From the NCBI GenBank assembly GCA_024280375.1, contig JAJRQF010000060.1, forward strand, positions 1-64,000: DNA of 64,000 bases, given 5' to 3'. The notes under the pieces were generated by a model. It had not been told where the DNA came from. It saw only the letters and a program-made list of their open reading frames with translations, and did no database searches. Below are positions 1 to 64,000 of the stretch, one piece after another; the stretch's first letter is position 1, and every line of letters starts with the position of its first letter. A program made the position numbers and the translations under genes. The DNA comes from Alphaproteobacteria bacterium (GTDB lineage: Bacteria > Pseudomonadota > Alphaproteobacteria > Rhizobiales > Rhizobiaceae).

Positions 1-4
1 AAAA

Positions 5-94
5 TGGCGGAGAGGAAGGGATTCGAACCCTCGAGACAGTTCCCCGCCTACGCCCTTAGCAGGGGCGCGCCTTCGACCACTCGGCCACCTCTCC
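5..94 (-). tRNA. tRNA-Ser (anticodon GCU)
   Basis: Read on the minus strand, this is a complete class II tRNA. The acceptor stem GGAGAGG pairs with CCTCTCC, followed by discriminator G and an encoded CCA (positions 5-7). The T arm carries GGTTCGAATCC. The anticodon loop CTGCTAA gives GCU, decoding AGC/AGU serine codons. The long variable arm is typical of tRNA-Ser. No integrase or attachment site is seen beside it. Confidence 0.96.
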
Positions 95-303
95 GAGGCC
101 GTGATTATTGGGATTGCTCACGAAAATCAAGCGTTAATATTCCTGATCAGCAACAAATTGGAATATCGCTCAGAGATTCAAAGCAATTGCACAATAATTT
201 GGCAGCAAAGTAGTGTGGTGCAATTGATCTATCACTGGTGATTTAGAAAATGCCAGTTTGCGCACAGCTATTACAGGTGCGTTGAGCCAGTCAGCGGTCC
301 GTT

Positions 304-732
304 CTACCCGCCCTGAACGCCGCCTTTGACCGCCCGCATGATGGCAGTGCATGTGGCCAGCTTTTTATTATCAACATCGAGCACTTCACCGGCGGTAAAA
401 ATGGTTTTTGCCCCTCCACCGGTTACCCAACCAACGGCGCGTATCAACCCCGGCATGGCCGGTGCCAGATAATTGGTGGTGAGCGTAAGGGTCACCACCC
501 GTTGCGAGACATCTTCGGCCAAATGACGACTGGCCGCGTAACCGCAGGCACTATCCAGCAACACGCATAAAACACCGCCATGCAACATGCCTGCCCGGTT
601 TAGATGAATATCGCGCGCATCCAGCTCGATCTCGGTTCGATCACTATAAACATAGGTCACATATCCGAGATTGTTTTGCAGACCCATATCAGCACGATAG
701 ATATGCGGTTTTTCTTTGGCGTTTTCGTTCAA
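304..732 (-). CDS. PaaI-family hotdog-fold acyl-CoA thioesterase
   Basis: This 142-residue protein is the usual length for a single-hotdog PaaI/YbgC-like thioesterase. The HGG motif at residues 51-53 is followed by a helix with Asp60, the expected catalytic acid. Such enzymes hydrolyse acyl- or aryl-CoA esters to free acid and CoA in the cytoplasm, often to rescue CoA in degradation pathways. The start is a TTG codon (730-732) behind AGGAA. It lies in the same orientation as the acyl-CoA dehydrogenase genes to its right but is separated from them by a repeat cluster, so membership of the same transcript is uncertain. The substrate is unknown. Confidence 0.85.
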   Translation of the reverse strand: MNENAKEKPHIYRADMGLQNNLGYVTYVYSDRTEIELDARDIHLNRAGMLHGGVLCVLLDSACGYAASRHLAEDVSQRVVTLTLTTNYLAPAMPGLIRAVGWVTGGGAKTIFTAGEVLDVDNKKLATCTAIMRAVKGGVQGG

Positions 733-775
733 GGTAATTCCTCTTTTTCGCTCAACGCTAGCGGCTTTTCTAATG

Positions 776-818
776 GCTCAAGTTTTGCGCTTCGCGTTGA
801 TCAACGTGCAACTTGAGC
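776..818. repeat. Family A covarying hairpin, copy A1
   Basis: The arms GCTCAAGTT (776-784) and AACTTGAGC (810-818) are perfect reverse complements and enclose the conserved core TTGCGC (785-790) and ACGTGC (804-809). The same core with other arms recurs elsewhere in the window. The loop contains the self-complementary CGTTGATCAACG. It lies between the thioesterase gene and the acyl-CoA dehydrogenase gene. Confidence 0.85.
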
Positions 819-872
819 GACACCTCGGCCTCCGCGAAGACGCCGCATTAGCGGCGGCTCCTGTTTGATGCC

Positions 873-900
873 GTGATCTTGCGCGGCGAAGCCACGTGCG
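873..900. repeat. Family A hairpin, truncated copy A2
   Basis: The left arm GTGATC is followed by TTGCGC (879-884), a short GGCGAAGCC stem-loop and ACGTGC (894-899). The expected right arm GATCAC is absent because the sequence runs into the 49-bp tandem repeat. The intact relative at 52188-52219 has both arms. Confidence 0.7.
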
Positions 901-991
901 TATATTTTATAATGGTTCATATCTTGCGCTTCGCGTTGCTCAACGTGCGTATATTTTATAATGGTTCATATCTTGCGCTTCACTTCGCTCA
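894..991. repeat. 49-bp tandem duplication of a family A unit
   Basis: ACGTGCGTATATTTTATAAT begins at 894 and again at 943, and the two 49-bp units are nearly identical up to the loop of the hairpin core (TTCGCGTTG in the first, TTCACTTCG in the second). The first unit has lost its complementary right arm. The second runs into the intact hairpin at 964-1006. This looks like local duplication of a hairpin repeat. Confidence 0.85.
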
Positions 992-1006
992 ACGTGCGAT
1001 ATGAAC
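964..1006. repeat. Family A covarying hairpin, copy A4
   Basis: The arms GTTCATATC (964-972) and GATATGAAC (998-1006) are perfect complements around the core TTGCGC (973-978) and ACGTGC (992-997). The right arm ends on the last base of the minus-strand stop codon of the acyl-CoA dehydrogenase gene, so the hairpin sits immediately 3' of that gene and could mark its transcript end. Confidence 0.85.
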
Positions 1007-2136
1007 TATGCCGCCGACAGCGCGATCACCCGCTCAATATGATAATCCTCATCGCCAAACTGATGGTCAATCATGGTCAACCGCTTGGCAAAATGCGGCA
1101 GGGCATATTCCCATGTCATGCCAATACCGCCATGCATCTGAATGCATTCCTCGGCCACCAGATGACCGACCCGGCCAACAAGATTTTTCAAGGCCGAAAC
1201 ATTCCATTCGCGCAGCTCGCGGCCACCATCCAATTGACCTGCCGCATTGATGAGCGACGAACGCACCTGCTCAATCTCGATCAACATTTCCGCATAGCGA
1301 TGCTGCAAAACCTGAAAGCGCCCGATGATCACACCAAACTGCTTGCGGGTTTTCAGATATTCAAGTGTCATTTCAGTCGACACCTGCATGGCACCCAGCG
1401 CCTCGGCCGAAATGGCGACAATACCGGCCGCCGTTGCTTTTTCGATATGAGCAAAGCAATCCGTACCATCGCCCAACATCACCTTATCGGAAATTTCAAC
1501 ACCATTGAGCGCAATCTCGCCCACCCGACCACCATCAACCGTTGGGCAACCGCGAATGGAAACACCGTCGGCGCGCGGGTTGACGAGGAACAGGGCAATG
1601 CCATCTTCGTCGCCCGCATCGCCGGAAATCCGGGCCGAGACGATCAGCAAATCAGCACTGTCGCCGTTAAGCACCGCCGATTTATGGCCTGTCAATCTGT
1701 AGCCCTTGTCGGTTTTTTCTGCCTTTGTTGCCACATGTGCCAGATCATAGTGGCTGTCTGGTTCGCTATGGGCGAATGTGATCAGCGTTTCGCCACCGAT
1801 GACCTTTTCCAGCAGCATTTTTTGCTCCGGGCCACCGGCATGTTCGATCAGCTTGCCAGCAACCAGATTGGCCAGCATCGGCTCGACCACCAGGCCCTTG
1901 CCAAGTTCTTCAAACACCACGGCAAGGTCAAAACCAGAGCCACCAAAACCGCCAACATCTTCGCTGAACATTGCGCCAATCAGCCCAAGCTCGGCAAATT
2001 CAGCCCAAATTTCGCGGGAAAACCCTTCATCCGAGGCGGCAAATTCATGACGTTTTTCAATTGTATATTTCTCGCGCACAAAGCGTGCTGCCATATCGGC
2101 CAGCATGCGGCGATCATCACTATGGGTAAAATCCAT
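1006..2136 (-). CDS. Acyl-CoA dehydrogenase, probable non-catalytic partner subunit
   Basis: This 376-residue protein has the acyl-CoA dehydrogenase fold: an N-terminal helical domain, a middle beta domain and a C-terminal helical domain with TRKQFGVIIGRFQ and the QMHGGIGMTWE segment. The start is the ATG at 2134-2136, one base after the stop of the preceding dehydrogenase gene. The C-terminal YEG-type catalytic glutamate region reads RLTMIDHQFG, and the alternative ER-type glutamate of the isovaleryl-CoA dehydrogenase group is also not evident. With the tight coupling this suggests the beta subunit of an alpha2beta2 enzyme like the paired FadE proteins of actinobacterial steroid degradation. 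That assignment is inferred. Confidence 0.85.
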   Translation of the reverse strand: MDFTHSDDRRMLADMAARFVREKYTIEKRHEFAASDEGFSREIWAEFAELGLIGAMFSEDVGGFGGSGFDLAVVFEELGKGLVVEPMLANLVAGKLIEHAGGPEQKMLLEKVIGGETLITFAHSEPDSHYDLAHVATKAEKTDKGYRLTGHKSAVLNGDSADLLIVSARISGDAGDEDGIALFLVNPRADGVSIRGCPTVDGGRVGEIALNGVEISDKVMLGDGTDCFAHIEKATAAGIVAISAEALGAMQVSTEMTLEYLKTRKQFGVIIGRFQVLQHRYAEMLIEIEQVRSSLINAAGQLDGGRELREWNVSALKNLVGRVGHLVAEECIQMHGGIGMTWEYALPHFAKRLTMIDHQFGDEDYHIERVIALSAA

Positions 2137-2137
2137 T

Positions 2138-3331
2138 TTACAGCCCCGACAATTTGGAAATAATATTCTTCTGAATCTCATTTGATCCAGCGAAGATAGA
2201 AAGCTTGCGATTGTTGAAATAATCAGACGCGACCGGATTGGCATAGTCCGGGCCAATGGGAGGCTCGTTATAGCCCGCATCCAGCGCTTCTGATACAAAT
2301 GGCAGCGCGTGCGGCCCTAGGGCGCGGCGTGCCAGATCGTTGATCGCCTGACGAATAACAGTCCCCTTGACCTTCATCATGGAGGCATCCACCGGTGAGG
2401 CCGCACCGCTCATCGCGTCTTGCAACACCCGCAAATTTGTGGTGCGCAGGGCTGCCAGATCAATTTCAATCTTGGCCATGCGGGCAGCAAAATACGGGTC
2501 TTGAGCCAGCGGCTTGCCGGATTTCTTCTGCAATTTGGCAATGCGTTTTAACTGCTCCAGCCCTTCGGTGGAAAAACCAATACCGGCGGTGCCGGTGCGC
2601 TCATGGGTGAGCAGATATTTGGCGTAGGTCCAACCCTGGTTTTCTTCACCCACCAGATTGCCAATTGGCACTTTGACATCATCAAAGAAAATCTCGTTCA
2701 CCTCGTGCTCGCCATCGAGCAGAATAATCGGCCGCACTTCAATTCCGGGCGTTGCCATATCAATTAGCAAGAACGAAATTCCCTGTTGCGGCTTGCCTTC
2801 GGTTGAGGTTCGCACCAGACAAAAAATCCAGTCCGCATGCTGGCCAAGAGTCGTCCATGTTTTTTGGCCGTTGACGATATAATGATCGCCGTCGCGTTTG
2901 GCCGAGGTTTTGAGCGATGCGAGATCGGAGCCTGCTCCCGGTTCTGAATAACCCTGACACCACCAATCGGTGCCATCAAGAATGCGCGGCAGGTAATGGG
3001 CGCATTGCTCGTCCGAACCAAATGCCATTAAAACCGGCGCCAACATGCCAACACCAAAAGGCACAACGCGGGGCGCGCCGGCCCTACAGGCCTCTTCTTC
3101 GAAGATATTCTTTTGCACCGCATCGAATGCCGCGCCGCCATGTTCCTTCGGCCAACCGGAGGCCAGCCAACCGCGATCATTCAGCAGGCCGTGCCACTCA
3201 ACCATATCTTCCTTGGTCAAACGCTGCAGGTTTTTCACCTTGTCTGCGATGCGCTTTGGTAGTTTTTCAGCGAGGAAATCCTGCACTTCTTTGCGAAAGG
3301 CAAGCTCTTCTTCATTATAATTCAGGTCCAA
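2138..3331 (-). CDS. Acyl-CoA dehydrogenase (FadE type), probable catalytic subunit
   Basis: A 397-residue flavoprotein that would oxidise an acyl-CoA to the enoyl-CoA and pass electrons to ETF. Family segments include QGYSEPGAGSDLASLKT in the middle domain and IFAGSNEIQKNII near the C terminus. The usual YEGT glutamate is Ala there, but HERTG in the C-terminal domain offers a glutamate where the isovaleryl-CoA dehydrogenase group has its base. The start appears to be TTG (3329-3331) with GGGAGA six bases upstream. One base separates its stop from the next dehydrogenase, which supports a heteromeric complex. The substrate is unknown; the FadE26-like look favours a bulky acyl-CoA. Confidence 0.9.
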   Translation of the reverse strand: MDLNYNEEELAFRKEVQDFLAEKLPKRIADKVKNLQRLTKEDMVEWHGLLNDRGWLASGWPKEHGGAAFDAVQKNIFEEEACRAGAPRVVPFGVGMLAPVLMAFGSDEQCAHYLPRILDGTDWWCQGYSEPGAGSDLASLKTSAKRDGDHYIVNGQKTWTTLGQHADWIFCLVRTSTEGKPQQGISFLLIDMATPGIEVRPIILLDGEHEVNEIFFDDVKVPIGNLVGEENQGWTYAKYLLTHERTGTAGIGFSTEGLEQLKRIAKLQKKSGKPLAQDPYFAARMAKIEIDLAALRTTNLRVLQDAMSGAASPVDASMMKVKGTVIRQAINDLARRALGPHALPFVSEALDAGYNEPPIGPDYANPVASDYFNNRKLSIFAGSNEIQKNIISKLSGL

Positions 3332-3371
3332 TGAATTTCTCCCAATTCAATTGTTCTCTTGGTTATTTTCT

Positions 3372-4163
3372 TTACATCGCCGAGGTGCCGCCATCAATGG
3401 CGATTGCCACCCCGGTGGTGAAACTGTTTTGCGGATCACAGGCCCATAACATGGCCTGTGTCACCTCATCGGCGGTTGCCAAACGGCGCATCGGAATGCC
3501 GCGCACCAGAAACTCTTCGGCCTGTTTATCGCCGCCGCCGCCCAGCAGATCATCTTCGACCATCGGCGTGCGGGCAAAGGCCGGGCAAATAGCATTGATG
3601 CGAATACCGCGCCGTGCATATTCAAGGGCGGCTGATTTGGTAAGCCCGATTACGCCATGTTTTGCAGCGGAATAAACCGATACCATCGGCGCGCCACCAA
3701 TGCCCGCAAGCGACGATACATTGAGAATGGAGGAGGTTCGGTCATGCGCCTTATAGGCTTCTTCCATCACCGGTATCTGGTGTTTCATGCCGTAAAACAC
3801 CCCCATTAAATCCACTTGAATGGTATCAAATGCCTGTTTGGAATCCACATCGGCCAACCGTCCCGGCACGTGGCCGATACCGGCATTGTTGATCGCCACA
3901 TCGAGCCTGCCATAGGTGCTCATAGCCAGTTCAACAAATTCCTTTGATGAGGCTTCTTCCCTCACGTCCTGCACCATCGAGACAACCTTGATGCCTTCAT
4001 CTTTCAATTCGCCTGTAAACTCGGCAAGCCCGTCTTCCGCATGGTCCGAGAGGGCAAAATTCGCGCCTTCTGCGGCGAATTTTTTCACCATTGAACGGCC
4101 AAACCCGCCAGCGGCCCCGGTAATCAACACGGTCAATCCGTCAAATCGCTTATTATGTGGCAT
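3372..4163 (-). CDS. SDR family NAD(P)-dependent oxidoreductase
   Basis: A classical short-chain dehydrogenase of 263 residues. The cofactor motif TGAAGGFG is at residues 15-22, NNAG near 92-95, the catalytic Ser at 150/151, and Tyr164 and Lys168 (YSAAK). The C terminus IDGG is typical. It would interconvert an alcohol and a ketone, possibly a 3-hydroxyacyl-CoA or a ring hydroxyl. It lies in the minus-strand run between the kinase-like gene (four bases upstream) and the tandem dehydrogenases. Nothing in the sequence fixes the substrate. Confidence 0.88.
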   Translation of the reverse strand: MPHNKRFDGLTVLITGAAGGFGRSMVKKFAAEGANFALSDHAEDGLAEFTGELKDEGIKVVSMVQDVREEASSKEFVELAMSTYGRLDVAINNAGIGHVPGRLADVDSKQAFDTIQVDLMGVFYGMKHQIPVMEEAYKAHDRTSSILNVSSLAGIGGAPMVSVYSAAKHGVIGLTKSAALEYARRGIRINAICPAFARTPMVEDDLLGGGGDKQAEEFLVRGIPMRRLATADEVTQAMLWACDPQNSFTTGVAIAIDGGTSAM

Positions 4164-4166
4164 TGC

Positions 4167-5216
4167 TCAACTCTCTTTTTCGATCAATTCAATGGCGGCA
4201 TGGGCAAGCACCGGCACGGCGGCGGCCATCTGTTTTGCCCGTTCAGGGTTAGACGCATTGCCATCTTCGGCACGTTTGGCAACCCCTTGCAATATAGCCG
4301 TCAGACGGAAAATACAGAACACCAGATAGAAGCTCCAATTATCAATTTTCGCAATACCGCGTCGCTCGCAATATTTCGCCACATATTCTTCTTCGCTTGG
4401 AATGCCAATCGCCTTGCGATCAATGCCGCCCAGCCCGCGCATACCGCCCTCATAGGGCAGCCGCCATTGCATACACTGGTAAGCAAGATCAGCCAGCGGA
4501 TGGCCAAGGGTGGATAATTCCCAGTCAAGCAGGGCAATGACATTTGGCTCATTATTGGCGAAAATCATATTGTCCATGCGGTAATCGCCATGGACAATGG
4601 AGACGATGCCATCATCTTCCGGCATATTTTCCTCAAGCCACGAAATAACCTTATGCACCTTTGGTTGCGGGGTCATTTCTGAGGCCCGAAATTGCTTGGC
4701 CCAACGGTCGGTCTGGCGCGCAAAATAATTGCCAGGCCGCCCGAACTCGCTCAAACCCACCTCATCCACATTGACCGAATGAAGGGCAGCGAGCGTTTTA
4801 TTCATTGCATCCAGTATGGCACCCCGCTTGAGGTTGGCCGCCTCCCCTTCGCCCAATTCGGGCAAGGATGGGTCCCAGAATATCCGGCCATCGAGATAAT
4901 CCATAACAAAGAACATGCGTCCAATGGGGTTGTCGTCACCGGCCAAATGCAGCATTTTTGGCACCGGCACATCGCTTTTTGCGAGCGCCGCCATCACCCG
5001 ATATTCGCGGTCTACCTGATGGGCGGATTTGAGCAATTCGCCCGGTGGTTTGGCACGCAGCACATATTGCCCGCTTTTGGCATTGAGCAAATAGGTCGGG
5101 TTTGACTGGCCGGTGTTGAATTTCTTCACCTCACGCAGATCTTCAAACCCTTCAATATTGGCCGCCAGATAGGGGCCAAGGGCAGTTTGGTCGATAGCAT
5201 TAGGATCAGTGGTCAA
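4167..5216 (-). CDS. APH-like kinase (split ACAD10/11 or LvaA type)
   Basis: This 349-residue protein has an aminoglycoside-phosphotransferase fold: FNTGQSNPTY near residues 33-42, catalytic loop HGDYRMDN at 209-216 (Asp211, Asn216) and metal-binding DWE at 231-233. In human ACAD10/11 this domain is fused to an acyl-CoA dehydrogenase, and in the Pseudomonas putida levulinate pathway the related LvaA phosphorylates 4-hydroxyacyl-CoA so that a dehydrogenase-like partner can eliminate phosphate. Here the neighbours are acyl-CoA enzymes and there is no sign of antibiotic resistance. The start is TTG (5214-5216), with AAGGGG overlapping the end of the upstream SDR gene. A phosphorylating step on a hydroxyacyl-CoA is the best inference. 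Confidence 0.82.
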   Translation of the reverse strand: MTTDPNAIDQTALGPYLAANIEGFEDLREVKKFNTGQSNPTYLLNAKSGQYVLRAKPPGELLKSAHQVDREYRVMAALAKSDVPVPKMLHLAGDDNPIGRMFFVMDYLDGRIFWDPSLPELGEGEAANLKRGAILDAMNKTLAALHSVNVDEVGLSEFGRPGNYFARQTDRWAKQFRASEMTPQPKVHKVISWLEENMPEDDGIVSIVHGDYRMDNMIFANNEPNVIALLDWELSTLGHPLADLAYQCMQWRLPYEGGMRGLGGIDRKAIGIPSEEEYVAKYCERRGIAKIDNWSFYLVFCIFRLTAILQGVAKRAEDGNASNPERAKQMAAAVPVLAHAAIELIEKES

Positions 5217-5221
5217 TGGAG

Positions 5222-6133
5222 TTACCCCTTCATCCCGGCGGTTGCCTTTTGAATGATCTTCATCACATGGTCATTGCCAGTCATCATTTCTTTTGCATTG
5301 GACATATCAGAAATCGCGCCAAACTGTGCGGCAATCGCCTCCGGTGTGCGTTCAGCTTCCGGCAAATAAAGCCCGTCGGATTCCAGCAATTTTGCCACCG
5401 CATAGCACCCGGCACCGGCAAGCATAATGGTGCGGGATGGCGCATCTTTTGAGGCAAGATACAAGAACGCGGGTGTCACATATTCAGGCGCTATTTGGGC
5501 AAGCATGGCTTCAGGAATAATGTCTTCGGTCATGCGGGTTGCGGCCGTTGGGGCAACACAATTGATGTGAATATTGTTTTTCGCCCCTTCAATATGAAGC
5601 GTATTCATCAGCCCCACAACGCCACCCTTGGCAGCGCCATAATTTGCCTGACCAAAATTGCCATAAATACCGGATGTCGACGTGGTGTTGACGATGCGGC
5701 CGTAATTCTGCTCTTTCATGATATTCCACACCGCACGGCTGCAATAGGCGGTGCCATTGAGATGCACATCGACCACCGCATCCCAGTCGGAAATCTCCAT
5801 CTTGCCGAATGATTTATCGCGCAAGATACCGGCATTGTTGATCAAAATATCAACCCTGCCCCATTCGTCCATTACCTCAGCCACAAGGTTTTGCACCTGA
5901 TCCCAATCGGCCACATTGGCACCATTGGCAATTGCCTCGCCACCGGCTTCCATGATCTCAACAACAACCTGTTCGGCGGCTTCAGATGATCCACCGGTGC
6001 CGTCGCGCGCGCCACCAAAATCATTGATCACCACGCGTGCGCCGCGTGCCGCCAATTGCATTGCGTGAGATTTCCCCAGCCCATTGCCTGAACCGGTTAC
6101 AATGGCAACCTGTCCATCAAAATCTATTGTCAT
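5222..6133 (-). CDS. SDR dehydrogenase of the MFE-2 / HSD17B4 type
   Basis: A 303-residue SDR with TGSGNGLG at residues 13-20, an inserted FGGARDGTGGSS loop after the second strand, NNAGILRDKSF near 99-109, and catalytic Tyr165 and Lys169 (YGAAKGG). The inserted loop and the VNTTSTSGIYGNFGQANY stretch match the (3R)-hydroxyacyl-CoA dehydrogenase part of peroxisomal MFE-2, also seen in steroid side-chain enzymes. It would oxidise a 3-hydroxyacyl-CoA with NAD. A C-terminal extension of about 50 residues follows the usual SDR core. The kinase gene starts six bases downstream. AAGGAAG lies upstream of the ATG. Confidence 0.87.
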   Translation of the reverse strand: MTIDFDGQVAIVTGSGNGLGKSHAMQLAARGARVVINDFGGARDGTGGSSEAAEQVVVEIMEAGGEAIANGANVADWDQVQNLVAEVMDEWGRVDILINNAGILRDKSFGKMEISDWDAVVDVHLNGTAYCSRAVWNIMKEQNYGRIVNTTSTSGIYGNFGQANYGAAKGGVVGLMNTLHIEGAKNNIHINCVAPTAATRMTEDIIPEAMLAQIAPEYVTPAFLYLASKDAPSRTIMLAGAGCYAVAKLLESDGLYLPEAERTPEAIAAQFGAISDMSNAKEMMTGNDHVMKIIQKATAGMKG

Positions 6134-6182
6134 TTATTATTCTTCCTTATTTTAATAGCATTTCATCATTTGATTGAAACGC

Positions 6183-6292
6183 TATATTTAATTTTCGCTC
6201 ACGGCAATTCCTCGCTCTGCTCGGGCCTACGCGAAGTGCGGTGCACTGGCACCGGGCCGCTCTACGCGTCCTGACTGCTTTTATGCAAACAT
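6183..6292. repeat. Family B composite palindromic element, copy B1
   Basis: Between the MFE-2-like SDR and the MaoC gene lies a sequence starting TTTTCGCTCACGGC and ending CCTGACTGCTTTTATGCAAA. Its beginning and end resemble the elements at 10872-11020 and 31499-31716. The right end overlaps the last codons and the TAA stop of the MaoC gene (6281-6283), so the element seems to have become part of that reading frame. The inner part holds GTGC/GCAC and CGGGCC/GGGCCG hairpin pieces. Confidence 0.6.
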
Positions 6293-6760
6293 TGAAGCGT
6301 CCAGTATTGTCAGGCCCAGCCATTCAGCAATCAGTGCCGGACGGGTTTCATTTTCAATTTCCACCGTAACTTCAGTTTTCACCAGAATATTAGCGGGAGA
6401 TTTTTCCGCCACTTCCAGCGTTTTAAAGTGAGCTCTCACCCGTGAACCGGATTTAACCGGCGATAAAAACCTGATCTTGTCGAAACCGTAATTGATGCCC
6501 ATGCGAGCACCTTTAAGCGTTGGAGAAACCTCCATAGTGAATGCGGAAAGCACCGAAAGGGTCAAAAAACCGTGGGCAATGGTGCCGCCAAAAGGGGTTT
6601 CTTCCTTGGCGCGCGCCTCATCAATATGGATAAACTGATGATCTTCCGTCACATCGGCAAATTGATCAATACGGCTTTGATCAATCAGCATCCATGAGGA
6701 TGTCAACGGCTCTGCGCCGATCTGGGCTTTTAGTTCGTCAACCGTGATTTCAGCTTTCAT
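6281..6760 (-). CDS. MaoC / NodN-like enoyl-CoA hydratase
   Basis: A 159-residue single hotdog-domain protein of the MaoC family. The (R)-hydratase motif is present, with Asp40 and His45 in the segment around residues 36-47, followed by FGGTIAHGFLTLS. It would add water to a trans-2-enoyl-CoA to give the (3R)-hydroxyacyl-CoA, the matching partner for an MFE-2-type dehydrogenase. The chosen ATG (6758-6760) overlaps the end of the upstream SDR gene by 11 bases, so translation is probably coupled. The last codons lie inside a repeat element, so the C terminus may differ from relatives. Confidence 0.88.
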   Translation of the reverse strand: MKAEITVDELKAQIGAEPLTSSWMLIDQSRIDQFADVTEDHQFIHIDEARAKEETPFGGTIAHGFLTLSVLSAFTMEVSPTLKGARMGINYGFDKIRFLSPVKSGSRVRAHFKTLEVAEKSPANILVKTEVTVEIENETRPALIAEWLGLTILDASMFA

Positions 6761-7571
6761 CAAACAGCCCCATACGCCCGGTTGAAACAGACTCGCCCCC
6801 ATCAATTGGCAATATGGCTCCGGTCACATAAGCCCCGCCCTTTCCGCATAAAAACAGGGTTGCGCCAGCAATATCGGAGGGCTGGCCAATCCGACCGCTT
6901 GGGTTGATGGCACCAACGGCAGCGGCCCCCTCTTCCGATGCGGTGGCAAATGCGGTCATGCGGCTTTGAAACGGACCGGGTGCAAATGCGTTGACTGTAA
7001 TGTGCTTGCCGGCAAACTCGCTCGCCAGAATTTTGGTCATATGGTGCACACCTGCCTTTGAGACAGAATAGGAATAGGCCCCATCGGCCAGCGGAATTGT
7101 ACCCATGACAGAGCCAAGATTGATAATTCGGGCCGGGTCTTTTGCACTTGATGCCGCCTCAAGCAATGGCAGCAGATTACGGGTAAGTGTAAACATCGCT
7201 GCCACATTGACCCCCATAATCTTGGTCCATGCGGCATAGGGAAATGTCTCAAGCGGTTCGCCCCATGTGGCGCCTGAATTATTGATCAGAATATCCAGCT
7301 TATCGGTGCGATTGGCGATTTCTTCAGAAAGTGCTGTAATTCCCTCATCACTTGAAAGATCGGCGGCAAAACCCTCGGCGCTTCCCGCCGCATCAAGTTC
7401 ATTGAGTTCGGAAGCAACCGCCTCACAAACCTCGCCCTTGCGCGATGCGATGAGAACCCTTGCGCCCGCCTCCACCAGCGAAGTTGCAATCATGCGGCCA
7501 ATCCCGGACGCGCCGCCGGTCACCAGTGCTGTTTTACCCTCAACGGAAAACAGGTTTTCAAGATAATTCAA
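6750..7571 (-). CDS. SDR family oxidoreductase (RhlG/FabG-like)
   Basis: A 273-residue classical [11 protein letters not shown] at residues 18-25 binds the cofactor, NNSG is near 97-100, and Ser154, Tyr168 and Lys172 form the active site. The C terminus has PIDGG. It resembles RhlG-like 3-oxoacyl reductases, but the natural substrate cannot be read from sequence. It is the first gene of the minus-strand run, with a TTG start (7569-7571) five bases after GGGAGA, and it overlaps the MaoC gene. It faces the divergent ACAD10/11-like gene across about 146 bp. Confidence 0.85.
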
Positions 7572-7619
7572 ATCACTCTCCCAAATGCAAAAATTGTCGG
7601 TTAGTCTGCGCTAACCTTG

Positions 7620-7664
7620 TTGACAAGCAAGAGCATAGAATGCTCACTTATTCCGGTTACGTAA
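7620..7664. promoter_or_regulatory. Divergent promoter region with two inverted repeats
   Basis: The gap between the two divergent catabolic genes holds GAGCAT-AGA-ATGCTC (7631-7645), a perfect 6-bp inverted repeat, and the palindrome TTACGTAA (7657-7664). A TTGACA hexamer begins at 7620 but has no convincing -10 at normal spacing. The position suggests operators for a shared regulator. No regulator gene adjoins. Confidence 0.45.
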
Positions 7665-7717
7665 AGGGCAAAACGAAAATTGTCTTCAATCACAGTCATC
7701 AGAGCAGGAACAATCAA

Positions 7718-8956
7718 ATGAGCGCAATGGATCTTGGCATCAGCGAACGGGTAAGCGAGCTGCGTGAGAAAATATCAACCATGATAGCCGAAGATATTCG
7801 ACCGCTTGATGAGGAATTTCTGGCCGAGGTGAATGTGGGTGATCGCTGGACTTACACAGCACGACAAACTGAAATTCTGGAAGGGTTGAAAGCCAAGGCC
7901 AAAGAGCGCGGATTGTGGAATTTCTGGTTGACTGATTCAGATCGTGGATACGGGTTGACGACCGTAGAATATGCCTATCTTGCAGAAGAAATGGGCAAGG
8001 CGCATCTGGGGCCGGAAATATTCAACTGCTCCGCACCTGATACCGGCAATATGGAAGTGCTGGAGCGCTATGGCAGCGAAGAGCAGAAAACCCGCTGGCT
8101 GAAACCGCTACTTAACGGCGAAATTCGTTCGGCCTATTTGATGACAGAACCAGATGTGGCCTCATCTGATGCCACCAATATTGAAATGTCCTGCGTCCGC
8201 GATGGCGACCATTACGTGCTGAACGGCGAAAAATGGTGGTCATCCGGTGCAGGCGATCCGCGCTGTGCGGTCTATATCGTCATGGTGAAAACCGGCGGTG
8301 AAGATGACCAGAAGCACCAGCGCCATTCGATGATTGTTGTGGCGGCTGATAGTCCCGGCATTGAGAAACTGCGCCCGATGATGGTTTACGCGCTTGATGA
8401 CGCACCGCATGGCCATTTGCATTTGAAATTCACCGACGTTCGGGTGCCGGTGGAAGATTTGCTATTGGGCGAAGGCCGTGGCTTTGAAATATCGCAAGGG
8501 CGGCTTGGGCCGGGGCGTATTCACCATTGCATGCGGGCCATCGGGCAGGCTGAAATTGCGCTGGAGTTGATGTGCAAACGCTCGATGCAACGCGAGGCCT
8601 TTGGCAAACCGCTGGCGCAATTGGGTGCGAATTTCGACATTATCGCCACCTGCCGGATGGAAATTGAGCAGGCGCGGCTCTTATGCCTGAAGGCCGCGTG
8701 GATGATGGACAAGGGCGATGCGCGGGCTGCTGCTCCGTGGATTTCGCAGATCAAGGTTGTGGCCCCGCAGGTTGCGCTGAAAGTAACCGATGAGGCGGTG
8801 CAGATGTTTGGTGGTGCCGGTGTTTCACAAGATACCCCGCTTGCCCGCCAATGGATGCATCTTCGCACGCTCAGACTGGCTGACGGGCCGGATGCGGTTC
8901 ACCGCAGACAGGTGGCGCGGGTGGAACTACGAAAGCACACCCAACAAAAGGTTTAA
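7718..8956 (+). CDS. ACAD10/11-like acyl-CoA dehydrogenase
   Basis: This 412-residue flavoprotein carries segments that mark the ACAD10/ACAD11 subgroup: [27 protein letters not shown], and [20 protein letters not shown] followed by an AFGK segment. The C terminus has [17 protein letters not shown] and [10 protein letters not shown]. In that subgroup the dehydrogenase domain works with an APH-like kinase on 4-hydroxyacyl-CoA substrates; here the kinase is a separate gene on the other strand. The start chosen is the ATG at 7718, where family similarity begins, with AGGAA nine bases upstream. Longer in-frame starts upstream look non-coding. Confidence 0.9.
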
Positions 8957-8962
8957 CCAGTC

Positions 8963-8990
8963 GAGTTGACTGTTTATCAACAGCCAACTC
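8963..8990 (+). terminator. Possible hairpin after the ACAD10/11-like gene
   Basis: GAGTTG and CTG pair with CAG and CAACTC around an eight-base loop just after the stop codon. There is no run of T after it, so an intrinsic terminator is uncertain; it could be an mRNA-end hairpin between this gene and the next transporter. Confidence 0.3.
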
Positions 8991-9015
8991 CTCTGGCAAA
9001 TTTCAAAGCTAATTA

Positions 9016-9918
9016 ATGCCCCTATGGATTCCCATTACCATTGCTGCTGCCTTTTTGCAGAACCTGCGATCAGTATTGCAGAAATCAATCAAAGGCAGGC
9101 TTTCAACCACCGGCGCGTCCTATGCAAGGTTCATCTACGCCCTGCCATTGGCCGCTCTTTATGTTTGGGCTCTTAACCGATTTGGCGGTTACCAACTCCC
9201 CTCGCCCAACGGGTTGTTTTTGATCTACAGTGCCGATGGCAGCATTTCACAAATTCTATTTACTGTGGTTCTGTTGTGGATGTTTTCGTTTCGAAGCTTT
9301 GCCGTTGGCACCACATTTTCCAAGCTGGAGGTGGTGTTGATCGCAGTCCTGGGGTCGGTATTGCTCGGCGACACATTGGGGCCCTGGGCGATGGTCGCAA
9401 TTGCCATTGGCGCGTTGGGTACGATTGCACTTTCACTTAACCAGACAAAACTGACGATTGGCGGGTTGCTCAAAGGCATGGGTGAAAAAACCACCTGGAT
9501 CGGCCTGCTTTGTGCCGCTCTTCTCGGCGCATCCGTGGTGTTTTTCCGGGGTGCAACACTTACCCTAAACGGCCAGGATTTCATTATGACCGCGGCATAC
9601 ACCTTGTTGGTCGCGCTGATCATGCAGACCTTGATGATGGGGGCTTGGTTTCTGGCATTCGACCGGAATGAACTTTTTCGGGTTTTGAGCGAATGGCGAA
9701 GGGCCGCACCGGTTGGCCTTGTCGGCATGCTCGGCTCGGTCTGCTGGTTTACTGCATTCACCTTGCATAATGCAGCCTATGTTCGCGCGCTCGGGCAGGT
9801 CGAACTGGTGTTCACATTCCTTGCCGGCGCGTTCATTTTCCACGAAAAAACCACCAGGGTTGAATATTTCGGCATTGCGCTGATTGTCCTCGCCGTTATT
9901 CTGATCTTACTTGGATAA
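9016..9918 (+). CDS. EamA/DMT-superfamily transporter
   Basis: A 300-residue, very hydrophobic protein with about ten predicted membrane segments arranged as two EamA repeats, the usual size for drug/metabolite transporters. The end of the second repeat (LGQVELVFTFLAGAFIFHEK) shows the typical charged residue before the last helix. Such proteins export amino acids, purines or other metabolites across the inner membrane; the substrate cannot be predicted. It is the first of three EamA genes within 4 kb and lies 59 bp after the ACAD10/11-like gene. Confidence 0.87.
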   Translation: MPLWIPITIAAAFLQNLRSVLQKSIKGRLSTTGASYARFIYALPLAALYVWALNRFGGYQLPSPNGLFLIYSADGSISQILFTVVLLWMFSFRSFAVGTTFSKLEVVLIAVLGSVLLGDTLGPWAMVAIAIGALGTIALSLNQTKLTIGGLLKGMGEKTTWIGLLCAALLGASVVFFRGATLTLNGQDFIMTAAYTLLVALIMQTLMMGAWFLAFDRNELFRVLSEWRRAAPVGLVGMLGSVCWFTAFTLHNAAYVRALGQVELVFTFLAGAFIFHEKTTRVEYFGIALIVLAVILILLG

Positions 9919-9920
9919 GT

Positions 9921-9932
9921 GCACACGTGTGC
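9921..9932. promoter_or_regulatory. Perfect palindrome between two EamA genes
   Basis: GCACACGTGTGC lies three bases after one transporter stop and 19 bases before the next start. It could be an operator or a small mRNA hairpin; nothing more can be said. Confidence 0.25.
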
Positions 9933-9950
9933 CAATTTAATTGAGACATT

Positions 9951-10841
9951 ATGCAAAAAGAGATCAATAAAACAACGGCGACAATAATTGGTTTCGGAGC
10001 CGTAATGCTTTGGGCATTGCTGGCTCTGCTGACTGAGGCCAGCGGCAAGGTTCCGCCGTTTCAACTGGCTGCCATGAGCTTTGCCATTGGCGGCTCGGCA
10101 GGCGCGCTCACATGGCTATTTCGGCCTCAGGGAATAACTGCGGGCATATCGGCCATGCGCCAAAGCTGGCAGGTCTGGCTGGTTGGGGTTGGCGGGTTGT
10201 TTGGCTATCATTTCATGTATTTTTCAGCCCTGCGCGCTGCTCCCGCAGTTGAGGCCAGCCTGATTGCCTATCTCTGGCCACTGCTGATTGTGGTGTTTTC
10301 TGCATTGCTTCCCAATGAAAAGCTAAAAAGCCATCATGTGTTTGGCGCGGCTCTTGGCTTTGCCGGTGCAGCCCTTATTGTTACCGGCGGCAAAGAGTTC
10401 ACCTTGAAATCCGAATATCTGCCGGGATATGCAATGGCGATTATTGCCGCATTGATATGGTCAAGCTACTCGATCCTTTCGCGCCGGTTTTCCAAGGTTT
10501 CAACCGATGTGGTGACCGGATTTTGCCTGGTAACGGCGGTGCTTGCGGCGGCCTCTCATTTAATGCTGGAGCAAACCGTGTGGCCGGCAAATACAAGCGA
10601 ATGGCTGGCCATTCTTGGACTAGGGCTTGGCCCCGTTGGGCTTGCCTTTTACGTGTGGGATATTGGCGTCAAGCATGGCAATATTCAGATACTTGGGGCG
10701 CTTAGCTATTCAGCCCCACTGCTTTCAACACTGGTGCTAGTGGCGACCGGGTTTGCCACATTCACCTGGGCGATTGGGCTTGCATGCCTGCTCATTACCG
10801 TTGGTGCGGTGATTGCGTCAATGGATATATTGCGAAAATAA
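9951..10841 (+). CDS. EamA/DMT-superfamily transporter (YddG-like)
   Basis: A 296-residue integral membrane protein with about ten hydrophobic helices in two EamA repeats. ALRAAPAVEASLIAYLWPLL in the first repeat and the WDIGVKHGNIQILGALSYSA stretch resemble the YddG group of aromatic amino-acid exporters. That substrate is only a family-based suggestion. It follows the previous EamA gene by 32 bp, so the two may be co-transcribed. Confidence 0.85.
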   Translation: MQKEINKTTATIIGFGAVMLWALLALLTEASGKVPPFQLAAMSFAIGGSAGALTWLFRPQGITAGISAMRQSWQVWLVGVGGLFGYHFMYFSALRAAPAVEASLIAYLWPLLIVVFSALLPNEKLKSHHVFGAALGFAGAALIVTGGKEFTLKSEYLPGYAMAIIAALIWSSYSILSRRFSKVSTDVVTGFCLVTAVLAAASHLMLEQTVWPANTSEWLAILGLGLGPVGLAFYVWDIGVKHGNIQILGALSYSAPLLSTLVLVATGFATFTWAIGLACLLITVGAVIASMDILRK

Positions 10842-10871
10842 ACAACCTGAATAAAAATTGGATTCAGCACT

Positions 10872-11020
10872 AGAGCACGTCCGTCTTTGACGGAATCGCT
10901 CCAAAACTTTCGCTCCCGGCCATTTGGTGCTACGCACCAGCCTTCGCGGGAGCGATGCATCCGCATCGGGCTGCTCTTCGCAGCCTGACCGCTTCCATGT
11001 AAACATGACGCAGTCTAATG
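10872..11020. repeat. Family B composite palindromic element, copy B2
   Basis: The element contains GACGGAATCGCTC, then TTTCGCTCCCGGCCATT, several short GC-rich hairpins (GGTGC-GCACC, GCTGC-GCAGC) and the end CCTGACCGCTTCCATGTAAA...GCAGTCTAAT. The beginning and the end match copy B3 at 31499-31716. Its right end contains the TAG stop codon of the minus-strand binding-protein gene (11015-11017). Confidence 0.65.
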
Positions 11021-11821
11021 CAACATCGAAAACCCGCGCTTTAAGGCGTGCTCGCTGAATGCCTCATGCAACCAATAATCATCCTGCGTCGAGAGAGATA
11101 GATCACCGAGTAACAGGTTTTCACGGCAAGACTTCAACGATGGATCTCGAAATGTTTCAACCAAGGCATTTTGGATTTTTTCAACATCCTTGTCCGACAT
11201 AGAGGCTTTTACCACATAGGGTGGCGCTGGTGCTGAGTAGGTCATTCCAAGAACCCTTAAGCCCTTCATGGCACCGGGTTGATAGCGCTCCAACAGGGCA
11301 AGCGTTACACTGTCAATCGCGGCCACATCTGCTTGTTTTTGTCTGATAAGATCAAGACTGGACGCATGACTGCCGCTGACTTTAATGCTTGCAAAAAATC
11401 GCCCTTCGACCTGACAGGTTGATACCAGATGCCTTAAGGCGCTCATGCCCGAATGGGATTCAGGACCATTGATAACAGCAATTTTTCCAGCCATATCACG
11501 CACATCGCGATAGGGGCAGTCTTCAGCGACAACAATCCGACTGCAATAATTTTCGCCAATGCAACCGGGGGCAAAATAGTGAGGTGTTGCGACCGGTTTT
11601 AGCCAGCCGTTGTAGCGGTTGATCACATCAAACCCACAACACTGGCTGATAAGAAGGTCCGGGCTATCCCATAGATCGCCTATATTTTGCCCGTGGCTCA
11701 ATTGAACTGGCACGTTTAACAAACCGCTATCGCGCATGAATTTTGACAGAACCAACCAAAACGCATCAACATCGCTGCCGATCTGAGGAAAATTATACAT
11801 GGGGAAACTGGCAGTTTTCAT
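11015..11821 (-). CDS. PhnD/SsuA-like substrate-binding domain protein
   Basis: A 268-residue periplasmic-binding-fold protein of the phosphonate/phosphate-type group. Supporting segments are MYNFPQIGSDVDAFW at the N terminus, AVINGPESHSGMSALRHL in the middle and AAIDSVTLALLERY later. No signal peptide or lipobox is visible, so it may be cytoplasmic or depend on an undetected start. The ATG at 11819-11821 is preferred because GGAAAG lies upstream. No ABC permease or ATPase adjoins it. The ligand is unknown. Confidence 0.75.
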   Translation of the reverse strand: MKTASFPMYNFPQIGSDVDAFWLVLSKFMRDSGLLNVPVQLSHGQNIGDLWDSPDLLISQCCGFDVINRYNGWLKPVATPHYFAPGCIGENYCSRIVVAEDCPYRDVRDMAGKIAVINGPESHSGMSALRHLVSTCQVEGRFFASIKVSGSHASSLDLIRQKQADVAAIDSVTLALLERYQPGAMKGLRVLGMTYSAPAPPYVVKASMSDKDVEKIQNALVETFRDPSLKSCRENLLLGDLSLSTQDDYWLHEAFSEHALKRGFSMLH

Positions 11822-12000
11822 TATGGTTCTTTCCACTGCAAATCACATCATTTGAACCTGCAAAATCATACCCTATCCTGCCTGAGTTACAATCTATCAA
11901 TTGAGATAAGTTATACTTTTAACAGCTTGACAATTTGCAGATTGCGGCTTCAAACAAATATTAGTTTTTTTCATCTCCGCTACACAGAATTTATTAAATC

Positions 12001-12876
12001 GTGACCAAATATTTTCCAATTCTATTTGTCCTGCTTTGGTCGACCGGATTTATCGGTGCGCGGATGGGCATGCCCTATGCGGAGCCGTTTTCGTTTTTAA
12101 GCCTGCGATTTGCGCTGGCGATCCTGTTGCTTGGTGGCATTGCGCTGATCGCCCGTGCCCCTTGGCCCGGTTGGAGACTGGCTGCCCACTCAATGGTAGT
12201 CGGCGTGTTTTTACACGGGCTTTATCTGGGTGCGGTGTTCTGGGCTATCGAACATGGATTGCCCGCTGGAATTTCCGCCATGATCGTCGGGTTGCAACCC
12301 ATTTTGGTGGCTGTTCTCGCCTGGCCGTTGATGGGCGAGCGGGTGCAGCCCTGGCAATGGTTTGGCCTGATACTTGGAGCCATGGGGCTGTTGCTGGTTC
12401 TGACACCAAAATTTGAAATCAATGGTCCGGGCATAAATTTTGTCAATATCACGGTCTGCTTACTGGCCATGCTGGGACAGACTGCAGGCACTATTTATCA
12501 AAAGAAATACGCAACCAGCGTACCGCTGCGCACCGGCACACTTTGGCAATATGTTGGTGCCCTTATTCCCTCGCTGCTATATGCACTCAGCTTTGAGACC
12601 TTCACATTTGAATGGAATGGCGAGCTAATCTTTGCGCTTGCATGGTTGGTTTTTGTGCTATCTATTGCCGCAATATTCCTGTTGATGCTGTTGATCCGCG
12701 AGGGCAGCGTATCGAAAGTTTCATCGCTGTTTTATCTGGTGCCGGCATCAACTGCGATAATCGCCTATTTTCTGTTTGGCGAGGCTCTGAGCACTGTTCA
12801 ATTGATTGGCATGGTGATTTGCGCCATTGGTGTTCGCATTACCATGACCAGCAATTCTTCACGGGCAACACGATAA
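12001..12876 (+). CDS. EamA/DMT-superfamily transporter
   Basis: A 291-residue membrane protein with about ten helices, starting at a GTG codon. The opening FPILFVLLWSTGFIGARMGM, with SFLSLRFALA shortly after, is typical of EamA proteins, and two repeats are visible. Probably an exporter of a small metabolite. No Shine-Dalgarno sequence is obvious and the upstream 180 bp are AT-rich. It precedes the Liv-type operon by about 115 bp but has its own character. Confidence 0.85.
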   Translation: MTKYFPILFVLLWSTGFIGARMGMPYAEPFSFLSLRFALAILLLGGIALIARAPWPGWRLAAHSMVVGVFLHGLYLGAVFWAIEHGLPAGISAMIVGLQPILVAVLAWPLMGERVQPWQWFGLILGAMGLLLVLTPKFEINGPGINFVNITVCLLAMLGQTAGTIYQKKYATSVPLRTGTLWQYVGALIPSLLYALSFETFTFEWNGELIFALAWLVFVLSIAAIFLLMLLIREGSVSKVSSLFYLVPASTAIIAYFLFGEALSTVQLIGMVICAIGVRITMTSNSSRATR

Positions 12877-12913
12877 TTTTCCAAGACATGATCCTGAATA
12901 ATTAATTAAAATA

Positions 12914-12992
12914 CCCCTTGGCTAGCCGATGCCGATATGTTTTGCTGTGCGCTAACAACTGGATGGAATACCATCCAAGGGGAGAAATAGAT
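12914..12992 (+). promoter_or_regulatory. Structured leader of the Liv operon with sequestrable RBS
   Basis: Two competing pairings can be read before livH. CCCCTTGG (12914-12921) can pair with CCAAGGGG (12975-12982), which contains the ribosome binding site. A local hairpin GGATGG-AATA-CCATCC (12961-12976) overlaps the second arm by two bases. In the first fold the ribosome site is hidden; in the second it is left open. This resembles a translational switch, but no ligand or protein partner is known. Confidence 0.5.
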
Positions 12993-13868
12993 TTGGATTT
13001 GCTACAACTGTTTATCAGTGGGTTGGCCAATGGTTGCGTTTACGGGCTCATCGCATTGGGTTTCGTGCTGATTTACAAGGCGACTGAAGCAGTGAATTTC
13101 GCCCAGGGCGATTTTATGATGTTTGGTGCTTTTGTAACAATCTGGCTCACCAATTCAGAACATCTTGGCATAAATTTTTGGATAGCCGTACCGATTGCAG
13201 TTATCATTATGGGTACGCTTGGCTATCTGCTGGATATGGTCGTGCTGCGCAGGATGTTTGGCCAACCGCAGATCGCGGTGGTGATTTTAACAATTGCGCT
13301 TGGCTTTATTTTGCGGTTTGCAGCCGGTGCCATATGGGCACACGAACCGCAATCGCTTGAAACGCCTTTTGCCGGCAAGGAAGTGCGGCTTGGCAGCCTG
13401 GTTTTGGGGTTGGAAGAGGTTGCCGTTATTCTGGTAACCGTGTTGCTGACGCTGGCGCTTTATCTGTTTTTTAACCGGGCAAAGCTCGGCATTGCAATGC
13501 AGGCTGCATCACAAAATCAGTTGGCGGCCTATTATATGGGCATTCCGGTAAAGCGCATTCAAAGCCTTGTTTGGGCACTTGGCGGCATGGTTGCCGCGAT
13601 TGCCGGTGTGCTTTTTGCCTCTAAGGGTGCGATTGACCCATCGACCGGGCTTTTGGGTATCAAGGCATTTGCCGCTGCTGTCATCGGCGGATTTGGCAGC
13701 CTGCCCGGCGCATTAATTGGTGGCATTATCATCGGGTTGGTTGAACCTTTTGCGGCATACGGCCTGCCAGCCGGTTATTCGCAGATTGCGCCATACGCAA
13801 TTATGTTGCTGGTGCTGATTTTTCGTCCCGCCGGGCTGTTCGCCCAAATGCAAAAAAAGAAAGTGTGA
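12993..13868 (+). CDS. livH: Branched-chain amino-acid type ABC permease (LivH)
   Basis: A 291-residue inner-membrane permease of the LivH family. The N-terminal LLQLFISGLANGCVYGLIAL and the EAVNFAQGDFMMFGAF segments are diagnostic. A TTG start at 12993 is chosen because AAGGGGAG lies eight bases upstream and the length then fits the family; an in-frame ATG at 12918 would add an atypical stretch. It is the first gene of livH-livM-livG-livF-ligase-binding protein. With an acyl-CoA ligase in the operon, an aromatic or aliphatic acid is as likely a substrate as amino acids. Confidence 0.92.
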   Translation: MDLLQLFISGLANGCVYGLIALGFVLIYKATEAVNFAQGDFMMFGAFVTIWLTNSEHLGINFWIAVPIAVIIMGTLGYLLDMVVLRRMFGQPQIAVVILTIALGFILRFAAGAIWAHEPQSLETPFAGKEVRLGSLVLGLEEVAVILVTVLLTLALYLFFNRAKLGIAMQAASQNQLAAYYMGIPVKRIQSLVWALGGMVAAIAGVLFASKGAIDPSTGLLGIKAFAAAVIGGFGSLPGALIGGIIIGLVEPFAAYGLPAGYSQIAPYAIMLLVLIFRPAGLFAQMQKKKV

Positions 13869-13880
13869 GGCTAAAGAGTT

Positions 13881-14978
13881 ATGCGCTTTGTTTTTAAACG
13901 ATCTTACGACGCTGATATTAATCTGTTCAAACACAAGCCTCAGGCGATGTGGTATCTGGCGCTGCTTGCGCTTGTTGTCGCCCTGCCCTGGATGCTGGAC
14001 GAGTTCTTTTTAGGTGAAGCAACCAATGTGCTGATTTGGGCAATTGCCGGAATGGGGCTAATGTTGCTTGTTGGCCATTCCGGGCAGGCAAGCCTTGGCC
14101 ATGCGGCCTTTATGGCGGTTGGCTGTTATGCCAATGTGATAATGCTGGAACGCGGCGTGCCGTTTATTTTGTCGTTACCCTTGTCGGGCGTAATTGCCGG
14201 GTTTGCCGGTGTCATTGTCGCCCTTCCGGTGCTGCGCCTGCACGGTATTTATCTGGCTATTGCCACCCTTGCGGTTTCCGTTTTGACCGAAGACTTTATC
14301 GTTATCGCTGAACCGTGGACCGGTGGTGTGGTTGGACTTGTTGCGCCGCCAATTGATGTCTTTGGGCTGGAGATTGACCGTTACGGCACGCCAACCGAGT
14401 TTTATTTTCTATGTCTCATTGTAACACTCGTGGTTCTGGCTGGATATCGCAATCTGTTGCGCGCGCCACTCGGCCGGGCCTTTGTGGCCATGCGGGATTC
14501 AGAAATATCTGCACAGGCAATGGGGGTGAATATCCGCCGGACCAAGGCAACAGCGTTTGGCCTTTCCTGTGCTGCGACCGGTCTTGCTGGCGCATTACTT
14601 GGTCATTATGCGGGCGCTTTCAATCACGAAACTTTTAATCTGGTGCTTTCCATTCAACTGCTGCTGATGATCGTAATTGGTGGATTGGGTTCAATACACG
14701 GTGCATTTTTTGGCGCAATGGTCATCGGGCTTCTGCCGCAGTTTATTGCCATTTCGCGTGATGGTATTTCCAGCGCGTTTGGCCTTGGTTCTGTCACCAT
14801 TCCCGGCATCGAAAGTGGTGTATTTGCGCTTATTTTAATCAGCTTTATTTTGTTCGAACCCCTGGGTATTTACGGCCGCTGGGTCAAAATCCGGACCTAT
14901 TTTGAACTCTTCCCGTTCTACCGGAAAGACATGTTCAAACGCCAGAAAAGCTATCTAAAAACGGAGCGTATGCGATGA
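13881..14978 (+). CDS. livM: Branched-chain amino-acid type ABC permease (LivM)
   Basis: A 365-residue inner-membrane permease. It carries the LivM segments VGHSGQASLGHAAFMAVGCY, GIYLAIATLA and GRAFVAMRDSEISAQAMGVN, the last being the EAA-like loop that contacts the ATPases. Its N terminus is about 25 residues longer than many relatives and the C-terminal tail is basic. It starts 12 bases after livH, and its stop overlaps the start of livG by four bases. Confidence 0.93.
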   Translation: MRFVFKRSYDADINLFKHKPQAMWYLALLALVVALPWMLDEFFLGEATNVLIWAIAGMGLMLLVGHSGQASLGHAAFMAVGCYANVIMLERGVPFILSLPLSGVIAGFAGVIVALPVLRLHGIYLAIATLAVSVLTEDFIVIAEPWTGGVVGLVAPPIDVFGLEIDRYGTPTEFYFLCLIVTLVVLAGYRNLLRAPLGRAFVAMRDSEISAQAMGVNIRRTKATAFGLSCAATGLAGALLGHYAGAFNHETFNLVLSIQLLLMIVIGGLGSIHGAFFGAMVIGLLPQFIAISRDGISSAFGLGSVTIPGIESGVFALILISFILFEPLGIYGRWVKIRTYFELFPFYRKDMFKRQKSYLKTERMR

Positions 14979-15757
14979 GCCTGCTTACGCTTGAAAATGT
15001 AACCTTGCGCTTTGGCGGGTTGGTTGCGGTAAACAATGTCTCTTTCCATGTGGGCGAAGGCGAAGTGTTTTCACTGGTCGGACCCAATGGGGCTGGCAAA
15101 TCCACCATATTCAATCTGATTTCGCGATTTTATGATCCAGCCGAGGGCGATATTCGTTTTAAGGAAAATTCGATCCTGAAAATGAACTCCGATCAGGTGC
15201 CCTCACTTGGCATCGCCAGAACATTTCAAAATATCGAATTATTTGAACAGTCGACCGTATTGCAGAACCTGCTGGTCGGTCGCCATCGTCACCGCAAAAC
15301 CGGTCTGATGGCGGAATTGTTTTTTGCCCCTAAAGTGCGCGACGAAGAACGCCGCCACCGCGAAGTGGTCGAAGAGGTGATCGACTTTTTGGAACTGCAG
15401 GCTTACCGCGACAAATATATCGCCGGCCTGCCTTACGGTGTTCGCAAAGTTGTCGAGCTTGCACGGGCGCTCGCATCAGAACCGAAAATCCTGTTGCTCG
15501 ACGAGCCTGCATCCGGCCTTTCGGTCGAAGAAACCCAGGATATGATTTTTTGGGTGGAAGACATCAAAAAGCAAATGGGCATAACCGTGCTTATGGTTGA
15601 ACACGACATGAACCTTGTAGCGGCTGTGTCCGACCGGGTTTTAGCTCTTGCAGACGGCAAAGAACTTGCGATTGGGACTGCCAGTGAGGTTCAATCCCAC
15701 CCGGCTGTAATCGAGGCCTATCTTGGCACCGGCGAAAGGATTGGCGATGACGCATGA
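14975..15757 (+). CDS. livG: ABC transporter ATP-binding protein (LivG)
   Basis: A 260-residue ATPase with Walker A GPNGAGKST, Q-loop region ARTFQNIELFEQ, a degenerate signature region reading AGLPYGVRKVVELARAL, Walker B ILLLDEPASGL and the H-loop VEHDM. The LSGGQ signature is replaced by LPYGVRK, as is common in LivG proteins. It hydrolyses ATP together with LivF to drive uptake. Its ATG overlaps the livM stop. Confidence 0.93.
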   Translation: MSLLTLENVTLRFGGLVAVNNVSFHVGEGEVFSLVGPNGAGKSTIFNLISRFYDPAEGDIRFKENSILKMNSDQVPSLGIARTFQNIELFEQSTVLQNLLVGRHRHRKTGLMAELFFAPKVRDEERRHREVVEEVIDFLELQAYRDKYIAGLPYGVRKVVELARALASEPKILLLDEPASGLSVEETQDMIFWVEDIKKQMGITVLMVEHDMNLVAAVSDRVLALADGKELAIGTASEVQSHPAVIEAYLGTGERIGDDA

Positions 15758-16523
15758 GCCGGTATTAAGGATTGATAATCTTGAGAGCTATTACGGCCCG
15801 ATCATGGCGATCCGGGGTGTCAGCCTTGAGGTGCGTGAAGGCCAGATTGTTACGGTTCTTGGGGCAAATGGTGCCGGTAAAACCACATTGCTGAAAACCA
15901 TTTCCGGTGTAATGGACCCGGCCAAGGGCACAATTTTGCTGAATGGCGAACCCATTCAGGGGCGTGATGCGGATGTGATTGTGCGCCGCGGCATGGTGCA
16001 TGTGCCGGAAGGACGTGAGATTTTCCCGCTGATGAGCGTTGCTGAAAATGTCATGCTTGGGGCCTATGTGCGCAACGACAAAGCAGCCATCGCGCGCGAT
16101 CTCGAAATGGTCCACACTTATTTTCCAATCCTGGCCGAGCGCGGTGACCAGAAAGCGGGAACACTTTCAGGTGGACAGCAACAAATGCTGGCAATTGGCC
16201 GCGGATTAATGGCAGCACCAAAGGTGATGTTACTGGATGAACCAAGCCTGGGCTTATCGCCACTGCTGGTAGAAGAGATTTTCACAATTATCCGGCGCTT
16301 GAACAAAGAGCAAAATGTGACCATGATGCTGGTTGAACAAAATGCGAAAGTTGCGCTCGATGTTGCTGACTATGGCTATGTTATGGAAATTGGCCGTATT
16401 GTAATGGCAGATACGGCAACCGCGCTTGAAAACTCCAAGGACATCCAGTCATTCTATCTGGGTGTGCAAGAGGAAAGCCAGCGGGGGCAGCGCCGTTGGA
16501 AGCAGCGCAAAACATGGCGATAA
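15747..16523 (+). CDS. livF: ABC transporter ATP-binding protein (LivF)
   Basis: A 258-residue ATPase with Walker A GANGAGKTT, signature LSGGQQQMLAIGR, Walker B MLLDEPSLGLSP and H-loop VEQNAKVAL. The C-terminal tail (EESQRGQRRWKQRKTWR) is unusually basic. The ATG at 15747 is preferred over an upstream in-frame start because GAAAGGA precedes it and the domain begins there; it overlaps the livG end by 11 bases. Confidence 0.93.
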   Translation: MTHEPVLRIDNLESYYGPIMAIRGVSLEVREGQIVTVLGANGAGKTTLLKTISGVMDPAKGTILLNGEPIQGRDADVIVRRGMVHVPEGREIFPLMSVAENVMLGAYVRNDKAAIARDLEMVHTYFPILAERGDQKAGTLSGGQQQMLAIGRGLMAAPKVMLLDEPSLGLSPLLVEEIFTIIRRLNKEQNVTMMLVEQNAKVALDVADYGYVMEIGRIVMADTATALENSKDIQSFYLGVQEESQRGQRRWKQRKTWR

Positions 16524-16563
16524 TGGACCATAATAATGACATCGGGCTGGAGGTGGAATACGC

Positions 16564-18453
16564 ATGAATATTAATGTCAAAACTCCGGCACAGACCGTAA
16601 TCAACGGCGTCACCTGCAATGCGGATATTAGTGCTGGGCCCTATTTTGTCGACGGGTGCAACACGATTACCAAATTGTTCAAGGCGCGGTGTGAAGAGCT
16701 TGGTGATAAAACCGCCCACCGCGAAAAATATCTTGGCATCTGGCGCTCGCATTCATGGAAGGACTATTTCCTTCGGGCCAGCCGCATCGGGTTGGGTTTG
16801 GTATCTTTGGGCCTGAAACGCGGCGATGTGGTTTCCATTTTGGCAGAAGACAGCAAAGAATGGCTCTATACTGATCTTGGCATTCAATGTGTCGGCGGGG
16901 TTGCTTCCGGTGTTTATACAACGGACTCACCCAGCCAGCTTGCTTATCTGATCAACGATTCCGACAGTCGATTTCTATTCGTTGAAAATGACGAAATGCT
17001 GGATAAATATCTGGAGATCAAAGACGACGTACCTGACCTGTTGAAGGTCATCATTTATGAGCGCGACGGGTTGCATGATTTTCACGATGAAAAAGTCGTG
17101 TTTCTTGACGAGCTCTATGACCTTGGTGAAAAACTTGCCCAATCAGAACCGGATTTGTTTGACGCGGAAATTGCCAAATCAGAGCCGGAAGATATCGGCC
17201 TGCTGATTTACACATCCGGCACCACCGGCAGGCCCAAAGGGGCGATGATCAGCAATGAAAATATCATGTTTACTCTTTCATCGGTAATGCGGGTGCTGCC
17301 AAGTTTTGATGGCGATGAGCAATTGTGCTTTTTGCCGCTTTGCCATGTGCTTGAGCGTAATACATCTGCCTATACGCCGATATTTGCCAAGAGCATTGTA
17401 AACTTTGCCGAAAGCCCGGAAACAGTCTTCGATAATTTGCAAGAGGTCGCGCCGCACGTGTTTACGGCGGTTCCTCGGGTTTGGGAAAAGATTTATTCCC
17501 GCATATCCATCCTGGTGGAAGACGGCACGTCATTCGGCAAATGGAGTTTCAACAAAGCCCTTAAGACTGGTCTTGAACGGGCTGAATATCTGATTACCAA
17601 CACCGACGTACCCGCCGGGCTGGAAGCGAGGTATAAGTTTTGGGATTTTCTGGTATTGCGCAATTTGCGCCGCATGCTTGGCATGGATAACATTCGCCGT
17701 GCGACAACCGGCGCCGCACCGATTTCACCTGATCTGCTAAAGTGGTACCGGGCCATTGGCGTGAACCTGCTGGAAGGTTATGGCCAAACTGAAGGTGCGG
17801 GCATAACTGCTGTTAATTTAATTGATAAAAATAAAAATGGCACGGTGGGTCTGGCCATTCCAGGCATTGATATTCGCATTGCCGATGATGGTGAAATCCA
17901 AATGAAAGGCCCGCATGTCTTTCCCGGATACTGGAAAGCGCCGGATAAAACCCGCGATACCATGACCGATGACGGCTATCTTAAAACTGGCGATGTGGGG
18001 CAACTGGATAATGAGGGTTTTCTCAATATTACCGGGCGTTTGAAGGATATTATTATTACTGCCGGTGGCAAAAACATTACGCCATCAGAAATCGAGAATA
18101 AATTGAAGTTCTCGCCGATGATTTCGGATGCGGTGGTCATTGGCGACAAGCGCAAATACCTGACTTGCCTTGTGATGATTGATCAGGAAAATGTAGAAAA
18201 ATTTGCACAGGACCGAAGAATACCGTTCAATGACTTCGCATCACTTTGTGCCGCCGATGACGTGCAGAAAATGATTGGTACGATTGTTGAAGATGTGAAC
18301 AAGGACTTTGCCCGGGTGGAACAGATCAAGGATTTCCGCCTGATAGACATATTACTTACGGCGGAAGATGATGAACTAACCGCGACAATGAAATTGAAAA
18401 GAGGATTTGTGGAGAAAAAGCACAAGCCTTTAATCGATCAAATGTATAATTAG
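16564..18453 (+). CDS. Long-chain-type acyl-CoA synthetase in the Liv operon
   Basis: A 629-residue AMP-forming ligase. Motifs are YTSGTTGRPKGAM (phosphate loop), GYGQTEGAG, LKTGDVGQLDNEG and GRLKDIIITAGGKNITPSEIE, in the right order and spacing. It converts a carboxylic acid to its CoA thioester with ATP. Length and motifs fit the long-chain (FadD15-like) group, which often acts on fatty or cyclic acids. GGAGGTGG lies upstream of the ATG. Its place between livF and the binding-protein gene implies that the imported acid is activated directly. Confidence 0.92.
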   Translation: MNINVKTPAQTVINGVTCNADISAGPYFVDGCNTITKLFKARCEELGDKTAHREKYLGIWRSHSWKDYFLRASRIGLGLVSLGLKRGDVVSILAEDSKEWLYTDLGIQCVGGVASGVYTTDSPSQLAYLINDSDSRFLFVENDEMLDKYLEIKDDVPDLLKVIIYERDGLHDFHDEKVVFLDELYDLGEKLAQSEPDLFDAEIAKSEPEDIGLLIYTSGTTGRPKGAMISNENIMFTLSSVMRVLPSFDGDEQLCFLPLCHVLERNTSAYTPIFAKSIVNFAESPETVFDNLQEVAPHVFTAVPRVWEKIYSRISILVEDGTSFGKWSFNKALKTGLERAEYLITNTDVPAGLEARYKFWDFLVLRNLRRMLGMDNIRRATTGAAPISPDLLKWYRAIGVNLLEGYGQTEGAGITAVNLIDKNKNGTVGLAIPGIDIRIADDGEIQMKGPHVFPGYWKAPDKTRDTMTDDGYLKTGDVGQLDNEGFLNITGRLKDIIITAGGKNITPSEIENKLKFSPMISDAVVIGDKRKYLTCLVMIDQENVEKFAQDRRIPFNDFASLCAADDVQKMIGTIVEDVNKDFARVEQIKDFRLIDILLTAEDDELTATMKLKRGFVEKKHKPLIDQMYN

Positions 18454-18476
18454 AATAATCAACAGGGAGAAAAACA

Positions 18477-19637
18477 ATGAAAACACTTTCAAAACTTACA
18501 ATTGCACTGGCTGCCAGTGCCTGCTTTGTTGCAGGAGCCTACGCAGAAACCCAAGGGGTATCAGACACTGAGGTCGTGGTTGGTTCCAGCAACGATCTTT
18601 CCGGCATTTTTGCCGCATTTGGCGCGCCGGCAACCAAGGCCGCTCAGATGTATTTCGATGAGATCAACGCCAAAGGTGGCGTCCATGGCCGCAAGATCAA
18701 ATTCATCGTTGAAGACCATGCTTACAGCCTTCCAAAAGCCACTCAAGCGCTGAATAAATTGGTCAATCGCGACAAGATTTTTGCCATGCTGCTGCAACTC
18801 GGCACGCCGATGAACATTGCATCATTCAAACTGCTGGACAAGAAGAAGATCCCGAATGTCAATCCACTTTCCGCTGCACGTCAATTGCTGCAGGATCCGA
18901 TCGACTATCACTTTACCGGCGGCACCACCTATTACAGCCAGATCCGTACTGGCGTAAAATACTTCGCTGAGAACAAGAGTATCAAGAACGTTTGTGCCAT
19001 GTTTATTCCTTCAGACTTTGGTAAGGAAATTCAAGCTGGAGCTAAGGATGAAGCGGCTGCATTGGGACTAAATTATGCAGCAGAAACCACTCATAAAGGC
19101 GATGATGCCGATTTTGTTGGCTCGCTTACCAAGTTGAAAGATGCCAAATGTGATGTGGTCACGATGGCGCTTGGTGTTCGCCAAACCATCACGGCCTATG
19201 CAACCGCACGCAAAATCGGCTGGAAAGACGCAGAGTTTATCAGTGCATCAGCAGGCTTTCATTCGGTCATGGCGAAGGTTCCCGGCGGCATTACCGAAGG
19301 GCTTTACGCGGCAGCAGGTTGGACTGATCTTCTACCGCGTCTTGGTAACCCGGTTGTTGGCGCATGGTTTAAAAAATATACAGAAGCAACGGGCGAAAAA
19401 CTGCCTGGTACAGGCGCATTGCTTGGACGTTCTGGCGCAGAACTCTTTGTCCGCGCGCTGGAAGCTGCTGGTAAAGAGCTGACACCGGAGAGCTTCAAAA
19501 CCGGCATGGAAAGCCTCAATTATAGAGATGAAATTTCTGACAATCAGATCACGTTCTCTGCGACCGACCATCAGGGACCAGATAAGAACATCATCTCGGT
19601 TATCGAAAAAGGCAACTGGAAAATTGTTCAACGCTAA
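18477..19637 (+). CDS. Liv-type periplasmic substrate-binding protein
   Basis: A 386-residue type I periplasmic binding protein. A Sec signal peptide ends near residue 23 (AYA before ETQG). GSSNDLSGIFAAFG and EINAKGGVHGRKIKFIVEDHAYS are family segments. It would bind the substrate and deliver it to the LivHM permease. AGGGAGA precedes the ATG. Similarity to the aromatic-acid and amide type cluster is plausible, but the ligand is unknown. An intrinsic terminator follows. Confidence 0.92.
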   Translation: MKTLSKLTIALAASACFVAGAYAETQGVSDTEVVVGSSNDLSGIFAAFGAPATKAAQMYFDEINAKGGVHGRKIKFIVEDHAYSLPKATQALNKLVNRDKIFAMLLQLGTPMNIASFKLLDKKKIPNVNPLSAARQLLQDPIDYHFTGGTTYYSQIRTGVKYFAENKSIKNVCAMFIPSDFGKEIQAGAKDEAAALGLNYAAETTHKGDDADFVGSLTKLKDAKCDVVTMALGVRQTITAYATARKIGWKDAEFISASAGFHSVMAKVPGGITEGLYAAAGWTDLLPRLGNPVVGAWFKKYTEATGEKLPGTGALLGRSGAELFVRALEAAGKELTPESFKTGMESLNYRDEISDNQITFSATDHQGPDKNIISVIEKGNWKIVQR

Positions 19638-19661
19638 GCTTAAACCCTAGGGTTCAAACGT

Positions 19662-19690
19662 AAAGGCCGCTCAATTGGGCGGCCTTTTTT
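19662..19690 (+). terminator. Intrinsic terminator of the Liv operon
   Basis: AGGCCGC pairs with GCGGCCT around an eight-base loop, followed by six T. It lies 25 bases after the binding-protein stop codon and ends the six-gene operon. Confidence 0.9.
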
Positions 19691-19740
19691 GTGCACCTAC
19701 AGATACCATCTAAAGCATATCGCATTCAATCGTCCTCATC

Positions 19741-19911
19741 CGATACGCTTTATCTTTTTATTGTCGCATGTCTTTATTCCTAAAACCGGTGCCCACCAAC
19801 GGATCAAGTCCGAGGGCATGCTTTTAGGAGACAAGCTTTATCTATCTGTTTTCGCATGTCTTTATTCCTAAAACCGGTGCCCACTTTTAGGAGACAAGCT
19901 TTAGGCAGCAG
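19741..19911. repeat. Two tandem palindromic repeats of a rhizobial type (family C)
   Basis: Two copies of the sequence TCGCATGTCTTTATTCCTAA ... ACCGGTGCCCAC ... CTTTTAGGAGACAAGCTTTA lie head to tail (19764-19850 and 19851-19911). CCTAAAA pairs with TTTTAGG and GTCT with AGAC. Similar hairpins with an ACCGGT-containing loop are scattered through many rhizobial genomes. The first copy carries a 24-bp insertion in its loop (19797-19820) that contains a CGGATCAAGTCCG mini-hairpin also found in another repeat family here. Confidence 0.75.
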
Positions 19912-19915
19912 ATGA

Positions 19916-21943
19916 TTATGCGGATTTCGCCATCTCAATAAAGTTCTTACCAAACTCGGCGCGAAGGTATTTTTGGGTGTCGACACTGCTCAAGGGTTTG
20001 GAAAAATAGTACCCTTGGATAAATTCACATCCCATGGAGGTTAGCACACCTACCTGACCTTGAGTTTCAACGCCTTCCACAATGCAGTCGACCCGCAAGC
20101 TGCGGCACATCTCTACCATGATATCGACGATGGCACCCGCATCTTCCTCGTATTCAATATCAATGATGAAACTGCGATCGAGTTTAATTTTATCCAGTGG
20201 CAACGAGCGTACATAGGCCAGAGAAGAATGCCCCGTACCAAAATCATCGAGGGCAATTTTCACACCGAGATGTTTTAAAAGACACAGGGACTTTTTTGCC
20301 AGTTTCCGGTCGCTCATAATTGCGGTCTCGGTAACTTCAAATGTGATGCGTTTGGGATCAAACTCAGATTTTTCGACGATAGCAATCAAATTGAGAATGG
20401 CGCTAGCAGAGGTTATATCATGCATTGACAGATTAAATGACATGAACAGGTGATCGGGCCATGTTTTAGCCTCACTCAATGCCTTGCCAAGCAATGTTGC
20501 CGTTAGCCTGTTAATGGCACCACCACGTTCTGCGGAACGAATGAAAACATCCGGAGAAACAAACCCAAGCGACGGGCTTTGCCAACGGGCCAGCACTTCA
20601 AACCCTACAGTGCCGGAGTTTGACAAGGACACAATAGGTTGAAATACCAATGACATTTCAGTGTCAAAATCGGCGTCCTGCATTTTTCGGTCAATATTGC
20701 TCACGGCCTGCAAGGTCTCAGCGTGATATTTACTAAAGACAATGACATTTCCGCGTGAGTTATCCTTAGCGTGATAAAGCGCGTAATCAGCCTTCTCAAA
20801 TATTTTTTGCCCCGTATCGTCAACACTTCCCCAGCGGGCAAACCCTAGTGTGCCGCCAAGATGAATAACCAATTCATCAATAGCAAATGGAACCCGCATC
20901 GCATCTGTGATGGCTGTGCCGAACTCCAGCAGTTCTTCTTCACACAGCGAACCCTCCATCAGAACACCAAATTCATCGCCCCCTAATCTGGCAATTTTTA
21001 CGCCGTCTTTTTCAATATTTTTCAAACGCAGGCCAACTTCAACCAAAACCTGATCACCAACCAGGTGGCCGTAAACATCGTTGACCTGTTTAAATCCATC
21101 CAGATCCAATACACCAACTGCGAGCCCATAGGACTGATTTTGTGAGACCTCATCGACGAGCTCGTTCAAGTTAAAAAGAAAACTTCGACGATTTGACAGT
21201 TTGGTCAAACTGTCTTCATTGGCGAGAGCCAGATTTGATTTGCTCAGGTTTTCAACTTCACCAATTTTTGCTTCGACGATCTGCTGTTGTTTAATCATGC
21301 GAACAAAATCTTGTGAATACCTGTTTAGAACCAACGCGAATACGGTCGCAACCATGGTTAAATTTATTGCTGAAACACGGTACGAGCTGTCGCCTAAATA
21401 CATAAAATATACCACGATCGGGCCGAACATGCTTATAACAATTGTCAGTGCGGCAGATCGCAAATTCATCATACACATTGCAACCCCAAGGGTTGATGCA
21501 CTTAAAAATGCGGTTATCAGGCCGCGCATGGCAAGCGCACTATACTCAAACATGGCGAGTGCCCAAATGGAATGGGATATGCCGAGCAATATAGAGCCCC
21601 AAACAGTCGCATGTAGCCTTATCAGCGCCTGACGGTCATAGGCATCACCTTTATATTTTTCGGGAACCCTGGCAAACCAGAAGAAAAAGGCAAGGTCTCC
21701 CAGCAAAAGCACTGCCGGTAATTTAATTGTCAGAAAAATAGGAGCCTGTTCAAGATTAATAAAGGCAACGGAAATCGTGGTGATAATTGCCAAAGTGTAG
21801 AGCAGCAACGATTGTTTTACCATCGATTGATATTGCGATCGATAAAGCCCTGGATTATCCTGTTCTATACCGAACAGTTTAGAAAATATCCTCAATGAAT
21901 ACAAAGCTGCCACCACACAATTGTAAAGAACTGACATTTTCAC
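19916..21943 (-). CDS. Membrane GGDEF-EAL cyclic-di-GMP protein
   Basis: A 675-residue protein. Residues about 45-205 contain several hydrophobic helices, giving a membrane sensor region of no recognised family. The GGDEF domain has an intact GGDEF motif at 321-325, but no RxxD inhibitory site five residues before it. The EAL domain starts with EVL at 449-451, then DDFGTG at 566-571, KLD, EGVET at 623-627 and YYFSKP; these suggest an active phosphodiesterase despite A-to-V in EAL. It may both make and break cyclic di-GMP. The start may be GTG (21943) or ATG (21937). It is divergent from the ligase gene. Confidence 0.9.
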   Translation of the reverse strand: MKMSVLYNCVVAALYSLRIFSKLFGIEQDNPGLYRSQYQSMVKQSLLLYTLAIITTISVAFINLEQAPIFLTIKLPAVLLLGDLAFFFWFARVPEKYKGDAYDRQALIRLHATVWGSILLGISHSIWALAMFEYSALAMRGLITAFLSASTLGVAMCMMNLRSAALTIVISMFGPIVVYFMYLGDSSYRVSAINLTMVATVFALVLNRYSQDFVRMIKQQQIVEAKIGEVENLSKSNLALANEDSLTKLSNRRSFLFNLNELVDEVSQNQSYGLAVGVLDLDGFKQVNDVYGHLVGDQVLVEVGLRLKNIEKDGVKIARLGGDEFGVLMEGSLCEEELLEFGTAITDAMRVPFAIDELVIHLGGTLGFARWGSVDDTGQKIFEKADYALYHAKDNSRGNVIVFSKYHAETLQAVSNIDRKMQDADFDTEMSLVFQPIVSLSNSGTVGFEVLARWQSPSLGFVSPDVFIRSAERGGAINRLTATLLGKALSEAKTWPDHLFMSFNLSMHDITSASAILNLIAIVEKSEFDPKRITFEVTETAIMSDRKLAKKSLCLLKHLGVKIALDDFGTGHSSLAYVRSLPLDKIKLDRSFIIDIEYEEDAGAIVDIMVEMCRSLRVDCIVEGVETQGQVGVLTSMGCEFIQGYYFSKPLSSVDTQKYLRAEFGKNFIEMAKSA

Positions 21944-22125
21944 AGGAGTATAAAAAAACTATGAATTAATTCAATTGTGTAGCAAATTACCTCCCCCTAG
22001 GTAATGAACACTTAACACGGAACGAAAAACCTTAATCAATACGCCAGTCGAGGTTGTTAGTAATTTGTTCCTGTGCAAGGCTTGCTGACGGCTTGCCCTT
22101 AAAGCATTTCACAAGAGTTGAAAAA

Positions 22126-23667
22126 TTGAGACACCCGAGACATTTTGCAAACAGCAGCCCCAATAAGATCGCCTATCAAATGATCGGCAGCGGCAGGCGT
22201 CTCACATTCGCAGAACTTGAAAGCCGCGCCAACCAGGGGGCGCACGCCTTACGCTCGCTTGGGGTTGAACCGGGTGATCATATTGCCCTCATCATGGAAA
22301 ACCGGCTGGAATTTTTGGAAATCTGCTGGGCAGCACAGAGATCAGGCGTCATTTTTACCGCCATCAGCCGTTACCTTACTGTCGATGAGGCCACCTATAT
22401 CGCTAGCGATTGCGGGGCTAAAGTTTTCATCGCCTCGGATAAATACACAGATACGGGCGCAAAGATCTTGTCAGGTCTAAATGACAATGTGCACGGTTTG
22501 GCGGTCGGTGACCCGGTGGAAGGCCTGCAATCGTGGGAACAATTGGTAACTTCCATGCCGGATACACCAATTGAAGACGAATGCGCCGGCGTCGCCATGC
22601 TCTATTCCTCCGGTACGACCGGCAGACCCAAGGGTATTGTACGCCAATATGAGTTTGATGCGCTCGATTCCATGAGCCCGGTTTTGCTGAATGTTTGCGG
22701 CGTGATGGGCGAAATGAACCCGGCATCGATCTACCTTTCGCCCGCCCCGCTTTATCATTCCGCCCCGCTTGGGGTTGCAATGGTGGCTGCTGCCCTTGGG
22801 GCCACAACGATGATTATGGAGAAATTCGACGCGGAAGAATTGTTGGCGGCGATTGAAAAATACAAAATTACCCACACGCAAGTTGTGCCGACCATGTTTG
22901 TGCGGGTGCTCAAATTGCCGGATGAGGCCCGCGCCCGCAATGATATGTCGAGCCTCATATGTGCCATTCATGTGGCCGCCCCCTGCCCGGTTGAGATTAA
23001 ACGCCAGATGATCAAATGGTGGGGGCCGATCCTGCTCGAATATTACGCAGGCACTGAGGGCAACGGGGTGACGGCTGCCAATAGCGAAGAATGGCTTGCC
23101 CACCCCGGCACCGTCGGCAAGGCGCTGATCGGTAAAATCCGCATTTTAGATGATGACAGTAATGAGCTGCCAACCGGCCAGACCGGCGATGTTTATTTTG
23201 ATGCGGGTCTTAAATTTTCCTATCATGGTGATGCGGAAAAGACCGCCAACTCCCACACTAAAGAAGGCTGGTCGACGCTTGGCGATATTGGTTTTATGGA
23301 TGAGGATGGCTTTTTATATCTCACAGACCGACGCGCCTATACCATCATTTCCGGCGGGGTGAATATCTACCCACAGGAGAGCGAGGACCTTTTAATCACC
23401 CATCCCAAGGTGATTGATGCGGCCGTGTTTGGCGTACCGGATGAGATTTTTGGCGAGGCTGTCAAAGCCGTGGTACAACCGATGGATTTTGCCAATGCGG
23501 GTGATGCACTGGAGGCTGAATTGATTGCCTTTTGCCGCGAAAACCTTTCGGTAATCAAGGCGCCACAATCCATCGATTTTCGCAAGGAACTGCCGCGCAC
23601 GCCGACCGGCAAACTGATCAAACGACATTTGAAGGCTGAATATTGGGAGAAAAAGGGAAATATCTAA
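22126..23667 (+). CDS. AMP-forming acyl-CoA synthetase
   Basis: An AMP-binding ligase of about 513 residues. Motifs include YSSGTTGRPKGIV, YAGTEGNG, LGDIGFMDEDGFLYLTDR, SGGVNIYPQESED and the C-terminal lysine motif PRTPTGKLIKRH. It activates a carboxylic acid with ATP and CoA. Family members usually begin just before a HPxxHA-like segment, here RHPRHFANSSPNK, so the TTG at 22126 is the preferred start; TTG 22054 and ATG 22180 are alternatives and none has a strong ribosome site. The next gene overlaps its stop as TAATG. Confidence 0.85.
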   Translation: MRHPRHFANSSPNKIAYQMIGSGRRLTFAELESRANQGAHALRSLGVEPGDHIALIMENRLEFLEICWAAQRSGVIFTAISRYLTVDEATYIASDCGAKVFIASDKYTDTGAKILSGLNDNVHGLAVGDPVEGLQSWEQLVTSMPDTPIEDECAGVAMLYSSGTTGRPKGIVRQYEFDALDSMSPVLLNVCGVMGEMNPASIYLSPAPLYHSAPLGVAMVAAALGATTMIMEKFDAEELLAAIEKYKITHTQVVPTMFVRVLKLPDEARARNDMSSLICAIHVAAPCPVEIKRQMIKWWGPILLEYYAGTEGNGVTAANSEEWLAHPGTVGKALIGKIRILDDDSNELPTGQTGDVYFDAGLKFSYHGDAEKTANSHTKEGWSTLGDIGFMDEDGFLYLTDRRAYTIISGGVNIYPQESEDLLITHPKVIDAAVFGVPDEIFGEAVKAVVQPMDFANAGDALEAELIAFCRENLSVIKAPQSIDFRKELPRTPTGKLIKRHLKAEYWEKKGNI

Positions 23668-24137
23668 TGCGATTACAAGGTTCCTGTCTATGTGGTGCGG
23701 TCAAGTTTTCGCTTAACGCATCAACTCCTGTTCCCTATCTTAAATGCTATTGCACGATATGCCGTAAAACCAATGGCGGCGGCGGTTATGCAATCAACAT
23801 TGGAGGTGATGCTAAAAGTCTTGAAATTGAAGGCGAAGATGCAATCAGTATTTTTCATGCGATAATTGACGGCAAGGAAAGCCCGGCAGAACGGCGTTTT
23901 TGTTCGCGTTGCGGCACGTCCCTTTGGGTGTGGGATCCGCGCTGGCCCAATCTGGTGCACCCCTTTGCCAGCGCGATTGATACAAACCTGCCAACGCCTC
24001 CTCACTCCATTCACATCATGCTTGATTCAAAACCTGACTGGGTTGAAATTAACCAAAATGAAAACTGCTTTGCGCAATATCCAAAGGAAAGCTTAGAAGA
24101 ATGGCACAGACGGAATGGTTTACTGGACGAGGATTAG
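23667..24137 (+). CDS. GFA-domain (CENP-V/GFA) zinc protein
   Basis: A 156-residue protein of the GFA family. Zinc-ligand motifs CLCGAVKF, CYCTICRK and CSRCGTS are all present. The family was named after glutathione-dependent formaldehyde-activating enzyme, but most members have unproven functions, so a formaldehyde role should not be assumed. The ATG overlaps the stop of the ligase gene, which implies co-translation, and GGGAAA lies before it. Confidence 0.85.
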   Translation: MRLQGSCLCGAVKFSLNASTPVPYLKCYCTICRKTNGGGGYAINIGGDAKSLEIEGEDAISIFHAIIDGKESPAERRFCSRCGTSLWVWDPRWPNLVHPFASAIDTNLPTPPHSIHIMLDSKPDWVEINQNENCFAQYPKESLEEWHRRNGLLDED

Positions 24138-24333
24138 GATCTGTTCGTGCCAATTTATAGCGCCCGATTCCGGGCTGGCTTTACTCAATACAGTATCAAA
24201 ATAATCTGATGCTGCCTCAAATTCTGTTTCCGGTATCGCTCGAAGACTTGAGTTGAAATTCAATCTGTGTGTAATCTTCTAATCATTATTTCAAGTTCAA
24301 AGCCCGCATCCTGCTCTTAAGATTGAGAAAACC

Positions 24334-24852
24334 ATGCAATCTATATTCACCCGCTCCCTTATTCGCATATTACTGCCGGTTGCTTTGTTGGCCGCTCCAT
24401 TGGTTGAACCCAACACTGTATTTGCGGCCCAGGATGGCAAGGCTTTTGGCGACTGGAAGGTTAGCTGCGAAGTTATTAAGTCCACTAATCGTGAATTATG
24501 CCATATATTTCAGAGACTTAAAAAGAAAAGCGACGGCAAACAAATCATGCGAGTGGAATTGGGATATTTGAAACCCAATAGCTCACCTAGGTTGAATGTT
24601 ATTCTTCCGTTGGGAATTGCGTTGCCACCTGGCATTTCAATTCAGGTCGACGGCAATCAAACCAACCGCTTTGAGATTGAAACCTGCACCAAGGATGGCT
24701 GCCGGGCGAGTGTGGAAGTCGACCATATTTTGCTAAACGAGATGCGAATGGGCACCAAAATGAAAATTAGATTTTCGACCCTGAATCGAAAAAAGTTTAT
24801 TGTTCCAGTGTCTCTTAAGGGCTTTTCTTCAGGCAATGCCAATTTGAAATAA
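24334..24852 (+). CDS. Invasion-associated locus B (IalB) family periplasmic protein
   Basis: A 172-residue exported protein. A signal peptide ends near VFA before AQDG. The mature part starts FGDWKVSCEV, contains LPLGIALPPG and IETCTKDGCRAS, and shows the paired cysteines typical of the IalB family. Bartonella IalB is linked to erythrocyte invasion, but the family is widespread in non-pathogenic alphaproteobacteria, where its role is unclear. It stands alone; about 200 bp on its left hold no recognisable gene. Confidence 0.85.
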   Translation: MQSIFTRSLIRILLPVALLAAPLVEPNTVFAAQDGKAFGDWKVSCEVIKSTNRELCHIFQRLKKKSDGKQIMRVELGYLKPNSSPRLNVILPLGIALPPGISIQVDGNQTNRFEIETCTKDGCRASVEVDHILLNEMRMGTKMKIRFSTLNRKKFIVPVSLKGFSSGNANLK

Positions 24853-24976
24853 GCCAACCCAAATGCAACCCCCAAAGGCGTGACGAATACAATTTGGAGA
24901 TAGAATTAATATTTTCGATTGACCCAGCTCCTATCAGAATATTGGGCAAAAAAATCGGGGTATCAATATATTCCGC

Positions 24977-25972
24977 TCATCTTACAGCGAGCAATTTATC
25001 CATCTGCTTGAACAAGTTGAGAAATCCGTTCATTTCCTTGCGCAGGCGAATGATATCCTCCACTTGATCAAGCGGAAGATTAATTGATGGTAGCTCGAAA
25101 AAATCGTGGCCTTGTTCAATCAACATATAAATATGATTGTCCGAGGTGGCAAACTGAAACTGACCGCGAGCGTGCTCCTGGAGCATTGTCTTAAAAAGCT
25201 CGATTCCATCGCTTGAAAACACTTTTTCCACATAGTTTTGATCACTACAGTGAACATCATATTGCTCTTCAAGTTCGTCATCCAGTATCTTGATATGCTT
25301 GTCTTTAATACCCATCCCGAAAATGTTTGACGCGAACTTGGTAAGTGCCATGCGGTTATTTCGCACGGCTAAAGTGGGCGCTTTGTCTGCCCGTCGCTGC
25401 AACCGCACAGCCACTCCCTTGAACACGGTTACTGTACTGCTGTTTTTGCCAGAGGTTCTATACTCCAAATGCATCTCGTTAATTGCAAAACTTTGGCCTT
25501 TGATTTTGCCTTCAATCAGATCGCCCCAATCGCTCCTGTTATATTCCGGCATAATCGTTTTCGGAATTCTATATACAAACCCCTTTGTATCTGCCTCAAA
25601 CCTGAAATCATCAATATTACCAAAAACAGTCGGGAACACCAGTTTCCGTAATTGCTCCTGTAGGCGATTGACCTCGGCTGCGTTAATATTTTCACCGCGT
25701 TCAAAAAACATGCCTGCAATGAGCGCCCCAATAATGCCTGTAATAAGGGCGGTCATGATGCCAAACTGGTTATAAATGATAAGCACAGCAACCAGCCACA
25801 CACACACCAGCACCATCATTATTATACCGAGCCTTTTGCCTCCTGCATTGTATTTTTTGGCAACAATTTCCCGCTGCGCATTATAACCAGTGATTATCGC
25901 AGTAAGTTCTGTTGTGGATAGTTTTTTTTGTGTTTTTCGTATCAATGCATTGTCTCCAATAACAATCGGCAA
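24977..25972 (-). CDS. DUF3137-like membrane protein
   Basis: A protein of about 331 residues with two adjacent hydrophobic helices (roughly residues 48-67 and 71-90) flanked by cytoplasmic regions. The C-terminal half has DELEEQYDVHCSD and QFATSDNHIYMLIEQ, which match the DUF3137 family from memory. The function of the family is unknown. The start may be TTG at 25970-25972 or a TTG nine codons downstream. It is divergent from the DUF2189 gene. Confidence 0.65.
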   Translation of the reverse strand: MPIVIGDNALIRKTQKKLSTTELTAIITGYNAQREIVAKKYNAGGKRLGIIMMVLVCVWLVAVLIIYNQFGIMTALITGIIGALIAGMFFERGENINAAEVNRLQEQLRKLVFPTVFGNIDDFRFEADTKGFVYRIPKTIMPEYNRSDWGDLIEGKIKGQSFAINEMHLEYRTSGKNSSTVTVFKGVAVRLQRRADKAPTLAVRNNRMALTKFASNIFGMGIKDKHIKILDDELEEQYDVHCSDQNYVEKVFSSDGIELFKTMLQEHARGQFQFATSDNHIYMLIEQGHDFFELPSINLPLDQVEDIIRLRKEMNGFLNLFKQMDKLLAVR

Positions 25973-26171
25973 ATTGAGCGAACTGTCGCTACTTTATCGG
26001 CACTTCAATTAGAGGAATGGGTAATTATACACACCAAGGGTCTTTGAATGCGGCCTAATCCCCCTCCCCGTTGCCTAATTTCTTCTCATGTGCATAATTA
26101 TTTATATCAGGCCAATTGCAGAAGTCGATTGCCCTGAATTACAGGTTGAGTTTCGGGGAGGGAATTTTAAC

Positions 26172-26972
26172 ATGAGTGAGGTTAATCAATCGGAGGATTA
26201 CCGCCCGGCAAAAATGCCGGTCATCCGCGAAATAAAAGCCAGCGATATATCAGCCTCGTTGAAAGAGGGCGTTGCCGATTTTCTCGCCTGTCCGCTTTAC
26301 GGTTTGTTTTTTGGTGGCATCTACACCATTGGCGGGCTGCTGATATTGGCCTTGTTGACCACGCTCAATATGGGCTGGATGATCATTCCGATCGCCATCG
26401 CGTTTCCGTTTATCGGGCCGTTTGTTGCCGTTGGCCTATATGAGGTCAGCCGCCGCCGTGCTGCCGGAATACCGTTGAATTTCGGTGAAGTAATCTCGGT
26501 CATCATTGCGCAAAAAGAGCGGCAGTTTGGAATGATGGCATTTGCCATTATGTGCATATTCTGGATCTGGATTTTTCAGGTACGGCTGCTGCTGGCGATT
26601 TTCCTGGGATTCCAATCATTTCCCAGTGTTGCGGCATTTATTAATGTTGTCACAACCACCCCCGAAGGTATCGGCTTCATTACCCTTGGCACTGCCATTG
26701 GTGCAGTATTGGCCTTTGTATTATTTTGCACCACCGTCATTGCCATTCCGCTATTGCTTGACCGTGAAATTGATGTAATCACGGCCATCATTACCAGCTT
26801 TCAGACAGTGCTGAAAAACCCGCTTGTTATGATTGGGTGGGGCATTACGGTCGCGGTGCTGGCCATATTGGCACTGCTGCCATTTTTCCTGGGTATATTG
26901 ATTGTGCTGCCGATACTTGGCCACGCAACCTGGCACCTTTATGAACGTGCGATTGAAAAACCAGTTCAATGA
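26172..26972 (+). CDS. DUF2189 integral membrane protein
   Basis: A 266-residue protein with about six membrane helices. The segment YGLFFGGIYTIGGLLI and the RRRAAGIPLNFGEV stretch identify the DUF2189 family, whose function is unknown. ATG 26172 is chosen because GGGAGGG lies 11 bases upstream; the longer in-frame start at 26088 adds an atypical N terminus. The stop overlaps the start of the hydrolase gene by four bases (ATGA), so the two genes are coupled. Confidence 0.82.
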   Translation: MSEVNQSEDYRPAKMPVIREIKASDISASLKEGVADFLACPLYGLFFGGIYTIGGLLILALLTTLNMGWMIIPIAIAFPFIGPFVAVGLYEVSRRRAAGIPLNFGEVISVIIAQKERQFGMMAFAIMCIFWIWIFQVRLLLAIFLGFQSFPSVAAFINVVTTTPEGIGFITLGTAIGAVLAFVLFCTTVIAIPLLLDREIDVITAIITSFQTVLKNPLVMIGWGITVAVLAILALLPFFLGILIVLPILGHATWHLYERAIEKPVQ

Positions 26973-27868
26973 CATATTCATTAAGCAGCCAATATTTCGA
27001 CCATGGGGATGTGCGCCTGCACTATATGAGCGGCGGCAACCCACAGGCGCCGTTGATGGTGTTTCTGCACGGGTTTCCCGAATTTTGGATTGCCTGGGAA
27101 CCGGTTTTTTCAAGTTTTGCGCAAGACTATCATCTGGTCGCGCCAGACCAGCGCGGCTTTAATCTTTCATCCAAGCCCGAGGGGGTGGCCTCTTACGACA
27201 CCAAACATATGGTGGCAGATTTACTGGCGCTGATTGATCATCTTTCGCCTGATCAACCAATTATTCTTTGCGGCCATGACTGGGGCGCATCAGTTGCCTA
27301 TGCTTTTGCCATGCGCCACGGCGGGCGGGTTGAAAAGTTGATCATCGCCAATGGCGTGCACCCAATGTGCTTTCAAAAGGCACTGTTTGCCGGCGGGGCA
27401 CAAACCAAAGGCAGTCAATATATGAACCGATTGCGCGAGCCGGGCATGGAGGAGGCTATGGCGGCAAATTCCTGCAAAAAACTGTTTGGCATGCTGGAAG
27501 GCTTCTCGCCTGCGCCCTGGTTGAGCAAAGATTTACGCGCGCGTTATCTTGATGCATGGACCCAGCCGGGCGCGCTTGCCGCCATGTTAAACTGGTACAA
27601 GGCCTCACCGATGATCGTGCCGCCGCTGGATGCACCGGCAAAAGAGATAAAATTCGACGACGCGCAACGGCAGAAATACCGCATTGCCATGCCGCATTTG
27701 CTGATTTGGGGCATGGACGACCCTGCCCTATTGCCGGAAGCGCGGGCTGACCTACCTGAATTTTGCGACGATTTAAGCGTGGTTGAAGTTGAAGGTGCCG
27801 ACCACTGGATCATCCACAGCCACGGCGAGCGGGTGGCCGATGAAATGAAGAATTTTCTTGCCTCGTAG
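26969..27868 (+). CDS. Alpha/beta hydrolase, epoxide-hydrolase type
   Basis: A 299-residue hydrolase. HGFPEFW at residues 34-40 forms the oxyanion region, the nucleophile is Asp104 in GHDWGAS, and ADHWIIH near the C terminus carries the catalytic histidine. An Asp nucleophile is typical of epoxide hydrolases and haloalkane or fluoroacetate dehalogenases rather than esterases. The lid region has the tyrosines expected in epoxide hydrolases. The natural substrate is unknown. Confidence 0.85.
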   Translation: MTYSLSSQYFDHGDVRLHYMSGGNPQAPLMVFLHGFPEFWIAWEPVFSSFAQDYHLVAPDQRGFNLSSKPEGVASYDTKHMVADLLALIDHLSPDQPIILCGHDWGASVAYAFAMRHGGRVEKLIIANGVHPMCFQKALFAGGAQTKGSQYMNRLREPGMEEAMAANSCKKLFGMLEGFSPAPWLSKDLRARYLDAWTQPGALAAMLNWYKASPMIVPPLDAPAKEIKFDDAQRQKYRIAMPHLLIWGMDDPALLPEARADLPEFCDDLSVVEVEGADHWIIHSHGERVADEMKNFLAS

Positions 27869-27880
27869 AATAATCGAAAC

Positions 27881-28312
27881 CTAATCGGGCTTCATCGAAT
27901 TGATAACCTTTTGCATTGAGGCAACGAATGCTTTGCGTTCAATTTCGCTCAAAGCAGCAAGAGCCAGTTCATTTTGCGCCCTAGCAGCGCTAATTGCCTG
28001 ATCTTTGATCGCTATTGCCTTATCGGTCAGACAATTTTTATGGGCGCGTTTATCACTGGGATGCGGTTTTTTCTCAATCAGCCCATCGCGCAACATGCGC
28101 GCCAGGGTATTTGCCATTGTCGCTTGCTCAACATCCAGCCTCTCAACCAGCTCACGTTGAGTTAGACCATCCTCATCCCATAGCTCAAGCAATGTCATGA
28201 ATTGCGCCGGTGCAAGCCCCAATGGAGCAATACGGCGATGCAGGCCTGTGGCAAATAACCGGGCCATCTGATTGGCCAGGAAGCCCGCCGATTTTTGTTT
28301 TTCGAATCCCAT
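27881..28312 (-). CDS. MarR-family transcriptional regulator
   Basis: A 143-residue winged-helix protein. The MarR core is visible as LTQRELVERLDVEQATMANT (recognition helix) followed by MLRDGLIEKKPHPSDKRAHK (wing). MarR proteins bind palindromes as dimers and usually release DNA on ligand binding. It is convergent with the hydrolase gene, 12 bases apart, so it may control the hydrolase or unrelated genes. The target is unknown. Confidence 0.88.
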   Translation of the reverse strand: MGFEKQKSAGFLANQMARLFATGLHRRIAPLGLAPAQFMTLLELWDEDGLTQRELVERLDVEQATMANTLARMLRDGLIEKKPHPSDKRAHKNCLTDKAIAIKDQAISAARAQNELALAALSEIERKAFVASMQKVINSMKPD

Positions 28313-28402
28313 ATCGTATATTAGGCTTGCATAGCGTGCTATTCAACAGTGAACTTACATTGCGGGCTGTTTTTGATTGGCAATCAGGCGAAAATAAAAA
28401 AC

Positions 28403-28430
28403 CCGCCCGCATCTTCCCCGATGCGGGCGG
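28403..28430 (-). terminator. Intrinsic terminator of the small Sel1 gene
   Basis: On the minus strand CCGCCCGCATC pairs with GATGCGGGCGG around a six-base loop and is followed by GGTTTTTTATTTT. It lies about 85 bases after the stop of the minus-strand Sel1 gene. Confidence 0.85.
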
Positions 28431-28435
28431 TCTTT

Positions 28436-28515
28436 GCTCGAAGCCTCCCCAAGCTTCAGCATGTCACGCAACCTGAACCGGCTCCCGCTCTTTAGGCAGG
28501 TAACCAAATTACAGA
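28436..28515 (-). ncRNA. Structured 3' region, candidate small RNA
   Basis: Between the Sel1 stop and its terminator are two short pairings that exclude each other: GAAGC (28453-28457 read on minus) with GCTTC (28440-28444), and TTCAG (28473-28477) with CTGAA (28455-28459). A short open frame beginning ATGCTGAAGCTTGGGG runs into the terminator. It could be an ordinary 3' untranslated region or a 3'-end-derived small RNA. Confidence 0.25.
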
Positions 28516-28779
28516 TTAGTGAAGCGTGATCCATTCGCGTGCAGCAACAAGTGCGCTCGCAATTTCTTCTTTGCTCATCTGAGCAGAAATTTCCCTGCGC
28601 TGTGATTTTGCAGCATCACTACCCTTAAGGGCCGCAAGATTGAACCATTTATGGGCCGTAATAAGATCCATTGGACCGGCGCGGCCGGTTGAATACATTA
28701 CACCCAATTCATATAGAGTATCTGGATTGCCAGTTGCGCCCATTGCCGCAATATCAGCGTTTTGAATATCGTATGCCAT
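28516..28779 (-). CDS. Small Sel1-repeat protein
   Basis: An 87-residue protein with a single Sel1-like repeat: YELGVMYSTGRAG followed by DLITAHKWFNLAALKGSDAA. There is no signal peptide. Sel1 repeats bind proteins. Small proteins of this kind occur in many alphaproteobacteria with no known role. It starts with ATG at 28779 and has its own terminator. Confidence 0.75.
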   Translation of the reverse strand: MAYDIQNADIAAMGATGNPDTLYELGVMYSTGRAGPMDLITAHKWFNLAALKGSDAAKSQRREISAQMSKEEIASALVAAREWITLH

Positions 28780-29251
28780 TTACTTCCCCGTTTGCCCCTT
28801 TGGGCTAATACAGTGGTCAAACTGACCTGAATTTCGTTAGCAATTTCACCATTTTCACTGTTGGTGGACATTGCGCTTGTTGTGGGGTGATATTGGCGAT
28901 GAGCGTTAAAAGCCTCGTTAAAAACAATGCTTAACCAGAAACAAACGAAAACAAAACGAGAAGTAAATTTTACAAAGGATTCACTATCAGAATCCAGAAA
29001 TTCCGCTAATATTGGTGAAATATTGAAAATAATGCCATTGATTTTAGTAACTTATAACTAACCATTATATTGATTTACAATATAGCTTTGTTGATCGGAG
29101 ATAGATTTTCCCAATGCAACGCGAATGTGGAGCAGATGTCTAAAACCCGCCACAAGGCAGGCTTCCAGGCGAATTTGACCTAAGGTAAAAATGAGGGCAC
29201 ATTGAAATTCTGGATATTGAGAGCAAAAACAAAATTAATGAGGGAATGCAG
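28780..29251. other. AT-rich intergenic region, no gene seen
   Basis: These 470 bases hold no convincing coding frame. They include many A/T runs and a few short inverted repeats. AGGG lies seven bases before the DUF2147 start at the right end. Promoters for the two flanking divergent genes must lie here, but no clear -35/-10 pair stands out. Confidence 0.5.
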
Positions 29252-29605
29252 ATGACTTTAAATAAGATAGCCGGAATAGGCACAGCAATGGGGATAGCCA
29301 TGTCATTAATGGCAGTTCCTGCATTGGCAGATACTATTGAAGGAAACTGGAAAACCCAAAGTGGTGAAACGGCCGCGATTGGTAAATGTGGTGGGTCCTA
29401 TTGTATTAAATTGAAAACCGGAAAATATTCCGGCAAAAGCATCGGCCGAATGAAAGGTGCCAATGGCAGCTATAAAGGCAGCATTATCGATCCTGCGGAT
29501 GATAAGAAATATTCCGGCACGATCAAGATTTCTGGTTCTACCATGAAAATGAAAGGCTGTGTTGTTTGGCCATTGTGCAAAACCCAGACATGGAAACGGA
29601 AATAA
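29252..29605 (+). CDS. DUF2147 family secreted protein
   Basis: A 117-residue exported protein. The signal peptide ends at ALA before DTIEG. The mature part shows the DUF2147 pattern: GNWKTQSGETAAIGKC, GSIIDPADDKKYSGTIK and MKGCVVWPLCKTQTWKR. The family adopts a small beta-barrel and is common in proteobacteria, with unknown role. ATG 29252 is chosen because AGGG is seven bases upstream; the ATG at 29246 is too close to it. A terminator follows. Confidence 0.82.
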   Translation: MTLNKIAGIGTAMGIAMSLMAVPALADTIEGNWKTQSGETAAIGKCGGSYCIKLKTGKYSGKSIGRMKGANGSYKGSIIDPADDKKYSGTIKISGSTMKMKGCVVWPLCKTQTWKRK

Positions 29606-29679
29606 GCGTAATTGCTTAGGATCTGTTGACAAACTGGATTTGGTTGGCTTTGAATTGTAAGCAGACAAAGAATTTTTTG

Positions 29680-29715
29680 ATACCACGCCGCTTAATTTGC
29701 TGCGTGGTATTTTTA
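29680..29715 (+). terminator. Intrinsic terminator after the DUF2147 gene
   Basis: ATACCACGC (29680-29688) pairs with GCGTGGTAT (29702-29710), with an inner GC pair set, and is followed by TTTT. It ends the DUF2147 transcript. Confidence 0.8.
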
Positions 29716-29977
29716 TGCCGTGACATGAATTGCGCCGCCCAAATAATAGACTGCCAATTGGCGTTTGGTGGATTTTGCTGCTCAAAAATCGACCTCGAGC
29801 AAAAAAATTTTCAAATTATTTCCCCTTGCAACAACAATTGTAACAACAGCCTGAACACATAAAACACTCACACTTGCCACACCGAATTGAGAAAAATAGC
29901 CTTATATCTTGCTTGCAATAGGAAACATTACAAAGGTTTAATTCACACATAAGAATATACCTATCTATATGTGACGC
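29716..29977. other. AT-rich intergenic region, no gene seen
   Basis: About 260 bases between the terminator and the dyad before the EF-hand gene. It is rich in A/T, with an ACAACAACAATTGTAACAAC stretch. No gene or clear promoter was found. Confidence 0.4.
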
Positions 29978-30003
29978 ATCACCTTCCAGTGCTGGAAGGT
30001 GAT
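29978..30003. promoter_or_regulatory. Perfect dyad resembling a MerR/CueR-type operator
   Basis: Two perfect 12-base arms (ATCACCTTCCAG and CTGGAAGGTGAT) meet across two bases. The inner ACCTTCC-N6-GGAAGGT is close to the E. coli CueR site, ACCTTCC-N7-GGAAGGT, from memory. An ATCACC-N19-TCAACC arrangement resembles the long-spaced promoters MerR proteins distort. It lies 25 bases before the EF-hand start. A plain mRNA hairpin is the alternative. No MerR gene is in the window. Confidence 0.45.
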
Positions 30004-30027
30004 CAACCAAATATGGAGAGAGAACCT

Positions 30028-30498
30028 ATGACAATTTTTAAAAAAGCATTATCTACGACAGCAGCAATCGCGCTGATTGCCGGTGCCGTTGCATTTTCTG
30101 GCGCGGCAAATGCTGCAAGCCACGGCGGTGGGCAAAAAATGATGAAACGATTCGGTATGATCGATGCCAACGGTGATAAAAAAATCACCCCGGATGAAGT
30201 AATGGAATTTCGCGGCTCTGTCTTTGCATCAATGGATGCGGATGATGATAATGAGCTGACTATGGAAGAGTTTATGGCGGTCAAAATGGACGCTGGCGAA
30301 GGTAAAAATCCTGAAAAAATGAAAAAGAAACAGGAGAAAAAGCGCGCCAAATTCAAACCAATGGATACGGACGGCTCTGGTAAAGTCTCAGAAGCTGAAT
30401 GGACTGCGGCCGGCAAATCCGGTTTTGCCAAGGCAGATGCCGATGGCGATGGCGCTATGTCCTTCAAGGAATTCCGTGATCATCACAAAGACCACTAA
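30028..30498 (+). CDS. Secreted EF-hand calcium-binding protein
   Basis: A 156-residue protein with a signal peptide ending at ANA before ASHGG. Four EF-hand loops follow: DANGDKKITPDE, DADDDNELTMEE, DTDGSGKVSEAE and DADGDGAMSFKE. A lysine-rich linker separates the pairs. It is likely a periplasmic calcium binder of unknown role. ATG 30028 is chosen since a signal peptide begins there and GGAGAG precedes it. It resembles in design the EF-hand protein at 59655. Confidence 0.87.
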   Translation: MTIFKKALSTTAAIALIAGAVAFSGAANAASHGGGQKMMKRFGMIDANGDKKITPDEVMEFRGSVFASMDADDDNELTMEEFMAVKMDAGEGKNPEKMKKKQEKKRAKFKPMDTDGSGKVSEAEWTAAGKSGFAKADADGDGAMSFKEFRDHHKDH

Positions 30499-30507
30499 AC
30501 AAGCTTA

Positions 30508-30540
30508 CCCCGTCTTTTCTGCTGAGGAGACGGGGTTTTA
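30508..30540 (+). terminator. Intrinsic terminator after the EF-hand gene
   Basis: CCCCGTCT (30508-30515) pairs with AGACGGGG (30528-30535), followed by TTTTA. Confidence 0.85.
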
Positions 30541-30855
30541 CTCATTGCTTCAGCCCTTAGTCAGGTTCATTCAATTTTTCAAAAAAGACCCAATCGCCAC
30601 GCGCAATGACCCTCAGTTTTGGTTCCCGACAAGCCATTGGATTCCCCTATTAATTTGCGCATATTTGCTGCAATATTGTGATTTGGTATTGACAAAATTG
30701 CGAAATTTTACTTTGTACACTCTAGAAATGAGTAACATGGCAGAATGGGGACGCCTGCCTTTTTCTGTGAAATTTATGTGCCAGTTAAATTGCGTAGTCG
30801 AGTTTTCCGCATTATTCTTGGCAAATGCCTGATTCCGGGATTTGGGGAGAACAAA
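30541..30855. other. AT-rich promoter-bearing intergenic region
   Basis: About 315 bases without a convincing gene. TTGACA at 30689-30694 is a possible -35, but the nearest TACACT is 21 bases on, too far for a normal promoter. GGGGAGA at the right end is the ribosome site of the next gene. Confidence 0.4.
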
Positions 30856-31497
30856 GTGCCGCGTATTGAACAAAGATTGATATCCCAAGTATCAGCCTTT
30901 TTGTTGAGTTGCGCGATTGTCCTTGCCTCACTCCCGGCGCGGGCGCAATCAGACGAGTTGGCAATTTTCAACTCCGACTGGAGCGTGCTTTTATTCGGCG
31001 GGAAGATGAGCCGAAACGCCTTTGGCCGAACGCTTGGCCCGTTTAACAAGCGTAAACACCTGAATATATTTCTTGCGGGCGCTGCAGCCAGTCGAAAATT
31101 GTTCAAGGGCGATTATTTCGACATTGAAGCTGAGGCCGGTGTTGGATATCAATTTTCAAAAAGCCTGCCGGGCAACGATTCACCCCAGGTTTGGGGCGCG
31201 CTTTATTTGCGTTACAAGTATTTCCCCTGGAACAAATTTGTCTATACCACAGTCGCGGTGAATACCGGATTGAGTTACTCATTCAAACAGACTGCATTTG
31301 AGGCCTATGAAGGGCGCGCAGATGGAACAAGAAACCTTCTGCACTACCTTGCACCGGAAATAACATTTTCTCTTCCAAGCCGACGGGATTGGGAAATGGT
31401 CTTTCGCCTGCACCACCGTTCCGGCATTTATGGCCTACTCGGGTGTAGCTCCTGCGGATCCAATGTTGTCACCTTGGGCATACGAAAGCATTTCTAG
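30856..31497 (+). CDS. Outer-membrane beta-barrel, PagL-like (acyloxyacyl hydrolase type)
   Basis: A 213-residue exported protein. Signal peptide residues end at ARA before QSDE. The mature part alternates hydrophobic and polar residues as in an eight-stranded barrel and ends in IRKHF, a typical outer-membrane C-terminal Phe. HHRSGIYG near the C terminus recalls the catalytic His-x-Ser of PagL-type lipid A deacylases, so a lipid A modifying activity is possible. The start is GTG 30856, seven bases after GGGGAGA. The assignment is tentative; a plain porin-like barrel is the alternative. Confidence 0.6.
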   Translation: MPRIEQRLISQVSAFLLSCAIVLASLPARAQSDELAIFNSDWSVLLFGGKMSRNAFGRTLGPFNKRKHLNIFLAGAAASRKLFKGDYFDIEAEAGVGYQFSKSLPGNDSPQVWGALYLRYKYFPWNKFVYTTVAVNTGLSYSFKQTAFEAYEGRADGTRNLLHYLAPEITFSLPSRRDWEMVFRLHHRSGIYGLLGCSSCGSNVVTLGIRKHF

Positions 31498-31498
31498 G

Positions 31499-31716
31499 GC
31501 GTATCATCTTTAGATGGAATCGCTCAAATTTGTTTTCGCTCACGGCCATTCGGGGCTTTTACTCACGGCTCAAGTTTTGCGCTTCCCACGGATCAAGTCC
31601 GGGGTCAACGTGCAACTTGAACTACGCCCCGACCTCCGCTACGGCGGTGCATAGGCACCGGCCACTCTAGGTGGCCTGATACGCTTCCGTGTATATGTGA
31701 AGCAGTCTAATTGGGG
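31499..31716. repeat. Family B composite element with a nested family A hairpin, copy B3
   Basis: The ends (TTTAGATGGAATCGCTC and CTTCCGTGTATATGTGAAGC...AGTCTAAT) match copy B2. The middle is interrupted by the family A hairpin A5: arms TCAAGTT (31570-31576) and AACTTGA (31614-31620) with TTGCGC and ACGTGC, whose loop holds CGGATCAAGTCCG (31589-31601). So three repeat units are nested in one another. Confidence 0.7.
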
Positions 31717-31727
31717 CGGCGGCCTTT

Positions 31728-33341
31728 TTATCCTTCCAATTCAACAAAATTACTGGCCTGGGTCACGACCCTGCGCATATGTTTTCGCTTTATTGGCTCG
31801 TTAACAAACCGGTTTAATGCGGCAAGTGCCACCGGTTTCCAACTGGCATCGGGTTTAATTGAAAGCTCTTCCCGCAGTGCGGTTGCCAACTTCAAAGTAT
31901 GGGCCGGGAAAATATATATTGGTTCTCCGTGGTCCAACATCCCCTCAAGCACATCGCCAATTAATGGTTCTGCATCAGCCATCTTCCAGTTTTCAACATC
32001 CTGCTGCCAATCAACAAATTTAGAGTTTCGACCCAGAAAGCAGCCGGTTTGCAGCAGCGCATTGGCCCAAAGATGAGGTTGGTCCGCGCAATTTTTGCGG
32101 GCGGCGTTGAGATGGGTAATCGCATGGGTGAAATCCAGCCAATCGACATTTTGCTGCACCGGCTTGTCGGTAAAGCTGCGATAACGGGCATCGTAATGCA
32201 ACATTGCGTCCCATGCGGCGTGCATCAGCGCGTCATATAACGCTTCACCCGTATTAGAGGATGCGGCGATCAGTTTCATTGCGGCAGCAACGCCCTGATC
32301 GCGGAAACCATCGCCATCTGGAATTTTGTTGCCCGCATTGCTCCATGCAGACAGGGTTGGACCATAGGCCTTGAATTCAGGTATAAGATCTTCGCGCGCG
32401 GTCGAACAAAGTGCGCGCACCAATGGCAGTATCACGGCTTCTTCGGCAGGCTTTCCAAGCAGCTCAACAAGTTCATAGGTCTTATCGAGATATATCACCG
32501 AGTGGCCAAACGCCTGATAATGGGCCAATGAGGCGCGCTGTAAAGACCCCCGCAAGAGACTTGCTCCGCCTTCGGCAAGCCCTGCCCTCGCCTGAGCGAT
32601 TGCATCCGCTTCCCTCTCCTCTTCAATCGCGCGTTCAAATGCATCCGCATCAAAACTTTCAGCGATTTTTTCAGAATAGGGAAATGGCCCCTTTTGCATC
32701 AGACAGTCCCAGGAAAGATGACCGATGATCTCGACCACCGGAATGCGTTTGTCGGTTGCATTGGTAATGGCTGGCGAACCTCGCAAGGCGAGCCAGTCAG
32801 GCGCTGCCGCATGGGCATGGGTGGTGCCAGACTCCAGACCATCCATCGCCCAGGAAAACGCCAATGTCAGCGCTTCCATTGGATCACCCTTAGCGCGTTC
32901 AAACCGGGCAATTTCGCGGGCAATACGTTCATAATCATGCTCTTCAAATGCCTGATGCAGCCCATCAATTGCCTTTTTGCGCATGATCTCAGGTGGTGGG
33001 TTGGAAATATCAAGCCAGATTTCTCCGCCTCTTACTTCATGCGGGTACAGACGCACCGCATCGCCACCGACAATGGCTTCGCCGTCATCGAGATTGAAGC
33101 GCCAGGAGTGCCAATTGCAGGTCAAAATACATTCCCTCTCCTCAGCATCACTGCTTAATGTGCCTTCGGAGAGCGGAAAACCTTCATGTGGGCAACGGTT
33201 GTTCAGGGCATAAATTGTATCGCCAGATTTGATCAGCAAAATTTGTTTGCCGGAAATCTTCACCACCAGCTTTCCTGCGTCTTCTAGTTTTTTGAGAGAA
33301 ATGGCTTTTTCCCAAAAGGGCTGAGTGGCGACATCGGTCAT
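31728..33341 (-). CDS. Rieske [2Fe-2S] protein with large unknown C-terminal domain
   Basis: A 537-residue protein. Residues 1-110 form a Rieske ferredoxin domain with ligands Cys50-x-His52 (CPHEGFPL) and Cys75-x2-His78 (CNWHSW). The remaining 430 residues are mostly helical, with WDAMLHYDARYRSF, HLWANALLQTGCF and IYIFPAHTLKLA, and match no family I recognise; they do not look like a ring-hydroxylating dioxygenase. It has no signal peptide. The SufR-like regulator is divergent, 99 bp away, suggesting control by Fe-S status. The reaction is unknown. Confidence 0.8.
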   Translation of the reverse strand: MTDVATQPFWEKAISLKKLEDAGKLVVKISGKQILLIKSGDTIYALNNRCPHEGFPLSEGTLSSDAEERECILTCNWHSWRFNLDDGEAIVGGDAVRLYPHEVRGGEIWLDISNPPPEIMRKKAIDGLHQAFEEHDYERIAREIARFERAKGDPMEALTLAFSWAMDGLESGTTHAHAAAPDWLALRGSPAITNATDKRIPVVEIIGHLSWDCLMQKGPFPYSEKIAESFDADAFERAIEEEREADAIAQARAGLAEGGASLLRGSLQRASLAHYQAFGHSVIYLDKTYELVELLGKPAEEAVILPLVRALCSTAREDLIPEFKAYGPTLSAWSNAGNKIPDGDGFRDQGVAAAMKLIAASSNTGEALYDALMHAAWDAMLHYDARYRSFTDKPVQQNVDWLDFTHAITHLNAARKNCADQPHLWANALLQTGCFLGRNSKFVDWQQDVENWKMADAEPLIGDVLEGMLDHGEPIYIFPAHTLKLATALREELSIKPDASWKPVALAALNRFVNEPIKRKHMRRVVTQASNFVELEG

Positions 33342-33357
33342 GGTGAAATCCTTTTAT

Positions 33358-33373
33358 GAAAGCAATTACTTTC
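33358..33373. promoter_or_regulatory. Inverted repeat in the Rieske/regulator divergent gap
   Basis: GAAAG-CAATTA-CTTTC lies in the 99-bp gap between two divergent genes. It is a possible operator for the adjacent SufR-like regulator. It does not match the published cyanobacterial SufR site CAAC-N6-GTTG. Confidence 0.35.
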
Positions 33374-33440
33374 GAAACTAATTCACCCCCTTGAATTACG
33401 CAAGTAAAAACTTTAGAAAAAGAAAACTGGAGATACCAAT

Positions 33441-34076
33441 ATGCAAAAACCCGCTGGCAGTCGCCGGAAAATAATTGATATTTTAAAGCGCAGCGGTGCA
33501 AGTGATGCGGCCAGTCTGGCTGAAAACCTGGGCATATCGCCAATGGCGGCGCGCCAACATCTTTACACACTTGCGGAGGAAGGTCTGGTTGAGGCAAAAT
33601 CCAGCCCGGATGGCATTGGCCGCCCTTCTAAACAATGGCGGCTGACCCCGGCTGCCGAACAATTTTTCCCACAGGGCTATGCGGACTTAACCGCCGGCCT
33701 ACTCTCTTCCATGCGCGAGGCATTTGGCGAAGATGGCGTTGATAAAATCATTGATATTCGCATGCGCGACCAACTCAACGCCTATCAAACGCGGCTCAAT
33801 GGAACCGATAACCTTTTGGCCAGACTTGAAGAATTGGCCAAAATCCGTACCGAAGAAGGTTATATGGCCGAGGTGCGCAAGGATGATGAGGGCTATTTGT
33901 TCATCGAAAACCATTGCCCCATTTGTGCAGCGGCCAAGGCCTGCACCGGGCTTTGTTCGGCTGAATTATCGCTGTTTAAATCGGCGTTGGGCGATGATGT
34001 TAAAGTCGAGCGCACCGAGCATATTCTACTTGGCGCACGGCGCTGTGCTTATCGGGTGTGCCGGGTTGGTGGGTGA
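33441..34076 (+). CDS. SufR-like helix-turn-helix regulator with Fe-S cysteines
   Basis: A 211-residue regulator. Residues about 8-70 are a winged helix (SLAENLGISPMAARQHLYTL, then the wing with GRPSKQWRLT). The C-terminal part has Cys159, Cys172 and Cys202 with spacings of 13 and 30; cyanobacterial SufR uses three cysteines with spacings of 13 and 28 for its cluster. Further cysteines are 162, 168 and 207. It is likely a [4Fe-4S]-sensing repressor. GGAG lies before the ATG. It is divergent from the Rieske gene, its probable target. Confidence 0.8.
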   Translation: MQKPAGSRRKIIDILKRSGASDAASLAENLGISPMAARQHLYTLAEEGLVEAKSSPDGIGRPSKQWRLTPAAEQFFPQGYADLTAGLLSSMREAFGEDGVDKIIDIRMRDQLNAYQTRLNGTDNLLARLEELAKIRTEEGYMAEVRKDDEGYLFIENHCPICAAAKACTGLCSAELSLFKSALGDDVKVERTEHILLGARRCAYRVCRVGG

Positions 34077-34130
34077 TAAGTGTGTGTTTTGGTGACTGTT
34101 ACGATAACCGCACGGCACCCCAACGCGGAG

Positions 34131-34174
34131 CCCTCGCCTTAAGGCGAGGGGGAATCCACCTTAGGCAGCCTAAG
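34131..34174. repeat. Two adjacent perfect hairpins
   Basis: CCCTCGCC-TTAA-GGCGAGGG (34131-34150) is followed ten bases later by CTTAGGC-A-GCCTAAG (34160-34174). They lie downstream of the SufR-like gene. No T-run follows, so an intrinsic terminator is unlikely in the simple form; they may be a repeat or a bidirectional mRNA end. Confidence 0.5.
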
Positions 34175-34274
34175 TACAGCTGGTTGTTTGGCCTTTTTTC
34201 ATTTGCGCAGAAGTTTTCTTTTAGAATGCTTGCGTTTAATCGAAAGATCCATAAACTCCGCACGATCATTAATG

Positions 34275-34583
34275 CTAATCATTACTACTATAGGCTTCCT
34301 CTTTATCTTTATTTTTCCTTTTGCCAGCCCTACCGGTGCTATAAGCTTCCTCTTTGTCTTTAACTCTCTTTTTACCAGCTCCACCAGTGCTATAAGTAGC
34401 GCCATAAGCTTCCTCTTTATCATTTTTAGAGGCTTTAAGTTTGCGACTTTTACCAGCGACTTGATACACGTCTGGGTTTTTCGAGTTCACCATTGACACA
34501 GTGTCTAATTCAGATACTGCCGAGGCCATTGCAGCCGTCGAAATGGTAAGAGTCATGGCACATGCTATAAGAATTGTTTTCAA
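34275..34583 (-). CDS. Secreted protein with DKEEAY repeats
   Basis: A 102-residue exported protein. A signal peptide ends near ASA (residue 22). The C-terminal half contains three repeats of DKEEAY at residues 55-60, 76-81 and 93-98, separated by STGGAGKKR and STGRAGKRK. The repeats are strongly charged and probably disordered. They are visible in the DNA as recurring GCTTCCTCTTTATC-like units. The start is TTG (34581-34583) behind AAGGAA; an upstream ATG at 34634 gives a poorer signal. I do not recognise the family. Confidence 0.65.
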   Translation of the reverse strand: MKTILIACAMTLTISTAAMASAVSELDTVSMVNSKNPDVYQVAGKSRKLKASKNDKEEAYGATYSTGGAGKKRVKDKEEAYSTGRAGKRKNKDKEEAYSSND

Positions 34584-34634
34584 TTGAATTTCCTTTTTTA
34601 TTGTTATCAACGAACAACCGACTAATACGTTCAC

Positions 34635-35116
34635 CTACATGAACATAGAATGAATAATTTGGAATATTTGATCAAACGGTCAATATTACCAATCCATTCC
34701 AACCACCATTTCAATTATCAACATCACTGGGCCAGCCGATGGAAGTGAATTAATTACCCGTTCTTTGATTCAAATCTTGCGCATCTCTTTTGTTTAGTCG
34801 TTCGCTTGCGAGGAGTTTTTTGATTGCTCATGTTTTGCGCTTCCCCCGGATCACTCCCGGGGTCAACGTGCAACATGAGTTATTGCTCCACGTGCGATTT
34901 CTTCTTTAATGATTCAAATCTTGCGCATCCCCCGGACCAAGCCCGGGGTTCTACGTGCGATTGCTTTCTTAGTGATTCAAATCTTGCGCTTCACTTCGTT
35001 CAACGTGCGATTTGAATTAATCACCCTGAACCGATTATGAACCACGCGCTCAGCGTCAGTTCAAATCGCATATGGCATCTTTATCTTGTTCAAACATATC
35101 GTTCAGGATTACCGCT
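34635..35116. repeat. Family A hairpin cluster (copies A6 to A9) in a gene-free stretch
   Basis: Copies: A6 with arms CTCATGTT (34827-34834) and AACATGAG (34872-34879); a half copy around 34890-34899; A8 with TTGCGC at 34921 and ACGTGC at 34953, arms reduced to AATC/GATT; A9 with arms ATTCAAATC (34975-34983) and GATTTGAAT (35009-35017). The loops of A6 and A8 carry CCGG-rich mini-hairpins (CCCCGGATCACTCCCGGGG and a CCGGACC variant). The first 190 bases of the stretch are AT-rich with nothing identified. Confidence 0.8.
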
Positions 35117-35317
35117 ATGCTCTACCGCCGCTTTGTCATTGTCGCCTCTCTCATTGCCCTTGTTGTTGGCGTTGGCATGGCCAATCTCATCCACGTAACA
35201 AAAGAGCATCGCGACATCGTGCGCGAATATCCCGGCATGTTCACTACAAAATCGGCCGCTTGTGGTTCCTCAATTCAATGTCGCGTGCAAACTGCCTTTT
35301 CCCCATTCCGGGTATAG
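35117..35317 (+). CDS. Possible small single-helix membrane protein
   Basis: A 66-residue frame with one clear hydrophobic helix (FVIVASLIALVVGVGMANLI) preceded by basic residues, as in an inner-membrane anchored small protein or a signal anchor. AGGA lies nine bases before the ATG. The tail looks less natural and there is no known family, so it may be a decayed gene. It lies between two repeat clusters. Confidence 0.3.
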   Translation: MLYRRFVIVASLIALVVGVGMANLIHVTKEHRDIVREYPGMFTTKSAACGSSIQCRVQTAFSPFRV

Positions 35318-35337
35318 ATATAACAAAGGCTTGAGCC

Positions 35338-35425
35338 TTTGAATCACTTTTTCTCACGGCCATTCCTTCCACTTCGTTCATGGCCTGCGAGGCGCGCCGC
35401 ATAAGCGGCGGCGCGTATTTTACTC
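35338..35425. repeat. Partial family B element, copy B4
   Basis: TTTTTCTCACGGCCATTCC followed by a TTCCACTTCGTTCATGGCC hairpin part and CGCGCCGCATAAGCGGCGGCGCG. The start resembles the other family B copies and the final palindrome recurs near 841-857 and 52225-52250. Confidence 0.55.
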
Positions 35426-35537
35426 ACCGTCGTAATCATTGCCATTGCACAAGGTTCAAAAGTAACTGCAGCAGATTTTACACAACGAACAGTAATTCTG
35501 TTATGGTATTGTCATAATTTATCGCTATAAACCGTAG

Positions 35538-37040
35538 ATGAAAAATAGAACCGAAAAATTTACAACTGAAGACCTCCCCCTAAATTGCCCACCTGTCGAA
35601 CCCTCAATGGAATACGACAATGCAAAGGCGGCGGTGGATCAGATCAAGAAAATATACGCCGCCAACACCCAGTTTTTACGTGACAGCTTTGTTGCAGCAA
35701 CAGGCGGAAGCGCCGCCAAAGAACGCTACCGCGCCTGCTATCCGCAATTGACCATAATCACCACATCGCACAGCCGGGTGGATTCACGCCTCGCCTTTGG
35801 TTATGTGGGCGGCCCCGGCATTTATTCCACCACCATTACCGAACCTGAACTCTTCAGCTTTTATCTGAAAACCCAGATTGGCCTGCTGTTGAAAAATCAC
35901 GGCGGAACCGTAAGCGTTTCAACTTCTGACACGCCAATTCCACTGCATTTTGCCCTGAATGAAGACAGCCACCTTTCCGGCTCGCTCGATGATATGCTTA
36001 AACGCCCCTTGCGCGATGTTTTTGATGTGCCAGACCTTTCATCCATCGACGACAAGATCGTCAATTCGAAGCTTGAGATTGATACCGAAGAATCCACGCC
36101 GCTTGCGCCCTTTACTGCCCAGCGGATCGACTATTCGTTGCACCGACTTTCGCATTATACGGCTACCAAACCGCGCTATTTTCAAAACTATGTGCTGTTC
36201 ACCAATTACCAGTTTTATATTGATGAGTTCATCAAATATGCAAAAGAGGCCGTGCAGGACGAGACCAGCGGCTATGGAAGTTTTGTGGAACCGGGCAATT
36301 ACATTACCAAAACCGATGGCTCTATAACCGGGGAACCGGCATCACGCGCACCGCAAATGCCAGCCTATCACCTCACCCGGCCGGATAAATCCGGTATTAC
36401 CATGGTCAATATCGGGGTTGGGCCATCGAACGCCAAAACCATCACTGACCATGTGGCCGTATTGCGCCCGCATACTTGGCTTATGCTTGGCCATTGCGCC
36501 GGATTGCGCAATTCGCAGGAGCTTGGCGACTATGTGCTGGCCCATGCCTATGTGCGTGAGGACCACGTGCTGGACGAGGATTTACCCGTTTGGGTGCCCA
36601 TTCCGGCACTCGCCGAAGTGCAGGTGGCAATGGAGCAGGCGGTTGCCGATGTGACCGGCTATTCCGGCTATGACCTTAAGCAGGTGATGCGAACCGGCAC
36701 GGTTGCCACCATTGATAATAGAAACTGGGAATTGCGCGACCAGCGCGGCCCGGTGCAAAGACTTTCGCAATCGCGCGCCATTGCGTTGGACATGGAATCG
36801 GCCACCATTGCGGCTAATGGTTTTCGTTTTCGCGTACCCTATGGCACGCTTTTATGCGTGTCGGACAAACCCCTGCACGGGGAATTGAAACTGCCGGGCA
36901 TGGCGACTGATTTTTACACCAATCAGGTGGCGCAGCATTTGAAAATTGGCATCAAAGCGCTGGAAGCACTGCGCGATATGCCATCGGAAAAACTGCATTC
37001 ACGCAAATTGCGTAGTTTCTTTGAAACGGCATTTCAGTAG
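35538..37040 (+). CDS. amn: AMP nucleosidase
   Basis: A 500-residue protein of the usual length for bacterial AMP nucleosidase. It has an N-terminal regulatory domain (YRACYPQLTIITTSHSRVDS, GYVGGPGIYSTTITEPELF) and a C-terminal nucleoside-phosphorylase-like domain with MVNIGVGPSNAKT, LMLGHCAGL and IALDMESATIAANGF. It splits AMP into adenine and ribose 5-phosphate, adjusting the AMP pool. It stands alone in transcription, with no strong ribosome site before the ATG. Confidence 0.94.
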   Translation: MKNRTEKFTTEDLPLNCPPVEPSMEYDNAKAAVDQIKKIYAANTQFLRDSFVAATGGSAAKERYRACYPQLTIITTSHSRVDSRLAFGYVGGPGIYSTTITEPELFSFYLKTQIGLLLKNHGGTVSVSTSDTPIPLHFALNEDSHLSGSLDDMLKRPLRDVFDVPDLSSIDDKIVNSKLEIDTEESTPLAPFTAQRIDYSLHRLSHYTATKPRYFQNYVLFTNYQFYIDEFIKYAKEAVQDETSGYGSFVEPGNYITKTDGSITGEPASRAPQMPAYHLTRPDKSGITMVNIGVGPSNAKTITDHVAVLRPHTWLMLGHCAGLRNSQELGDYVLAHAYVREDHVLDEDLPVWVPIPALAEVQVAMEQAVADVTGYSGYDLKQVMRTGTVATIDNRNWELRDQRGPVQRLSQSRAIALDMESATIAANGFRFRVPYGTLLCVSDKPLHGELKLPGMATDFYTNQVAQHLKIGIKALEALRDMPSEKLHSRKLRSFFETAFQ

Positions 37041-37052
37041 AGTCACGTGGGA

Positions 37053-37484
37053 TTATTGCCCGGAATGAAGCCTTTTCTTATGCTCGGTTGCCACTAAAAA
37101 ACCTTGCGCTGCGGCCTTGCCTAGCCAATATTCTGCCTTTTTAAGGTCCCGCCTGAATATTTTCCAACCACCTATTCCCCAATGGCCGTCATATTCCTGA
37201 TGCAAATCAAATTGTGCAAATTTATCGCCGCTTTCAGCAGATTTTAACAACCATTGAGCGGCCAACATATTACTTTTCGCAACTCCCTTACCCGTAAAAT
37301 AGTTCGATGCGGTAAAGAATTGCGCGCTGGCATCACCTTTATTTGCTGACGACAACATCCATTTAAACGCAGTCGCCTCATCCTTCGTAAACCCCTGTTT
37401 TCCTTCGAGCATCCTGAATGCAATCTGTTTTTCCGCATTCGGATCACCATTTTTTGCAGCTGCCAATAACTCTTCCCGATTCAT
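37053..37484 (-). CDS. Sel1-repeat protein
   Basis: A 143-residue protein with Sel1-like repeats, for example TAFKWMLSSANKGDASAQFF and AAQWLLKSAESGDKFAQFDL. The ATG (37482-37484) overlaps the stop of the upstream Sel1 gene as ATGA, so the two are translationally coupled. No signal peptide is visible, unlike its partner. Sel1 repeats are protein-binding helical pairs; the role is unknown. Confidence 0.78.
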   Translation of the reverse strand: MNREELLAAAKNGDPNAEKQIAFRMLEGKQGFTKDEATAFKWMLSSANKGDASAQFFTASNYFTGKGVAKSNMLAAQWLLKSAESGDKFAQFDLHQEYDGHWGIGGWKIFRRDLKKAEYWLGKAAAQGFLVATEHKKRLHSGQ

Positions 37485-38863
37485 ATTCCAAACAGATTTG
37501 GACAAACGCGAATATCCCTCGGAATAGATTTCGCAACCTCTTTGACCGCCTTGATCTTTTTACCGAGATTTTCAATATTCTTCATGGCATAGGCAAACTC
37601 AAACTCTTCGTTTAATTCCTTGACCCTTTTGAGCAGCCGTGCGGTTTCTACTTTTCCTTCGGCGCTTTGGTCTCCGGCCTGAATTTTTGCTAATCTAGCC
37701 TTGATTTTTTTCTGAATGGCGCTCATTTCTTTGGCGACTTCTTCAACACTGCGTCGTCCTTTTTTCGCCGACTTAATCTGTTTCGGATTGCCGGGCAAAA
37801 GCCCTTTGGATTTACCCAGGGTTGGAGAATCGGGGGCAATTGCCGAGAGCGGTTTTGGTTTTTTCTGATCGAATTTGTAAACCCGTTGCAATTCCTTGCG
37901 CATTTCTACCGATAATTTCTCCTTCTGCGCATAGGCTTTTGTTGCCCAAAGTGCAGCCTCAACCGGATTTTTATCAACTTCGACACCAGCATGGTAAGTT
38001 TCGAACATTATATATTGGGCCGCCACATAACCACCTTCGGCAGACTTTCGAAGCCAATAGAGGGCTTTTTCGTTGTTAACTTCAACGCCTTTTCCAAATG
38101 TATATTTTAATGACACGCTATATTGTGCCAAAGCATGGCCATTTTTTGCAGCTTCCATTTCCCACAGGAAGGCATTTTTGATGTCTTTCTTGATGCCGGG
38201 ATTACCAAACTCCAGCCGCCTCGCCAGCTCATATTGCGCAGTCGGGTCACCGTTTTGAGCCCGCGAAATCAGTTCGGTTTTGCCCAAACTTGAATATTGT
38301 ATTTTGATGGGCTGGGCGGATTTTACTAAAGCAGGTGCTTTTTTCCGGCCAATATTATCAGCGTTATTTTTGTAGGGCTTACCTTGCTTAATCGCAATAA
38401 ACTCTGCTTGAAGCTGCTTAAACAACCGCTCGTCATCTGCATCGCCTTTACCTGCCAGAATTCTTTCTTTGGCTGCTCTGATTCTCTTAATTATGCTGCG
38501 AAGTCGACGCCGGGTAACTTCAACGCTGTCCATTGTGGTGACCTGGCCTTTTGGGGCCGCCACTTGATCAAGCGCATCCTTATTCCATTTCCCTGGCGGT
38601 AAGCCGAGGCCCCTGGATGTTCCCAGAACTGGCACACTGGAACCGGCCGCCTCGGGGCTATTACTTTGCATTGTGCGGTCAGCAAGGCGTTTTTCTAGTG
38701 TATCTGCCGCATTTTGATCGCCCTTGCTGGCGCGGGAAGAAAGCTCAAGCAACCCCATCCGGCTGTAATCTAATGGAGCCGCGGTCTGGGCATGGCCAGC
38801 AACCATTCCAGCAAGCAAAAAGATGGCAAGGAATGTAATTTTTTGTGCAAGAATCAGCTTCAT
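37481..38863 (-). CDS. Exported Sel1-repeat protein
   Basis: A 460-residue protein with a signal peptide ending near GHA before QTAA. After a low-complexity region come Sel1 repeats around ISRAQNGDPTAQYELARRLE and NEKALYWLRKSAEGGYVAAQ, then a long charged, probably coiled-coil C-terminal part (MSAIQKKIKARLAKIQAGDQ, LLKRVKELNEEFEFAYAMK). ATG 38863 is chosen because GGGAA precedes it and a signal peptide begins there; the longer frame upstream is antisense-like. It is coupled to the second Sel1 gene. Confidence 0.78.
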   Translation of the reverse strand: MKLILAQKITFLAIFLLAGMVAGHAQTAAPLDYSRMGLLELSSRASKGDQNAADTLEKRLADRTMQSNSPEAAGSSVPVLGTSRGLGLPPGKWNKDALDQVAAPKGQVTTMDSVEVTRRRLRSIIKRIRAAKERILAGKGDADDERLFKQLQAEFIAIKQGKPYKNNADNIGRKKAPALVKSAQPIKIQYSSLGKTELISRAQNGDPTAQYELARRLEFGNPGIKKDIKNAFLWEMEAAKNGHALAQYSVSLKYTFGKGVEVNNEKALYWLRKSAEGGYVAAQYIMFETYHAGVEVDKNPVEAALWATKAYAQKEKLSVEMRKELQRVYKFDQKKPKPLSAIAPDSPTLGKSKGLLPGNPKQIKSAKKGRRSVEEVAKEMSAIQKKIKARLAKIQAGDQSAEGKVETARLLKRVKELNEEFEFAYAMKNIENLGKKIKAVKEVAKSIPRDIRVCPNLFGI

Positions 38864-38921
38864 GGCGTTCCCGTTGATTTGTTTACGCCTTGTGTACCAA
38901 TTAATTGCACCAATCGGCAAA

Positions 38922-40634
38922 TTACATATTCGGGTAGACCGGCCCCTCGCCACCTTGCGGTGGCACCCAGTTGATATTCTGGTTCGGGTCTTTGATGTCG
39001 CAAGTTTTGCAATGGACGCAATTTTGCGCATTGATGACAAATTTCGCACCATCGCCTGTTGCAAGCATATCACCTGCCGGTATCGTATCGCCATTTGCAT
39101 CCACCCACTCATAAACCCCAGCCGGGCAATAGCGTGATGAAGGCCCGGCAAATTTGTGCAATTCCGAACTCTCCTGCAGAGCCAAATCGCTCAGGTGAAG
39201 ATGCACCGGCTGCTCTTCTTCGTGATTGGTGTTGGACAAGAACACCGAAGACAGGCGGTCAAAGGTCAGCTTTCCATCCGGTTTGGCATAGGGGATGGGT
39301 TTGTGTTTGCTTGCAGGCTCCGTCGCTTCCGCATCGGTTTTACCATGCTTCATGGTGCCAAGCGGCGACCAGCCGCCCAATAAGGTGGTGAGCCACATAT
39401 CAATGCCGCCGAGCATGACGCCGCCGATAGTGCCGAGCTTCGACCATAGCGGTTTGATGTTACGGACAAGTTTGAGATCCTTGCCAATAGCGCTATCGCG
39501 CCAGCCATCCTCATAGGCAGAAATCTCATCGCCCTCACGGCCGGCGGCAATCGCTTCGGCAACATGTTCGGCCGCCTGCATGCCGGAAAGCACAGCATTA
39601 TGCGAACCCTTGATGCGCGGTACGTTCACAAGACCTGCAGAACAACCAATCAGCGCCCCACCGGGAAAAGTGAGCTTTGGAACAGACTGGAAGCCGCCTT
39701 CGGTGATGACACGGGCGCCATATGAAATGCGCTTGGCACCTTCAAACAAGGGAGCAATGGCCGCATGGGTTTTGAATTTTTGAAATTCTTCAAACGGCGA
39801 AAGATATGGATTTTTGTAATTCAAATGCACGACAAATCCGACCGCAACCTGATTGTCTTCCAGATGATAGAGGAACGAACCGCCACCGGTTTTCATATCC
39901 AGCGGCCAGCCGAAAGAGTGCTGTACCAGACCCTGCTGATGCTTTTCAGGCTCAACCTCCCAAAGCTCTTTCAGGCCAAGACCGAATTTTGCCGGCTCAC
40001 AATCCTTGTCCAGCGCATATTTGGCGATCAACTGCTTGGCGAGAGAACCGCGTGCACCCTCGCCTATCAGCACATATTTGCCGGTCAGCTCCACACCGCG
40101 TTCAAAATTGGGTCCGGGCTTGCCATCCTTGCCAAGGCCCATATCGCCGGTGGCAACGCCAATTACCGCACCATCGTCATTGTACAAAACCTCAGCTGCG
40201 GCAAAGCCTGGAAATATCTGCACTTCCATGCTTTCGGCTTTTTCGCCAAGCCAACGGCATACATTGCCGAGCGAAACGATATAATTGCCATGATTGTTCA
40301 TCAAAGGCGGCATCATGAAATTGGGCAGGGTCATGCTGCCAGCCGGCCCCAGCACCAAAAACTTGTCTTTTGTAACCGGGGTTTTAAACGGATGATCAGC
40401 CTCATCACGCCAACCGGGCAGCAGTGCATCAATGCCAGATGGGTCGACCACCGCGCCGGACAAGATATGCGCGCCGATCTCAGCCCCCTTTTCAAGAAGC
40501 ACAATTTCCAGGTCGGCATTAAGCTGTTTCAACCGGATTGCGGCTGAAAGACCTGCCGGGCCACCGCCGACAATCACCACATCAAATTCCATCCGCTCGC
40601 GGGCATCCAATTCTGTGGTTTCAGCTTCAGACAT
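38922..40634 (-). CDS. Electron-transfer flavoprotein-ubiquinone oxidoreductase
   Basis: A 570-residue ETF-QO. The FAD-binding start is VVIVGGGPAGLSAAIRLKQL. The middle contains GCSAGLVNVPRIKGSHNAVL. The C-terminal ferredoxin-like part has CPAGVYEW and NCVHCKTCDIKDP, with cysteine ligands of one [4Fe-4S] cluster. The enzyme passes electrons from ETF to ubiquinone at the inner membrane, which all acyl-CoA dehydrogenases in this window need. ATG 40634 is preferred because GCAGGAGA precedes it. It is not close to the dehydrogenase island but serves it biochemically. Confidence 0.95.
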   Translation of the reverse strand: MSEAETTELDARERMEFDVVIVGGGPAGLSAAIRLKQLNADLEIVLLEKGAEIGAHILSGAVVDPSGIDALLPGWRDEADHPFKTPVTKDKFLVLGPAGSMTLPNFMMPPLMNNHGNYIVSLGNVCRWLGEKAESMEVQIFPGFAAAEVLYNDDGAVIGVATGDMGLGKDGKPGPNFERGVELTGKYVLIGEGARGSLAKQLIAKYALDKDCEPAKFGLGLKELWEVEPEKHQQGLVQHSFGWPLDMKTGGGSFLYHLEDNQVAVGFVVHLNYKNPYLSPFEEFQKFKTHAAIAPLFEGAKRISYGARVITEGGFQSVPKLTFPGGALIGCSAGLVNVPRIKGSHNAVLSGMQAAEHVAEAIAAGREGDEISAYEDGWRDSAIGKDLKLVRNIKPLWSKLGTIGGVMLGGIDMWLTTLLGGWSPLGTMKHGKTDAEATEPASKHKPIPYAKPDGKLTFDRLSSVFLSNTNHEEEQPVHLHLSDLALQESSELHKFAGPSSRYCPAGVYEWVDANGDTIPAGDMLATGDGAKFVINAQNCVHCKTCDIKDPNQNINWVPPQGGEGPVYPNM

Positions 40635-41128
40635 TGCATTCTCCTGCTTAAGCGGCTGGTTTTGCGTTTTTAATAGTAACGCGTTTGCCGCAATTTTATT
40701 AGCTTCATCACTATCTGGCAACGGGTTGTCAATCAGGTTTCCCTGCCCCCGCCAATTTATGTCCTCATTATGCCAGATTGACCATTAATGCAATTAATTA
40801 CTTTTACGTAAAGGTAAAATTCACCTTCTAATCAACCACGATTTTTAACCGAATGATGGTATTGCCGACTGGGATTTACAGCGGTTTCGAAAGATTAATA
40901 TGGATTGAGGGCGATCTGATTAGTTCTTTCCCTCCCCCTCGTGGGGAGGATGGCCCGAAGGGTCGGGTGGGGTTTTTACAAATACACCCAGGAAAATAGC
41001 CCCACCGGCTCTGTCCCGGCATAGCCGGGCCAATCACCTCATCAGGCTCACCATGAGGGATTCGACAAGCTCACCATGGGTTCATGGTGAGAAATATTGG
41101 AGCATTTTGGGGTGAGTAGAACCTCGCC
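40635..41128. repeat. Intergenic region with palindromic repeats
   Basis: Nearly 500 bases without a gene. At 40930-40980 lies CCTCCCCCTCGTGGGGAGG followed by GGTCGGGTGGGG, a hairpin type widespread in alphaproteobacteria. At 41015-41095 are GTCCCGGCATAGCCGGG-like hairpins and repeated CTCACCATG segments (GCTCACCATGAGG, then GCTCACCATGGG and CATGGTGAG). The region separates ETF-QO from the multicopper oxidase. Confidence 0.6.
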
Positions 41129-42532
41129 CTAAACCACCTCGAACCAGGTGTTCATGCCTGCTGCCGCGTGTTCCAGCATATGGCAGTGGAACAGCCATTT
41201 TCCCGGATTATCGGCGACAAACGAGATCTTGGTTTTTTGCCCCGGTCCCACCAAAAATGTGTCCCGCCAGGGCATACCCTCGTCAATCGTGCTGCCGCCA
41301 CGTGCGATAATGCGAAAATGATGGCCGTGCACATGCATGGCGTGGGTGAAGGCCGTATCATTAAAAGTTTCGACGGTGACGGTTTTGCCCCGTTCAACAT
41401 TGAAAAACGGATCATCGGCGATATTGGCCACGCCGTTAAAGGCCCAGACCTGCCCGGTGGTACGATATTCGTCGTCCTTCAGCTTCTTGCCCTTGTAAAT
41501 AATGTCACCGCCGCCACCCATAGCGCCACCGCTCATATGCAATTTGTAATTCTTCGTATTGGCCAGGTCCGGTTCCGGCAAATTGTTAAGCGCCAGGGCG
41601 GGCATTTGCAGGATGGGCGATTTTTTATCCACCACCTCAAAATTGATAAATGGATAGGGCTTGTCGCCGGTAACCTCTTCAATATCAAAATTGCGGCCTG
41701 CTTTCGGCACAACCAGAAAATCCACCCTTTGGGCGGTGCCGATCAACAATGGAGCATATTCGAGCGTAGATGGTTCAGGCAGGGCCTGGCCATCATAGGC
41801 CAAAACCTTTGCGTCAAACCTATTAGGATCGATTTCGAATACCCGCGCATTGGCGGTATTGATAAAGCGCAGGCGATAGGCCTCACCGGCATTCAATCTA
41901 AACTTGGCATCAGAACCACCGTTGACGGTGAGCCAGTTGCCCAGCCTCCCCCCATGGCTCCAATCCCGCAAATCGCCAATTGATTCCACATCAAGCTGGC
42001 CCTTTTTGTTTAAACGCCAGTCATCCACCACCAGCACCAGATCATGGTCCGCATCAAATTCCGGTTCGTCTTCTTCAACGATCAATGTGCCGTAAAGGCC
42101 GCGCGCCACCTGGTTCCAGCTGCGATTATGGGCGTGATACCAATAGGTGCCGGCATCCGGTACAACAAAGTCATATTCAAATGCCTCGCCCGGTTGCACA
42201 GGTTTTTGGGTGAGGTTGGATACGCCGTCCATCTTGTTGTCAATGCGAATGCCGTGCCAATGAATTGAGGTGGCTTCCTCCAGATTATTGATCAACCGGA
42301 CTTTTACCCGCTCGCCACGCTTTACCCTGATTTCCGGCCCGGGAGATGACTGATTATAGGTCCAAAGTTCGGATGCAGGCGCATCTTCGCGGTAGAGCTT
42401 TTTGGTTGATTTTCCTGCGGTTAGTTCAAAAAAGCCATCGGCGGCTTTAGCCAGTCTGGTAAATGATGGCGCGGCTACAATTGCAGCAGCAGCGATTGAA
42501 GATTGCAAAATTTGGCGGCGGTTGAGTTGCAT
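41129..42532 (-). CDS. Tat-exported multicopper oxidase
   Basis: A 467-residue cupredoxin-type oxidase. The N terminus LNRRQILQSSIAAAAIVAAP is a Tat signal, consistent with folding and copper loading before export. Copper motifs are IHWHGIRIDN, WYHAHNRSWNQ, HAMHVHGHHF and HCHMLEHAAAGM; the last Met could be the axial ligand. This is the three-domain laccase-like type seen in CueO/CotA relatives. It may oxidise Cu(I), Mn(II) or phenolics; the substrate is unknown. ATG 42532 starts the Tat peptide. Confidence 0.9.
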   Translation of the reverse strand: MQLNRRQILQSSIAAAAIVAAPSFTRLAKAADGFFELTAGKSTKKLYREDAPASELWTYNQSSPGPEIRVKRGERVKVRLINNLEEATSIHWHGIRIDNKMDGVSNLTQKPVQPGEAFEYDFVVPDAGTYWYHAHNRSWNQVARGLYGTLIVEEDEPEFDADHDLVLVVDDWRLNKKGQLDVESIGDLRDWSHGGRLGNWLTVNGGSDAKFRLNAGEAYRLRFINTANARVFEIDPNRFDAKVLAYDGQALPEPSTLEYAPLLIGTAQRVDFLVVPKAGRNFDIEEVTGDKPYPFINFEVVDKKSPILQMPALALNNLPEPDLANTKNYKLHMSGGAMGGGGDIIYKGKKLKDDEYRTTGQVWAFNGVANIADDPFFNVERGKTVTVETFNDTAFTHAMHVHGHHFRIIARGGSTIDEGMPWRDTFLVGPGQKTKISFVADNPGKWLFHCHMLEHAAAGMNTWFEVV

Positions 42533-42553
42533 AAAATGGTCCATGGGTTTGCG

Positions 42554-42569
42554 AATTCAATATTGAATT
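42554..42569. promoter_or_regulatory. Palindrome upstream of the multicopper oxidase
   Basis: AATTCAATATTGAATT is a perfect 16-base palindrome lying 22 bases before the multicopper oxidase start. It could be an operator for a regulator of the enzyme, but no copper-type site is recognised. Confidence 0.4.
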
Positions 42570-42649
42570 TCACTTGATCAGATAATTGTGGAGAAAAAAA
42601 TTACCGGCCCGGAATATTCATCAGAATACTTCCTGAACGAGAATGAGGG

Positions 42650-42829
42650 TTATTTCATTCCCTTCGAAAATGAGCTTTCCGTCCGATCATAAATCGTTCT
42701 TAGTTGATCGATTTCAACCTCGGTAAACCCGATTTCATGGGCCTTTCGAAACATCCATTGAGTGGTTTGCTGATTGTGATGCTCTAGTCTTCCTAAGGGC
42801 TTGTCTTCTTTGTTCATAACCACTGCCAT
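42650..42829 (-). CDS. Small hypothetical protein
   Basis: An open frame of 59 residues (ATG at 42827-42829, stop TAA at 42650-42652). It begins MAVVMNKEDKPLGRLEHHNQ and ends TESSFSKGMK; the composition is that of a small soluble helical protein with conserved-looking charged residues. A second ATG (42815-42817) is an alternative start. Nothing in it is recognised. It lies between the multicopper oxidase and MFS genes, in the same orientation. No strong ribosome site precedes it. Confidence 0.5.
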   Translation of the reverse strand: MAVVMNKEDKPLGRLEHHNQQTTQWMFRKAHEIGFTEVEIDQLRTIYDRTESSFSKGMK

Positions 42830-42943
42830 ATGTTTTTGAATAAACCTCTAAACTTTTTGTGATCATAAACCTTCCGGTAACGGGAAGCGCAACCGGCTAA
42901 AAAATTACAAATTGGTAATTTTAGAACGGAATACTGCCCGCCC

Positions 42944-44209
42944 TTATTGGGTTTCATCCGCATAGGCTTCTGCATCAGAGCGCGGGTCAAGCTGATAGGT
43001 TTCAGGCGTTTGCGCCCGTGCCATTGGCCCGACATGGAAATTGACCTGATCTTCGGCTTCAACCTGCGCCCGGCGCAGAGAGCGATAAAAGGCGTAAACT
43101 GCATAGGAGAGATGAGCAATTGTTGTGGTCAGGAACAGGGCACCAATGCCAAATTCCGACATCATTTGCGCGGCCATCAGCGGGCCAACCATTGTGCCGA
43201 TGCCGTAAAGTATCAACAATCCGCTGGCGATTTTCACAAAATCTTCCGCATCCCCCATATCGTTCGCATGGGCGACATTGAGCGAGTAAATCGAATAGAT
43301 AACACCGCCATAAAGCACAATCCAAAACAGGAACGAATTGCTGCCGATGTTACTGCCCGAATAGGTCGACAAAACTATGCCCGATACAGCGCCTACAGCA
43401 CCGGCGATCACCATGGCATAGCGACGGTCGATTATATCGGAAAGGCGACCAAGCGGATATTGGAACACCACCGCCCCGACCATTGCAGCCACCATTAAAT
43501 TTGCGATACCCACCGAGGTCATGCCGGATTGCTGGCCATATACCGGGGCAAAATTGGCCCAGGTAGAACTGATAACCCCGGATAGAATTGAGCCAACGGC
43601 TGCTACCGGCGAATTTTTGAATAATGCCCAAAGGTCGAGATTAACCTGGGTTAGCGGTGCAGGTGATTGGGCGGTTGAAATAGCCGTTGGCAATACGGCC
43701 AACGCATACAATATCGCACCCATCATAAATAACGTGCTCAAACTTGGGTCGGCCACAACAATTAGATATTGCCCGGCCATGGTCGCGCCAAGTGATACGA
43801 CCATATAAATGGAGAAAATCGCGCCTCGGTTTTCGTTGGTCATGCGCTCATTCAACCAGCTTTCCATCACCATATAACTGCCGGAAAAACACAGGCCAGC
43901 AATAGCCCGCAGTACAACCCACGCAGGCGGGCTGACCACCAGCGCATTTAGCAACATAACGGTCGACAAAAGTGCCGCCATGGTACTGAAGGCACGGATA
44001 TGCCCGACACGGCGCACAAGGCGCGGCACCAATATGCAACCAACCGTGAAACCAACTGCCCAGCCGGTGCCAATCCAGCCGATCTGAAAAGTTGAAAAGC
44101 CTTCTAACTGGCCACGAATAGGCAGCAATATGCCGTGCAGGCCACCACCGGCCAACAAAAACGCGCAACTGGCAAGCAGGGCGATAATCGGGAACAATTG
44201 TCTGGCCAT
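42944..44209 (-). CDS. MFS transporter
   Basis: A 421-residue membrane protein with twelve hydrophobic helices. After helix 2 comes VPRLVRRVGHIRAFSTMAAL, the usual cytoplasmic loop region, and PLGRLSDIIDRRYAMV is the equivalent in the second half. The family is similar to the YcaD-like group of exporters. The substrate is unknown. The C-terminal tail is long and polar. It is in the same orientation as the UDG gene, about 60 bases after it. Confidence 0.88.
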   Translation of the reverse strand: MARQLFPIIALLASCAFLLAGGGLHGILLPIRGQLEGFSTFQIGWIGTGWAVGFTVGCILVPRLVRRVGHIRAFSTMAALLSTVMLLNALVVSPPAWVVLRAIAGLCFSGSYMVMESWLNERMTNENRGAIFSIYMVVSLGATMAGQYLIVVADPSLSTLFMMGAILYALAVLPTAISTAQSPAPLTQVNLDLWALFKNSPVAAVGSILSGVISSTWANFAPVYGQQSGMTSVGIANLMVAAMVGAVVFQYPLGRLSDIIDRRYAMVIAGAVGAVSGIVLSTYSGSNIGSNSFLFWIVLYGGVIYSIYSLNVAHANDMGDAEDFVKIASGLLILYGIGTMVGPLMAAQMMSEFGIGALFLTTTIAHLSYAVYAFYRSLRRAQVEAEDQVNFHVGPMARAQTPETYQLDPRSDAEAYADETQ

Positions 44210-44269
44210 GGCAATCTCAGCGCAAAAGAGAAATGATTAAAGCGAGCGGCCGGGGCACTTTATTGAGAT

Positions 44270-45139
44270 TTACGAACCGGCAGAAGCTTCATTCAATTTC
44301 CGCTTTATCGTTAAAAGGTCCTGCCATGCAAGCCGTTTTTGCGCCGGTTGCTTTAAAAGATATTCGGGATGAAATATCGGCATTACCAGCATGTCGCGGT
44401 CGTTACATTTGTATGTCGTCCATCGACCACGGAGGCGCACGATGCTCTCACTTTTACCAAGTAAAACCTTGGCAGTTGCGGCACCAATTAAAACCAAAAT
44501 ATCAGGATCAACCAGCGCGATCTGCCGCTCGATAAAGGGGCGACAAAGTTCTGATTCAACCGATGTCGGCGCGCGATTACCCGGTGGTCGCCAGGGTAGG
44601 ATATTGGCGAAATATGCAGCGCTGCGATCAATCCCGACTGATGCCAGCATTTTATCGAGCAATTGCCCGGCTGGCCCGGTAAAAGGCTTGCCCGAGATAT
44701 CTTCTTCGCGGCCGGGAGCCTCCCCCACCAGCATGATTTTTGCTGCCGGATTTCCATCGGCAAAAACTGTGCTTTTGGCATATTTTTTTAAGTTGCAGCC
44801 TTCAAATCCATTAACTGCCTCTTGCAATTTCTCAAGGGATGTAGCACCAGCAGCCAATTCCCGCGCGGCGGCAATCACCTCTTCGTTTGGAACTTTTGCC
44901 GTTTGGCGCAAAGGCCTTGGAGCGGCCGTTTCATTGCTGCCCGGTGAAGGAGCCGAGCTTGACACTGGTATTGTTGCCGGTTGCTCCCCTGCCCTTTGGG
45001 GTGCGGATTGTTTTTTCTGCGCGGCTTTTATCTGTGCGGCGGCACTTTCGGCAAAACGATCCTGTGGCTCATCGGCAAGCGCGCAATCGACGCCTGCGGC
45101 CACATAAAATTCCAGTAATTCGCGCATCGCTAAAGACAT
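44270..45139 (-). CDS. Family-4 uracil-DNA glycosylase
   Basis: A 289-residue protein. The catalytic core spans about residues 120-285: VGEAPGREEDISGKPFTGPA, ILPWRPPGNRAP and VMPIFHPEYLL are family-4 signatures. It removes uracil from DNA in base excision repair, and family-4 enzymes carry an Fe-S cluster whose first ligand would be in the EGCNLKKYA segment. An N-terminal region of about 110 residues, rich in Ala/Pro, is a probable disordered linker typical of alphaproteobacterial members. Confidence 0.9.
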   Translation of the reverse strand: MSLAMRELLEFYVAAGVDCALADEPQDRFAESAAAQIKAAQKKQSAPQRAGEQPATIPVSSSAPSPGSNETAAPRPLRQTAKVPNEEVIAAARELAAGATSLEKLQEAVNGFEGCNLKKYAKSTVFADGNPAAKIMLVGEAPGREEDISGKPFTGPAGQLLDKMLASVGIDRSAAYFANILPWRPPGNRAPTSVESELCRPFIERQIALVDPDILVLIGAATAKVLLGKSESIVRLRGRWTTYKCNDRDMLVMPIFHPEYLLKQPAQKRLAWQDLLTIKRKLNEASAGS

Positions 45140-45223
45140 AATTTAACTTAGCTTGACTCAACACAATTTAATAGTGAGGCTGGGGATAAGTGGGGATAGT
45201 TTTTTGGTTTTTCGAGCGAAAAA

Positions 45224-46318
45224 TTACCCGCGTGCATCCATAAAAGCTTTAACGGAAATTGCTGACCAGTCCTTTAAATGACTTCGCGCTGCGATGAAGC
45301 TTGCTACCACTTCTGCGGTCAAGGCATCACGCCCGGCAAGCGCCTCAAGTGTCTCGCCTGTGGCCCGTTTGGCGGCATCAAGAATATCTTGCGGATAGGT
45401 GCGAATAATAACGCCCTTTTCTTCCACCAGCACCTTTAACCGCGCCGCATTGGCCCATTCGGATGCACCAAGTGAATAGATATTTTCTGCAGCACAGGCC
45501 ACCTCAACGATCTGGCGCAAATCATCCGGCAGTGCCTCCAGCGCCTTTAATGATATCAGCGCCTCCCCGGTGCCATTTGGTTCGTGAAAACCGGGCGAAT
45601 AATAATTCTTTGCCACTTTGTAGAAGCCCATGGCAAAATCACTCGACGGGCCTAAAAACTCGGTCGCATCTATCAGGCCGGATTGCAGGGCCGGGAAAAT
45701 CTCACCCGGGGCAAGAGATACCGGCGACGCACCGAGCCTGCGCATGACATCACCGCCAAGGCCCGGCATGCGGATTTTCAACCCTTTCAAATCATCCATC
45801 GATTTCAGCCGTTTTTTGTACCAGCCGCCCATTTGATAGCCCGTATTGCCCGCCATAAAGGGCTTGATACCGAATGGTGCATAGAGCTTATCCCATAATT
45901 GCTGCCCGCCACCATGATTGATCCAAGTGATATGCTCAAGCGGGGTTAGGCCAAATGGCCCGGCGGTAAATAAAGGTGCCGCCGGAATTTTTCCGCCCCA
46001 AAACAGCGGTGCAGTATGGGCAATTTCCGCCGTGCCCTGGGTAACGGCCGAAAACACCTCCAGCGCTGGAACAAGTTCGCCCGCCGCATAGAGCTTGATG
46101 GTCAATCGACCACCTGACATTTCGCCAATGCGGTCTGCCAGCCGTTGCGCCGTGATACCCGGACCGGGCAGGTTTTTGGGCCAAGAGGTGACCATCCGCC
46201 AGGTGGTTTTTTCGGCAGATCGCGCCGATTGAACCGCCGGTGTTGCGAGCATGGCCGCAGCCGGTAAAATTACCATGTTTTTTAGCAATCCGCGACGGGA
46301 TTTCAATTTATCAGTCAT
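45224..46318 (-). CDS. TRAP transporter solute-binding protein (TakP-like), fourth gene of the thi operon
   Basis: A 364-residue periplasmic DctP-type binding protein. It has a Tat-like leader (SRRGLLKNMVILPAAAML). Family segments include VTSWPKNLPGPGI, GLKIRMPGLGGDVMRRLGAS and the arginine of IRMPG that contacts carboxylates in TRAP binding proteins. FMAGNTGYQMGGW points to the TakP group (2-oxo acids). Its ATG follows the thiD stop with no gap, in an operon behind a TPP riboswitch. No DctQM membrane subunits are near. A thiamine-precursor ligand is possible but inferred. Confidence 0.88.
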   Translation of the reverse strand: MTDKLKSRRGLLKNMVILPAAAMLATPAVQSARSAEKTTWRMVTSWPKNLPGPGITAQRLADRIGEMSGGRLTIKLYAAGELVPALEVFSAVTQGTAEIAHTAPLFWGGKIPAAPLFTAGPFGLTPLEHITWINHGGGQQLWDKLYAPFGIKPFMAGNTGYQMGGWYKKRLKSMDDLKGLKIRMPGLGGDVMRRLGASPVSLAPGEIFPALQSGLIDATEFLGPSSDFAMGFYKVAKNYYSPGFHEPNGTGEALISLKALEALPDDLRQIVEVACAAENIYSLGASEWANAARLKVLVEEKGVIIRTYPQDILDAAKRATGETLEALAGRDALTAEVVASFIAARSHLKDWSAISVKAFMDARG

Positions 46319-47131
46319 TTATTTGCCCCACAGGTTATGAAAATGATGCACTGGCCCGTGCCCCTTGCCGATGGCCAGTTGGTCGGACGCTTTTATTGCC
46401 CCGGTCAGCCAGATTTTGGCCTGCCCAACCGCATCTTCCAAGGTTGCGCCGTGGGCAAGATTGGCCGCAATGGCCGATGATAGCGAACAACCGGTGCCAT
46501 GAGTGTTTTGCGTATCAATTCGGGGGGCTGAAAACCATTTTTCGCCCTCTGGCGAAACAAGAATATCGGCCGCCTCGTCATCATCGCTATGGCCACCCTT
46601 GAGCAATACGGCTTTGGCTCCCATGGCCAAAAGAGCGTGGGCCTGATCGCGCATTTGGTCACGGTTGGCCGCAATGTCTGTATTCAAGATTTTTGCGGCC
46701 TCATGCAGATTGGGGGTAATCAGCGATGCACGTGGAAAGAGATTTGAAACCAGCGCGCTCACCGCCTCGCCCGCCAGCAATGGATCGCCGCTTTCGGCCA
46801 CCATGACCGGGTCGAGCACAATTGTGTTTTGCGCGTATTTATCCAGCCCTTTAGCGACGGCCTCAATGGTCTCAAATTGCGATAACATGCCAATTTTTAC
46901 AGCGTCCACTTCAAGGTCGGAAAAGACTGCATCCATTTGCGCGGTGATAAAATCTGTAGGCACATCGTGGATGGCTGAAACGCCCATTGTATTTTGAGCA
47001 GTAAGCGCCGTAATCACGCTTGCGCCATAGGTCTTGTTGGCAGAAAAACTTTTCAAATCCGCCTGAATGCCTGCCCCGCCACCGGAATCAGAACCTGCAA
47101 TTGTCACCGCAATTGGGATATTCGCGTTCAT
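46319..47131 (-). CDS. thiD: Hydroxymethylpyrimidine/phosphomethylpyrimidine kinase
   Basis: A 270-residue ribokinase-fold enzyme. The N terminus AGSDSGGGAGIQADLKSF is the ThiD signature, and GTGCSLSSAIAANLAHG is the anion-hole motif with catalytic Asp/Cys region. It phosphorylates HMP to HMP-P and HMP-PP for thiamine synthesis. The start ATG overlaps the thiE stop as ATGA. It is followed immediately by the TRAP binding protein. Confidence 0.95.
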   Translation of the reverse strand: MNANIPIAVTIAGSDSGGGAGIQADLKSFSANKTYGASVITALTAQNTMGVSAIHDVPTDFITAQMDAVFSDLEVDAVKIGMLSQFETIEAVAKGLDKYAQNTIVLDPVMVAESGDPLLAGEAVSALVSNLFPRASLITPNLHEAAKILNTDIAANRDQMRDQAHALLAMGAKAVLLKGGHSDDDEAADILVSPEGEKWFSAPRIDTQNTHGTGCSLSSAIAANLAHGATLEDAVGQAKIWLTGAIKASDQLAIGKGHGPVHHFHNLWGK

Positions 47132-47793
47132 GCGCAACCCTTTGCATTCAATATCTTAGACTTCAATTGCTGAGAGATTGATTCAACATCATCCGCCATG
47201 AACATTGCCGAGATAATCGCCACCCCGTCAGCGCCGGCACGGATAACCTCCTCCACATTGGAAAGATCAATTCCGGCAATCGCGCCAACCGGTAATTTTG
47301 GAGAATTATCCCGAAATTGCTGGGCAATTTTCTGCCATCCATCGACACCTATTGAGGTTGGATTGTGCTTGGAAAGTGTGTCGTAAACCCCGCCAATACA
47401 GACATAATCAAGCTGTTCAACGGGAGCTGATCTTGCATGTTCCTCGCTCTTGATCGTCAGCCCGATAATGGCGCTTTCACCAAGCAATTGCCGCGCATCC
47501 GCAGGCCTCATATCATCCTGGCCCACATGCACACCATCGGCACCAATGGCCAATGCCGCATCCACCCGGTCATTGATCAATAGTGGCACGCCGCTGCCGG
47601 TGATGGCCGACTTTATCGCCCTGCCGGTTTCAATTAATTCTCGAATACCGGCATTTTTATCGCGATATTGCAGAATGGTTGCGCCGCCTTTTACGGCGGC
47701 TTTTGCCAGCTCCGCAAGGTCGCGACCACGGGCCCGATTTGGATCCAAAATCCCGTAAAGCGTAATGTTGCAAGGGGCTTTTATTCTGGCCAT
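47128..47793 (-). CDS. thiE: Thiamine-phosphate synthase
   Basis: A 221-residue TIM-barrel enzyme. ILQYRDKNAG near residue 40, INDRVDAALAIGADGVHVGQ, and IAGIDLSNVEEVIRAGADGV are ThiE segments. It joins HMP-PP and thiazole phosphate to thiamine phosphate. It overlaps thiM by 13 bases and thiD by four, giving a tight operon. No de novo thiC or thiG genes are in the window, so the operon looks like a salvage set. Confidence 0.95.
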   Translation of the reverse strand: MARIKAPCNITLYGILDPNRARGRDLAELAKAAVKGGATILQYRDKNAGIRELIETGRAIKSAITGSGVPLLINDRVDAALAIGADGVHVGQDDMRPADARQLLGESAIIGLTIKSEEHARSAPVEQLDYVCIGGVYDTLSKHNPTSIGVDGWQKIAQQFRDNSPKLPVGAIAGIDLSNVEEVIRAGADGVAIISAMFMADDVESISQQLKSKILNAKGCA

Positions 47794-48515
47794 AAGAGTT
47801 TTGCCCTTTTTTCAATTGTTGAGGCATCAATGGTCGCCAGCGCATCAATGAATTGAGGTGTGAATGTTCCCGGACCTACGGATTTTTCCGCCGCCAGTTC
47901 GCCTGCAATATTGAACCAAAGAAGGGCGGCTGCTGCTGCAACCATCGCATCATCTTCCACGGCTAAAAGAGCGGCCATCAATGCGGTCAGCGAGCAACCC
48001 ATGGCAGTCAATTGGGTCATTACCGGCGTACCATTACCTATTTGGACGGTTTTATTCTCGTTGATGATTTTATCCTCAGGCCCGGAGATTACCACGCATT
48101 CACAGTGATTCGATTGATCAAATAACACGTCGGCTTCAGCCCTGTTGGCGCGAATGATGGTGGGTCGCGCGGCCATAATTTCCTTAGCCAATTCGAGACG
48201 GGTTTTAGAAGCCTGAACGAATACCGGATCAAGCGCAAAGGGCTTTTTTTGCGCACATGCAATGGCCACCGCCCTGTGCACAGCACGGGTACGGCCCGGG
48301 TCCATCGTGCCAAGATTGATCAGCAGGGACGCGGATGAAGATACAAAATCCTCGATCTCATCTTCCGAAACACTCATGGATGGAACAGCGCCGCAGGCCA
48401 ACAGCACATTGGCGCTGAAATGCTGGGCGACACTGTTGGTAATGCAATGCACCCTTGGGTGGACGCGCCGCAAACGTGTAATCGCGGCAATCGAATTATC
48501 CAGCAAATCGCTCAT
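47781..48515 (-). CDS. thiM: Hydroxyethylthiazole kinase
   Basis: A 244-residue ribokinase-fold enzyme. HCITNSVAQHFSANVLLACG near the start and MGCSLTALMAALLA near the end match ThiM; the latter has the catalytic cysteine in GCS. It phosphorylates the thiazole alcohol for thiamine salvage. It is the first gene of the operon, about 60 bases after the TPP riboswitch. Confidence 0.94.
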   Translation of the reverse strand: MSDLLDNSIAAITRLRRVHPRVHCITNSVAQHFSANVLLACGAVPSMSVSEDEIEDFVSSSASLLINLGTMDPGRTRAVHRAVAIACAQKKPFALDPVFVQASKTRLELAKEIMAARPTIIRANRAEADVLFDQSNHCECVVISGPEDKIINENKTVQIGNGTPVMTQLTAMGCSLTALMAALLAVEDDAMVAAAAALLWFNIAGELAAEKSVGPGTFTPQFIDALATIDASTIEKRAKLLWPE

Positions 48516-48579
48516 GCAAGAACCCCCATTCGGGAATTCAGCAAAACCAACTTACAAATTTGGATGTCTTTTTCGACCA

Positions 48580-48685
48580 TCCCATTCCCTCCGCCGGTAT
48601 CAGCCGGATCAGGTTCAAAGAGTTGGCAGGATTGCCTCTCAGCCCCGCGTCAATCCACGAGGCACCTCTATGAGATGTTCAATTT
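48580..48685 (-). ncRNA. TPP riboswitch (THI element)
   Basis: On the minus strand the conserved parts are in order: GGGGCTGAGAGG (CTGAGAG at 48636-48642), CTTTGAACCTGATCCGG (48604-48620), and ATACCGGCGGAGGGA (about 48586-48600). These are the pyrimidine- and pyrophosphate-sensing helices of the TPP aptamer. It stands about 65 bases before thiM and should reduce expression of the thiM-thiE-thiD-TRAP operon when TPP is high. The outer stem limits are estimated. Confidence 0.95.
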
Positions 48686-48716
48686 GTAAATGGTATTTTT
48701 GCCTTGTGCAAGGGGG

Positions 48717-51026
48717 CTAATTATTTGCCCCCTGTATCGCTTTCCAAACGGCCAAAGGTGTTGCGGGCATATCAATATGGGTGATGCCATATTCGCGTTT
48801 TAACGCGTCGACCACAGCACTCATGACTGCAGGACCAGCGCCAATGGTGCCAGCTTCGCCCGCCCCTTTAATGCCCATCGCGTTGGTGGTTGAGGGCACG
48901 TTGCGGGTATCGAATTTGATGAACGGAATGTCAGCTGCGCGCGGCATTTGATAATCCATAAATGTGGCGCTTAACAATTGGCCATCTTCATCATAGATGG
49001 TTTTTTCCATCAAACACTGGCCAATAGCCTGCACCACGCCACCATGCACCTGCCCTTTTAAGAGGATTGGATTTACCGTCGCACCGAAATCATCGACGAT
49101 GGTATAGTCAACCACCTGAGCAACGCCGGTCTCCGGGTCGATCTCGACCTCGCAAATATGGGTGCCGTTTGGATAGGTGGCTTCTTTTTGCTTGAATTCA
49201 CCGAAGCCCGAAACATCTTCCGGCTTTTCAGCAGCTTCAGCAATCGAGGCAAAGCTGATCTCACGGTCGGTGCCAACCACACGGGCCGCGCCATCTACCA
49301 GTTCCAGATCGCCGGTTGAAGCCTCCAACTCATCGGCGGCAATGGCCTTGATTTTTTCGGCCAGATCATCACTGGCACGCTGAACGGATACGGCGCCCAG
49401 CGGAATAGAGCGCGAACCGCCGGTGCCACCGCCCTTGGCCAATTCATCCGTATCGCCCTGACGCACGTCGATTTTGTCCATTTCCAGCCCCAGTGTTTCG
49501 GCGGCAAATTGCGCATAGGCGGTTTTGTGCCCCTGCCCGTTTGACTGGGTGCCGATTAAAATTGTCGTCGTACCATCCTTGTTGAGATTGATGGTGGCGG
49601 GTTCGGAGCCTGCAAAGGCACAGGCCTCGATATAGGTGGAAAAACCAATGCCCCTTATTTTGCCATCGGCTTTTGCAGCAGCATTGCGCGCGTCAAAGCC
49701 CGCCCAATCGGCATGTTCAAAAGCCTGATCCATATGGGCTTCAAATTCGCCGGTATCATACATGCGGCCAAAGGCGGTTGTGTAGGGCAATTGGTCCGGC
49801 GTGATCATATTACGGCGGCGAATTTCTTCGCGCGGAATTCCTAAATCAAAGGCACACTGATCCACCATCCGTTCCAGCGCATAGATAGCTTCCGGGCGAC
49901 CGGCACCGCGATAGGCGTCCGTTGGCACCGTGTTGGTGAACACGCCGCGAATATACATATAGGCGGTTTTGATGTCGTAAACGCCGGTTCCAATGGTGGC
50001 GCCAAGGGTTGGAATAAACGGCGCAAATGTGTGCAGATAAGCGCCCATTGCGGCAATTAAATCAATATCCAGTGCCAGGAATTTGCCATTTTCATCCATT
50101 GCCATGCGCATGGTTGTGACATTATCGCGGCCATGGGCATCGGTAACGAAATGCTCGGAACGATCGCTCACCCATTTAACCGGGCGACCGGCCTTTTTGG
50201 CCGCAAGCAGCGCCAGTGGATATTCGCGATAAACGAAGGTCTTGGTGCCAAACCCGCCGCCCACATCAGGGGTGACAACCCGCAATTTATCAAGATCGAT
50301 ATTCAATATGCTTTTGCAAATTGTGGCGCGCATGCCGTGCACACCCTGCGACCCGGTGGTCAATGTATAGCGATCTTCATCGTCAGACCATTCGGCAAGG
50401 CAGGCACGGACCTCCAGATAATTGGCCACCAGCCGGTTGTTGATGAGTTTTAACTCGCTGACCCGAGCGGCTTTTTCAAAAATGGCTTCCTTGTCAGCGC
50501 GCTCACCAAATTCCAGCTCAAAAGCCAGGTTGCTTTCCATATCCGCATGGGCCAATGGGGCACCAGCTGCAAGGCTTGATTCGGTTTCCACCGCAGCATC
50601 AAGGATTTCATAATCAATTTCAATCAGTTCTGATGCGGCCCTTGCTGCATTGAGACTATCAGCAACGATGAAGGCCACCGCATCACCCAAATGGTGCACG
50701 CTATCTTTACACAAAAGCGGAATATTTTTTGCCTGAATTGGCGTTCCATCCACTTGTGGCAGCAAAGTAACGCAAGGAATTCCCCCATATTCAGCAATAT
50801 CCTTGTGGGTCAAAATAAATTCCACACCTTCGGAATTTTCGGCGTCTGCGATATTATCAATGGTAAAATTGGCGTGCGCATGGGGTGAACGCAGCACATA
50901 GGCATGCAAGGCATTTTCGCTTTGCACATCGTCTGTAAAATTTCCTTTGCCGGTTACAAAGGCTTTGTCTTCTACGCGGCGCACTGGTGCGCCCATGCCA
51001 AATTTTGGAGGGGTATTTATATTCAT
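48717..51026 (-). CDS. Molybdopterin hydroxylase large subunit (CoxL form II-like), orphan
   Basis: A 769-residue protein of the xanthine dehydrogenase/aldehyde oxidase family. It begins GMGAPVRRVEDKAFVTGKG and has VTPDVGGGFGTKTFVYREYP and the active-site loop DAYRGAGRPEA, which is form II CoxL-like and not the VAYRCSFR of form I CO dehydrogenase. The catalytic base is probably Glu724 in KGAGEAGTIGAG. The enzyme would hydroxylate an aldehyde or heterocycle using Mo. The FAD and [2Fe-2S] subunits that normally accompany it are not adjacent, so the subunit is an orphan here. Confidence 0.88.
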   Translation of the reverse strand: MNINTPPKFGMGAPVRRVEDKAFVTGKGNFTDDVQSENALHAYVLRSPHAHANFTIDNIADAENSEGVEFILTHKDIAEYGGIPCVTLLPQVDGTPIQAKNIPLLCKDSVHHLGDAVAFIVADSLNAARAASELIEIDYEILDAAVETESSLAAGAPLAHADMESNLAFELEFGERADKEAIFEKAARVSELKLINNRLVANYLEVRACLAEWSDDEDRYTLTTGSQGVHGMRATICKSILNIDLDKLRVVTPDVGGGFGTKTFVYREYPLALLAAKKAGRPVKWVSDRSEHFVTDAHGRDNVTTMRMAMDENGKFLALDIDLIAAMGAYLHTFAPFIPTLGATIGTGVYDIKTAYMYIRGVFTNTVPTDAYRGAGRPEAIYALERMVDQCAFDLGIPREEIRRRNMITPDQLPYTTAFGRMYDTGEFEAHMDQAFEHADWAGFDARNAAAKADGKIRGIGFSTYIEACAFAGSEPATINLNKDGTTTILIGTQSNGQGHKTAYAQFAAETLGLEMDKIDVRQGDTDELAKGGGTGGSRSIPLGAVSVQRASDDLAEKIKAIAADELEASTGDLELVDGAARVVGTDREISFASIAEAAEKPEDVSGFGEFKQKEATYPNGTHICEVEIDPETGVAQVVDYTIVDDFGATVNPILLKGQVHGGVVQAIGQCLMEKTIYDEDGQLLSATFMDYQMPRAADIPFIKFDTRNVPSTTNAMGIKGAGEAGTIGAGPAVMSAVVDALKREYGITHIDMPATPLAVWKAIQGANN

Positions 51027-51209
51027 AATATGGGATCCCTATATCGGGTTTTCAAATCTGATTGCGGTATGAAGCAGGGGTTCAACCACCTTGCTCACAG
51101 TGTGGCCCAATTTATTGATGGTCTGCAAGCAAATAAATTTGTTTTACCAAACAGCTTGCGAGAATGATGTCGGTCTGACAGTGTTGCCTTCTCAACATTG
51201 GTCACTCCC

Positions 51210-52139
51210 ATGACATTCAGCGAACAAAAATCAAAATTTCTGGCCATGCCGGATAACCTGAAAGGCATCGCGACAATCCTTGTCGCGGCAATCGGGTTTT
51301 CGACTATGGTCGCATTAATCAAGTTTGCCGGGCAAAACCTGCACGTCACGCAAATTCTATTTGTCCGCCAATTGGTGATGGTAGTAATTGTTGCGCCCGC
51401 CATTATATCCCATTTCCCGGAATCACTAAAAACCAGCCGGTTGGATTTGCAGATTTACCGTATTATCGGCGCAACGATTGCCATGTTATTTGGCTTCTAT
51501 GCGGTCATTCACATGCCTTTAGCTGATGCAACGGCAATTGGCTTTGCCAAGAGTTTCTTTGTTACGATTGCCGCCATCCTCATCTTGAAAGAAAAAGTTG
51601 GCCCCCGCCGCTGGATAGCAGTGATTATCGGGTTTTTCGGGGTTATTTTGATGGTGCGGCCGGGCACGGACGGGTTTAACATCATCAGCGTCTATGCGCT
51701 TATCGGTTCAGCTTCTGCCGGGTTGGTGATGGTGATCATCCGCAAATTATCACAAACAGACAGTCCAACCACCATCCTCACCTATCAGGCGATTGTGGTT
51801 GGCATATTAGTAGCAATTCCAGCGTGGTATTATTGGAAATCGCCAACGATGAATGAATGGATGCTGCTGATCGCCATCGGTATCATTTCTTACGGCGCGC
51901 AAATGCTGAATGTTTATGCCTATAAATGGGGCGAGGCTTCGCTGCTTGCATCAATTGATTATATAAGGCTGCTTTATTCGACCGCCTTCGGATATTTCCT
52001 TTTTGCCCAGTTGCCCGGCCCCTATACGTGGATTGGCTCGACCATCATAATTGCTGCCTCGATTTATACGATCCAGCGTGAGCGGCGACACAAACAAAAC
52101 CTTGCCAGTTCACCAGAAGGCCGCGGCTATACTAATTAA
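51210..52139 (+). CDS. EamA/DMT-superfamily transporter
   Basis: A protein of about 309 residues with roughly ten membrane helices in two EamA repeats. Segments such as MPLADATAIGFAKSFFVTIA and KVGPRRWIAVIIGFFGVILM are typical. It probably exports a small metabolite. The start may be ATG 51210 or ATG 51246; neither has a good ribosome site. It is divergent from the molybdopterin hydroxylase gene. Confidence 0.84.
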   Translation: MTFSEQKSKFLAMPDNLKGIATILVAAIGFSTMVALIKFAGQNLHVTQILFVRQLVMVVIVAPAIISHFPESLKTSRLDLQIYRIIGATIAMLFGFYAVIHMPLADATAIGFAKSFFVTIAAILILKEKVGPRRWIAVIIGFFGVILMVRPGTDGFNIISVYALIGSASAGLVMVIIRKLSQTDSPTTILTYQAIVVGILVAIPAWYYWKSPTMNEWMLLIAIGIISYGAQMLNVYAYKWGEASLLASIDYIRLLYSTAFGYFLFAQLPGPYTWIGSTIIIAASIYTIQRERRHKQNLASSPEGRGYTN

Positions 52140-52262
52140 TCTCTCACAGCAATTCCAATGCTCTGCATTGGGCCTTGCCCATGCATCGTGATCTTGCGCG
52201 GCGCGCCACGTGCGATCACTCAATGCGCGCCGCATGAGCGGCGGCTCACAATTTGTTCGCCA
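52139..52262. repeat. Family B element with nested family A hairpin, copy B5/A10
   Basis: Starting ATCTCTCACAGCAATTCC and ending in a GCGCGCCGCATGAGCGGCGGC palindrome, this sits between two converging genes. It contains the shortest intact family A hairpin: arms GTGATC (52188-52193) and GATCAC (52214-52219) around TTGCGC (52194-52199), a GGCGCGCC loop stem and ACGTGC (52208-52213). Confidence 0.7.
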
Positions 52263-52289
52263 TACGGCAATATCGAATGCATTCAGCGA

Positions 52290-53921
52290 TTACTTTTTTA
52301 AGGCCTGAAAATGCGCCAGAAGTCCTTGGGTGGATGCATCTTTTGCCTCAGTTGAGGCTTCGCCCTTGACCATCGGCAAGAGTTCCGTTGCCAAAGATTT
52401 GCCCAGTTCAACGCCCCATTGATCAAATGAATTGATGTTCCAGATCACCCCCTGCACAAATATTTTATGTTCATAAATCGCGATCAACCGGCCCAGCGTG
52501 CGAGGGGTCAGCTTTGAAAATACAAAGGTTGATGACGGGCGGTTGCCGGAAAAAACCTTATGCGGGGCAAGGTTTGCAATTTTCTCTTCATCCATGCCGG
52601 CAAGGCGCAATTCACCCCTTACCTCGTCAATATTTTTACCCTTCATCAAGGCCTCACTTTGGGCAAAGCAATTGGCCAGCAAAATATCATGATGCTCACC
52701 AAGTTGATGATGGGGATTTGCAGCAATCAGAAAATCAACAGGGATAATATCGCTGCCCTGATGGATGAGCTGGTAAAATGCATGCTGGCCATTTGTACCG
52801 GGTTCGCCCCAGACAATCGGTCCGGTTTTTGCACCAACCTGTTGCCCGTTTTTCGCAGTTGATTTTCCGTTTGATTCCATATCCAATTGCTGCAAATAGG
52901 CAGGAAAGCGGTGCAAATGCTGGGCATAGGGCAGCACCGCATGGGTCGAAAACTCGCAAATATTGCGGTGCCAGATACCAATCAAAGCCATGATAACCGG
53001 AATATTTTTTGCCAATGGCTGCTCGACAAAATGATTGTCGACCTCGTGGGCGCCGAGCAAAAACTGTTCAAAATTTTCAACGCCGATACCGATCATCACG
53101 GAAAGGCCAATGGCCGACCAGACCGAATATCGGCCGCCGACCCAATCCCAAAAACCAAAGGTGAAATCATCATCAATGCCAAAGGCGCTTGTGGCCTCAA
53201 GGTTGGTTGAAAGTGCAGCAAAATGTTGACCCACTGCTTCTTCGCCCAATGTCTCGACCAGCCAATGGCGAGCTGAATGGGCATTGGTGAGCGTTTCCGT
53301 GGTGGTGAATGTTTTGGAGGCGACAATAAAAAGGGTTGTTGCCGGGTTCAATACGGCCAAAGTATCGGCCAGATCATCACCATCTACATTGGAAACAAAA
53401 TGCAGGTTTGGCCCATCGCAATAGGGTGAAAGCGCCTCAGATACCATAACGGGCCCAAGATCGGACCCGCCAATGCCAATATTGACAATATCGGTAAATG
53501 CCCCGCCGCTTCCGGCAATCTTTCCATTTCTGACAGATGTTGCAAATTGCTTCATCTGCGCTTGCACGGCGCGCACATCGCCCATGACATCTTTTCCATC
53601 AACGATCATTGGGCGATCAGAACCATTGCGCAAAGCCATATGCATGACCGCGCGATCTTCGCTTGTGTTGATATGTTGACCTGCAAACATCGCCGCACGG
53701 GCATCTTCAACACCGGCAGATTTTGCCAGATCAAGCAGCATGGCAAGCGCCTCGCCATCTAAATGATTTTTGGAAAAATCAACCAGCAGATCGTCAATAT
53801 TCAGTGAAAAGTCTTCGAAACGATTGGGGTTTTCAGCAAATAATTGCCGCATTGGTCTTTGCTGTAATTTCCGCCAATGGAGTCGCAATACTTCCAGTTT
53901 TTCAAGCGTTTCAGGGTGCAT
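52290..53921 (-). CDS. pgi: Glucose-6-phosphate isomerase
   Basis: A 543-residue enzyme of normal length. Segments [47 protein letters not shown] and the C-terminal [15 protein letters not shown] are diagnostic PGI signatures. It interconverts glucose 6-phosphate and fructose 6-phosphate. ATG 53921 is chosen because it matches the family start ([15 protein letters not shown]); the frame continues 34 codons upstream. It is divergent from pepN. Confidence 0.96.
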
Positions 53922-54083
53922 TATGTTCCATAACCTTAAATGATCAAAAAACCCGGTGAATATAGTACAATTCCCTACGGGGGAATCACCGGCTGACTTC
54001 AATTCGCAATCGCATTGTGCCATTATTTACCAACTGATTCCAATGGCAATTGGTGACTTCTATTACAATAAGGCCTTTTGATA

Positions 54084-56732
54084 ATGCGTACCGATACCGC
54101 AAAGACAATTAAACTCAAAGATTATTCCGCCCCCGAATATACAGTGGACACAGTTCACATGGACGTGTCGCTTGACCCTATCAACACCCGGATTACGACA
54201 AAGACAGTCTATCAACGGGTTAAAGATACAAAGCCCGGAACGCCACTTGCGCTTGATGGGGACGAATTGAACTTTATCAGCGCCAGGCTCAATGGTGAGG
54301 CGCTTGGGAACAATTCCTACAAGGTAAGCAGCCAAGGTTTTGAGCTTTTGGCACCACCTAATAATGATACTTTCGAGCTGGAAATAACGACCATTTGCAA
54401 ACCGGTTGAAAACACCAAATTGATGGGGCTGTTTCAGTCCCGCGGTATGTTCTGCACCCAGTGCGAGGCGGAAGGGTTTCGCCGAATTGCATATTTTCAG
54501 GATCGTCCAGATATTCTGGCGGTTTATACAACCCGGATCGAGGGCATTCAAAAAGACGTGCCCTTCCTTTTGGGCAATGGCAACCCGGTTGAACAGGGCG
54601 GGCTGCCGGATGGTCGCCATTATGCGGTCTGGCACGACCCTCACCCAAAACCCAGCTATCTGTTTGCGCTTGTGGGCGGCTCGCTTGGTTATGTTGCAGA
54701 AACTTTCGAAACCATGTCCGGGCGCACGGTCCGGCTACGGGTCTATGTGGAAAAGGGTAAGGAAAACCGCGCCCATTACGCCATGGATGCGCTTATTCGC
54801 TCGATGAAATGGGATGAAGAGGTTTTTGGTCGTGAATATGATCTCGATGTGTTCAACATCGTTGCGGTATCTGATTTCAATATGGGGGCGATGGAAAATA
54901 AGGGCCTCAATGTCTTCAATGACAAATATGTGCTGGCTGACCCGGAAACCGCAACGGATGCGGATTATGCCAGCATTGAAGCGATTATTGCGCACGAATA
55001 TTTCCATAACTGGACCGGCAATCGCATCACCTGCCGCGACTGGTTTCAGCTTTGCCTGAAAGAGGGTTTGACGGTTTATCGCGATCAGGAATTTTCTTCC
55101 GACATGCGCTCGCGCGCGGTTATTCGCATTGCCGAAGTGGCACTATTGCTGGCACATCAATTCCCGGAAGATGGGGGGCCGCTGGCGCATCCGGTGCGAC
55201 CTGAAAGCTATAAGGAAATCAACAATTTCTACACCGCCACCGTCTACACCAAAGGTGCCGAACTGGTGCGGATGATATCGACCATTGTTGGGAAGGAAGG
55301 TTTTCGCAAAGGCATGGACCTTTATTTTGAACGCCATGACGGGGAAGCCGCACGGGTGGAAGATTTTCTGGCCAGCTTTGAAGATGCAAACAAGATTGAT
55401 TTAAGCCAGTTTGCGCTTTGGTATTCACAATCCGGCACACCACAACTAACGGTTTCGGCAAGCTATGACCGAACAAAACAAAGCTGCACATTGGAGCTGG
55501 AACAGTCACTTGCGGCAACGCCTGGCCAGTCGCGTAAAAAACTCATGCATATTCCCGTGCGTTTTGGTCTTGTTGGCAAGGATGGTAAGGATTTGCCCTT
55601 GGGAAAATCCACTGGCGGGCAGGTTGAGGGAGACGTCATCCACCTCACCCGACGAAACACCAAAGTCACTTTTCACGGCATTGAAGAGCGTCCGGTGTTT
55701 TCGCTTTTGAGAAACTTTTCTGCGCCGATAAACCTGCAATTTAATCAGAGTAAAAGTGACCTGGCCTTTTTGGCACGCCATGACAGCGACCGCTTCAACC
55801 GCTGGCAGGCTTTGCGAATTCTCGCCATGCAGAACCTTTTGGCCGGCACCAAAGCAGTACAAAACAATAAACCAATAAAGATCGATGAAAAACTGCTCGA
55901 GATATCGGTTGAAACAGCACAAAACGAAGAGCTTGAGCCGGCATTTCGTGCTCTGGCCCTGTCATTGCCAAGTGAAGCCGAGATTGGTCGTACACAGGGG
56001 AAGAATGTTGATCCTGATGCGATCTATGCATCCCGTCAGGCGCTTCTGGCCGCACTTGGCGAGCGTTTCGGCAATGATATAATTTCACAGATTTCCGCAT
56101 TGGAAACTGACAAAATATATTCTCCGACAGCGGAACAGGCCGGCAGGCGCGCCTTGAAAAATGTATTGCTGACGCTCGGTGTTGGATGCGGCAATGGTGA
56201 AGTATCGTCCTATGCCAGGACGCAGTTTGAAAATGCCGGGAACATGAGCGACCGAATGGCGGCGCTGACAGTTTTGTCCCATAGCCCGAAGAACAAAAAA
56301 ACCGCCGATGTGCTTATGGAGGAATTTTACCAAATGTTCCGCCACGACCCGCTGGTCATTGATAAATGGCTAATGTTGCAGGCAACAATTCCTGGAAAAT
56401 CGACCTTAAATCGGGTTCAAAAACTTATTACGCATGAGGCGTTTTCATTATCCAACCCTAATCGTACACGGTCGCTGATCGGATCATATGTTTCTGGCAA
56501 CCCAACTGGATTTAACCGGCTCGATGGCAAAGGCTATGATTTCTTTGCCAGCCTCACATTAAAGCTCGACAAAATTAATCCGCAGGTTGCCGCCCGTATG
56601 CTGACCTCAATGCGCGGTTGGAAAATGCTGGAAAAAAACCGGCGTCAAAAAGCTCATAGTGCACTAAAAACTATTGCGGCAGGTGATCTTTCCAATGATG
56701 TTCGCGACATCATTGACCGCACACTTGCGTAG
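54084..56732 (+). CDS. pepN: Aminopeptidase N (M1 family)
   Basis: An 882-residue zinc metallopeptidase of the PepN/alanyl aminopeptidase type. Substrate-recognition motif GAMEN at residues 268-272; zinc site HEYFHNW at 304-310 with the third ligand glutamate in LKEGLTVYR. Full length resembles E. coli PepN. It removes N-terminal residues from peptides in the cytoplasm. ATG 54084 is preferred over a TTG two codons upstream. Its TAG stop (56730-56732) is the first three bases of a terminal inverted repeat of a mobile element, so the C terminus may be altered. Confidence 0.95.
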   Translation: MRTDTAKTIKLKDYSAPEYTVDTVHMDVSLDPINTRITTKTVYQRVKDTKPGTPLALDGDELNFISARLNGEALGNNSYKVSSQGFELLAPPNNDTFELEITTICKPVENTKLMGLFQSRGMFCTQCEAEGFRRIAYFQDRPDILAVYTTRIEGIQKDVPFLLGNGNPVEQGGLPDGRHYAVWHDPHPKPSYLFALVGGSLGYVAETFETMSGRTVRLRVYVEKGKENRAHYAMDALIRSMKWDEEVFGREYDLDVFNIVAVSDFNMGAMENKGLNVFNDKYVLADPETATDADYASIEAIIAHEYFHNWTGNRITCRDWFQLCLKEGLTVYRDQEFSSDMRSRAVIRIAEVALLLAHQFPEDGGPLAHPVRPESYKEINNFYTATVYTKGAELVRMISTIVGKEGFRKGMDLYFERHDGEAARVEDFLASFEDANKIDLSQFALWYSQSGTPQLTVSASYDRTKQSCTLELEQSLAATPGQSRKKLMHIPVRFGLVGKDGKDLPLGKSTGGQVEGDVIHLTRRNTKVTFHGIEERPVFSLLRNFSAPINLQFNQSKSDLAFLARHDSDRFNRWQALRILAMQNLLAGTKAVQNNKPIKIDEKLLEISVETAQNEELEPAFRALALSLPSEAEIGRTQGKNVDPDAIYASRQALLAALGERFGNDIISQISALETDKIYSPTAEQAGRRALKNVLLTLGVGCGNGEVSSYARTQFENAGNMSDRMAALTVLSHSPKNKKTADVLMEEFYQMFRHDPLVIDKWLMLQATIPGKSTLNRVQKLITHEAFSLSNPNRTRSLIGSYVSGNPTGFNRLDGKGYDFFASLTLKLDKINPQVAARMLTSMRGWKMLEKNRRQKAHSALKTIAAGDLSNDVRDIIDRTLA

Positions 56733-56998
56733 GGTCAGGACCTATTAATCTCATACATTCTGCGCCAGCCAATTTTGTTGCCGAATAGGAGGAATGACGC
56801 AGGCAATATGAATATTGTCAAGGAATTACAACGCGTTCGGTGATAAAATTGGCTGGCGCCCAACGGGTTTGGAAAGAAGTATCCGCCTGATCGCAATAAA
56901 TGCTCAAAAAGGCACCAGCCTGATCTTGCGCTTGCTTACTCTCATTCGAATACTTCTTTCCAAACAGAATTGCATGAAATTAATAGGTCCTAACCCTA
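56730..56998. mobile_element. Structured 269-bp element with terminal inverted repeats (MITE-like), copy E1
   Basis: The 25-base ends TAGGGTCAGGACCTATTAAT (56730-) and its complement at 56974-56998 match at 23 positions and are both flanked by TA. Inside are two hairpins: arms 56762-56785 with 56836-56859 (21 Watson-Crick pairs plus three G-T/G-U) and arms GTTTGGAAAGAAGTAT (56867-56882) with 56950-56965 (16 perfect). The first loop carries CAATAT-GA-ATATTG. No transposase is encoded. TA flanks suggest an IS630/Tc1-mariner-type mobile element. Confidence 0.8.
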
Positions 56999-57168
56999 GG
57001 CATTCCCCAACCCAATCTCACGATATATATCGTTAAGAAAAATAATTCCTCATTGACTCTGGACAATTGCGAGCATTCGGATTCAAATACACTGATTCGG
57101 TCGGCATTCAGCCATATTTTACCGCTACAGTTTCATGCGTTCACATTTTATTTATTTAGGGGAGCCCC
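56999..57168. other. AT-rich region before the PAS histidine kinase
   Basis: About 170 bases between the E1 element and the kinase gene with no gene seen. AGGGGAG before the ATG at 57169 is the ribosome site. The E1 element at its left end separates pepN from the kinase. Confidence 0.4.
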
Positions 57169-59598
57169 ATGAGGCAAGCGGACGCTACGCGTGGTCGCGG
57201 CAGATTCAGTGATTCCATATTCGGGAAACTGCGGTTTCCGGAAGGTGTCTCCGAACAGGCCAGATTTCTAGCCCAGCCAGCCTATAATCAGCTGGTAAAA
57301 GCAGAACCCTTATTGCGCCGTGCGATTCCCGTTCTGGTTATCATATTACTCATAACAATCGCGCTCTCACGCACAATGTCACTGATGATTCAGGCTGAAA
57401 ATCTTGAGCGCAGGGAGAGGCAACAGCTTTCACAAATTGCAATTATTTTAGAAAACGCGATGAATAGAGCTACAGATAAAATTGCGGCTAATACATCTAT
57501 TAAATCCTTGCAGGAAGCACTGGAAAACGCCGTCCCCATCGGGGTGATTCAACCCGGCCGCCAAATCATCTTAACCAACCATTCCGGCGAGGTTGTGGCA
57601 ACAGCACCGCTTGTTTCAAGCGATATTGGGCGATATTTGGAAGATATGTTAGGCGGTGATTACCTACTGACAACTTTTGGCAAACGCGCGGAAACACGCT
57701 CTATCAAGCTCAACAATGAGCAGGCCGCATTGGCAACGCATCATTTTTTGGCAAAACCATTGGGCGGGGTGACCGTCATCCAAACAGAAGAGGCCTTGTA
57801 TGACGAATGGCGGCGGGCGGTATCACTTAATGTCAGCCTGTTTATCGGCACCAGTGTCATTTTGCTGGTAATCCTTTATGCCTATTTTGCGCAAGGTAAC
57901 CGGGCCAAAGAGGCCGAACAAATTTATGAAGATACCAATGCCCGTTTTGATGCGGCACTGGCGCGTGGGCGCTCTGGCCTTTGGGACTGGGACCTTTCAC
58001 GCGGTCAGATATTCTGGTCGTCTTCAATGTATGATTTACTGGGTATGGAACCGCGCCAAAGGCTGATGGGTTTTGGTGAATTACAATTACTGGTTCACCC
58101 GGAAGATGCCGACCTTTATGATGTAGCCAATCAGGCTTTTAGCAAAAATAACGGCATAATTGATCAGGTTTTCCGCATGAAACATGTGGATGGCAGCTGG
58201 GTTTGGCTACGAGCACGCGCAGAGCTGGTGCATTATCTGGGCCGCGAGCCGCATCTCATTGGTATTGCCACTGATATCACCGAGCAGCAGGCGATCAAAA
58301 AACAAAGTCATGTCACCAATAACAGGTTGAGGGATGCGATTGAAAACATCTCAGAAGCTTTTGTTTTGTGGGATCCGGCCAAAAAAATGATCATGTGTAA
58401 TTCAAAATATCAGCAATTATACAATCTGCCAGAAAATGAAGTCGTTGCCGGTACTTCCTATGAACGGATTATGAAATTTGCCCGTAAGCCGGTAATTCGC
58501 AAGCAGGTAACCACCGGGTTGATGCCGGAAATGGGTGCGCGCACGCTTGAAGCCCAATTGGAAGACGGCCGCTGGCTGCAAATCAGTGAGCGACAAACCA
58601 AGGATGGCGGTTTTGTTTCGGTTGGTACAGACATTACGCAGATCAAAAAGCATGAGGAAAAACTGATTGATTCCGAACGCCGACTAATGGCAACGGTTGC
58701 AGATTTGCGCCAGTCTCAACAAAAACTGGAAGTGCAGGCCCAGCAATTGGTAGAACTGGCCGACAAGGTTTCGGGTGAGAAAAACAAGGCAGAAATGGCA
58801 AATATCGCCAAATCAGAGTTTCTTGCAAATATCTCGCACGAATTGAGAACGCCGCTTAACGCCATTATCGGCTTTTCAGACATCCTGCAATCGGGCATGT
58901 TTGGGCCACTTGGCTCCGACAAATACACCGAATATTCGAGCGATATTAATCACAGCGGCACTTATCTCCTCGGCGTGATCAACGACATTCTCGATATGTC
59001 AAAAATCGAAGCCGGACGTATGCAACTGAATTTCGAGACCGTTCATCTGCACGATATACTGCAGGAAACCTTGAGAATTATCGGCTATCAGGCCGAAGAA
59101 GCAGGAATTTCTGTAGCCCACCAGATTTCTGAAAAAATTGAACTGGATGCCGACCGCCGCGCGATGAAGCAAATATTCCTGAACCTTTTGTCCAACTCGG
59201 TCAAATTTTCAAAAAAAGGTGGACGAATTTCCGTGCGGGCACGTGTGGTTTCAAGCGCTGTGACAATTTCCATTGAAGATACCGGCATTGGCATCCCCAA
59301 GGATGCGCTTTTGCAGTTGGGCCGCCCGTTTGAGCAGGTGCAAAATCAATTTACCAAAAGCCACAAGGGTTCAGGCCTTGGCCTTGCAATATCACGCTCT
59401 TTGACCGAGCTGCATGGTGGGGCCATGAGAATCCGCTCAACCGAAGGCACCGGAACAATTGTTTGCATTCGCCTCCCCCTTAAACAGCAAGGCACCAAAC
59501 AAGCACCGATTGAGGCCAAATCAGTTCAAGCAAAATTATCCAAGCCCAAATCCAACAAGCCCAAGCGTCAGAAAAGGCAGATCAAAAAGGCCGCATAA
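57169..59598 (+). CDS. Membrane PAS histidine kinase, PleC/DivJ/PdhS-like
   Basis: An 809-residue kinase. Transmembrane helix near residues 52-70, extracytoplasmic part to about 215, second helix near 220-240, then two PAS regions (about 255-375 and 385-490), HisKA with His557 in ISHELRTPLN, and an ATPase domain with Asn676, DTGIGIP at 704-710 and GSGLGLA at 734-740. The H-box region GFSDILQSGMFGPLGSDKY resembles PleC, DivJ and PdhS kinases that act on DivK and control alphaproteobacterial cell polarity. The C-terminal 40 residues are lysine-rich. No response-regulator gene is adjacent. Confidence 0.88.
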   Translation: MRQADATRGRGRFSDSIFGKLRFPEGVSEQARFLAQPAYNQLVKAEPLLRRAIPVLVIILLITIALSRTMSLMIQAENLERRERQQLSQIAIILENAMNRATDKIAANTSIKSLQEALENAVPIGVIQPGRQIILTNHSGEVVATAPLVSSDIGRYLEDMLGGDYLLTTFGKRAETRSIKLNNEQAALATHHFLAKPLGGVTVIQTEEALYDEWRRAVSLNVSLFIGTSVILLVILYAYFAQGNRAKEAEQIYEDTNARFDAALARGRSGLWDWDLSRGQIFWSSSMYDLLGMEPRQRLMGFGELQLLVHPEDADLYDVANQAFSKNNGIIDQVFRMKHVDGSWVWLRARAELVHYLGREPHLIGIATDITEQQAIKKQSHVTNNRLRDAIENISEAFVLWDPAKKMIMCNSKYQQLYNLPENEVVAGTSYERIMKFARKPVIRKQVTTGLMPEMGARTLEAQLEDGRWLQISERQTKDGGFVSVGTDITQIKKHEEKLIDSERRLMATVADLRQSQQKLEVQAQQLVELADKVSGEKNKAEMANIAKSEFLANISHELRTPLNAIIGFSDILQSGMFGPLGSDKYTEYSSDINHSGTYLLGVINDILDMSKIEAGRMQLNFETVHLHDILQETLRIIGYQAEEAGISVAHQISEKIELDADRRAMKQIFLNLLSNSVKFSKKGGRISVRARVVSSAVTISIEDTGIGIPKDALLQLGRPFEQVQNQFTKSHKGSGLGLAISRSLTELHGGAMRIRSTEGTGTIVCIRLPLKQQGTKQAPIEAKSVQAKLSKPKSNKPKRQKRQIKKAA

Positions 59599-59628
59599 AA
59601 AACCCGACACAAACGAATGTGCCGGGTT
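59597..59628 (-). terminator. Intrinsic terminator of the second EF-hand gene
   Basis: On the minus strand AACCCGGCACA pairs with TGTGTCGGGTT around a six-base loop, with one mismatch, followed by TTTTTTA. It lies 27 bases after the EF-hand stop codon and overlaps the kinase stop codon on the other strand. Confidence 0.75.
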
Positions 59629-59654
59629 TCAATTTCAGAATTGAACAATAAATT

Positions 59655-60155
59655 CTATTGATGTTTCTTGTTCTTTTGATGCATCTTTTTACCCGTCCGA
59701 CGATGCTTGCGCATTTGCCGGGCCTTGCCACTGCGCGATGCATGGCGTTTCATTTCTGACTTTTCAACTTTTCCATCATCATTGCCATCGAGCAATGCAA
59801 AACGTTTACGGGTGCGGTTCTGGATTTCGTCCTTGGTAACTTTACCATCACCATTGTAATCCAAGCGGTTGATCAGACGAGCAGCCCGCCGTTTGGCTTG
59901 TTTGCGCGCGATACGGGCAACCAACTCTCCTTCTGACAAAATACCGTCTGAATTCAAATCAGCTTTATCAAAACGCTTTGATGCGGCACCAATAAATTCA
60001 TCGACCGTTAATGAGCCATCGGCGTTGGCATCAATTTTCTCAAATCGCTTTGAAAGCCCGCCGTCGCGATTACCCTTTTTTTCAGCCATGGCAAATGAAC
60101 TCGCCATTACCACGCAAAGCCCGCTCAATGCGGCAATTTTAATTATTGTTCTCAT
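59655..60155 (-). CDS. Secreted EF-hand protein with basic tail
   Basis: A 166-residue exported protein. A signal peptide ends at AMA before EKKG. Four EF-hand loops follow: DANADGSLTVDE, DLNSDGILSEGE, DYNGDGKVTKDE and DGNDDGKVEKSE. The C terminus is very basic (KARQMRKHRRTGKKMHQK), unlike the EF-hand protein at 30028. Probably a periplasmic or secreted calcium binder. The ATG 60155 is preferred since the signal peptide starts there. Its terminator lies within the end of the kinase gene. Confidence 0.85.
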   Translation of the reverse strand: MRTIIKIAALSGLCVVMASSFAMAEKKGNRDGGLSKRFEKIDANADGSLTVDEFIGAASKRFDKADLNSDGILSEGELVARIARKQAKRRAARLINRLDYNGDGKVTKDEIQNRTRKRFALLDGNDDGKVEKSEMKRHASRSGKARQMRKHRRTGKKMHQKNKKHQ

Positions 60156-60234
60156 AGTTTTCTCCATTGGACTTCATACCCCCGGTATCCCTAAATCAAA
60201 TCGCACTTAAACGTATTAATACAACTTGCCCTAT

Positions 60235-60297
60235 TTCTTGATTTCGCATGTCTCAGCACCAAAATCAGGCCTCCACTTTTAGGAAGCAGAATTTAAC
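60235..60297. repeat. Family C palindromic repeat, diverged copy
   Basis: TTTCGCATGTCTCAGCACCA and CACTTTTAGGAAGCAGAATT resemble the repeat at 19741-19911. It lies between the EF-hand and glnE genes. Confidence 0.55.
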
Positions 60298-60298
60298 A

Positions 60299-63250
60299 TC
60301 AAGACTGATATTCCCGAAGCAATCTGTCATAAATTTCACGCACGGCAATGTTGGTTTCGCTCAATTGGGCTTCCAGCAAATTCATATCTGGAAGTCCAAC
60401 CATTGCACATAACCGCTCGCTCAAACCTGCCGATGCAATGGCCGGATCAAACGATCCGTTCAAGCATAGACGTAGTAGTTGATCGGTTAAAGAAAATATA
60501 TCCAAAGCATTCAGTAATGTCACCTTATCATTTTGTAATGGTTGACCATTTATTAATGGAATACATAAAAGTTTAATCTTTTCTCTTGATGAAATTGACT
60601 GTTTCTCACTGTTTTCAACATATCCTGCGAGCACTGCCCATTGCAGAATGAAATCTATATCCAACAACCCGCCGACAGCTGTTTTTATGTCCCAGATGGT
60701 TTGTGCGGGCTTCTCTTTCTCCAGCTTTAATCGCATTTCAATTACATCGCGGGTCAGTTTTGAAATATCGCGAGGCTTGGTGACAATCTGCTGAATTTCG
60801 TCTTTGGCCCTCGCCACCAGATCGGAGTGACCGGCGATCACCCGCGCGCGCGTTAACGCCATGTGCTCCCAGGTCCATGCCTCATTATTCTGATAGCGGC
60901 AAAACGCATCTATATGGGTTGCCAGCGGCCCGGCATTGCCCGAAGGGCGCAATCTGAAGTCCAGCTCATAGATCGAACCTTCCGCCGTTGGTGCGCTCAT
61001 TGCAGCGATTATTCTTTGGGTTAGGCGTGCAAAATATTGCGATGCGGCAAGCGGCTTTTCACCGTCAGAATATTCCGCATCAGCGGCGTGATCATATAGC
61101 AGGATCAAATCGAGGTCAGAACCTGCGGTCAACTCTCTGCTGCCAAGCCGCCCCATGCCGACGACCGCAATTTTTCCACCCGCTACGGTGCCGTGCTTCT
61201 TTTCAAATTCGCCCCTCACCTTTTCCAACATGGCTGTAATCAGCACATCGGCCAGATCAGAAAATGCCAGGCCCGCCTCAGTTGCATCTATGGTTTGGCC
61301 TAAAAACCGCACACCAATCAGAAATTTCTGCTCAAGCGCAAAAATTCGCGCCCGGTCGAGCGCATCTTCGTAGTTTGTGGCACGGTTTAAAGATGCTGCA
61401 AGGCTTTCGGCCTGCTTGTCTTTGCCCGGCAGGGTCTGAAAAAATTCAGGTTCAAGCAAGCTGTCAAAAACATGCGGCTTGCGGGTGATAATATTGGCCA
61501 ACCTTGGCGCGATGCCTAGCACCTCTGCCAGCAGCCGCAGCAATTCCGGGTTGGATTTCAGCAATGCAAACAACTGCACGCCCGCCGGCAGGCCTTTTAA
61601 AAAACCATCAAAAGCAAATGCCGCATCATCAGCCGAACTTGTCTCGGCAAATGCCTGTAATAAAAACGGCGTGAGTTCTGTCAGCCGCTCACGCGCTTCG
61701 GTAGTTTGCGTGACCCGGTAACGGCCAAAATGCCAACCGCGCACCAGCGAGACAATCGCCGCCGGTCGCTGGTAGCCAAGATTGCCCAGTGTTTCGAGCG
61801 TCTCGGGATCATCACCATCGCCGGTGAAAACCAGATTACCGCTGAAACTGGTGAGCGATGTCTCCTCTTCAAACAGTTCAGAATAATGCTGCTCAACCCG
61901 CCTTAAATGCGCTTCAAGCGTTGCGGCAAACGCCTCAAACCCATCAAAGCCCGCCATATAGGCGATGCGCCTTAGCTCTTCATCGTCAGTTGGCATGGTG
62001 TGGGTTTGTTCATCGCGCACCATTTGCAAACGATGCTCAATATTGCGCAAAAAGCGATAGGCATCCTTCATTTCACCTCGCGCTTTTTTTGAAATCCAGT
62101 TTTTCTCACAAAGCATATCCAGCATGGCGAGCGTGCTTCTACCGCGCAGTTCATCGGTCCTGCCACCGGCGATCAATTGTTGGGTTTGCACGAAAAATTC
62201 GATTTCACGAATACCACCGCGGCCAAGTTTCAAATTGTGGCCAATAACGGCAATGGTTCCGTGGCCCTTGTGCGAATGAATTTGCCGCTTGATGGAATGA
62301 ATGTCGGAAATTGCCGCGTAATCGAGATATTTACGCCAGACAAATGGGCGAATATCCTTCAAATACCGCGCACCTGCAACCCGGTCGCCCGCAACCTGAC
62401 GGGCCTTGATGTGAGCCGCCCTCTCCCAGTTTTGACCGCTGGATTCGTAGTAATTGAGTGCGGCAACAACTGAAAGTGCCGTTGGGGTCGACCCCGGATC
62501 GGGCCTCAAGCGCAGATCGGTTCGAAACACATAGCCATCACCGGTGCGATCTTGCATTATAGCGGCCAGTTGCTTGACCATGCGGGGAAAAAGGGTCAAC
62601 GCCTCATCAAAATCGGTGATTGCTTCCGCATCCGGGTCGAACAGGCAGATTATATCAATGTCGCTGGAATAGTTGAGCTCATGGGCGCCGTGCTTGCCCA
62701 TGCCGAGAATAATCAACCCAGAACCTTTTTCCGGCTCTTTTAGGTCGGGCAGGCAAATTTTACCCCTGTTGTGGGCATCGCGCAGTAAAAAACGGCAAGT
62801 TGCCCCTAAGGCGGCATCAGCAAACGAGGCCAGCACATTGCAAACCCAGTCAACCTGCCACCACCGGGCCAAGTCAGCCACACCACATAACAAAGCGCAT
62901 TCACGTTTGGATTTTCGCAAAAGCGATTTAAGTGCAGCTTCGTTTTCTGCATCCGTGTCGGCTGCAACCGTGCGCGCCATCATATCTGCAAGCGCATCAT
63001 CAAGCCCTGAAACAATCATCTGTTGCAAAAACAGACCATCGCGCATGGCGATGGTTCGAAGATAGGGGGAAAGTTCAAAAATCGCCGTGAGCATTTCGCC
63101 AAGCGCTTCATTATCGCCAATTGATTGCCGAAGTGGCGCAAACTCATCGCCCTGAATATGGCTTAAAAAATCAGCCCAATGACTTGCTGCCTGCGCTTGA
63201 TCAATGGAGTGTAGACTATTGGGTTTTAACGATAAATTTGGCCCGGTCAT
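60299..63250 (-). CDS. glnE: Bifunctional glutamine synthetase adenylyltransferase/deadenylase
   Basis: A 983-residue enzyme of normal length. Two nucleotidyltransferase domains are seen: LGMGKHGAHELNYSSDIDII (deadenylase half) and GMGRLGSRELTAGSDLDLIL (adenylylase half), each with the Asp-x-Asp metal site. It regulates glutamine synthetase by adenylylation in response to PII proteins. The ATG start (63248-63250) lies directly at the edge of the E2 mobile element. The frame is intact throughout. Confidence 0.95.
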   Translation of the reverse strand: MTGPNLSLKPNSLHSIDQAQAASHWADFLSHIQGDEFAPLRQSIGDNEALGEMLTAIFELSPYLRTIAMRDGLFLQQMIVSGLDDALADMMARTVAADTDAENEAALKSLLRKSKRECALLCGVADLARWWQVDWVCNVLASFADAALGATCRFLLRDAHNRGKICLPDLKEPEKGSGLIILGMGKHGAHELNYSSDIDIICLFDPDAEAITDFDEALTLFPRMVKQLAAIMQDRTGDGYVFRTDLRLRPDPGSTPTALSVVAALNYYESSGQNWERAAHIKARQVAGDRVAGARYLKDIRPFVWRKYLDYAAISDIHSIKRQIHSHKGHGTIAVIGHNLKLGRGGIREIEFFVQTQQLIAGGRTDELRGRSTLAMLDMLCEKNWISKKARGEMKDAYRFLRNIEHRLQMVRDEQTHTMPTDDEELRRIAYMAGFDGFEAFAATLEAHLRRVEQHYSELFEEETSLTSFSGNLVFTGDGDDPETLETLGNLGYQRPAAIVSLVRGWHFGRYRVTQTTEARERLTELTPFLLQAFAETSSADDAAFAFDGFLKGLPAGVQLFALLKSNPELLRLLAEVLGIAPRLANIITRKPHVFDSLLEPEFFQTLPGKDKQAESLAASLNRATNYEDALDRARIFALEQKFLIGVRFLGQTIDATEAGLAFSDLADVLITAMLEKVRGEFEKKHGTVAGGKIAVVGMGRLGSRELTAGSDLDLILLYDHAADAEYSDGEKPLAASQYFARLTQRIIAAMSAPTAEGSIYELDFRLRPSGNAGPLATHIDAFCRYQNNEAWTWEHMALTRARVIAGHSDLVARAKDEIQQIVTKPRDISKLTRDVIEMRLKLEKEKPAQTIWDIKTAVGGLLDIDFILQWAVLAGYVENSEKQSISSREKIKLLCIPLINGQPLQNDKVTLLNALDIFSLTDQLLRLCLNGSFDPAIASAGLSERLCAMVGLPDMNLLEAQLSETNIAVREIYDRLLREYQS

Positions 63251-63518
63251 TAGGGCCTGGACTCAATTAGGAATACGGCTGTGCAGCATAACAATTTTGC
63301 TTCCACAAGGCGAAAATGATCGAATTGGTCGGCCACCAATGAGGAGTTTTCAACGCTGTAGGGCAAAATTGTCATGCTGCCCTCATGGGTTGGGGTAAAA
63401 TGACCCACTTCAGCGTCGAAAAGCCTTGCTGATGGGCCGCATCGCCTGTATTTTTCTCCTTGATTTGAACCATTTTACCTCCAACACAGTTCGTAATCTT
63501 AATTGGGTTCAGACCCTA
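63251..63518. mobile_element. Structured 268-bp element with terminal inverted repeats (MITE-like), copy E2
   Basis: The ends TAGGGCCTGGACTCAATTAG (63251-) and the complement of 63486-63518 match over about 31 bases with mostly transition differences, and both ends begin TAGGG. Inside are arms 63283-63300 with 63363-63380 (17 of 18 paired) and 63388-63402 with 63471-63486 (one bulge). The first loop has ATTGGT...ACCAAT. The layout and length copy those of E1, though the inner sequences differ. It fills the gap between glnE and the partial kinase gene. No transposase is encoded. Confidence 0.78.
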
Positions 63519-63528
63519 AATTCCAGTG

Positions 63529-64000
63529 CTACTTTTGAATTATTTCCACCGGGATTGTAAAATCTGCAACAAGTCCCGGCTTTGCATCTCGAAGTGTCAA
63601 TGTACCATCGTGCAGACGCGCCACCGCGTCAACCAGACTTAGCCCCAAACCGGTGCCGGGCTTGCTGCGGCTTTTGTCCAACCGGACAAATCGGTCTTTA
63701 ACCCGCTCCTGATCCTCTAGAGGAATTCCCAGACCATTGTCGGTTACCACCACATGCAACTGGCCATCTTCATGGGAAATTTTCAACGAAACCCTGTGTG
63801 GCTTTTCATCACCTTCAACCGAATATTTGATTGCATTATCAACCAGATTGGCAATTGCCTGGCCGATCAACTCGCGATTGCCATTTATGTCAACCGATCC
63901 AGTCGCCGACAATTCGAATTCAACGCCCGCCTCTTCCGCCAATGGTTCATAAAGTTCGTGCACGTCTTGTATGATATTGGACAAATTAAATTCTGAAAAA
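63529..64000 (-). CDS. Sensor histidine kinase, C-terminal part (truncated by the window)
   Basis: The last 157 or so residues of a histidine kinase; the 5' part lies beyond the right edge. The ATPase domain shows ELIGQAIANLVDNAIKYS (N box), VVTDNGLGIPLED (G1) and SKPGTGLGLSLVDAV (G2). The stop is TAG. The partner domains are not visible, so the signal is unknown. An upstream in-frame ATG at 63984 is not a start, as the frame stays open to the edge. Confidence 0.9.
   Translation of the reverse strand, partial: FSEFNLSNIIQDVHELYEPLAEEAGVEFELSATGSVDINGNRELIGQAIANLVDNAIKYSVEGDEKPHRVSLKISHEDGQLHVVVTDNGLGIPLEDQERVKDRFVRLDKSRSKPGTGLGLSLVDAVARLHDGTLTLRDAKPGLVADFTIPVEIIQK

Follow-up and report, generated by a model that had tools for sequence, protein, structure and literature searches.

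The divergent gene pair at positions 31,728–34,076 of the window (the whole stretch of 64,000 nucleotides analysed here) probably encodes a two-domain Rieske/questin-oxidase-like oxygenase and its dedicated SufR-like repressor, which together would form a handling or detoxification module; we put the probability of this reading at about 0.6. The gene pair, the predicted fold, the conserved residues, the operator and the regulon were computed, and the metal, the electron path, the substrate, the cluster and the signal we infer as follows. Electrons from a cellular reductase would enter at the Rieske [2Fe-2S] domain and move on to a C-terminal mononuclear non-heme iron site, built from H175, H280, H406, H481 and K484 (the lysine possibly carboxylated), and the substrate to be oxidised or cleaved would be an aromatic resembling a quinone or hydroquinone. 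Repressor dimers on two TTTnnAAAG-N6-CTTnnnnAA sites would cover the promoter of the Rieske gene, and probably their own, until a redox-active compound reduces, damages or removes the cysteine-bound cluster of the regulator (probably [4Fe-4S]) and the repressor releases the DNA. Elsewhere in the class, a repressor and operator of this kind would govern either a questin oxidase that stands alone or an MFS transporter of the efflux type, and it is these other targets that lead us to regard the unit as a handling or detoxification module.

A wider proposal, to which we give somewhat less than even odds, is that the protein represents a new class of Rieske oxygenases that arose separately from the classical ones by joining a Rieske domain to a His4/(carboxy)lysine iron site of the questin oxidase type. 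Its regulator would belong to a SufR-like subfamily re-purposed as sensors of quinones or redox cyclers, which turn on the gene of an oxygenase in some members of the class and that of an exporter in others. To our knowledge, Rieske clusters that feed mononuclear iron do so in combination with a single catalytic fold. Were there a second fold unrelated to it, one could learn which features are essential to electron delivery, and a reservoir of bacterial enzymes cleaving quinones or aromatics would become accessible. No paper joining a Rieske domain with the questin oxidase family was found in the open-access literature, which was judged mostly by title and the start of the abstract, and in which some papers contain both "Rieske" and "hydroquinone dioxygenase".

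Gene pair and Rieske domain

The fusion gene (P0001, 537 aa) lies at 31728–33341 on the minus strand, and the gene of the winged-helix regulator (P0002, 211 aa) at 33441–34076 on the plus strand. The divergent promoter region between them is 99 bp long (33342–33440), so that genes, strands, lengths and gap are all as described in the earlier note. Among the 289 genomes of the class Alphaproteobacteria, the fusion gene was found in 26, as 25 full-length genes (including the one studied here) and one broken copy. Alphaproteobacteria was chosen as the class because a homologue with 91% identity comes from a Rhizobiaceae MAG. Searches of viral contigs and, at E 1e-20, of the plasmid collection found no relative.

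Relatives of the regulator occur in 33 of the 289 genomes (E 1e-30) and adjoin the fusion gene in ten of these. The regulator is present in 17/26 fusion genomes and in 16/263 fusion-free ones (Fisher p 1.8e-12, a value that ignores phylogeny); two of the nine fusion genomes without it (G226 and G228) are assemblies only 70–80% complete. Apart from the regulator, no neighbour family recurs in more than five of the 30 fusion loci, a count made with a crude ORF picker that, in GC-rich DNA, picks up shadow ORFs as well, and the attempt to name the pathway from the neighbours failed. That the fusion gene and the regulator form a conserved unit is supported.

The Rieske domain claimed for the two-part protein in the earlier note is clearly present. 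It covers residues 10–110 (33012–33314, minus strand) and matches PF00355 at residues 10–90 with 52.6 bits against a cut-off of 20.3, and every one of the 30 aligned homologues keeps the cluster ligands in the pattern C50-P-H52 ... C75-N-W-H78. Rieske chains were also listed among the 50 Foldseek rows for the full-length model. The alpha subunits of ring-hydroxylating dioxygenases, the canonical Rieske non-heme iron oxygenases, likewise carry an N-terminal Rieske domain and a catalytic domain in one chain; the latter has a helix-grip fold (Ring_hydroxyl_A or similar) with a 2-His-1-carboxylate site. In contrast, the second, probably catalytic domain of the fusion protein is predicted to be all-helical and carries a set of His/Lys motifs. 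No catalytic-domain Pfam model of the canonical alpha subunits matched the protein or its 30 homologues, and its PDB sequence matches to oxygenases end at the Rieske domain.

Predicted fold of the C-terminal domain

The C-terminal domain comprises residues 111–537 (31731–33011, minus strand). Its AF2 model, computed for the domain alone, is all-helical with a pLDDT of 79.2 and a pTM of 0.82; the AF2 models rest on seven sequences and have weak stretches at about residues 317–338 and 392–398. In VIA-align, the six best PDB rows (Z 14.7–16.9) all belong to BTG13, AflY and PaD: BTG13 7y3w, 7y3y and 7y3x with Z 16.8–16.9, 323–332 aligned residues and rmsd 4.2–4.5, AflY 8yxs with Z 16.2, and PaD 8z4q and 8z4r with Z 14.7–14.8. 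They are followed by two AAA-ATPase fragments (Z 13.3 and 12.8) and then by Z 5.5. The identity over the fold matches is 8–10% with an rmsd of 4.2–4.7 Å. The Z scores are to be read with the program's own warning that all-helical models can reach Z of about 13–14 by a common arrangement. The AAA-ATPase C-fragment match (8g28, 2r9g) was rejected, as it spans just 87–103 residues. The top Foldseek row for the domain was 8yxs (probability 1.00, E 0.024). The model therefore resembles the fungal iron dioxygenases that open rings, and the domain is most likely, judging from it, a dioxygenase domain of the questin oxidase type. The predicted fold is shared with the questin oxidase family PF14027 (BTG13 and AflY, and by fold the hydroquinone dioxygenase PaD) over 323–336 residues.

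The earlier note had described this part as 430 unrecognised helical residues and as a possible new redox partner. The helices are borne out by the AF2 model, and residues 110–537 had no Pfam or NCBIfam match over the cut-off and no convincing sequence match in the PDB, but its predicted fold now gives the region a likely identity. The structure prediction that the note proposed for these residues gave a match to a known enzyme fold, the outcome it had set beforehand as counting against its idea; the new redox partner is unsupported because the predicted fold is that of the questin oxidase/BTG13/AflY/PaD family.

In sequence, the domain has diverged too far for the Pfam model: none of the 30 fusion homologues matches PF14027 at E up to 1. 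The best Pfam hint for the region was PF14407 (Frankia_peptide), with 14.7 bits for the protein itself against a cut-off of 48, and, with E up to 1 allowed, hits in 10/30 members, the best at 6.2e-5. The hhalign comparison of the C-terminal profile with stand-alone questin oxidases gave a score of 33.8 and E 0.0014 at a probability of only 18%, against 25.2 for the best of 300 column shuffles and 17.6 for the reversed profile. That alignment places FTHAIT on FTHAIT and HTLK on HAIK. The whole-protein profile against a PF14027 set of seven sequences (six rhizobial) reached a probability of 0.2%, the C-terminal profile against a mixed PF14027 set 0.9%, and the global mode returned a meaningless alignment of 54 columns.

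The iron site of BTG13 consists of four histidines and a carboxylated lysine. Five residues invariant in 30/30 homologues follow the His/Lys order of the questin oxidase family, including its HxxK motif, and are candidates for a similar site. H175 (32817–32819) and H280 (32502–32504), both on the minus strand, are proposed as the first two ligands from order and spacing only. The third candidate is H406 of FTHAIT (32124–32126, minus strand), and the fourth, together with the lysine, is H481-x2-K484 (31890–31901, minus strand); the alignment at 18% probability pairs them with H248 and H316-x2-K319 of the stand-alone oxidase L116, respectively. In BTG13, the counterpart of the latter motif, counted out from the alignment, is H374-x2-K377; H158, H374 and K377 were taken from the alignment, and an H58F mutant is named in a structure title. 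PMC12186474 cites a paper on BTG13. Unlike the questin oxidases, the fusion protein has an added Rieske domain and the further invariant histidines H274, a neighbour of H280, and H471.

Fungal enzymes of the questin oxidase type take electrons from their hydroquinone substrate, and in some ring-cleavage systems ferredoxins re-reduce the inactivated iron of extradiol dioxygenases. The C-terminal domain might accordingly draw its electrons from a hydroquinone, with the Rieske domain only re-reducing inactivated iron. The stand-alone oxidases of the same regulon, proteins of about 349 aa, have the questin oxidase family as their only Pfam match, so that a Rieske domain may be dispensable for the chemistry. 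We nevertheless consider such a minor role unlikely, since a Rieske domain retained in all 30 homologues with four invariant ligands suggests stoichiometric use.

Regulator and probable operator in the gap

The regulator is supported as a SufR-like protein by its sequence and conserved cysteines. It scores 121.1 bits with the SufR model TIGR02702, below the cut-off of 178.8, as do two further relatives (127.1 and 124.4 bits), and its own genome holds no second close relative (336 bits, next 21.8). The cysteines C159, C172 and C202 pointed out in the earlier note are present, together with C162 and C168 (33915–34046, plus strand). With the truncated L033 row left out, C159, C168, C172 and C202 occur in 39/39 regulators and C162 in 33/39.

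The gap carries two 24-bp copies of TTTnnAAAG-N6-CTTnnnnAA over the inferred promoter of the Rieske gene, whose probable -35 (TTGCGT, 33398–33403, minus strand) and -10 (TAGTTT, 33375–33380, minus strand) were placed by eye. Copy 1, TTTCTAAAGTTTTTACTTGCGTAA (33396–33419, minus strand), overlaps the -35 with its right half, and copy 2, TTTCGAAAGTAATTGCTTTCATAA (33354–33377, minus strand), lies at and after the -10. The GAAAG-N6-CTTTC reported earlier as a single element is indeed found at 33358–33373, as the core of the second copy; the gap has two copies, and it is the 24-bp element that recurs in related loci. A 5-bp inverted repeat alone is weak evidence.

The strict operator pattern has three matches in the genome, two of them inside the gap. 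As a control pattern also gave three matches, the third site (C48:2513) was treated as chance; the ORFs of its contig look like a plasmid replication region. Because the gap of this conserved pair holds the regulator's probable operator, control of the Rieske gene by the regulator, as the earlier note suggested, is very likely.

Partner genes and operators in related loci

Partner genes were searched with BLAST queries at E 1e-8 over about 4–7 kb on each side of the regulator, less at contig ends. Besides the ten genomes with an adjoining fusion gene, there are nine of the 33 (seven genera by labels) in which the regulator diverges from an MFS gene of the efflux type, and two (one genus) in which it diverges from a stand-alone PF14027 questin oxidase; in 11–12, none of the three partners was found and the neighbours are unrecognised.

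The operator consensus of 13 positions was built from fusion loci, and the 12 divergent fusion gaps are therefore not an independent test; their score was reached by 6, 1 and 1 of 500 simulations in L037, L033 and L008 and by none in the other nine. Such a test is provided by the 11 MFS and oxidase gaps, which represent about eight genera. All 11 regulators paired with these genes have an operator of at least 11/13 positions upstream; elsewhere in the 27 scanned regulator loci, 7 of 270,168 positions reach this score. By simulation, the MFS gaps of L123 (14/200) and L120 (3/200) are weak. The fusion gene of G037 and G263 (one genus) lies on a different contig from the regulator, which stands by the MFS gene, and still carries an operator of 11/13, reached by 2 and 1 of 200 simulations. 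In G009 and G143 (one genus), where regulator and oxidase are widely separated, a site scoring 11 lies upstream of the oxidase (7/200 simulations each).

The fusion genes of nine regulator-free genomes score at most 9/13. No operator was found at the fusion genes of G107, G261 and G034, where the regulator lies elsewhere (score 8–9), at the oxidase of G091 (score 8), or in the fusion loci L034 and L035, where the regulator has the same direction as the fusion gene. Regulator gaps with no recognised partner have mostly a weak operator or none (at least 11 in 1/10 scanned); the gap of G007, whose regulator is at a contig edge, was left out of the scan.

Might the regulator sense Fe-S supply, as SufR does, and tune the Rieske protein to cluster availability? 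Its kinship with SufR and the four fully conserved cysteines fit this, as do the 4-N6-4 operator geometry and the divergent layout shared with sufR/sufBCDS (CAAC-N6-GTTG; PMC13421787 and PMC4755962). The regulator shares the winged helix and the C-terminal Cys domain with SufR of Synechocystis (sll0088) and actinobacteria, and its CX12C spacing recurs in C. glutamicum SufR (PMC11995493). The ligand sets published for SufR differ, being C164/C171/C206 (PMC13421787) and 171/175/188/216 (PMC11995493), and the conserved cysteines here are C159, C168, C172 and C202. The score, however, is below the SufR cut-off; the operator is AAAG-N6-CTT, equal in spacer length but not in letters; its other recognised partner genes encode an MFS transporter or a questin oxidase lacking a Rieske domain; and only one of the genome's three strict operator matches lies outside the gap. 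No suf gene was recognised among the regulator neighbours read, with those in 11/33 genomes unidentified. An Fe-S supply sensor appears unlikely, and slightly less likely than a purely re-reducing Rieske domain.

From the operators in all 11 MFS and oxidase gaps and from these partners, the regulator appears to be a repressor dedicated to quinone- or aromatic-handling genes rather than a Suf regulator, which suggests a SufR-like protein at work outside Fe-S biogenesis. By analogy, it may resemble SoxR, an Fe-S regulator that responds to redox-active compounds, in controlling an exporter or oxygenase, but SoxR belongs to the MerR family. A repressor and operator shared between a questin-oxidase-type enzyme and an efflux-type MFS gene give a testable substrate class for a domain invisible to Pfam.

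The characterised relatives BTG13 and AflY act in fungal polyketide pathways, and the fusion protein could by the same token be a biosynthetic tailoring enzyme instead of a detoxifying one. This is improbable given the efflux-type alternative partner and the lack of a recurrent neighbour family other than the regulator, as far as the crude ORF picker shows. Least probable, by a small step, is a domain that binds no iron and matches by common helical arrangement, as the low identity, the high rmsd and the missing Pfam match might suggest, since the six best rows are one enzyme family spanning most of the domain, the motif order agrees with stand-alone questin oxidases, and the regulator independently pairs with PF14027 proteins. 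The PF14027 family search (E 1e-10) found its family in 1/96 class genomes and the protein search with L116 in 7/289, including G009, G052 and G091, which the family search had missed in the same 96-genome draw.

Domain content and predicted fold of the fusion protein

The fusion gene (P0001, 537 aa) lies at 31728-33341 on the minus strand and the regulator gene (P0002, 211 aa) at 33441-34076 on the plus strand, so that the divergent arrangement around a 99-bp gap proposed in the earlier note was recovered. Residues 10-90 of P0001 form a Rieske domain (PF00355, 52.6 bits, cut-off 20.3) with the ligand motifs C50-P-H52 and C75-N-W-H78. The remaining ca. 427 residues, which the same note had called unrecognised, gave no family-model match above any cut-off and no convincing PDB sequence match. 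A weak likeness to PF14407 (Frankia_peptide) at residues ca. 121-162 was seen in 10 of 30 aligned fusion members (best E 6.2e-5); it is below the cut-off in P0001.

The structure prediction suggested for the large domain was performed, and the best matches of the models belong to one known enzyme family, the questin-oxidase-type enzymes BTG13, AflY and PaD. In VIA-align, the full-length model (pLDDT 77) matched AflY (8yxs, Z 14.7) ahead of all Rieske chains, with PaD close behind (8z4q, Z 12.9). The C-terminal domain modelled alone (pLDDT 79.2, pTM 0.82) was matched best by BTG13 (7y3w, Z 16.9, 330 residues, rmsd 4.4; 7y3y, Z 16.9; 7y3x, Z 16.8), followed by AflY (8yxs, Z 16.2) and PaD (8z4q, 14.8; 8z4r, 14.7). 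Next came two short pieces of AAA ATPases, of 103 and 87 residues (Z 13.3 and 12.8), and then matches with Z ≤5.5. As helical models may reach Z of about 13-14 through common arrangement, the weight is on a single family taking the top places and spanning most of the domain. Foldseek on its own placed 8yxs first, with probability 1.00 but an E of only 0.024. The sub-bundle at residues ca. 231-317 resembles an AAA ATPase C-terminal fragment (2r9g, 87 residues, rmsd 1.7, Z 12.8).

Fusion family and candidate iron site

The fusion gene was found in 26 of the 289 alphaproteobacterial genomes, with 25 full-length copies, including that of the window, and one copy broken by two internal stops (G163; locus L027, G163:C72), in whose genome the regulator is still found, next to two MFS genes. 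Named genome contigs added five near full-length homologues and one partial, among them the closest one (91% identity, Rhizobiaceae MAG); identity to P0001 across the 30 aligned rows is 38-91%. In a phylum draw of 398 genomes, the C-terminal domain occurred in five, each belonging to the same class and each with an open frame no shorter than 527 aa. The Rieske part is present in all 30 rows and in G589, and the C-terminal domain was not seen without it among these sequences (the N-terminus of G567 being left out). The Rieske ligands, H175, H274, H280, H406, H471, H481 and K484 do not vary among the 30 aligned sequences.

Although the large domain is predicted to fold like questin oxidases, it is not recognised by their Pfam model, PF14027 matching none of the 30 members, and the link at the sequence level is faint. 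Two profile comparisons with other PF14027 sets failed, and hhalign against stand-alone questin oxidases of the same class gave E 0.0014 with a probability of 18%. At that probability, FTHAIT (H406) is placed on FTHAIT (H248 of one such oxidase, L116) and H481-x2-K484 on H316-x2-K319; none of 300 column shuffles reached the score of 33.8 (best 25.2). In the alignment that contains BTG13, this protein has H158 and H374-x2-K377 (counted by hand), and its H58F mutant is named in a PDB title. The His/Lys series is 175-280-406-481-484 in P0001, 28-117-234-303-306 in L038 and 58-158-?-374-377 in BTG13, where we take these residues to be iron ligands, with K377 carboxylated. Six aligned Rhizobium plasmid questin oxidases (L039-L044) carry EHDVSL/EHDISL in place of the HxxK of L038, the stand-alone set and BTG13, and the lysine is absent.

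Fold and motifs were computed; the fusion protein is most likely an oxygenase whose Rieske domain would hand electrons to a questin-oxidase-type iron site in the large domain; the metal, the substrate and the electron path are what we infer. It would work like Rieske oxygenases, from Rieske domain to iron site, yet it is non-canonical because the second domain differs.

The regulator and its probable operator

The description of P0002 as SufR-like stood for its layout and its match to the SufR model TIGR02702. C159, C172 and C202, like C168, are present in 39/39 regulators (C162 in 33/39). The 121 bits of P0002 are, however, under the SufR cut-off of 178.8, and its probable target and operator differ. 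SufR is reported to bind CAAC-N6-GTTG between sufR and sufBCDS (PMC13421787, PMC4755962), a site with an equal spacer length but other letters. Reported cysteine sets disagree, with C164/C171/C206 in Synechocystis (PMC13421787) and a presumed 171/175/188/216 in C. glutamicum (PMC11995493), whose CX12C spacing is common to P0002.

The GAAAG-N6-CTTTC noticed earlier is present in the gap, but only as part of a longer site, TTTnnAAAG-N6-CTTnnnnAA, that has a second copy. Read towards the Rieske gene, copy 1 is TTTCTAAAG-TTTTTA-CTTGCGTAA (33419-33396) and copy 2 TTTCGAAAG-TAATTG-CTTTCATAA (33377-33354). Pairs of sites 40-44 bp apart, with a score of 11 or more out of 13 for each copy, occur in seven loci (window, L032, L003, L033, L006, L011, L012); L008 has a weaker pair (11 and 10), and L009, L010, L013 and L037 one clear copy. 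As placed by eye, copy 1 overlaps the putative -35 of the Rieske gene (TTGCGT) and copy 2 starts at the putative -10 (TAGTTT; TATTAT in L003), hence the predicted layout is that of a repressor site. The window's own genome encodes one regulator of this kind and holds three matches to the strict pattern, two of them in the gap; a control pattern also gave three.

The regulator family occurs in 33 of the 289 genomes, 17/26 with and 16/263 without the fusion gene (Fisher p 1.8e-12, relatedness ignored), and 15 of 32 loci have a homologue within the sequence available around the Rieske gene. The regulator adjoins the fusion gene in 10 of the 33 genomes and in a further one (G211) lies at a distance of 1.9 kb; it is divergent from an MFS gene in nine and from a stand-alone questin oxidase in two of one genus (G123, G227; 43.4 and 47.1 bits, PF14027 cut-off 27); none of the three partners was found beside it in 11. 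All three MFS proteins compared with Pfam exceeded the MFS_1 cut-off, and both of those compared with NCBIfam resembled SdrM/EmrB-type multidrug exporters under the curated cut-offs. G105 has an MFS gene of this group immediately after the fusion gene. G009, G143 and G091 encode both the regulator and, elsewhere, a stand-alone oxidase; overall, the regulator occurs in five of the seven genomes with such an oxidase (p 2.6e-4, without correction for relatedness). The tree of 39 regulators gave no clean three-group split by partner gene, but its deep forks are weakly supported or open, which leaves it uncertain how often the partner changed.

As an independent test, 27 regulator loci were scanned with the consensus of the fusion loci and a threshold of 11/13. 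Within 200 bp before the regulator the threshold was reached in 9/9 MFS and 2/2 oxidase loci, compared with 7 of 270,168 positions in the remainder of the 27 loci, four of them in L047, which has sites before the fusion gene. In simulations of the 11 MFS/oxidase gaps, nine scores were reached in 0/200 runs, L120 in 3/200 and L123 in 14/200. One of ten scanned regulators with no recognised partner reached 11. Among fusion genes whose regulator is encoded at another place, those of G037 (11), G263 (11) and G211 (12) carry the site and those of G107 (8), G261 (9) and G034 (9) lack it. Oxidases distant from the regulator scored 11 in G009 and G143 (7/200 simulations each) and 8 in G091; those of regulator-free genomes scored 8 (G052) and 7 (G071). 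The nine fusion genomes lacking the regulator scored at most 9. Among regulators in the same direction as the fusion gene, that of G277 is preceded by a site of 12, and the common operator is absent from L034 and L035 (score 8). A different palindrome, AACCAATTGGTT, was seen by eye in L034 shortly before position 4603, in front of the regulator, and may mark a switch of operator.

Proposed regulation and neighbouring genes

Operator and regulon were computed; the cluster and the signal are inferred. Most likely, the regulator would repress the fusion gene by covering its promoter and would be released when a redox-active aromatic or quinone alters the cluster. The sensing of Fe-S supply, put forward earlier, is less favoured than compound handling, which we prefer mainly because an MFS gene and a stand-alone oxidase are alternative partners.

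Near the gene pair, a small putative EF-hand-like protein with several Asp-rich loops is encoded at 29971-30498 (+). An ORF of 119 aa at 34275-34634 (-) has an N-terminus resembling a signal peptide, and its second half repeats a KDKEEAY...TG-AGK unit. The 500-aa protein at 35538-37040 (+) is a putative AMP nucleosidase-like protein, judging by its motifs. The adjacent genes at 37053-37505 and 37481-39151 (-) encode Sel1-type-repeat-like proteins that formed one cluster in the all-against-all comparison.
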